IMG/VR virus record: IMGVR_UViG_3300018083_000104 | Location: 1-26,790 of that record | Origin: a virus | Reading direction: 5' to 3' (one strand) | Length of the DNA stretch: 26,790 bases | In this document: positions 1 to 26,790 of the stretch, piece by piece | Numbering within the stretch: the first letter of the stretch is position 1 | How the letters are laid out: every line of letters starts with the position of its first letter | Position numbers and translations under genes: made by a program | Notes under the pieces: model-generated | Told to the model about the DNA's origin: nothing | Seen by the model: only the letters and a program-made list of their open reading frames with translations | Databases searched by the model: none

Positions 1-1
1 C

Positions 2-358
2 GCGGAGCGGGTAGAGCGCGCACATTTGCAGACTATCGATGAACGCGATGCAGCCGAAGAAGCATTGAGCCAAGCCTACTATCTCATCACAGGTGAGAGT
101 CCAGAGTGGTCGAATAACTTTGGGAAGGAGGCCGCGCTTGAACAAATTGATGATGCACAGAGGATGTTGCGCGAGACGGTAAAGCAAGCAGAATCCCGCC
201 TCGCCACGCTGACCGAGAAGGCGCGGGCGTTGCTGGAATCTCTGGACGAACAAAGTAGAGCCTGTCCCCGTGGTGTGTGGCGAGATGACAATACGGCGGA
301 TAGGGTGCAGTCAGCCGTACGACTCGCACGCATTGCCCTCCGCGCCTGCCTTGAGTAG
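2..358 (+). CDS. Phage accessory protein, 3' part (cut by window edge)
   Basis: The reading frame is open to the left edge, so this is probably the C-terminal part of a longer protein; a TTG at 26 would be the only start inside the window and has no visible Shine-Dalgarno (SD) sequence. The visible part is charged and helical. It begins with a heptad-like Glu/Arg/Ala run, then a short segment around SQAYYLITGESPEWSN, then a long amphipathic helix. From memory this segment resembles the C-terminus of proteins in early or accessory regions of proteobacterial phages whose function is unknown. It lies on the plus strand, opposite to the late operon, 67 nt before the beta-helix gene. I see no enzymatic motif. 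That the frame is real is fairly sure; the function is not known. Confidence 0.7.
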   Translation, partial: AERVERAHLQTIDERDAAEEALSQAYYLITGESPEWSNNFGKEAALEQIDDAQRMLRETVKQAESRLATLTEKARALLESLDEQSRACPRGVWRDDNTADRVQSAVRLARIALRACLE

Positions 359-425
359 AAGCTGTGAGCGATGCGTGTCTCATGGGCGGCATCGTCATCG
401 GAATTTTTCTGAGAGGATTTTTTTC

Positions 426-1391
426 ATGAAGCAATACATAGACGCAGTGAATGGAGTAGCAGGTAACGCTGGCGACATCGATCATCCGTTGAAGCTATTC
501 GCACAGGCGCGCATGCTCCCCGGCGACGAGATTTATTTCCACGCAGGACAGTCGCACCCGATCGGCACGTACAGATTCATGACGAACGACATGGTGCTCG
601 ACGCATACGGAGACGGCGACGTGCCGATAGTCGTCAAGGTCGTGAATGGTGTATGGATGTATATACGTGACGCCTCGCGCTGTCGCGTGCGCAACATTCA
701 TTTCGATGGCGCGCGGCTCGACGGTCAAGTCATGTCCGTCACGACGAGCGCGCCGGGAAAAATAGTCGACGACTTCGAGATCAAGAATTGTAGATTCTCT
801 CGATCCGGAAACGTCCACGGTCTAGTCATCGGCGGATACTCTGGCGGGCGCGTTCGCAACGGGCAGATTTGGGATTGCGTGTTCGACGATAATTTTTTTC
901 ACGGCACGCTCTGCTCGACGGACGTGCAGGACGTTATTTATCGACGCTGTCGAGCGACAGGAAACGGCGGCGGCAGCGGCTCGCATGGGTTCACCTGTTG
1001 GGCACCGAATGCTTTTCCTGCGCCCGTTCCGACGCGCATCACGTACGCCGACTGCATCGCAGAGCGCACGATCGACGCTAACGGACAGGAAGGCAACGGC
1101 TTTCAAGGCGACGATCGCAGTCGCTTGATCACGATGCTTCGCTGTATCTCACGACACAACTTAGGCAAGGGATTCGTATTCAACATGAGCGACGACGGAC
1201 GCGTCGAGGATTGCGTCGCATACGGAAACGCGAAGGCTAACTTCTCTACGGTAGGAGACGCGAAGCGCTCGACGTGGGTCAACAACATCGGTGTCACTCA
1301 CGACGATGTCATTAGTGACGACGTCGAAGTAAGAGGCGCATCGACAGCGACGATCGTAAGCGCGCGTGCGTTGACTAGAAGCAAGCCATGA
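426..1391 (+). CDS. Parallel beta-helix (pectate-lyase-fold) protein
   Basis: A 321-residue protein. The ATG at 426 is chosen because GAGAGGA at 411-417 sits 8 nt upstream; longer in-frame starts would overlap the preceding gene and give an Arg/Ser/Cys-rich shadow N-terminus. From about residue 60 to 290 it shows the irregular short turns of right-handed parallel beta-helices: repeated strand-turn units such as CRVRNIHFDGARL, VDDFEIKNCRF, QIWDCVFDDN, VIYRRCRATGNG and RVEDCVAYGNAKAN, with Asn/Gly/Asp turns and stacked Cys and aromatic residues. No signal peptide is visible. This fold is typical of tailspike depolymerases and pectate-lyase-like enzymes, but a catalytic set cannot be assigned by eye. 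It is encoded opposite to the tail genes, next to an accessory-type gene, so it may be a separately regulated tailspike, a lysogenic conversion factor or a cargo enzyme. Confidence 0.8.
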   Translation: MKQYIDAVNGVAGNAGDIDHPLKLFAQARMLPGDEIYFHAGQSHPIGTYRFMTNDMVLDAYGDGDVPIVVKVVNGVWMYIRDASRCRVRNIHFDGARLDGQVMSVTTSAPGKIVDDFEIKNCRFSRSGNVHGLVIGGYSGGRVRNGQIWDCVFDDNFFHGTLCSTDVQDVIYRRCRATGNGGGSGSHGFTCWAPNAFPAPVPTRITYADCIAERTIDANGQEGNGFQGDDRSRLITMLRCISRHNLGKGFVFNMSDDGRVEDCVAYGNAKANFSTVGDAKRSTWVNNIGVTHDDVISDDVEVRGASTATIVSARALTRSKP

Positions 1392-1749
1392 GCAAAGTCT
1401 AATGGCACCTGACGGCGGAACGACCGGAACGGATTCTCGCTGGAATTCCACTGCGTCGTCCGCATGGGTGATCGTCAGAAAAATATCGACAGCGACGACA
1501 ACTACCGCAAACAACGACAATCGATTCGAGACGTCGTCTGCGACAACGCGCGTCGACGTGGAGTTGCGAGTCGTCTATGTGAGTGACATCGTCGATCGTG
1601 CGCTCTCAGCGTTTCCGCTGTCGACGTTGACGCGCACGCCAGTTCCCACTGGACCGTGTCGCGTGCGTGATCTGAGTCTGACTCGCGTTGATCCACGCCG
1701 ACGCTTACACGGCGCGGAGATTCACAATCGCGACCCGCCCCTGCGCACG
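1392..1749. other. Convergent intergenic region without a convincing gene
   Basis: This stretch lies between the plus-strand beta-helix gene and the last gene of the minus-strand operon. An open plus-strand frame (1402-1839, 145 codons) crosses it, but it has no SD sequence, a low-complexity Thr/Ser/Arg composition and no recognisable domain, and its last 30 codons are antisense to the small membrane protein at 1750-1887. Minus-strand frames here are Arg/Cys/Ser-rich shadows. I found no strong GC hairpin followed by a T-run on either strand, although a bidirectional terminator would be expected between convergent operons. Confidence 0.5.
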
Positions 1750-1887
1750 CTAACGAATGAGCAGACTCAGTCCGTAAAGGAACAAGCCGAGCCAACCAAG
1801 ACCGACAACTGGCACAGGAACATTCAGAGCGGCGAGTAGCCAGCACACGCACGCCGCGATGAGCAGAACCATTCCGATCGTTACCAT
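1750..1887 (-). CDS. Small two-helix membrane protein (45 aa), end of the lysis operon
   Basis: A short gene of 45 codons, ATG at 1887 and TAG at 1750, starting 14 nt after the endolysin stop. CAGGAGAGAGTTAC directly upstream supplies a strong SD sequence. The product is almost entirely hydrophobic: helix 1 at residues 5-21 (MVLLIAACVCWLLAALN), a Val/Pro turn, then helix 2 at 27-44 ending in a single Arg. I recall tiny proteins of this pattern (hydrophobic helix, Asn/Val-Pro turn, second helix) as frequent in proteobacterial phages near lysis genes, with no proven function. A small holin, antiholin or other membrane accessory is possible. The SD sequence, spacing and composition make it very likely a real gene. 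Confidence 0.8.
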   Translation of the reverse strand: MVTIGMVLLIAACVCWLLAALNVPVPVVGLGWLGLFLYGLSLLIR

Positions 1888-1901
1888 GTAACTCTCTCCT
1901 G

Positions 1902-2498
1902 TCAAGAACAACCGAGCGTCTCGCGAGCGCGAGTCCAGTATTGATGTCGTCTATCGTAGTGCGTCAGTCCGCCGTTCACGCGACGCGTGCATGCGATCAG
2001 ATCGTCTGCGTCGGCGAATTGGTTCAGGTTCTTCCATTGCCAGAAATAACCTGCGCTGCGACACGCGCCGTCAACCGCTTCGAGTTCCTCCGGATGATCG
2101 AGCAAATGCGTCGCGCTACCACAGAGCGCTGTGCTCGTGCGCTGATAGTTCGTGCGTCCTGTCGTCTGGATTAGACCACGTCCGAGGTACTTGTATCCGT
2201 CGCCGTGCTCCGAGTTGCCGAGCATGAACGCGACGCGATTGCGCGGGTCGTCCTTCGTCCAAGGCTGACCGAAGTCGCGCTCGTATCTTTCCTGTGACGG
2301 GGTCGGCGACCATAGTTCGCGCGTGTAGCGTAGCTCGCCGCTCTCCTCTGCGATCTGCGCAAGGAACATCGCGACGCGCGTCGGCGTGTCGATTCCAAAT
2401 TCAGCAAGCGTACGATTGAGCGGCTCTATGAAACGCAGCGCGCGCGCCTGTGAGTTTGTCATGACGAATTGCAATTGGTTAATTGCGAGGAGTCCCAT
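1902..2498 (-). CDS. Endolysin, glycoside hydrolase family 19 (chitinase/lysozyme-like)
   Basis: A 198-residue muralytic enzyme expected to cut the glycan strands of peptidoglycan during lysis. The GH19 signature is clear: an N-terminal helix, then FLAQIAEESGELRYTRELW (residues 45-63) with the probable catalytic glutamates E52 and E61, then the substrate-groove motif GDGYKYLGRGLIQTTGRTNY at about residues 99-118, and a C-terminal segment with AGYFWQWKNLN and VNGG. In relatives the residue before the first catalytic Glu is usually His; here it is Glu (EESG). There is no signal peptide, peptidoglycan-binding or LysM domain, so it should depend on the holin for export. The start at 2498 has a weak SD sequence (GGTAGCAGCA) and overlaps the upstream membrane-protein gene by 20 nt; the ATG at 2462 is an alternative without an obvious SD sequence. 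Confidence 0.92.
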   Translation of the reverse strand: MGLLAINQLQFVMTNSQARALRFIEPLNRTLAEFGIDTPTRVAMFLAQIAEESGELRYTRELWSPTPSQERYERDFGQPWTKDDPRNRVAFMLGNSEHGDGYKYLGRGLIQTTGRTNYQRTSTALCGSATHLLDHPEELEAVDGACRSAGYFWQWKNLNQFADADDLIACTRRVNGGLTHYDRRHQYWTRARETLGCS

Positions 2499-2682
2499 TG
2501 CTGCTACCGATAATCACTGCACGCAAAGTCGAACCGATCCAATTGGTTCTGCGTATGCACATGCGCGCGAGGAGCAGCGTCGCCGCGATGCCGATCACGA
2601 TGCCGATCACGAGAGCGATGCCGATACAAATTGCAAATGTATCCAGCATCGCTAAATAGTTCAGAAGATAGACTGTGCTCAT
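2479..2682 (-). CDS. Small one-helix membrane protein in the lysis cassette
   Basis: A 67-residue protein with ATG at 2682 preceded by GAGGGAGAA as SD sequence. Its start overlaps the stop of the upstream coiled-coil gene (ATGA, 2679-2682). A single long hydrophobic helix runs from about residue 14 to 40 (AICIGIALVIGIVIGIAATLLL), followed by a basic segment (ARMCIRRTNW) and a polar tail, which predicts an outside N-terminus and cytoplasmic C-terminus. It could be a pinholin, antiholin or inner-membrane spanin component. It lacks the long periplasmic coiled coil of an i-spanin and no lipobox gene is embedded in it, so a spanin role is not supported. Position between holin and endolysin argues for a lysis role; the function is inferred only from context. 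Confidence 0.75.
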   Translation of the reverse strand: MSTVYLLNYLAMLDTFAICIGIALVIGIVIGIAATLLLARMCIRRTNWIGSTLRAVIIGSSNGTPRN

Positions 2683-2863
2683 TTCTCCCTCGTGCGTCGC
2701 TCGTCGTATTCAGCAAGGAACTTCATTGCCCATTCGACGTCTTCGTCTGACCACTGCGCGCGCGTGTCCTGACCTATGATCTCTGCCAAGACATGCTCTA
2801 ATCGTTCTACTCGCCGAGTTAGTTCGGCGATGTCTGCAATTCGTTTCCCCGTTCTTTTGTCAT
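2679..2863 (-). pseudogene. Small coiled-coil lysis-cassette gene with broken reading frame
   Basis: The ATG at 2863 overlaps the holin stop (ATGA, 2860-2863) and the stop at 2679 overlaps the next start (ATGA), so this interval is built as a normal gene of the operon. Read straight from the ATG it stops after 14 codons (TAA). One step back in frame within the first codons, the rest reads cleanly as a charged coiled-coil protein: IADIAELTRRVERLEHVL, then a middle segment with QWSDEDVEWAMKF, ending RRTREK. With a single -1 shift or one inserted base in the A-run at 2855-2858 or the G-run at 2847-2850 it would encode about 61 residues. No ATG, GTG or TTG start exists in the correct frame ahead of the coiled coil; only a rare ATT does. 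The cause may be a sequence error, a real frameshift mutation, programmed slippage or non-standard initiation. Confidence 0.65.
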
Positions 2864-3243
2864 TGTCTTCCCCCCTTGTCTCTATCTGTCGGGTACATGG
2901 GATTATGACGATCAGTTATAGGTCCGCTGCGCATCGCGATCTTGTTTTCGATCACTTGCTTGACGACGCGACCCATGAACTCGAATGCCTGCACGCTAAA
3001 AAGACCGACGACGCCCGCAGTGAAAAAGCCGAACGACTCAGGCCAGCCAGCGCCCTTCCATGCGTAGTAGACGAGCAGACCTCCGAATCCTCCCATCACA
3101 GAGCGCCGAACGATCCCCCAAAAATGTTGTGCTGCCGTCAGTTCCTTCCCGCTGACTTCGTGATCTCGAATGTGTGCAACGATACCGCCGACGAGCGCTG
3201 TGATAATGAACCACCACGCGCTAACTATCTCGCTCAGGCGCAC
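2860..3243 (-). CDS. Holin, LydA-like (three membrane helices)
   Basis: A 127-residue membrane protein beginning at a GTG (3243) with a strong SD sequence, GGGGGAGCGCT, immediately upstream. Three hydrophobic helices are visible: about residues 9-26 (SAWWFIITALVGGIVAHI), 46-64 (RRSVMGGFGGLLVYYAW) and 70-90 (GFFTAGVVGLFSVQAFEFM), followed by a charged cytoplasmic tail (from about residue 95, ending DRDKGGRQ). This pattern (short charged loop after helix 1, Gly-rich helices, tail of about 35 residues) resembles the LydA/holin superfamily III group found next to endolysins. It would form the inner-membrane lesion that releases the endolysin. It overlaps the receiver-membrane gene by 23 nt and is coupled to the next gene by an ATGA overlap. 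Confidence 0.8.
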   Translation of the reverse strand: MRLSEIVSAWWFIITALVGGIVAHIRDHEVSGKELTAAQHFWGIVRRSVMGGFGGLLVYYAWKGAGWPESFGFFTAGVVGLFSVQAFEFMGRVVKQVIENKIAMRSGPITDRHNPMYPTDRDKGGRQ

Positions 3244-3997
3244 AGCGCTCCCCCTTCTCTCGTCGATCCTGAATCAGTAACGCGAGACTCGACATCGCGA
3301 ACACAGGCATGAGCACGCTCGACGGAGTCCAAGCGCCGTCAAGGATGAACATTGAACAGAGCGAGAGCCATAGGAAGATCGACAACACCAATCCGATGTG
3401 ACGCGCCGCGCGGTGCGGTCTAATTGCGCCGAACGAAAGAATGATGCCTATCGCAATCATGATTATTGCCCACGCAGCGCCCATGTCGTTCTCGTTGAAC
3501 GTCATGTAATACTGAGACGGTCCCGGTATCGCAGCGACAAGACCCCAAAGGATTTCGGTTGCGCCGACAATGAACGACGCACACTTGACCTCGAAGCGAT
3601 CGTATCTGGTGCTCCGCATTATTTGCTTGAGCGTGATCGTCGTGCGCATGAGACTCTTAACGATTCCTTCGTGGAGCACGGTCGCGTCAAGAGGCTTGAT
3701 AATGAGCGCGTCGAATCCCGCGTCGATTGCCGACGACTCGTAGGGCAGAGCGCCAGTGAGCGCGATAATAGGGATGTCATGCAGTGACGGATCGCGTTTC
3801 ACTTCTCTCGCCAAGTCGTATCCACTTGCATTCGCGAACTTCAGATCGCACACGATCATGTCGCATGAGTTCGCTCGCGCAAGACGGACGCCGTCCGATA
3901 CGTTCATAGCCGATATGACTTGGAAGCCGTGACGCTGCAACTCCCTCGTCTGAAGGATGATGTCGTTCTCGTCGTCATCGACCAGTAGCACTAGCAT
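3221..3997 (-). CDS. Response-regulator receiver domain fused to a four-helix membrane domain
   Basis: A 258-residue protein with two parts. Residues 1-118 form a complete receiver (REC) domain: acidic pocket D7/D8/D9 at the end of strand 1, phospho-acceptor D51 (IVCDLKF), switch threonine T81 (IALTGA) and invariant lysine K101 followed by Pro (IIKPLD). The D51-T81 spacing of 30 equals that in CheY. A linker, then four hydrophobic helices at about 139-157, 172-192, 199-219 and 226-242 follow, ending in a basic tail. There is no DNA-binding or enzymatic output domain. The membrane part recalls stand-alone four-helix proteins found near phage lysis and tail-tip genes. The ATG at 3997 lies 1 nt after the tail-fibre gene stop, with only a weak SD sequence. 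It could let a host kinase or phosphate signal act on a membrane protein at lysis; that is inference. Receiver assignment is firm, function unknown. Confidence 0.85.
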   Translation of the reverse strand: MLVLLVDDDENDIILQTRELQRHGFQVISAMNVSDGVRLARANSCDMIVCDLKFANASGYDLAREVKRDPSLHDIPIIALTGALPYESSAIDAGFDALIIKPLDATVLHEGIVKSLMRTTITLKQIMRSTRYDRFEVKCASFIVGATEILWGLVAAIPGPSQYYMTFNENDMGAAWAIIMIAIGIILSFGAIRPHRAARHIGLVLSIFLWLSLCSMFILDGAWTPSSVLMPVFAMSSLALLIQDRREKGERCAPERDS

Positions 3998-3998
3998 G

Positions 3999-4655
3999 TT
4001 AGGTGTCCGCAGTTATGCGCACGACATTCGTTCCGTCACACTCGACGATCGCGCGCTTCGTGTCCGCGACCGTGATGCCGGTTCCGGACGCGCCGATTAC
4101 TCGGACGCCGAATCCTCCTGTCGTGTTCGCGTAAATCGTATATGCGCGCGGCACGAGAGGAACGATCACGTCGCGCAGCGCGGTCAGAGCGCCTGTCAGT
4201 TCGAGCGAGTCCGCCATCGTCTGCGCATACGTCAGCGTCTTGTTCGCGTCCGCCATCGCGATGACTTGTCGATCGTACAGGAAGCGGATCATATGCTTCA
4301 CGTTCCGATGATCGAGTTCGCCTGTGACTGCGCTGCCGCTCGTCGTTAGTTCGTACAGCGCCAGCTTGTCGGCAGGAAACGCCGTCGCGTTGTCGCTCAC
4401 CGCGAGCGCTCTGCTCAACGCGAGATAGCGTGTGCTCGACACAGTGAGCGCGAGCGATCCGTTCGCGAGTGACGTCATCGTTCCATTGATGGGCCAGCGA
4501 TCGATGCCGGTGTAGTGCCACGTCACGCCGGTCGACGCGGGCAGCTTTCCGAGCCACGACGCGATCGAGACGCTGCCGAAGTTTGCGTTCGCAGTTTCTT
4601 CCTTGCGCGACTGCGATGCGCTGATCTGCGTGATCTTGGTGGTGAGGTCGCTCAT
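3999..4655 (-). CDS. Tail fibre or tail-tip associated protein
   Basis: A 218-residue protein translated directly after the giant tip protein, sharing an ATGA overlap with its stop. The N-terminus is a short Thr/Ser/Gln-rich helix (SDLTTKITQISASQSRKEE), followed by a beta-rich middle part. The last 40 residues form a small glycine-rich domain, including GFGVRVIGASGTGITVAD and RAIVECDGTNVVRIT. This C-terminal pattern (TGI.VA...RAI..CDGTNVVR) recurs at the ends of phage fibre and virion surface proteins, so a role in host recognition or capping the tip is likely. No catalytic motif or chaperone domain is visible. Position at the end of the tail module, just before the lysis cassette, fits a fibre gene. 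Structural role fairly likely; exact partner inferred. Confidence 0.7.
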   Translation of the reverse strand: MSDLTTKITQISASQSRKEETANANFGSVSIASWLGKLPASTGVTWHYTGIDRWPINGTMTSLANGSLALTVSSTRYLALSRALAVSDNATAFPADKLALYELTTSGSAVTGELDHRNVKHMIRFLYDRQVIAMADANKTLTYAQTMADSLELTGALTALRDVIVPLVPRAYTIYANTTGGFGVRVIGASGTGITVADTKRAIVECDGTNVVRITADT

Positions 4656-7600
4656 ACGTTGATCGTCCTTCGTGCGGCGAAGCCGCGTCCGACAGTCGCC
4701 GATAATTGATAGACGTCGATGTATATCGTCGTCTGACTGCCGCCGAAGTCCGTCGACTGCTGCGCGGCAGTGTACGTTGCAGTCTCAGTCGACGATGTCA
4801 GCGTGCGCTTGAGCGTGGTGAATGAGGAGTCCCATATGTCGACCTCATACGATGCTGTCGTCTCGCCGACAGGCACGTCGACATTGTCGCGCCACTCTCC
4901 GCTCGTGCGCGGACGGCGATGCCACTTGATCAGAACATCCCAACTAGCGTTAGCGTTCCGTCCTGCGTGAACGTGGACAGGCGCGAGCGGTTCGAGTCCG
5001 ACGCCCGCGAGTGTGAACGGCAACTGCGTCGCTTCCGTGACGACCTGTCCGAATGCGGGTGCCTTGTAGATGCGAGCGGCGTTAAGCTCAGATGACGGCG
5101 TCGTCACGCGGATCGCCGAATCAACGGACAGTAGGGCGAACAGTTCGCCGATGACGTGCGTAGTCATGTGCTGCTCGGTGCCTTGGATGCCACGGAGCAG
5201 TCGACTCACCTTGTATCGACGCGCCGATAGAAACTCGGCGTTAACGAATCCGATCAACTCACCGTTTCCGCAGTACGCTCTGTTCGCGCCAGCGCGAACG
5301 AGTTCGTCCGTCGACGACGAGAGTTCCTCGTCATTCAATAGCAGTACCTCGAACGAGTTAACCGTGTCGAAGTAGTTGCCGCCTGTCCACGTTGCGAGCA
5401 CCGTCTGCGCGGAGCCGATCGGCGCAGGCTGCGTGATCACCGAGTCGAGCTTCGTGAACGTGACGCCGCCATCGATCGAGCGCCAGAGTTCCGCTCCTGA
5501 CCATCCGCTGTAGTAGCCGGAAGCGACCACGTAAAACCCGACGTTGTCGTCTTCGTCGCGCAGTATCGGTATGTCGAGCAGTCGCGCGAGCGTAGGACCG
5601 GCGATGCCGACGCCTGTCGCTGCGTCCGGAATGCCGACGCCTGTTCCTGTAGGAGAATAGATCGACGGTCGATCTGCGACGCATGTGAGTTTGATGACGC
5701 CTGCGGCTGCGTTCGTTCCTCTGATCTGTAGCGTGTGCCCGCCAGCATAGATCACGTCGCCGGGTTCGAGCTTCGAGTATTTGCGCGGCAGCGCAAGCTC
5801 GTGCTCCATGCGTGAAATCCATCTGTCATACAGCGTGAGTTCCGCCAACTGATTAGCGCCCGTCGCAGTCATCACCATTGGAACCTGCACGACGAGAGGC
5901 TCCATCGCGGAGCCGATCAGACGGCGATGATATTCTGTCCCTGGCTCGTAGTCGTTGTCCGCGTCTTGATACTGGACGGCAACCTCATACGGCAGCGACG
6001 ACTCGACAAGTCGCGTCGAGATCATCTGCGCTGGCGGCTTCTCTCCATAGATATGCGCGCCCAGATCGTCGTCGTCTACAGTGAGCGCGACCGTGCCTGT
6101 GCGCTTGACCGCTTTGAGCAGGAAGTCCGACTCGATCAAGTCCCACTTGAACGCTGGCAGCAACGGCGTCAGGAATGAACGAACGGAGTTGATGCGACCG
6201 AGTCCGTAGCCGAGCAGTACGTCAGACGACAGAGCGCTCACGTTATAGTCGGCGCCGGTGAAGCCTGCGCGATCGAGGAGTTCGCTCACTGCGTCGTCTA
6301 GCGGATACGATCCACCCGTCACGCGACCGAGCCGCTCGATCTCTTTCAACAGGACGTTTCCTGTCGACGAGTCCCATATGACAGAGCGATTATCCTCGGT
6401 GAATCCAAGCATGAATCCGACGTGCAGTTCTGACTGAGCGACGACCTGTCCTGTAGTCGGATGCACTTGATACGCACGCTTGTCGCTGCCGCTCTCGATG
6501 CCGAACGCCCAAATGAATCCGGCAGGGTCTTCGTGAATGTATTGCCCTGTCGTCGACGACGACGCAGTCACAGTCACAGTGAGCAGCAAGACACCGTCAG
6601 CCGTGTACTTGCGAATCGTCTGTCGCTCGCCGATCGAGTTCGACGGACCGACCCAGATGTGTCCGGACGCGCTGACCAGAAGTCCGTTGATCGCAGTCAT
6701 CGCGATCAAGCCGACCAGCGAATTATTGCCAGTGCCGACATATGCAATATATTTTTGTGACGACCCGTCGACCGCTGCGTGCATGTACACGCGACCGGCA
6801 ATGCCGCATGCGTTCTTCGCCAACTGCGCGCAATAGACTCCGGTGAGTTGCGTGTTCGAGATCGTGAACAGATCGTGATCGATAATCACGCGCCAGAATG
6901 AATTGTTTCCGATGCTGCCATCGCCGCGCGCCCATACCGTCTCACTACTTTCGGGAACAATGCCGGGAGCATAGAAGTTAGAGAACGCGCCAGCACCAAG
7001 GAAGTTCGTTCCTCCTGTGTATGCTTGCTTCGATCCGTCAGGACGTGCAATCGTCAATCCGCTTCCGAATCCTGTGAGGATCGCGTATCCGTCGAGCGTC
7101 ATACCGACAGGATTGTATGAGAACGTCGGCGGAACATACGTGCCGACCTGAGAGCCAGCGTAGAAGTTCCAGCGGTTCGCTCTGCTCGATCCGTCTGCGC
7201 CTGCATAGATGTCGCCGTTCTTCGAGAGCGTGACATATGCAGACGACACGTCAGTCGGCCCAAGATTCGCAACTGTGCGCACGTCAAGATCAGCGGACGT
7301 CGCGGAGCGTGACACGAGGAACTCGACGTGTGTCGGCAGCTTGCCGCCGTACGCAGTGATGTCCCATCCTTCGACGACGACATACGAATAGCCGCGATAC
7401 GCTGGCGCAAGCGTGCCTTCCGCAGCGAGTATCAGAGGGTCTTGCAACTGCGTCTCGCTGCCTGGATAGAAGCGCAGCGCCGCCGCGAGAAGCGACGACG
7501 CCGATAGAGACTCTGTCGTCGCAGCCGCGCTCACGTCATACTTGGTTTCGCCTTGCACTTTGACGGTGAGAATACCGCCAGCCTCTCCCTCGCAGAGCAG

Positions 7601-7969
7601 ATACGCGACGTCGACGAAGTATGAGTACGTCGTATTCGACACAGTCTGTTTGCGCGTTCCTTTGCCGCCGACGCGCTGCGTCGTCGTATTAGGAACCTCT
7701 CGGACGGTCGATGCCCATATCGCTTTGCCTTGCACCGGATACGTGCCGAAGATGATCGGCACCATCTCGCCGTACGCCTGACTGATGATGCGCGTGTCCG
7801 TCGCGCGAGGTCCGTAGTTGTTCACGTCCTTCGGGCGCGGACCGAAAAAGTAATTGCCTGCGAATACGCCTGCCTGCCAGCCCCACGCGAGCGACGACAC
7901 ACCGAGGAACGTGCCGCCTATCGCAGCGCCGATGCCTGCGCCTGCTACGCCGAGAGCGAGCACCGCCAT
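4652..7969 (-). CDS. Tail tip / central fibre protein (GTA-megatron and gpJ type) with inserted beta-propeller-like region
   Basis: An 1105-residue protein. The N-terminus has a Gly/Ala-rich hydrophobic stretch (residues 5-35), then YGPRATDTRIISQAYGEMVP, the typical start of the phage tail tip family containing the GTA TIM-barrel-like tail proteins and lambda J relatives. Hub domains resume at about 546 (DDAVSELLDRAGFTGADYNV) and include SLPYEVAVQYQDADNDYEPG near residue 660, a TARG-like turn and fibronectin-like C-terminal domains from about 960. Residues 235-545 do not fit the family and look like a beta-propeller of five or six blades (repeats with GDIYAG, GRVYMH, GHIWVG, GFIWAF, RSVIWD). 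ATG at 7969 follows the NlpC/P60 stop TAG directly. It should form the tip hub that contacts the cell envelope. Family assignment is firm from order and motifs; the propeller is inferred. Confidence 0.9.
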   Translation of the reverse strand: MAVLALGVAGAGIGAAIGGTFLGVSSLAWGWQAGVFAGNYFFGPRPKDVNNYGPRATDTRIISQAYGEMVPIIFGTYPVQGKAIWASTVREVPNTTTQRVGGKGTRKQTVSNTTYSYFVDVAYLLCEGEAGGILTVKVQGETKYDVSAAATTESLSASSLLAAALRFYPGSETQLQDPLILAAEGTLAPAYRGYSYVVVEGWDITAYGGKLPTHVEFLVSRSATSADLDVRTVANLGPTDVSSAYVTLSKNGDIYAGADGSSRANRWNFYAGSQVGTYVPPTFSYNPVGMTLDGYAILTGFGSGLTIARPDGSKQAYTGGTNFLGAGAFSNFYAPGIVPESSETVWARGDGSIGNNSFWRVIIDHDLFTISNTQLTGVYCAQLAKNACGIAGRVYMHAAVDGSSQKYIAYVGTGNNSLVGLIAMTAINGLLVSASGHIWVGPSNSIGERQTIRKYTADGVLLLTVTVTASSSTTGQYIHEDPAGFIWAFGIESGSDKRAYQVHPTTGQVVAQSELHVGFMLGFTEDNRSVIWDSSTGNVLLKEIERLGRVTGGSYPLDDAVSELLDRAGFTGADYNVSALSSDVLLGYGLGRINSVRSFLTPLLPAFKWDLIESDFLLKAVKRTGTVALTVDDDDLGAHIYGEKPPAQMISTRLVESSLPYEVAVQYQDADNDYEPGTEYHRRLIGSAMEPLVVQVPMVMTATGANQLAELTLYDRWISRMEHELALPRKYSKLEPGDVIYAGGHTLQIRGTNAAAGVIKLTCVADRPSIYSPTGTGVGIPDAATGVGIAGPTLARLLDIPILRDEDDNVGFYVVASGYYSGWSGAELWRSIDGGVTFTKLDSVITQPAPIGSAQTVLATWTGGNYFDTVNSFEVLLLNDEELSSSTDELVRAGANRAYCGNGELIGFVNAEFLSARRYKVSRLLRGIQGTEQHMTTHVIGELFALLSVDSAIRVTTPSSELNAARIYKAPAFGQVVTEATQLPFTLAGVGLEPLAPVHVHAGRNANASWDVLIKWHRRPRTSGEWRDNVDVPVGETTASYEVDIWDSSFTTLKRTLTSSTETATYTAAQQSTDFGGSQTTIYIDVYQLSATVGRGFAARRTINV

Positions 7970-8392
7970 CTATGTCGCCGCCCACGGAAAGCGTCTGCAC
8001 CCGCGCAGTCGTCGAAGCCACACATTATCCATCGGCTGCTCGACGCATTTGTTCACGCTCTCATACGCGTGCAGAATCCACGTCGGTTTTATTTGCGTGA
8101 CGATTGCGATGTGCTGCTCCTTGATGAACGCGAACGTCAGTAAATCTCCCGGCAGAATTTCATGGTAGGCAATCTCATACGTGTAGCGATCGAGCGTCGC
8201 TCGGAACTCCATGTCGTTCGGTTGTCGATCGTAGCCATTGACGCACGCATCGACCACGCCGAGATCACGAGCCACGCAGATCGGAAGTCCCGCGCAGTCG
8301 ATGCCCTCGCCGAGCACTCTGCCCTGATGTCGAAACGGAGTGTCGATGTAGCGACGCGCTGCGTCGACGATCGTTTTTCTTTCGATGCTCAT
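7970..8392 (-). CDS. NlpC/P60-family tail cell-wall peptidase
   Basis: A 140-residue cysteine peptidase. The ATG at 8392 overlaps the DUF2163 stop (ATGA); the longer in-frame start at 8473 would add 27 residues that are only a shadow of that gene. Catalytic residues are visible: C33 in GEGIDCAGL, H94 in KEQHIAIVT and a third polar residue, H108 (WILHAY). The N-terminal VDAARRYIDTPFRHQGR matches the putative phage cell-wall peptidase subfamily (TIGR02219 type) found in tail tips of lambda-like phages and gene transfer agents. It should cut peptide cross-links in peptidoglycan while the tail tip penetrates. Its place between DUF2163 and the tip protein is the conserved order of that module. Confidence is high. 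Confidence 0.92.
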   Translation of the reverse strand: MSIERKTIVDAARRYIDTPFRHQGRVLGEGIDCAGLPICVARDLGVVDACVNGYDRQPNDMEFRATLDRYTYEIAYHEILPGDLLTFAFIKEQHIAIVTQIKPTWILHAYESVNKCVEQPMDNVWLRRLRGCRRFPWAAT

Positions 8393-9246
8393 ACGCCCTT
8401 CGCCAATCGCCCCGGCCCCGGCACATGAGGGAAGCCACGGAAGTTGATCACGTTGTTGAACTTCGCAAGACACGTCGCGATCTTCTTATCGCAGCCTGCG
8501 CGGATCGTATACGTGTCGCCGACTTGAATCGTAAACGGCATCGGCAACTTGAGAAGAACCTGCGGCGGCGTGATTAGAGCGTAGCCAGCAACCTCCATCG
8601 CAAGACCGTCGTTGAGTCCGCCTGTCCACGTCACAAGACCGTAATCGAACCAGCCGGTCGCAGGCGTCAACGCGGTGTCTCCGAACAGCGCATTAGTGGA
8701 ACCGATCACCGATGTCACGCTGCTCACAACCAGACCGTTTGCAATCGATCCTGTCGTGATGCCGCAGCGCGCGTCGAACACGTCCGCGTTACATGCTGGT
8801 GTAATGAGGCGACCGACGAGCGTCTGCAATCGCTGCATCATGCCGCGCAGTTCTGCGACGAACGTGACGTCGCTCGTCTTGACCTGTCCGAGCCAGCCGC
8901 GTCTGATCTTATGGTTCCCCATCGTGAGGTCCGCATAGTTGACCTCGAACATGAGAACCTCTGCGAAGTCCCACTTGCCCGCGAGCAAGTCTTCCTCAGT
9001 GATCGCGGCGGAATCGAGATAGCCGGTGACTTCTAAGTTGTCGACGTTGAGTCCAGCGCTCGACTCGATCGCGCTCGCCGTGTACGCGTTCGCCGAGAGA
9101 TAGTCGACGCCGTCAAATGGAATCGTTTCGATGTGATCCGTGAACGCGAAGACTTGTGTGTCTCTGCGCGTGACCTTGATGCACGTCGCAAGCGTAGTGC
9201 GATCGAGAGCCAGATGTGTATTGAAAGATGCGCCGATCGTTTTCAT
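8389..9246 (-). CDS. Tail tip hub protein, DUF2163 (BR0599/TIGR02218 family)
   Basis: A 285-residue structural protein. Family features are visible: an N-terminal domain with CIKVTRRDTQVFAFTDH, the segment YLSANAYTASAIESSAGLN followed by VDNLEVTGYLDS (about residues 55-80), ADLTMGNHKIRRGWLGQV near 105-122, then AELRGMMQRLQTLVGRLITP and a Cys-containing DARCGI (about 131-165), and a C-terminal domain with CDKKIATCLAKFNN. In gene transfer agents the equivalent protein is the second tip protein and forms part of the hub beneath the tip. The gene shares ATGA overlaps with both the DUF2460 gene (start 9246) and the NlpC gene. Conserved cysteines near DARCG and GCDKK may bind a metal or cluster, as seen in related tip proteins; that is inference. 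Confidence 0.92.
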   Translation of the reverse strand: MKTIGASFNTHLALDRTTLATCIKVTRRDTQVFAFTDHIETIPFDGVDYLSANAYTASAIESSAGLNVDNLEVTGYLDSAAITEEDLLAGKWDFAEVLMFEVNYADLTMGNHKIRRGWLGQVKTSDVTFVAELRGMMQRLQTLVGRLITPACNADVFDARCGITTGSIANGLVVSSVTSVIGSTNALFGDTALTPATGWFDYGLVTWTGGLNDGLAMEVAGYALITPPQVLLKLPMPFTIQVGDTYTIRAGCDKKIATCLAKFNNVINFRGFPHVPGPGRLAKGV

Positions 9247-9878
9247 ACGCGACGCTCGATGATCGGCAGCGAAGGAAGCGAGAACAGATTGCGCCCCTCC
9301 TCGAATCGAATCATGAATTCATCCGTGTCGAAGCGAACAGGGAAGTCGAAGTCTCCGGAGCATGTCAGCACGTCGCCGCCTGTCGGCGCGGTGCCGAACG
9401 TTACGATGCCTGTCGTCGAGTCATACTGAAAGTTTCCAGCGCCGGGAGCCTGCGTGACTTCGACTGCGTTCTTGTATACGCGCAGCGTCGGAGTCACTGT
9501 CGGCTTCTTTATGTCACGGTAATACGTGTATGAACCGATCGTGTATTTCTTGCGTATCTGATACGTCGTGCCGCTTACTGCGACTCCAGTGCCGAGCACG
9601 CCGTCTGCCGTCGTGAACGAGTAGTCGCGCTCCCACTTGAAGCGGAACATATTGCCTCGCCCTACGGCGACCGCCTCGAAGAACGCCTGAAGCTGCGCGA
9701 TGTGCGTCGAGTTCCTCACTGCATGCACGAGATCGAACTTATGCATCGACTGCGACCACTTCGAGTTTCGATACTCGCGACCGGACACGGTCGGCACTAT
9801 CTCCGTGAGGAAAACGGGACCGCCGCTCGACTTGTAGCCGATGCCTTCCGGAAAGCGTGGCGACTCTATGAAGCTCAT
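9243..9878 (-). CDS. Distal tail protein, DUF2460 (TIGR02217 family)
   Basis: A 211-residue protein. The N-terminal sequence FIESPRFPEGIGYKSSGGP, then TEIVPTVSGREYRNSKW and FEAVAVGRGNMFRFKWERDY are diagnostic of the DUF2460 family; the C-terminal half is a beta-rich domain (about 110-190) ending in FDFPVRFDTDEFMIRFEEG. In gene transfer agents the homologue forms the distal tail ring joining the tube to the tip hub. It overlaps the tape measure stop and the DUF2163 start by 4 nt each, so these genes are translationally coupled. Length is typical of the family and no unusual feature is seen. Confidence 0.93.
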   Translation of the reverse strand: MSFIESPRFPEGIGYKSSGGPVFLTEIVPTVSGREYRNSKWSQSMHKFDLVHAVRNSTHIAQLQAFFEAVAVGRGNMFRFKWERDYSFTTADGVLGTGVAVSGTTYQIRKKYTIGSYTYYRDIKKPTVTPTLRVYKNAVEVTQAPGAGNFQYDSTTGIVTFGTAPTGGDVLTCSGDFDFPVRFDTDEFMIRFEEGRNLFSLPSLPIIERRV

Positions 9879-12800
9879 CCGTTTTTACTCATCTCATAAT
9901 CGAGTTGACGACCGATGCGCGCCGCGATCTGCGATGCGGATTCGTGACTCGTTCCTTGCGGCACGTTGATCTCGATGTGCTGCGAGTTGTATGTGTCACC
10001 GCTCGATGAGCGCGCACTGCCGCCGCTGCCCTTCGGGGTGAATATCTCCGGACCGACCTCGCCGACCCAGTACGGAACGCCAGCGCTGACGCCGCCGCCC
10101 ATCGCGCGATGCGCGACAGCGAGCGGGTCCATAATCATTTCGTACATGCGCGTCGCCGTCTCGCTCACGGACGACGAGCGCAGTCGCTCGATTGCAGACT
10201 GCCTGCTGATGTCGATCACGTTCTGCGAGCGCATGCGCTCGACGACGTTGTTCGGGATGATCGTGCCGCTCTGCGTCGGGACGAATATCTCCGGACCGGA
10301 TTCGCCGACGAGATACGTCGAGTTCGCCGTGACGGGTCCGCCTTCCTCGCGCGCATGCGGCAGCATCGGCGCAAGCATTCGTTCGATGCGCTCGCGCAGC
10401 GTGACGAGGTTCGATACGGACGACGAGCGCTCATGCTCGCGCTCTTGTGTACGATCGAATACATTGACGTGCGCCTGCATACTCTCGCGTACCGCATCAC
10501 GCGCCGACGCACTACGATCGCTCGATAGACTCTCGATAGACTCTCGATAGACTCTATCCGTACTCTCGCGCGACAGCGACGGCAGTATCCGTTCGATGCG
10601 CTCGCGAATTGTGTGCAGTATCGAGCGATCGGTACTGTCACGCTTTTCGGTACTCTCGTGAAAACGATTGACATCGCGCAGCGCAGAATGCTCGCTTCCG
10701 TCTGTATATCTTTCGATATAGTCATCACGAATTGTCGATGCTGTCGACGTATGCAGTAACTCATTCACTAAGCGATCGGCGCTCGACTCGCGCAGCACAC
10801 GATCGCTGATCTGCTCCGTGTGCGAGCGCTCCCCCACGACGGACGAATCCCGAAGGAGCGTCAGCGTCGTGGGGATCGCAGCGGCTTGCGCCGCGCTCTC
10901 GCGTGTGTTCGTGTGTGTATCGATGCTTGTCCGTGTGTCCGCATGCGTGTGCGTGAACTCACGCGCAATGCGCTCGATCGTCGACGCAACCGACTCGTGC
11001 TCATCGCGTGTCGACTCGCGCATGCGATCGATGACCGCTACACTCTCGCGCTCTGCGGTGATACGTGCGGGCGCACGCGACGCGTTTAACGGAATAGGCG
11101 ACGTCGGGTTCTCCGGTTCGACTCCGGGCACCGCAGTCTTCTCACGGAACGAATCAGTCAGTCGCTCGACACGCTCACGGATGGCGATTGCCAGCGGCGA
11201 CGTGGCGATTGCCTTCACGCGATCGAGGAGCGCGCTCGACTTCTCCGTGGTCGTCCTGCTATCGGTGCGTCCGAGTATGTCTTGCGTCGAGTCGGACACT
11301 GCCGAATGTGTGGCGCGTACGCTCTCCATTTCTCGAACAGCTTCGCGCAATACGGACACCGCCGAGTCTCGATGCGTGCTCTCCTTTACGTCGCTGTCGC
11401 GCAGCGTGTCGCGCTCCGCGCTCCGCTCGATCTGCGCGATGCGCTCGAACGCAGTCTGCGCCGCGCTGTGTTCGCGATCGACGAAGCGCTCGCTGCGCAA
11501 CTGACTGTCAGTCAGTTCGCCCTCACGCGAGTTGTTGGTAAGCCGAGGCTGCGTACCAACTCCGCTTGTCACGAGCGAGCGAAAAGGGGGGTTATCGCTC
11601 GCTCGCTCGATCACTGCGTCACGCACGCTGCGATCAGTAATTGTCGACAGAGTCGACAGTTCCTTGCGATCGCTGTCGATCTCACTCAGTCGCAGGACGT
11701 CCGCTGTGCGCTCGCTGTTTTCGTAGCGCTCACGGACGGACGCTGCGGCTTCGTTAAACGCGCTGTGATCGATCGCGGATAGCTCGACATAGTTCGAGAG
11801 CGTCGTGTCCTGCGAACGCGCCACGGACGCGCTCACGCGCTCACGATCGATCGCTTCCATAGTCCGGAGAATCTCGGACGCTTTGCTCTGCTCGGACGCG
11901 CTCCGATCAGTGACGGATTCGATCGAGCGCAGGACGTCGTTCGTCTCGATCCGCCCCGCCGTGCTCGGCACGAATATCTCGGGTCCGCGCTCGCCGACCA
12001 CGTACGGCTGCGCGGCAGCGACGGGTCCGCCCTCTGCTCGGAAGAACCCACCGAGGAAGCCGAGGATGCTGTCGAGGAATCCGCCGCCGCTCGACCCCGG
12101 CTGCAACGGCCCGACGAACGATGCGCTACCGGGAGTTCCGACACCGCCGCCGCTCCCACTGATCAGCTTCGATGCGATCGTGCCGAAGCTGCCTTCGTCG
12201 CCGAAGATGCCTTTGAATAATTTCTTGCTGATGTCCTGCGACACGAGCGACGTGACGTCACGCACGATCGAATTGGTGAAGTCGTTGAATGCTTCCTTCG
12301 CCGTCTTCGCCCCTGTCGCGACGTCAGTGAAAAAATCTGCGAGCGCGCTGTCGGCAATCTCGTCGAACTTATTCTTGACGAGGTCCGCATTCGCGATCAT
12401 CTCGTCGACGATCAGCTTGAAGTTGTCGGCGTCCTGACGCAGACGAGCGTCAGACCCCGGCGCGTTCGCGATCTCGACATACTTGTCGGCGAGTCGTTGC
12501 AGTTCGGGGATCGCCGCCTGTCGCGCGGCGCTCGCACGTTGCAGGAACGTCAACTGCCCGATTGATCCTGCATCCTGCTCTGTGCGCAGTCGCGCCTCTT
12601 GATTGCCGAGTCGCTCTTGTATCAGCGTCGACTCGCGCGTGATCTCGTTGATCTCCGCTGACAGTATCTTGCGATCACGCAGCCTGCGATCCAAGTCGAC
12701 CGCGCCTTGATCGCCACGATTGATCGCTTGCTTCAGGAATGCTTCGCTCTCGAATGCGTCGCGCGCTTCCGCCGCCTCACGAAAGCGACCTTGCAGTTCG

Positions 12801-14461
12801 AGCAGTTGCGCGTTGAGTTCCGCGACCTGTTGCGCGTACTGATTATCCGATTGCTGCGTCAGTAATCGCTTCTGCTCGTCGAGCAGCGCGAGCGCTTCCG
12901 GATTCAGCTTGAACTGTCTGCGCAGGTCTTCCTGTTGCGACTCGATGCGCAGCTTGACCGACAGCACGGTGTTGCCTTGCAGATCGGCGACGTCCGCCTT
13001 CAGATCGTTCAGCGTGCGCGCGTATTTTCGGACCGCCTCCTCTTGCTCGAAGAACGATTTGGTCCCTTCAAGCGCGAGCGTCTGATAGATGTCTCCGATC
13101 TTGTCGGCAAGCTCGGCGATCTTCGTTCTGTTCGCAGCCTTGTCAGCCTGCGTTACGAGCTTGCCGTCGAGCGCTCTCAGTTGCGCGATCTGCGCTTCGT
13201 ATGACGCAACGATATTCGCTGCGGCAGACTGCGCGCGCTCCTCGCGCTGCGCATAGAACTGATCGAGCGTGATTAGATTCTGATCAAGCAGAATCTTGTC
13301 GACTTCGTTCAGATGCTTTTGCAGACCTTCCTGTTCCTTGATCTGCCGCTCGAACTGTTTGATCGCTTCGTCCGCGAGCGCCTTCGCGTCTGTCGCGCTC
13401 TTGCCAGCGTTGATGCGCGGTGGCGCAGGGACTCGCGGCGTTGCAGGTTTCGTTTCTCCTGTGATCGCCGTCGGGTCAGTCAGAATGCGCAGATGCGCCT
13501 TGTATGTCGCCTGCTCCTCAAGCAGAACCTTCTTTTCTTCCTCAAGCTCCGCACGCAGCGTCTTCGATATAGACGTGGACTTGAGTCTCTTGTCGACGCT
13601 TGCCATCGTCGTCGCGAGCACGTCGATCTCTTTTCGCGTGCGCGCAATCTCGTCGCCGACGACAAGCCCCTTCGCTGCGCCGAGCAGTCCGCCGAAGAAT
13701 CCCTCGCCTGCTCGCAGCGCGTCGAGGAATCCTTTCGCCATCGCGTTCAGCGTAGGCAGTAACTCGTTCAGAATTTCTAGCTTCAGTTTCTCGAACGAGA
13801 TTGTGAGAAGCGCGACCTGTTCCTTGAACGTGTCGACCTTCTGCACGCTCTCGTCGTCGAACGCGCCGCCGATCTTCTCGATCTCCGGAGTGAGGCGCGC
13901 GACCTTCGACGCGAACTCATCCATCGCGCGACCGGACTTGCTGAAGTTGTCGCGGAGTAGAGCGACCTTGTTAGCGCCGCCCTCGAACTTATCTAGATTC
14001 GCGAGCGCCTTGCGCAGAACGGCATCGAAGTCTTTCGACTTGATGTCGTCCATTGTCAGACCGATCGCCTTCAGATCGAGCAGCGCTTGCGGATCACCGC
14101 CTTGCGCCTCCGACAATCGCGTCGAGAACTTGTCGAATATCTTTCCGAGTTGCTCAAGCTCGATGCCGCTCGCCTTCGCGACGCCTGCGAGTATGTTGAC
14201 TTGCTGCGCGCTGATGCCGAACGCCGCGCCAAGATCGCCGACGTCGTCGATCTGATTGATCATCCGTTGCAACGGACCGACGATCGTCTGATCGATTGCG
14301 AACGCGGCGATGCCGCGCTTGAACAGAGCGCCTGCGGTATCCGCTGCGCCGCCGAGTGAGGCTAGTTCCTTCTTGATCTTTTCGACGTCGCGCGAAATCT
14401 GCGCCGTGCGCATCTGCACATCGACGAGCACACTGCCGACGCCGCCACCACTAGCCGCCAT
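9875..14461 (-). CDS. Tail tape measure protein with an unusual long C-terminal extension
   Basis: A 1528-residue protein. The ATG at 14461 has GAGGAAG upstream and lies inside the end of the chaperone gene (11-nt overlap). Residues 1-280 form the usual N-terminal helical part with a Gly/Ala-rich hydrophobic segment. From 280 to 740 long coiled coils rich in Glu/Gln/Arg/Leu follow. Around 740-830 the common tape-measure C-terminus appears: FNDFTNSIVRDVTSLV, a Gly/Ser hinge, then EGGPV and VGERGPEIFVP at 822-832. In relatives the protein ends near there. Here it continues about 550 residues of Arg/Ser/Glu/Thr-rich helix with recurring RERIERxL units, then two more copies of the motif, VGESGPEIFVP (1385-1395) and VGEVGPEIFTP (1466-1476), and a short end domain. 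It sets tail length and fills the tube. The identity is firm; the extension is the oddity. Confidence 0.95.
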   Translation of the reverse strand: MAASGGGVGSVLVDVQMRTAQISRDVEKIKKELASLGGAADTAGALFKRGIAAFAIDQTIVGPLQRMINQIDDVGDLGAAFGISAQQVNILAGVAKASGIELEQLGKIFDKFSTRLSEAQGGDPQALLDLKAIGLTMDDIKSKDFDAVLRKALANLDKFEGGANKVALLRDNFSKSGRAMDEFASKVARLTPEIEKIGGAFDDESVQKVDTFKEQVALLTISFEKLKLEILNELLPTLNAMAKGFLDALRAGEGFFGGLLGAAKGLVVGDEIARTRKEIDVLATTMASVDKRLKSTSISKTLRAELEEEKKVLLEEQATYKAHLRILTDPTAITGETKPATPRVPAPPRINAGKSATDAKALADEAIKQFERQIKEQEGLQKHLNEVDKILLDQNLITLDQFYAQREERAQSAAANIVASYEAQIAQLRALDGKLVTQADKAANRTKIAELADKIGDIYQTLALEGTKSFFEQEEAVRKYARTLNDLKADVADLQGNTVLSVKLRIESQQEDLRRQFKLNPEALALLDEQKRLLTQQSDNQYAQQVAELNAQLLELQGRFREAAEARDAFESEAFLKQAINRGDQGAVDLDRRLRDRKILSAEINEITRESTLIQERLGNQEARLRTEQDAGSIGQLTFLQRASAARQAAIPELQRLADKYVEIANAPGSDARLRQDADNFKLIVDEMIANADLVKNKFDEIADSALADFFTDVATGAKTAKEAFNDFTNSIVRDVTSLVSQDISKKLFKGIFGDEGSFGTIASKLISGSGGGVGTPGSASFVGPLQPGSSGGGFLDSILGFLGGFFRAEGGPVAAAQPYVVGERGPEIFVPSTAGRIETNDVLRSIESVTDRSASEQSKASEILRTMEAIDRERVSASVARSQDTTLSNYVELSAIDHSAFNEAAASVRERYENSERTADVLRLSEIDSDRKELSTLSTITDRSVRDAVIERASDNPPFRSLVTSGVGTQPRLTNNSREGELTDSQLRSERFVDREHSAAQTAFERIAQIERSAERDTLRDSDVKESTHRDSAVSVLREAVREMESVRATHSAVSDSTQDILGRTDSRTTTEKSSALLDRVKAIATSPLAIAIRERVERLTDSFREKTAVPGVEPENPTSPIPLNASRAPARITAERESVAVIDRMRESTRDEHESVASTIERIAREFTHTHADTRTSIDTHTNTRESAAQAAAIPTTLTLLRDSSVVGERSHTEQISDRVLRESSADRLVNELLHTSTASTIRDDYIERYTDGSEHSALRDVNRFHESTEKRDSTDRSILHTIRERIERILPSLSRESTDRVYRESIESLSSDRSASARDAVRESMQAHVNVFDRTQEREHERSSSVSNLVTLRERIERMLAPMLPHAREEGGPVTANSTYLVGESGPEIFVPTQSGTIIPNNVVERMRSQNVIDISRQSAIERLRSSSVSETATRMYEMIMDPLAVAHRAMGGGVSAGVPYWVGEVGPEIFTPKGSGGSARSSSGDTYNSQHIEINVPQGTSHESASQIAARIGRQLDYEMSKNG
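10521..10553 (-). repeat. Three perfect tandem copies of an 11-nt unit inside the tape measure gene
   Basis: The unit ctcgatagact (plus strand) is repeated three times without a mismatch. Three units make 33 nt, exactly 11 codons, so the frame is kept and the same 11-mer is read in all three frames to give VYRESIESLSS (about residues 1304-1314). A gain or loss of one unit would shift the frame and truncate the last 200 residues. Confidence 0.9.
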
Positions 14462-15046
14462 TGAGCATCTTCCTCACGGTGATCTGATATTCACGCAGCG
14501 CCATGAGCACATGGAAGACCGTCTCTGCATCGCGATCCGGCACGCCGACGGCATCGAATGCTAGTGACATAGCGTTCCAGTTGATCTCGTTCCCCATCGC
14601 TGACCAAACAGTCAGCGCCATCATCCCAATGACAGGTGGAATGAGCGGCTCTTTCCTGTACACAGGAAGCGCGCGCCGTTCAAGCCACTCGATTAGTTTT
14701 TTGATTCTGTGTCCGCTTTGTTCTTAGCCTCTGCGAAGCGCTTGAGAATCAGCGTCGCGATGTTCATCCAGTGATCGCCTTGATCGGACCACCACTCGTT
14801 GAAAGCATCTGCTTCCCACGGCAGAACTTCGTCCGAGCCTTCGCCGAACGCCTGCTTCTCCGTGATCTTCCATCCGTCGACGAACTGCTTCGCCCACTCC
14901 GCAAGCTGCGGAAGTTTGACATCGTCGCCGCGCGGATAGTTGATCGCCTCGCTATCTGTCGGACGCCGCAGGATCAAGATGACGCCAGTGTCGAGCGTCT
15001 CCTCGAACCTGCGTGCATTCCGGAAACGGTTCCCTAAATCGCTCAT
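14451..15046 (-). CDS. Tail assembly chaperone, long form made by -1 frameshifting (lambda G-T type)
   Basis: A predicted 198-residue fusion. Translation starts at ATG 15046, reads the short chaperone to codon 117, slips back one base on A AAA AAC (14696-14702) and continues as KLIEWLERRALPVYRKEPL into the downstream frame, which ends at 14451, inside the tape measure start. The downstream part (residues 118-198) is helical with aromatic residues (WLERRALPV, GMMALTVWSAMG, TVFHVLMALREYQI). In lambda and many siphoviruses the corresponding G-T product binds the tape measure protein and recruits tube subunits. The downstream frame has only a GTG at 14663 without SD sequence as its own start, which supports expression by frameshift. 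A minority product is expected. Confidence 0.85.
14653..14668 (-). other. Perfect hairpin downstream of the frameshift site
   Basis: TTCCTG TGTA CAGGAA on the minus strand forms a 6-bp stem with a 4-nt loop. It begins about 28 nt after the slippery heptamer, further away than usual stimulatory structures, so a role in frameshifting is possible but weakly supported. Confidence 0.35.
14693..15046 (-). CDS. Tail assembly chaperone, short form (lambda G type)
   Basis: A 117-residue protein between the tail tube gene and the tape measure gene, the standard place of tail assembly chaperones. The ATG at 15046 has AAGGTG 7 nt upstream. Visible are an N-terminal NRFRNARRFEETLDTGVIL beta segment, a basic-acidic middle, and a C-terminal helix with WMNIATLILKRFAEAKNKA. 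It is acidic and short, like lambda gpG and HK97-type chaperones, and would coat the tape measure protein during assembly without entering the virion. It ends in TCA AAA AAC TAA, where the stop directly follows the slippery heptamer, so termination and frameshifting compete. Confidence 0.88.
   Translation of the reverse strand: MSDLGNRFRNARRFEETLDTGVILILRRPTDSEAINYPRGDDVKLPQLAEWAKQFVDGWKITEKQAFGEGSDEVLPWEADAFNEWWSDQGDHWMNIATLILKRFAEAKNKADTESKN
14696..14702 (-). promoter_or_regulatory. -1 ribosomal frameshift site A AAA AAC
   Basis: Reading on the minus strand the last codons of the short chaperone are TCA AAA AAC TAA. The heptamer A AAA AAC fits the X XXY YYZ rule, and the slip lets both tRNAs re-pair with AAA AAA. 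The shifted frame is open for 82 codons and joins a protein with chaperone-like features. The stop codon immediately after the heptamer favours pausing. Confidence 0.88.
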
Positions 15047-15074
15047 GAGAGCACCTTATGTCGTTGTCGTGTTA

Positions 15075-15716
15075 CTAGGTGGCGTAGTGCTGCACGTCAC
15101 CTTGCGGCGTGAAGCTGATCACCGCTGTCGCCGCTGCGTTCTGCCCCAACTCGAAGCCACTGCCACCGGACACGAGCGCATTGAAGATCGTCTTCTCGCC
15201 AGATGCGAAAGTGATCTTGAACACAAGCGTCGTGTTCGCCTTCGTCGCAGCCTTGATCTCCGCGACTGCGGCGAGCGTCGGCTGGAACAGCGAAGCGATG
15301 GAGCCGTCAGGTGCGTCAGGCAGACCATACGCATACTGCTTGACCTTGTCGATCAGACGCGTGATGTCGATCTTAGCAGGCGTCGGGTTCGGCATCGTGA
15401 TGTTCGTCGCGTTGCTGAGAATCTGGAACGCCGTGACCTCTGTTGCGGTGCCGCTGACCCACGTCGAGTACGCGCTCGTGTCCAGACCTTCGAGCGTGAA
15501 CGTGTCGGTCGTCGGCGCAGTCTTCACGCGGACGGCTTGCTTGTCCAGTTCGACCATCCCGTCGCTGACGCTGAACACAATAACGTCGCCGCCCGTCAAG
15601 CCGTGAGCGGTTGCAGTCGCGACGCCTTCCGTTGCCTTGGTCAGCGCGGTGACTGTGATAGGCGAACCGAGCGTGTCCTGAATCTCGACTCGTACATTGG
15701 TGCCGATAATTGCCAT
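15075..15716 (-). CDS. Major tail (tube) protein
   Basis: A 213-residue protein just before the tail assembly chaperone, the conserved place of the tube protein. The ATG at 15716 has GGGGAG upstream. It is beta-rich: an N-terminal strand (IIGTNVRVEIQDTLG) leads into a domain with TAHGLTGGDVIVFSVSDG (about 36-53), which resembles the small beta insertion common in tube proteins; then a loop region with ITRLIDKVKQYAYGLPDAP and a C-terminal beta-sandwich ending SFTPQGDVQHYAT. It should polymerise into the tail tube. The C-terminal form (FNALVSGGSGFELGQ near the end) fits the phage tail tube family. Moderately high confidence, mostly from order and fold pattern. Confidence 0.85.
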   Translation of the reverse strand: MAIIGTNVRVEIQDTLGSPITVTALTKATEGVATATAHGLTGGDVIVFSVSDGMVELDKQAVRVKTAPTTDTFTLEGLDTSAYSTWVSGTATEVTAFQILSNATNITMPNPTPAKIDITRLIDKVKQYAYGLPDAPDGSIASLFQPTLAAVAEIKAATKANTTLVFKITFASGEKTIFNALVSGGSGFELGQNAAATAVISFTPQGDVQHYAT

Positions 15717-15734
15717 TGTTCTACTCCCCTAAGA

Positions 15735-16088
15735 TTAAGGATGCCAAAATGAATACAGGCTCGGTTCAACAAACGAGTCAATCGCTGGCTCGTAGTCATC
15801 GGGATCGCCCGGTTCCCGAAACTTTATCGTGATGCCTGCCGCCGCTTCGATTGCTGTTCTCACAGCGTCCGCAGTCGACATTGCATCAGCATATGTTTCT
15901 CCCCATGAATCAAACACGAACACGGACTTCGTCATTCCTGCGTAGCCTGACAACGTCATCAGCGGCTCCGTCGAAAGTTTCCGATATACGACATACGGCA
16001 TCGGCGTCTTCTCTGGCACTGCGTTTGCGTACACGCGCCCTCCTGCTATGGACGTTAGCGCCGTAACGATGTCAGACTGAATGCTCAC
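15735..16088 (-). CDS. Tail terminator / completion protein (DUF3168-like)
   Basis: A 117-residue protein. The start MSIQSDIVTALTSIAGGRVY, followed by NAVPEKTPMPYVVYRKLST, is the typical opening of DUF3168-type neck proteins: a first helix, GRVYAN, then PYVVY. A central beta-strand (KSVFVFDSWGETYADA) leads into a helix (STADAVRTAIEA) and a C-terminal strand with FWHP. It would cap the tail at the head side and stop tube growth. The start at 16088 overlaps the upstream gene stop by 4 nt, and the stop lies 19 nt before the tube protein start. The length is usual for the family. Confidence 0.85.
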   Translation of the reverse strand: MSIQSDIVTALTSIAGGRVYANAVPEKTPMPYVVYRKLSTEPLMTLSGYAGMTKSVFVFDSWGETYADAMSTADAVRTAIEAAAGITIKFREPGDPDDYEPAIDSFVEPSLYSFWHP

Positions 16089-16690
16089 GCTTGCACCTTG
16101 GCTCGATACTCGTCGAACAAGTCCCTAGTCCAGCCGCTCATCGAAAAGACCTCGTGAGCATGCGCGCGAGCGATAGCGTACCAAGAATCGTTGGTCACTG
16201 GATAGCTCGCAGTCGGAATATCGAGAGGCTCGTAAAAGTGTCCAGAGTCGTCGCGCGGAATTCCGCACAGGATGACGGGAGAGTAGCCGAGCGTAAGCGC
16301 AAGCATCGTCGCGAAGCATCCGGAAAAATCGGGAGCAAGATCGCCGAACCATGTGCATTGAACTCCCGGCGCAGGCTTCTTCCATGAGTGACTGATCGTC
16401 TTGAGCGGCAGCGTCGAGACGCCGTCCGCTCTGATGCGACCATCCTTCGACATCAGATAGCGCTGCGCAGGAATCAGCGGAGCGAACGCCTCGCGATGCA
16501 AGCCACACCAATGCGTCGTATTGCGCAGGAATAATCCGGACATTTTTACCGCGATGATGTCGGAGTCGGGATGTGGCGCGGCGCGCAAATCCTCCCATGC
16601 ACCGCGCGCTGTGCCGACGACTCGGACGGGTCGACCGCGATACTTGCCTGTTAGATCGACGCCGTCAATGCAGCGGAGCCACGTCGTCAT
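16085..16690 (-). CDS. Rossmann-like phage protein of unknown function, inserted in the neck module
   Basis: A 201-residue protein coupled by ATGA overlaps to the gp10-like gene before it and the tail terminator after it. It does not look structural. The pattern is alpha/beta: strand VRVVGTARGAWEDL (about 23-36), SDIIAVKMSGL, then THWCGLHREAFAPLI with two histidines, a poorly conserved middle, then a strand-loop-helix with SGCFATMLALTLGYSPVILCGIP (about 139-161) and a C-terminal HFYEP. From memory a family with this layout (DIIAV..., DHW..LH, SG...A...GY..V.L.G.P) is found widely in phage genomes and has distant similarity to DUF115/sialyltransferase-like Rossmann proteins. Its substrate is unknown. 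A modifying enzyme for virion or envelope sugars is one guess. It is certainly a real gene; function is open. Confidence 0.75.
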   Translation of the reverse strand: MTTWLRCIDGVDLTGKYRGRPVRVVGTARGAWEDLRAAPHPDSDIIAVKMSGLFLRNTTHWCGLHREAFAPLIPAQRYLMSKDGRIRADGVSTLPLKTISHSWKKPAPGVQCTWFGDLAPDFSGCFATMLALTLGYSPVILCGIPRDDSGHFYEPLDIPTASYPVTNDSWYAIARAHAHEVFSMSGWTRDLFDEYRAKVQA

Positions 16691-17226
16691 TTCTTCTGCG
16701 CCTTGTCGATGTCCTTCAGTAGCGAGTCGCGCATCGCGGTAATCGAAAGCTGCGACGTCGCTGTGAATGCTGTTCGCATGTAATGACTCGGTCGCGTGCG
16801 CTTGCTCGCAGCGCCTCTGATCTGCTTGCGAGCAAGACCGACTAGCTTGTATTCAAGCGTCCGTCTCGACGAGCCTGCGCGATGCTGCGGCAGTCGACCG
16901 ACGATCTTGTGACCGAACTCGACCCATCCACCGTAGTAGGAATTGTCGCGAGCGTCGGCATTCATGCGATTGTTTCCTCGCACACGCACGAGCGCGACTT
17001 GCGTCTCGTTCTTACGCGAGCGCTTCTTACTGTACCCGACGACGATGTTTCTCCGTAGTCGTTTCGACTTGCCGATCGGAGCCTGACCGCGCGCGTATCT
17101 CTGGATCACGCGCGCGCCTGCGATTGCCGCTCTGCGAGCGAACGCGTTCTTGACGTTGTCCGTGAGCTTGTCCAGTTCGACGAGCACCGCAGGAAGCCCG
17201 CTGATCTTGATGAACTCATTCGCCAC
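16687..17226 (-). CDS. HK97 gp10-like head-tail joining protein
   Basis: A 179-residue protein. I choose the GTG at 17226 because GGAGG lies 6 nt upstream and the sequence then reads MANEFIKISGLPAVLVELD, a normal family start; the longer ORF to 17289 adds an Arg/Ser-rich shadow. The first helix (LDKLTDNVKNAFARRAAIAG), then ARVIQRYARGQAPIGK with the small loop and KRLRRNIVVGYS, YYGGWVEFGHKI, and a final helix with SHYMRTAFTA are characteristic of the HK97 gp10 family. The protein is unusually basic, mainly because of an Arg/Lys-rich middle (KKRSRKNETQ). It sits between head closure and tail terminator genes and helps form the neck. It overlaps the head closure gene by 11 nt. Confidence 0.87.
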   Translation of the reverse strand: MANEFIKISGLPAVLVELDKLTDNVKNAFARRAAIAGARVIQRYARGQAPIGKSKRLRRNIVVGYSKKRSRKNETQVALVRVRGNNRMNADARDNSYYGGWVEFGHKIVGRLPQHRAGSSRRTLEYKLVGLARKQIRGAASKRTRPSHYMRTAFTATSQLSITAMRDSLLKDIDKAQKK

Positions 17227-17563
17227 GGAGTCCCTCCGTGCAGACGCATTCGATCTTGCTGTTCTTCTCGTCGATGTTGCGAATGCCATCGATCGTGAAT
17301 ATGCGATCTCCGTACAGGAAGCGCCAGCTTGTATCGAACGCCGACAACTCGGAGTTGTCTCCGCGTATCGTGATGCGATGCGTAACGGACGAATGAATCT
17401 GCTCCGCGACGAAGCGCTCCGCAGTCGAGAGCGGATCGACTTGTGCGTACACGTATGCGACAGTCGTCCAGTTCGTCACGCGTTCGCCGACAGCGTCTCG
17501 TGATCCGGACGGTTGCTGTGCCGCGATGTAATGTCTGAGCGCGCCAGAGCGAATCATCACCAC
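17216..17563 (-). CDS. Head closure (head-tail joining) protein
   Basis: A 115-residue protein of the SPP1 gp16 / HK97 gp7 type (phage head-tail joining family). It starts IRSGALRHYIAAQQPSGSRD, then GERVTNWTTVAYVYAQVDPL, then a strand-rich C-terminal part with THRITIRGDN, WRFLYGDRIFTIDGIRN and ECVCTE. These are the usual landmarks: short N-terminal strand, conserved W, then R.T.R and the FTI.G segment. It would plug the connector after packaging. The start may be ATG 17563 (7-nt overlap with the connector gene) or ATG 17557, where TGATG couples stop and start; the sequence does not decide. Otherwise ordinary in length and composition. Confidence 0.85.
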   Translation of the reverse strand: MVMIRSGALRHYIAAQQPSGSRDAVGERVTNWTTVAYVYAQVDPLSTAERFVAEQIHSSVTHRITIRGDNSELSAFDTSWRFLYGDRIFTIDGIRNIDEKNSKIECVCTEGLRGE

Positions 17564-18165
17564 GTCCAGATGCGATAGTTTGCGATGCGTTCCATTTCCA
17601 TCTGCGGTATTTGCGCGACGATCGTGCCTGTCACCGTGCGCTCGCGGAACTCGTACGCGTGACTGATCGTTTCAAGGATCGCGTGCGCTATGTCTTCCGG
17701 AATGTTGTCAGGATCGCTGCCGTATCCGCAGAGGAATTGAATCTCGACCGCGTCGATCGCCTCGTCATACGTGCTCGGCCACGTCTCGCTTTTCTTGAGC
17801 ACGATGCGTCCGATCGTCGACACGACGTCGACGCTGTACTTGCTACTGTCGAGCGTCTGTTGCACGTCGCTCTCGTCTTGATACTTGATGTGTGTCACGC
17901 TCACGAGCGGCGGATACGGCAGATGCAAGGCGACATTCTGATGGCGCGGGAAGCAATCGTCATACGCCTTCAGTGTGCGCGTGATGAGCGCGCGTCCGAG
18001 GAAGTCTTCTACTGCTCGTCGCGCGGACGGTATCAGCGTTTGCTCGATGAGCGCATCCTGCGCAGTCGATGTCTCGCGCATGAAATGCTTTGCCTGCGCG
18101 AGCGTAACCGGCTCGGCAGTGACGTCAGTCTCAATGATTGTTCGCGTCAGTTGTTTCGCTCGCAC
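17557..18165 (-). CDS. Head-tail connector (adaptor) protein, gp6/gp15-like
   Basis: A 202-residue protein. GTG at 18165 is taken as start because GGAGG is 7 nt upstream, right after the stop of the preceding gene; a longer ORF to 18342 adds 59 Arg-rich shadow residues. The sequence PVTLAQAKHFMRETSTAQDALIEQ... (about residues 18-42) is the conserved first helix region of phage gp6-like adaptors (VTLAEAK.HLR.....D..I); ARRAVEDFLGRALITRTLKAYDD and LPYPPLVSVTHIKYQDE are the further landmarks, and a final helical part contains PEDIAHAILETISHAYEFRE. It would bind beneath the portal and start the neck. Confidence is high from motifs and order. Confidence 0.9.
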   Translation of the reverse strand: MRAKQLTRTIIETDVTAEPVTLAQAKHFMRETSTAQDALIEQTLIPSARRAVEDFLGRALITRTLKAYDDCFPRHQNVALHLPYPPLVSVTHIKYQDESDVQQTLDSSKYSVDVVSTIGRIVLKKSETWPSTYDEAIDAVEIQFLCGYGSDPDNIPEDIAHAILETISHAYEFRERTVTGTIVAQIPQMEMERIANYRIWTW

Positions 18166-18167
18166 GC

Positions 18168-18620
18168 TTAGACCTCCGCTACCGTCTGCCCTATAACATC
18201 GAATACGTTCTGCGCGACGCGTATGACCGTGACGTTCATGTGAGGATCGAGAACGAGCGTGCCGCCAGCGGGCGCATTCAGCGTAACGCCTTCTCCTGCG
18301 GTCAGCGTGCAGACTTCCGCGCCTGCGTTGCGGATGTTCCATACGCCTGAATTGGGAAGCGCGTGCGTAGCGTCCGGACGGAACGTCACTGTCTTCGCTT
18401 CGTCTGACTTCGTCATGCGAATGTAGGTGCCGGATTCGCTTGCCGTGACGTTGTGATTCGCGGCTGCGTCGTCAGCGACTCCGCTCGCCTCGCCTTGATC
18501 TTCGCCGAGACGATCACGAACCAATCGATCGCGTGTCACGTCATCGACCACGATGATCTCGCCGACCGTCGCCGTGTCAGCGCCGATCGCAACCTGTTTC
18601 AGTATGAGAACTCTGCGCAT
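18168..18620 (-). CDS. Small two-domain virion-type protein
   Basis: A 150-residue protein. ATG 18620 is preceded by AGGA. The first 42 residues (VLILKQVAIGADTATVGEII followed by VVDDVTRDRLVRDRLGED) resemble the short proteins often found near capsid or connector genes of phages (a strand, GE..VVDD, then a helix that ends RLGE). A linker rich in Ala/Asp/Asn follows, then a beta-rich domain from about residue 60 (SGTYIRMTKSDEAKTVTFRP, WNIRNAG, GVTLNAPAGGTLVLD, NVTVIRVAQNVFDVIG) that looks like surface domains on phage fibres or decoration proteins. The combination suggests a head- or neck-attached protein that displays a small beta domain. Function not known. Confidence 0.7.
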   Translation of the reverse strand: MRRVLILKQVAIGADTATVGEIIVVDDVTRDRLVRDRLGEDQGEASGVADDAAANHNVTASESGTYIRMTKSDEAKTVTFRPDATHALPNSGVWNIRNAGAEVCTLTAGEGVTLNAPAGGTLVLDPHMNVTVIRVAQNVFDVIGQTVAEV

Positions 18621-18629
18621 GATGTTGTC

Positions 18630-18920
18630 CTATAAGTTCGTGCGCTCGACCACGAACTCGTTGCGATCCGCCGCCTGTCCGTTGCCTGTCGAGTGAAAAC
18701 CGTAGCGCCACGTCCCGCTTGACGTGACGTCAACGTCGGCGCGATAGATGCCGGTCGACACACGCACGACCATCGGTCCGACCGTGTATTGATATTCGAT
18801 CGTCTCCTCCCCCGGCTCACGCACGCGGAAGAACACCGCAGTCGGGTCGACCAGCGTGCCGGTCGAATCTCTGAAGGTGCCAGTGCAGCGGACCAAGTCG
18901 CCCACGTCATAGCGGTTCAT
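18630..18920 (-). CDS. Small beta-sandwich virion protein
   Basis: A 96-residue protein with ATG 18920 preceded by GAGGAGATCGC. The sequence reads as one Ig-like or jelly-roll sheet: YDVGDLVRCTGTFRDSTGTL, DPTAVFFRVREPG, VVRVSTGIYRADVDV, GTWRYGFHSTGNGQAA, EFVVERTNL. Similar proteins (V...TG.Y..D..... .G.WRYR) recur in the structural regions of many siphoviruses without a proven role; attachment to head or neck is likely. It overlaps the repeat protein gene by 4 nt (ATGA) and precedes the two-domain protein by 9 nt. Confidence 0.75.
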   Translation of the reverse strand: MNRYDVGDLVRCTGTFRDSTGTLVDPTAVFFRVREPGEETIEYQYTVGPMVVRVSTGIYRADVDVTSSGTWRYGFHSTGNGQAADRNEFVVERTNL

Positions 18921-20767
18921 GCGATCTCCTCAGTGAGCGTGACGCTGTACGCGAGCGCGTCCGATAGGACGCACGTATTCGCCAGCGCATCGTCGATCGC
19001 GCATGAGTTCGCGAGCGCGTCCAATACGTCGACGGTGGCGATAATTCCTGTCGAGAGCCAAGCATGCGGCGTGAACGTGACGACGCAAAGTCCCTGCATT
19101 GCGCCTTCGGTATCGACCGCGCCTGACAACGAGAACGTCAGATCGATCGCGCCGTACAGATCGCCTGTCGCGCCCATCGTCGCGTCGGACGCGAACGCGA
19201 ATGATGACGTGCCGCTCAGTTCGGACACATGGATCATCGACGCGCTCGGGGTGAACTCGATCAGGCATGTCGCGGCGATGCCGACGTCTCCTGTCATTGC
19301 AGCGCTCGGCGTGAACGTGAGCGCGCATGTGCCAGCCATCGGAGCCGTCGACCCCATGCTCGCGCTGACGACGAACTGCATGACCGCGCTCGCTTGCAAA
19401 TCGCCGTTTGCCGTGAGAGCCGCTGTCGGTGTGAACGTGAGCGTCTCGCTGCCAGCAAGAGCGCCAGCCGCCATCAGCGTCGCGCTCGGCGTGAATGCAA
19501 CGGTGCCGCTGCCAGCCAAGTCGCCCGTCGCAGTGAGCGTCGCAGTCGGCGTGAACGTGACGACGCTCTGCCCGTACATGCCGCCATCCGTGAGCATCAT
19601 TCCGGACACAGTGAACTCGACGAGCGCGGATGCTGCGAGCGCACCCGCAGCGGTCATTGTTCCGCTCGGTGTAAACGTCAACGCAGAAGCGCCTGAGAGC
19701 GCGCCTGCCGCGTCGAGCGTCGCAGTGGGCGAGAAGGATAGCGTCGATGTCCCTGCGATCGATCCTGCGCCGTCTAGCGAAGCCGTAGGGGTGAACGTCA
19801 GCGTCGATGTTCCTGAGAGCGCGCCCGCTCCTGTCAGCGCAGCGCTCGGCGTGAACGTGATCGTCGACGTACCGTCGATCGTCGCGTCGGTGGTCATCGA
19901 TCCGCTCGTGGTGAACGCGAGCAGCGCGGACGCGACGAGCGCGCCTGCTCCGGTCATCGTCGCGGTCGGGGTGAATGTAATTGTCGACAACGCCGACAGA
20001 TCGCCTGACGCCGTCAGCGCAGCGCTCGGCGTGAACGTGACGAGCGATGTGCCGTCGATGAAACTGTCCGCCGTCATCGTGCCGCTCGGCGTGAACTCGA
20101 CGAGTGACGTCCCTGCAATCGCGACCGCCCCCGATAGCGTCGCAGTAGGTGTGAACGTCACCGTCGAGGTTCCGCTGATCGCTGCATCCCCGCTCACGCT
20201 TGCGCTCGGCGTGAACATGACGAGCGATGTGCCTGCGAGCGTCGCGTCTGCGAGAAGTGTCGCAGTCGGTGTGAACGCGAGTGTCGATGTGCCGCTGATG
20301 TCCGCGTTGAACAGCAACTCGCCGGTCGACGCGAACGTGACAGTCGACGTCCCTGCCAGCACACCGTCCGCAGTCAATGTTGCCTGCGGCGTGAACGCGA
20401 GCGTCGACGTTCCAGCAAGGATGCCGTCCGCAAGCATCGTTCCGCTCGGTGTGAATGCGAGCGTCGAAGTGCCTGCGAGTGCTCCGCTGCCGGTGATCGT
20501 TCCGGTCGGCGTGAACGTCAGTGTCGCGAGCGCGTCGAGCGCCACGCTGCCTGTCAGTGTCGCTTGCGGCGTGAACGTGACGAGCGATGTTCCTGCAAGG
20601 ATGCCGTCCGCCGTTATCGTCCCGGTCAGATCGAACGCGAGCGTCGCGCTGCCGACGAGCGCGTCAGGCGACGTCTCTGTCGGATACAGTCCGCCGAAGC
20701 GACGCGAAACGCGTCGACGCTTCTCGCGCTTCTCCGGTTGCGGGATTGCGTAGCGGATGAAACTCAT
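18917..20767 (-). CDS. Repeat protein: 27 copies of a 20-residue unit
   Basis: A 616-residue protein. Residues 1-36 form a basic leader (IRYAIPQPEKREKRRRVSRR). Residues 37-575 consist of 27 consecutive units of 20 residues (the last has 19), with consensus LAGTSTLTFTPSATLTADGA: hydrophobic at 1, G at 3, hydrophobic/polar alternation at 5-9, F at 9, T-P at 10-11, and hydrophobic at 14 and 16. The last 41 residues lose this pattern and carry shorter repeats around DALANSC/DALANTC/DALAYSV. Strict 20-residue register with alternating strands suggests a beta-solenoid or a chain of beta-hairpins. It overlaps both neighbours by 4 nt. A surface fibre or decoration is likely; I do not know a named family. 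On the opposite strand a 654-codon open frame is produced by the same repeats and is not a gene. Confidence 0.88.
   Translation of the reverse strand: MSFIRYAIPQPEKREKRRRVSRRFGGLYPTETSPDALVGSATLAFDLTGTITADGILAGTSLVTFTPQATLTGSVALDALATLTFTPTGTITGSGALAGTSTLAFTPSGTMLADGILAGTSTLAFTPQATLTADGVLAGTSTVTFASTGELLFNADISGTSTLAFTPTATLLADATLAGTSLVMFTPSASVSGDAAISGTSTVTFTPTATLSGAVAIAGTSLVEFTPSGTMTADSFIDGTSLVTFTPSAALTASGDLSALSTITFTPTATMTGAGALVASALLAFTTSGSMTTDATIDGTSTITFTPSAALTGAGALSGTSTLTFTPTASLDGAGSIAGTSTLSFSPTATLDAAGALSGASALTFTPSGTMTAAGALAASALVEFTVSGMMLTDGGMYGQSVVTFTPTATLTATGDLAGSGTVAFTPSATLMAAGALAGSETLTFTPTAALTANGDLQASAVMQFVVSASMGSTAPMAGTCALTFTPSAAMTGDVGIAATCLIEFTPSASMIHVSELSGTSSFAFASDATMGATGDLYGAIDLTFSLSGAVDTEGAMQGLCVVTFTPHAWLSTGIIATVDVLDALANSCAIDDALANTCVLSDALAYSVTLTEEIA
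19043..20659 (-). repeat. Array of 60-nt coding repeats (27 copies)
   Basis: The segment has a 60-nt period on the minus strand, most conserved in the codons for TFTP (complement of ggcgtgaacgtga and variants). Copies differ at many positions, so this is an old, diverged array and not a recent expansion; units 4 and 5 are the most alike at the protein level. Confidence 0.9.
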
Positions 20768-21450
20768 TGCCGAATGTCTCTGTGCGCAGGACGCATAGGC
20801 GGCATGCCGACGAACGGAAGCGCCTGCGGCTCAAGGATGAGATAGACGAGACAACCGTCCTCGTTGTTCGTGCTACCGGTGCAAGTGATCGTCACTGTGC
20901 CTGGAGTTGTTGTGGTTGCAGTCGTAAAACGAAACAATCCAGCATCCTCCTCGATGTCCACCGTTGCGTTAACCCATGTCTTCGATGCGGTGTCGGTTGC
21001 GCCAGATACGACCGCGAGAAATCCTCCGCCTGTCGGAATAGTCACGCTGCCTGTCGTCAGCGGGTCGCTTGCATCCATGTCCGTAGATGTATCTGATCCA
21101 GACTGCTTAACTGGAAACTTCGCGTCGGTAATAGCGTACACGCCGATATGATTTTCAGCACCGAGCACCGATGCATTCGTCGTGATCGTGATCGTTGCTG
21201 TTGTGCCTGTCGGCCAAGGCAGGAACCATGCAAACGCCGATACAGTATTAAAGCTGCTTGTCGCAATCTGCGTCATCGCGACGCCATCGATGTTTGCACC
21301 AGTGATCGATTGCGCAGTCTCCTCGCCAAGAACGACAACGATCACACGATCCTGACTCGCAGTGCCAATCGATGCGCCGCTGTACGTTATGACGTTCGCT
21401 GATGACGTCACACCGGCAGGATTCGCGGTCCGTGTGATTCCAACTGCCAT
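20764..21450 (-). CDS. Beta-rich virion structural protein
   Basis: A 228-residue protein rich in Thr, Ala, Ser, Gly and Val. ATG 21450 is preceded by GGAGG about 10 nt upstream. It reads as two beta-sandwich halves: RTANPAGVTSSANVITYSGA and SQDRVIVVVLGEE in the first, AFAWFLPWPTGTTATITI, HIGVYAITDA in the middle, and VTIPTGGGFLAVVSGATD plus GTVTITCTGS in the second. The tail (ALPFVGMPPMRPAHRDIRQ) is unlike the rest. Similar proteins occur in phage structural regions, typically annotated hypothetical. It couples to the repeat protein by an ATGA overlap. Role inferred from place: attached to head, neck or fibres. Confidence 0.72.
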   Translation of the reverse strand: MAVGITRTANPAGVTSSANVITYSGASIGTASQDRVIVVVLGEETAQSITGANIDGVAMTQIATSSFNTVSAFAWFLPWPTGTTATITITTNASVLGAENHIGVYAITDAKFPVKQSGSDTSTDMDASDPLTTGSVTIPTGGGFLAVVSGATDTASKTWVNATVDIEEDAGLFRFTTATTTTPGTVTITCTGSTNNEDGCLVYLILEPQALPFVGMPPMRPAHRDIRQ

Positions 21451-21457
21451 GACTACG

Positions 21458-21889
21458 TCATTCCTCCCACTCGAAATAGAAATCTAGAATCTGGCCTGTG
21501 CCTGTAGGTATCACGATGCCGAGTCCGTTCGCTGTGCCGACAGGAATGACGAGTCCGTTATCGCCGAACGTCCACGCCCATCCAGCGCCGATTGCGGAGC
21601 CGAGCGACACTTGACGGAACGGAGAGCCGCTCGTCGTTCCGTCCGCAGTGTGACCTGCGAACGCGGTGCACTGCGCAGGATTAATGTCGTGCGCATTCTC
21701 GGTGAGTCCAGCGCCGACGTTCGTCGCAGCCGAGAATCGCTGAAGCGCAACCGCGACCGCAGTCGTTGTCGTGTTCGATACGCCGATCTCTCGAATGCGA
21801 GCGCCGAACGTGGCAGACCCGAACAGAGAAGCAATCGCGCGCGCAGAAGTTCCTGCCACGCTGCCGCGTCCACCTACGGAAAATCGCAT
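21458..21889 (-). CDS. Conserved phage structural protein (EWEE C-terminus)
   Basis: A 143-residue protein. The ATG at 21889 is chosen (GGGAG 7 nt upstream, 1 nt after the preceding stop) over the longer ORF to 21931, whose extra residues shadow the neighbour gene. The sequence FGSATFGARIREIGVSNTTT, then ALQRFSAATNVGAGLTE, SPFRQVSLGSAIGAGWAWTFG, DNGLVIPVGTANGLGIVIPT and the end FYFEWEE form a single beta-domain. From memory proteins with this pattern are common in actinobacterial and proteobacterial phages as small virion or head-attached proteins. No catalytic motif. The function is not known. Confidence 0.75.
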   Translation of the reverse strand: MRFSVGGRGSVAGTSARAIASLFGSATFGARIREIGVSNTTTTAVAVALQRFSAATNVGAGLTENAHDINPAQCTAFAGHTADGTTSGSPFRQVSLGSAIGAGWAWTFGDNGLVIPVGTANGLGIVIPTGTGQILDFYFEWEE

Positions 21890-21890
21890 G

Positions 21891-22133
21891 TCACGCTCCC
21901 TCGCTCTGTGCGGCAATTTCCAAATTGGCACGCGTCTCGTCGATGTGCCCGACTGCGCGTTTCAGTTGATGCTCAACTCCTAGCAGTTGCTCTATTCGAC
22001 GCATGGTCTTGACGTTGTATTTCGTCGTGTCGTATTGCGACTGAGCGTCTGCCGCATTCTTGCTGGCAGCTTCGAGAAGCAGAACAACGCGTGCGCGAAT
22101 GTCGTCCAGATCACGCTTAATAGCTTCGATCAT
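21891..22133 (-). CDS. Small coiled-coil protein
   Basis: An 80-residue protein with ATG 22133 preceded by AAAGGAG. It is helical throughout: IKRDLDDIRARVVLLLEAAS, a break near QYDTTKY, then NVKTMRRIEQLLGVEHQLKRA and HIDETRANLEIAAQ. Heptad hydrophobics support a coiled coil. There is no membrane segment and no known domain. Place between the lectin-like gene and a structural gene suggests an assembly or scaffold-like partner of the surrounding virion proteins, but this is only context. Confidence 0.7.
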   Translation of the reverse strand: MIEAIKRDLDDIRARVVLLLEAASKNAADAQSQYDTTKYNVKTMRRIEQLLGVEHQLKRAVGHIDETRANLEIAAQSEGA

Positions 22134-22146
22134 TGTGACTGCTCCT

Positions 22147-22890
22147 TTACCATTGCATGCCGGTTGTTATGACGTGCAACTTTGCCACTGGCGCAACCGC
22201 CGATTTCAATCGCACCACGCGCGACGGATAGATGATCGGCGGATGCCCTGCGAACACAGTCGTCCCGTCCAGAGTCCCTGTCCGAGACGCGCCCGTAGAA
22301 TAGAGCGCGTCCGGATGATTGACGAGCGACGAGTAGAATTTCAGATCATCAGTGAAAAAGCTAGGCGCGTATCTATCCGCGAGCGCAGCAATGACGCCTG
22401 GAGTTTGCACGCCGTTCCATACTGCCAACTCACCAACCCTTCCCCTGAGATTGCGGATGTCATCGACTGATCGTCCGCCGACCTCGAAGCCGGAGTTCGA
22501 TGTAATCTCGCTCGAGCCGTTTGTGCCAGAGGCATAACTTGCTTCCGCTCCGTCGATGTAGATGTGGACGCTTGAGTGAGTCGTCATGACGCCGTCATGC
22601 GTTGCTATCAGGTTGTACCACAGGTCGGTGCTCAACGTGTTCGTGGTCGTCTTATCTAGTTGCGATCCTGATCCGTTCCGAAAAAATTGAACGGCATTCC
22701 CGAGTCCTGTCGGCAGATACAGCAGCAAGCCGGGACCGCCGCCAGATGATGCGGAATTAAAAATGTATTCGCTTGCTCCTGTCGTGCTCCCTTTGTTCAG
22801 CCACACAGAGATCGTGATCGGCTGCCCCGTCGTGTCGAATGGACTCGCGTAATCGATACGGTCGGTGTTGCCGTTAAAATCTCGCGCCAC
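22147..22890 (-). CDS. LamG-type (concanavalin A-like) lectin domain protein
   Basis: A 247-residue protein. The GTG at 22890 is chosen: it follows the preceding stop by 1 nt, has GAAGG upstream, and gives MARDFNGNTDRIDYASPFDT, a typical LamG start. The longer ORF to 22956 adds shadow sequence. The domain covers about residues 5-185: PITISVWLNKGST, EYIFNSASSGG, NAVQFFRNGSG, LWYNLIATHDG, VHIYIDGAEASYA and FEVGGRSVDDIRNLRGRVGE followed by LAVWNGVQTPGVIAAL. These are the landmarks of LamG/pentraxin jelly rolls used for sugar binding in phage fibres. The C-terminal 50 residues (SLVNHPDALYSTG onward) are a short extra domain. Likely a virion surface protein that binds host or environmental glycans. 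Confidence 0.85.
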   Translation of the reverse strand: MARDFNGNTDRIDYASPFDTTGQPITISVWLNKGSTTGASEYIFNSASSGGGPGLLLYLPTGLGNAVQFFRNGSGSQLDKTTTNTLSTDLWYNLIATHDGVMTTHSSVHIYIDGAEASYASGTNGSSEITSNSGFEVGGRSVDDIRNLRGRVGELAVWNGVQTPGVIAALADRYAPSFFTDDLKFYSSLVNHPDALYSTGASRTGTLDGTTVFAGHPPIIYPSRVVRLKSAVAPVAKLHVITTGMQW

Positions 22891-22891
22891 G

Positions 22892-23401
22892 TTAGCCTTC
22901 TCTAAGTTCCGCCCATAGCAAACCCATCTCAGCGCTTGCCGTGTCGTTCGCTCCATCGTCAGAGTCGCGACGAGCGAGAAACCGCAGCATGTCGCCGACC
23001 GCCACGCCGTCCGTGTTCGAGAGCGAAACGGTAATTTCCATCAGCACATACGTCGAGCCTGGAACCGTCGTGATGCTCGCGTTCGCGCTGTCGAACGATG
23101 TCGTCGTGTTCAGATTGATTGCGTCGCCAGGAGTGACTGCCTCGACGTATATGTCGACATCGAACGTGCCTGTCGTTGCTGACGTAAGAATGCCGAGCAC
23201 GAACGACAGAGCGCCTCCTGCGAACGCCTGCGGCATCGCGACTGCGAGTGTGACCGCAGCGTGCTCGTCAGAGCCATCGGGGAACACGATGACCTTGCGA
23301 CCATTCCAATCCGCGGGATATGCAGGAAGATCGCCTGCCGTGACAGGAACCGTATCACCGTGCCAGCATGCTTGATCGAACTCTAGTAGCGTGACGGCCA
23401 T
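22892..23401 (-). CDS. Jelly-roll type virion surface protein
   Basis: A 169-residue protein. ATG 23401 overlaps the preceding stop by 1 nt (TGATG). It begins VTLLEFDQACWHGDTVP, then a beta-rich domain: RKVIVFPDGSDEHAAVTLAV, GALSFVLGILTSAT, GTFDVDIYVEAVTPGDAIN, YVLMEITVSLSNTDGVAVGD and MLRFLARRDSDDGAND. The pattern of strand, Asp-rich loop, strand, and the terminal LLWAELRE resembles small virion proteins of soil and water phages. No enzyme motif. Likely part of the surface layer encoded with the LamG and repeat proteins; exact role unknown. Confidence 0.7.
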   Translation of the reverse strand: MAVTLLEFDQACWHGDTVPVTAGDLPAYPADWNGRKVIVFPDGSDEHAAVTLAVAMPQAFAGGALSFVLGILTSATTGTFDVDIYVEAVTPGDAINLNTTTSFDSANASITTVPGSTYVLMEITVSLSNTDGVAVGDMLRFLARRDSDDGANDTASAEMGLLWAELREG

Positions 23402-23670
23402 CAGTTATTCCCTCGATCGAAGCGCGAGCGCAGAACCCAACGCACGAGCAATTTTTTCTGTGCTGCCGTGAGCACGAGCGGACTCGTCGCCGAGTTGATT
23501 GCATTCGACAGAGCGGTTTGCAGCGCTGCTCCTGTGAGCACATCTTCGACCGCTTGGATCGCAGCGTTCACTTGCGGCTTCGTGAAGTTGACGCCGCTGC
23601 CGTCACTCGTCAGTTCACGCACGAGCGGCTGACGCACGTCATCGATTTGTTTCGCAGTCAGAATCGCCAT
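23401..23670 (-). CDS. Small conserved phage protein
   Basis: An 89-residue helical protein. ATG 23670 follows CGGAGGAAC, a strong SD sequence. Sequence: ILTAKQIDDVRQPLVRELTS, then FTKPQVNAAIQAVEDVL and a long helix near SPLVLTAAQKKLLVRWVLRS. From memory similar short proteins (helix, VNFTKP, helix, K-L-V-RW) sit among head or neck genes of proteobacterial phages, without assigned function. TGATG couples it to the next gene. It has no membrane segment. Confidence 0.72.
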   Translation of the reverse strand: MAILTAKQIDDVRQPLVRELTSDGSGVNFTKPQVNAAIQAVEDVLTGAALQTALSNAINSATSPLVLTAAQKKLLVRWVLRSRFDRGNN

Positions 23671-23696
23671 GCGTGAGTTCCTCCGCTTGCTTCGCT

Positions 23697-23873
23697 TTAC
23701 GGTGCCGGTGCGGTAAAGATGCCCTGCACCATCGTCTTGAGTTCCGCGAGTTGTTCCGGCGTCGCGCCGCTCGCTTCGAGTTCCGCGATGCGCGCTTCCA
23801 ATGCGTCGACTCGCGTCTTGACTTCAGCCGCCTCTGCGACGACTGCGTCTTTCACGTCTTGAACAGTTGCCAT
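23697..23873 (-). CDS. Small coiled-coil protein (58 aa)
   Basis: The ATG at 23873 is taken because TTAGGAGCAATC gives a good SD sequence; a GTG at 23936 in the same frame lacks one and would add 21 residues. The product is one helix (VQDVKDAVVAEAAEVKTRVD, then ALEARIAELEASGATP) and a short helix (QLAELKTMVQGIF), so a small coiled-coil bundle. Similar short proteins near phage head genes are known without function. The 71 nt before it contain only the SD sequence and no other gene. Confidence 0.72.
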   Translation of the reverse strand: MATVQDVKDAVVAEAAEVKTRVDALEARIAELEASGATPEQLAELKTMVQGIFTAPAP

Positions 23874-23944
23874 GATTGCTCCTAACCTAGAGTTGAGATA
23901 ACCGCGTGTTATTGGTAGCAGATCGAACAGACTCACGGAGTGCC

Positions 23945-24139
23945 CTACTTATCAGGCTTGCCAGGCTCATCCGGTCGTTTGCCAAGATCGATCAGACCAC
24001 CGATGACTGTCTTCTCGATCATGTGAACGTCATGACTCGAAAGATTCCTATACGTCACCGCCTCCATGACGCACACTTCCTTGCCGTCGGCGTCGGTGAT
24101 CGTCATGCCCTTCAATACAACCTGCAACGGCTCTTTCAT
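23945..24139 (-). CDS. Small protein of unknown function (64 aa)
   Basis: The ATG at 24139 has AAAGGAGAAGAC as SD sequence; the longer ORF to 24367 adds shadow residues of the G8 gene. The product starts with a beta hairpin (PLQVVLKGMTITDADGKEV), then CVMEAVTYRNLSSHDVHMIEK, a helix (TVIGGLIDLGK) and a polar Asp/Pro/Lys-rich end. It is not recognisable as a known domain. It lies 17 nt after the G8 protein stop and is likely cotranscribed. The start is well supported; function unknown. Confidence 0.75.
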   Translation of the reverse strand: MKEPLQVVLKGMTITDADGKEVCVMEAVTYRNLSSHDVHMIEKTVIGGLIDLGKRPDEPGKPDK

Positions 24140-24156
24140 GTCTTCTCCTTTGGTTG

Positions 24157-26646
24157 TTAAGGCGCGGGTGAAACAGTGTACGGAACGCCCTGCAATCGCA
24201 GAGCGGAGTCGCTCGTCGCGTCCGGACCCAAGTCCTGCACCGAATACTTGCGACCGCCGATTGCGAACGTCGTATCCTCTGGCGGCTTCGGCGGATCGGG
24301 CGGAACCGGCGGCGTCGTTCCTCCGAGCGAGCACCAGAATCCCTTCGTGAACCCAGTGGTCGAGCACGGCGCAATCTCAGCGAGCGTCGCGACCTTGACC
24401 GCATTCCAGCATTGTTGATTCGTGAGCCGATTCGTCACGGACGCGACAGGACAGTTCGCCTTGCTGATGTCGCCTGCGCCCATATTCGTGCTGTGATACA
24501 TGAGATAGTTCGGTGCCTGCTCCTCGAAGTAGTAGCCGAAGTCCTGTCCGCTATTGTTGTGATTCAGCGATTGCACCTTGCTCGACAATATGCGATGCGC
24601 ATTGACATCGTAGTAAGCGAGATAGCCCATGAAGTCCTGCGGTGTCGACGGCGTCTCAAGGATGTCGCCTTGCAGATAGCGCACGGCAGGACGGATGACG
24701 GTGCGATCGAACATGATGTTCCTGAACGTGGTCGACTTCGGTTGATTCGGTGACGTGTCGATGACGTTGACGTAGTTTTTCAGAGTGCCGTCGATTATTT
24801 CAAGAACGCCCGATGTATAGCCCTCGGTGCCCTGCGGAAACGCACCGCGCGTTCCAGGCAGCGCGATGCCTTGAACGAATCCTTCGATGCGAATGTTCCG
24901 GAGCGTCAGCTTGCCGCTCTCGTATGTCGTCGAGCGGAAATCAAGACCGTGATTCTCGTCGCTTGCCTGCGCGCTGATCGCAGGATCGTTGACGCACACG
25001 TAACCGTCATACGTCGCGCTGATGTTGCGCGCGCTGTACAGACACGCTTGCGCGATGTGCCAGTTCTTCGCGTTGCGAATGACGCCGACATTTCCTGACG
25101 CTCCGACCCAGTATCCGTGATTGGACGAATACGTTTCGTTGTCAGAGTGATCTCTGCTCGGCGGCGCGATCCGCGCAGGCTGCGTCGGCCAGCCGTAGTA
25201 TTCCCACTCGCTGTCGATCGCGATGTCAGCGCCACGGAAACGCGGCACGACGGGATAGTGATAGCCGAATCCGGACGGCGGACGATGATTGATATTCACG
25301 CCCGCGTACTGTGCGTTTGCGCATATGTTCGATCTCACGAAGTTGTCGTTGCCAGTGAACCACAAGCAAGAACCTTCCCATCCGAAATCTTCCCACACGC
25401 CGGTCACGACTCCACCGTACGAGGGCCATTGCGAATGCACGCTCGGCTTGCCAATGAGAATCATGGCGTTCCGATCAATTTCATTCTCGCGCTCGTTTCC
25501 TTGCTCCGTCTGGATTCCGGAGCCGTCCGCCTTGTATATGACGTTGTCATTGACTTGCAGCCAGTGACTATTGTGGATCGCAATCGCCCACTTCAGACTG
25601 TCATAAAAACTGTTGCCGACGAACGCGCCTTGGAAGCCGGTGTTCGATGCGTTGCGCGGCCCCATGTAGTGATGCGCGTGGATCGGGTAGCGTCCCTTGA
25701 TGTTGCTCGTCGTCAGTCGCGCAGCCTTCGTCCTGCCCATGTTGTCGAACTGCACGAAGCGAACGTCGCACAGCGCGCGATCGGTGCACATCGTATGTCC
25801 ACGAGTGCCGGTTGGCGACTCGCTGCGCACGATGATGTTCCTCGTCTGATTCTGAACGTGAGGCATCAGACCGACGCCTGCGCCGAAGTGATTGAACTTC
25901 ATCGGCGCGTTCAGCGTGACGAGCGTGCCGTTCACTTCGCGTACAGTGACCTCCTCGATCTGAAGGTCGATCGGTTTATCCGGAACGTCGCCCCACTTGC
26001 GCTCGACCGCAGTCTGTCGACTGTCGGGCAGGATCAGCTTGTCGCCGGTCTTCCAGCCGACGGGAGGCGCATCGAGCGAGAGCATGACGTCGCCTGCCTT
26101 TGCGTTCGCGACGAGACGATGCCATGTGGACTTCGGCATGCCGTGGAATCTCCACTCACCGAAGCTGATTAGTCCGGTCCAGAATTGACCAGTGTCATCC
26201 GATGCGATCGGCGTATTGCTTATGACGATCTCCGCTTTCGGAAAGAGCGGCTGCGTATTCGTTCCGCATATAAATTTTCCGGTGCGGTAGATCAAGATGT
26301 TCGCCGCCTTGAGAGAACTGTCCGCCTTTGAGTCGCATCGAACCATGCCGCTGATTGCGAGCGTGAACACGTTCGCCGACGTATAGTCGATGATGTGATC
26401 TTCCTTCACGAGCACGGTATCGGTCGCGGTCGGCGCGCGCTCCGGACTCCATACGGACGGGTCGACCCACAGACCAGACTTGACGCTCGTGATCGTCGGC
26501 GTTAGACCGCGATCCGGAATCGTATCCTTCGGCGTCTGCGTCGGCGCGAGCGAACTCAGCGCGACAGGCGGGTGAACGTGCGGAGTATCTTGCGCGAGCG
26601 CGCTGACGTAGAGCATCAGCGCCGCGACGACGACTGCTACTTTCAT
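24157..26646 (-). CDS. Secreted G8-domain / CEMIP-like parallel beta-helix protein
   Basis: An 829-residue protein with ATG 26646, GGGGATGTC upstream and an ATGA overlap with the preceding gene. Residues 1-18 form a signal peptide (MKVAVVVAALMLYVSALA, cleavage before Q19). Residues about 50-160 match the G8 domain: LWVDPSVWSPERAPTATDT, then DHIIDYTS, AISGMVRCDS, AANILIYRTGKFICGT and KAEIVISNT. A long right-handed beta-helix follows; it contains GRYPIHAHHYMGPRN, then AIAIHNSHWLQVNDNVIYKA and GIQTEQGNERENEID, the layout seen in the CEMIP/TMEM2 hyaluronan-acting family (YPIHxH, IHxS, EDGxExRN). A Pro-rich linker (TPPVPPDPPKPPEDTT) and a 40-residue end domain close the protein. It may bind or cut polysaccharide outside the cell or, if kept in the virion, act as a tailspike. 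Family match is strong by motif; activity and substrate are unknown. Confidence 0.82.
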   Translation of the reverse strand: MKVAVVVAALMLYVSALAQDTPHVHPPVALSSLAPTQTPKDTIPDRGLTPTITSVKSGLWVDPSVWSPERAPTATDTVLVKEDHIIDYTSANVFTLAISGMVRCDSKADSSLKAANILIYRTGKFICGTNTQPLFPKAEIVISNTPIASDDTGQFWTGLISFGEWRFHGMPKSTWHRLVANAKAGDVMLSLDAPPVGWKTGDKLILPDSRQTAVERKWGDVPDKPIDLQIEEVTVREVNGTLVTLNAPMKFNHFGAGVGLMPHVQNQTRNIIVRSESPTGTRGHTMCTDRALCDVRFVQFDNMGRTKAARLTTSNIKGRYPIHAHHYMGPRNASNTGFQGAFVGNSFYDSLKWAIAIHNSHWLQVNDNVIYKADGSGIQTEQGNERENEIDRNAMILIGKPSVHSQWPSYGGVVTGVWEDFGWEGSCLWFTGNDNFVRSNICANAQYAGVNINHRPPSGFGYHYPVVPRFRGADIAIDSEWEYYGWPTQPARIAPPSRDHSDNETYSSNHGYWVGASGNVGVIRNAKNWHIAQACLYSARNISATYDGYVCVNDPAISAQASDENHGLDFRSTTYESGKLTLRNIRIEGFVQGIALPGTRGAFPQGTEGYTSGVLEIIDGTLKNYVNVIDTSPNQPKSTTFRNIMFDRTVIRPAVRYLQGDILETPSTPQDFMGYLAYYDVNAHRILSSKVQSLNHNNSGQDFGYYFEEQAPNYLMYHSTNMGAGDISKANCPVASVTNRLTNQQCWNAVKVATLAEIAPCSTTGFTKGFWCSLGGTTPPVPPDPPKPPEDTTFAIGGRKYSVQDLGPDATSDSALRLQGVPYTVSPAP

Positions 26647-26790
26647 GACATCCCCTTTTGGTCTGCGTATTCTTCTGCGATCTTCGACCAGTGTCGCTTC
26701 TCGTTCGGCTCAGCGCGTCGCTTGCAGTTCTTCGCGTGCATGCGAATCCACTGCGATATTTGCAGCGCCGCTTGATATTCAAGACGCACG
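26643..26790 (-). CDS. 3' end of a phage gene cut by the right window edge
   Basis: The frame is open from the edge to the TGA at 26643, overlapping the G8 start (ATGA). The visible 48 codons read LEYQAALQISQWIRMHAKNC, then KRRAEPNEKRHWSKIAEEYA and DQKGMS: a basic, helical, Trp-containing end. A GTG at 26789 could start it, but the upstream sequence is outside the window, so whether this is a whole small gene or the end of a longer one cannot be told. No function assigned. Confidence 0.6.
   Translation of the reverse strand, partial: VRLEYQAALQISQWIRMHAKNCKRRAEPNEKRHWSKIAEEYADQKGMS

Follow-up and report, generated by a model that had tools for sequence, protein, structure and literature searches.

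The moment at which a phage bursts its host is a central decision in its life history. To our knowledge, few inputs to that decision are known: the holin clock, membrane potential, and superinfection acting through antiholins. What, then, would a two-component receiver domain be doing beside a holin gene? The question is raised by one metagenomic viral record, IMG/VR IMGVR_UViG_3300018083_000104, whose positions 1 to 26,790 are here called the window. A gene at 3221..3997 on the minus strand begins with ATG and encodes 258 residues in a single open reading frame. A sequence-only reading had described a receiver followed by four membrane helices, in a gene that shares 23 nucleotides with that of a LydA-like holin, and proposed that phosphorylation or its loss tunes lysis timing or superinfection behaviour. 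Pfam, hydrophobicity, and an AlphaFold2 model bear out the domain order, and the coordinates of the two genes (2860..3243 and 3221..3997) bear out the overlap.

A receiver joined to four membrane helices

The receiver occupies residues 1-118 (3644..3997, minus strand). Pfam Response_reg (PF00072) matches residues 3-110 with E 9.8e-16 and 58.3 bits, against a curated cut-off of 30.2. Residues D7, D8, D9, D51, T81, K101, and P102 are all present, and the earlier list of conserved receiver residues (D7/D8, D51, T81, K101 with the following Pro) stands. Pfam, AlphaFold2, and Foldseek together identify the (β/α)5 fold, two amino-terminal acidic residues, the acceptor Asp, the Ser/Thr, and the Lys. 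In the AlphaFold2 model, built with nine receiver sequences, pLDDT averages about 95 at residues 1-50, stays mostly above 89 to about residue 80, and lies at 70-90 for residues 81-120; a long helix, alpha-5, spans residues 105-127. Foldseek matched the receivers RpaA, PleD, DivK, and CheY (best PDB match, E 6e-10; DivK 1mb3, E 2e-9), and its best viral match was the receiver of Alteromonas phage V22. A domain with these residues probably accepts phosphate. The single-domain response regulators DivK and CheY share its fold and catalytic residues, but they are cellular and soluble and lack membrane helices. (Two PHROG families, phrog_731 and phrog_8810, were rejected as full-length relatives: the match is confined to their receiver portions, they resemble ordinary response regulators, and phrog_731 matches in all 14 of 14 control genomes.)

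No DNA-binding output domain, winged-helix or other helix-turn-helix, is matched by Pfam past residue 110, in keeping with the earlier description of a protein without one. The remainder consists of four hydrophobic helices at about residues 133-251 (3245..3601, minus strand). Hydrophobicity peaks lie at about 139-158, 172-193, 200-221, and 224-243; the corresponding AlphaFold2 helices, modelled with lower confidence than the receiver part, span 133-156, 169-191, 196-220, and 225-251.

By profile match, this membrane half is homologous to the phage family phrog_8980, in keeping with the expectation that it would resemble stand-alone phage four-helix proteins. Residues 137-224 match the family, the carboxyl-terminal half alone does so with E 5e-10, and none of 24 shuffles that preserved the composition of each helix and loop gave a match. 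A home-made profile of 12 stand-alone four-helix members, as aligned, was much less decisive (16.5 bits for the window domain; 16.5-22.6 bits for the best five of 5000 segment-wise shuffles). The case for homology therefore depends on the PHROG profile together with the visible alignment, in which IRPxxxxR between helices 2 and 3 is common to the window protein and a prophage member (L060). Foldseek found no match specific to the membrane part, and neither Pfam nor PHROGs matched the 258-residue protein to a holin family. The four-helix alignment holds no stretch conserved enough for scanning, and scanning with a degenerate DNA motif of the family gave chance matches only.

Stand-alone members of phrog_8980 are about 130-180 residues long and lack a receiver, and most of those examined adjoin endolysin, holin, or spanin genes. 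The neighbour is a spanin gene in Brevundimonas phage Fanboy; an endolysin gene in Bacillus phage SP-15 (gp66) and Agrobacterium phage JP1; a lysozyme gene in Sphingomonas phage Eidolon and in Nsp-JY10; and a GH19 enzyme gene in Erythrobacter phage R16L. One prophage (L013) carries its four-helix member with a GH24-like lysozyme and Rz/Rz1-like genes, and four others (L010, L056, L058, L060) carry theirs with endolysin-like genes. In Carli and Birtae all neighbours are unnamed. The family has few members in the sampled bacterial genomes, and none of those read has a fused receiver. (Three loci from the genome scans, L011, L012, and L061, gave no clear member of the family near lysis genes and were left out; the coding strand of L057 and L059 was not read.) Proteins such as SP-15 gp66 and those of Fanboy, Eidolon, and JP1 thus share with the window protein a homologous four-helix domain and, mostly, a lysis neighbourhood, but the amino-terminal receiver is found only on the window protein.

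Could the fusion be an assembly or sequencing artefact that joined neighbouring genes? The absence of a second example from viral, genome, phage, and plasmid collections would fit such an error, although these were searched mostly by single-sequence queries, which are liable to miss distant copies. A codon-usage score trained on the large genes of the window phage argues otherwise: it stays positive in the frame of the gene and negative in the other two throughout all 40-codon windows, those across the junction at residues 106-160 included. A gene-joining indel is expected to change the frame, and no change is seen, so the fusion was not made by a frameshift or indel, the event that the sequence-only reading had itself named as fatal to its case. 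Residue M127 resembles the start of a stand-alone four-helix member and could be the former start codon of a stand-alone membrane protein, but it lacks a convincing ribosome-binding site, again contrary to an artefact. We consider such an error very improbable; the fusion is confirmed as real and is known so far from one metagenomic sequence. The search for the same domain order gave no second fusion. No full-length relative came from single-protein scans of viral or genome contigs, and a holin-based scan found nothing.

The tail-to-lysis operon and its closest relative

Added to the earlier description is the setting of the gene, on the minus strand within a tail-to-lysis operon. Upstream in the same operon is a tail-tip protein gene (Rcc01698/GTA-like; 4652..7969, minus strand; PF13550, PF23666), and directly upstream of the fusion gene is that of a tail-fibre-like protein of 218 residues (3999..4655, minus strand; phrog_38625 tail fiber, E 4e-9). 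The overlapping holin gene (2860..3243, minus strand) encodes 127 residues and matches phrog_785 holin with E 3e-8; its score against Pfam LydA (PF16083) is 26.3 bits, slightly below the cut-off of 28.4. It starts with GTG, preceded by a strong ribosome-binding site, AGAAGGGGGAG. Next come a 67-residue protein with one hydrophobic helix and no clear family (2479..2682, minus strand) and a GH19-like endolysin of 198 residues (1902..2498, minus strand; phrog_181 endolysin, E 6e-54). With the holin gene overlapping it and the endolysin gene downstream, the fusion gene occupies a lysis-region position.

Three other minus-strand genes of the window may be recorded here. At 9875-14461 lies a tape-measure-like protein of 1528 residues, with a long S/R/E/T-rich stretch and a GGPVAAAQPYVVGERGPEIFVP-like motif repeated three times. 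A 616-residue protein at 18917-20767, without a Pfam family, is made of repeated GTSTLTFTPTATL-like units, partly as 60-bp tandem repeats. The 829-residue protein at 24157-26646 has G8 and CEMIP beta-helix domains, an unusual feature in the tail region of a phage.

A scan for relatives with the tail-protein alignment returned one phage, L002, and a distant contig, L020, only. L002 is the closest relative: its tail-tip and 218-residue proteins are 76% and 84% identical to those of the window. At the same junction, after the 218-residue gene, L002 has no receiver gene; an endolysin-like gene and other small genes stand there instead. The receiver-membrane gene is therefore accessory, and phages of this type can lyse their hosts without it. 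(The L002 gene at 11911-12567, exactly at the site of the receiver-membrane gene, is a second endolysin-like gene, matching phrog_181 with E 6e-22; an endolysin-like start is also present further on.)

Other genes at the same point also suit a different explanation, in which the fusion is a late accessory gene (a moron) unrelated to lysis control. Its receiver would disturb two-component signalling in the host (the envelope-stress or phosphate responses, for example) by serving as a phosphoryl sink or decoy, and the gene would lie where it does because insertions are tolerated at the tail-lysis junction. Single receivers that lack an output domain are able to act as phosphoryl sinks. A soluble sink, however, would have no need of a membrane bundle, and the fusion partner belongs to a membrane family found mostly beside lysis genes. 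We regard this explanation, the main rival, as rather unlikely, and the receivers of other phages bear on it further.

Receivers in the lysis cassettes of Alteromonas phages

Receivers of Alteromonas phages were retrieved by receiver similarity, not by gene position. In six of seven lineages (R9Y1, R8W/H4-4, V22, A5, PB15, and XX1924; the seventh is V19), a single-domain receiver gene lies within or beside the lysis genes. In all seven it directly follows a small gene for a membrane-plus-coiled-coil protein, and the start and stop codons of the two genes often overlap. Both regularities weigh against a sink unrelated to lysis.

The cassettes differ in composition. In R9Y1 the order is membrane-coiled-coil gene, receiver, lysozyme; in A5 it is membrane-coiled-coil gene, receiver, spanin-like gene, two-helix protein, endolysin. 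V22 has a papain-like amidase, membrane-coiled-coil gene, receiver, an Rz-like spanin with an embedded Rz1-like lipoprotein frame, and a two-helix protein. R8W and H4/4 have a class II holin, a one-helix coiled-coil protein, receiver, and a protein annotated in H4/4 with two membrane domains. A hemolysin-like coiled-coil protein precedes the receiver in both PB15 and XX1924; an M15-type endolysin and a phrog_3427 holin follow in PB15, and a small protein and a holin near-identical to that of PB15 follow in XX1924. By PHROG match the adjoining genes fall into lysis families: the endolysins phrog_315 and phrog_894; the holins phrog_1356 and phrog_3427; and the Rz-like spanin phrog_4297. Relatives in IMG/VR (L024-L027 and L040-L041), three of them grouped with V22, keep the gene order, with receiver identities of 46-77% (77% for the L040/L041 copies).

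Like the window protein, the receivers of V22 (gp30), A5 (gp11), R8W (gp48), R9Y1, PB15, and XX1924 are phage-encoded, lack a DNA-binding output, keep intact phosphorylation residues, and lie beside lysis genes. Unlike it, they are soluble single-domain proteins of 125-153 residues with a separate membrane-plus-coiled-coil gene alongside, and they are distant from the window receiver (18-26% over the alignment). The window receiver scores up to 69 bits against cellular receivers versus 47 bits against the R9Y1-group receiver, which suggests that it was recruited separately.

Membrane-plus-coiled-coil genes also commonly lie directly after phrog_8980 genes (L058 1898-2299, L060 1889-2200, L015 3354-3854, L065 2934-3416, and L066 2895-3221). 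Their architecture is that of the genes preceding the Alteromonas receivers, though the two groups resemble each other only weakly in sequence. In V22 (L023 5744-6043, near 26.5 kb of MN877442), the last part of the Rz-like gene is shared, in a different reading frame, with an unannotated lipoprotein-like gene (MLKKSAILFLLILTGCSTTPSTPSTE...) that resembles an embedded Rz1; L024, L026, and L027 carry a similar one.

The active-site residues (acidic pair, acceptor Asp, Ser/Thr, and Lys) are kept in 10 of 11 phage homologues, including six of the seven Alteromonas lineages, and dN/dS of the Alteromonas phage receivers is 0.08-0.20 where estimable. The exception is V19 (L032 3998-4450). Its receiver follows a membrane-plus-coiled-coil gene, has no recognised lysis gene next door, and no longer has the acceptor Asp, Ser/Thr, or Lys; from its residues it is possibly a pseudo-receiver. 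Its persistence with the neighbouring membrane gene would suit a module for interaction or dimerisation, one that assembles a lysis or superinfection-exclusion membrane complex and for which phosphorylation is dispensable. Such a role is improbable, with the catalytic residues otherwise complete and under purifying selection.

The Alteromonas cases are not all independent, since most come from one host genus in which modules are shared by gene transfer (PMC10579305). Receiver matches on large or unannotated contigs of the phage collections that resemble bacterial contamination were excluded from the counts, and human-fecal and Pseudomonas Y1/Y3/Y11 contigs with receiver matches were not checked gene by gene. 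Stenotrophomonas phage Bhz63 was set aside: its PhoP-like regulator has an output domain and lies away from the lysis genes. (A second Bhz63 gene, for a membrane protein, bears the annotation of a PRK11100 sensor-kinase domain.)

Some of these genes are already in print under other descriptions. In the accessible text of the papers concerned, the R8W receiver (gp48) is a PhoB auxiliary metabolic gene (PMC8228385) and the V22 receiver (gp30) a CheY-like class II auxiliary gene (PMC7289586), labels that would agree with a sink. The receiver genes of A5, V22, and P24 are placed in a host recognition module, and V22 gp31 and gp32 are described as proteins of unknown function (PMC10579305). The same text of these three papers draws no link between the receivers and lysis. 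The searchable literature yielded no report of receivers combined with holins, lysis cassettes, or lysis timing, in agreement with the earlier remark that they are not a described class; despite this, at least six lineages of Alteromonas phages carry them. The association of receivers with phage lysis genes is recurring but undescribed, and the window fusion is new within it. In phage N4, the cytoplasmic part of a membrane lysis protein (gp62/gp63) is proposed to set lysis timing (PMC12642591). The likeness lies in that architecture; the N4 "Receiver domain" is a label only and not a two-component receiver.

A possible link from host signalling to lysis

The sequence-only interpretation is supported in part. 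Upon the observed architecture, gene context, recurrence, and conserved chemistry we place the reading that the 258-residue protein is a membrane-anchored, phosphorylation-responsive accessory or regulator of the lysis cassette, at roughly even odds (about 0.5). Positive charge at the amino terminus, the TM2-TM3 loop, and the carboxyl terminus, with uncharged or acidic TM1-TM2 and TM3-TM4 loops, would place both termini and the receiver in the cytoplasm. There the receiver would be phosphorylated by host histidine kinases or by acetyl phosphate. (No histidine kinase was recognised among the lysis-region and large open reading frames scanned in the 26.8-kb record, itself a fragment.) The ensuing shape change would pass through the long alpha-5 helix to the membrane bundle and alter its interaction with the holin or other lysis membrane proteins, adjusting the timing or efficiency of lysis to the state of the host. 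Alteromonas phages would divide this task between the membrane-plus-coiled-coil protein and the separate receiver, products of adjacent genes.

The fusion to a membrane domain and the repeated pairing with membrane proteins in lysis cassettes favour this lysis role over a phosphoryl sink or moron. Against it count the fusion's restriction to one sequence, the absence of the gene from L002, the lack of a recognised kinase among the frames scanned, the degenerate V19 receiver, a junction that can collect unrelated genes, the incomplete independence of the Alteromonas cases, and the less decisive score with the home-made profile. A broader proposal is offered tentatively, as somewhat doubtful: several kinds of phage would carry an undescribed class of lysis-cassette receivers, either fused with a small membrane protein or paired with one, and by way of these receivers the state of the host phosphorelay (histidine kinases or acetyl phosphate) would set the moment or efficiency of lysis.

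If true, bacterial two-component signalling would be connected directly with lysis by a receiver in the lysis operon, and genes published as metabolic or host-recognition genes would be re-read. Alteromonas phages R9Y1, V22, R8W, and PB15 are cultured, so the question is directly testable. Some phages may let host signalling influence when or how the cell bursts.
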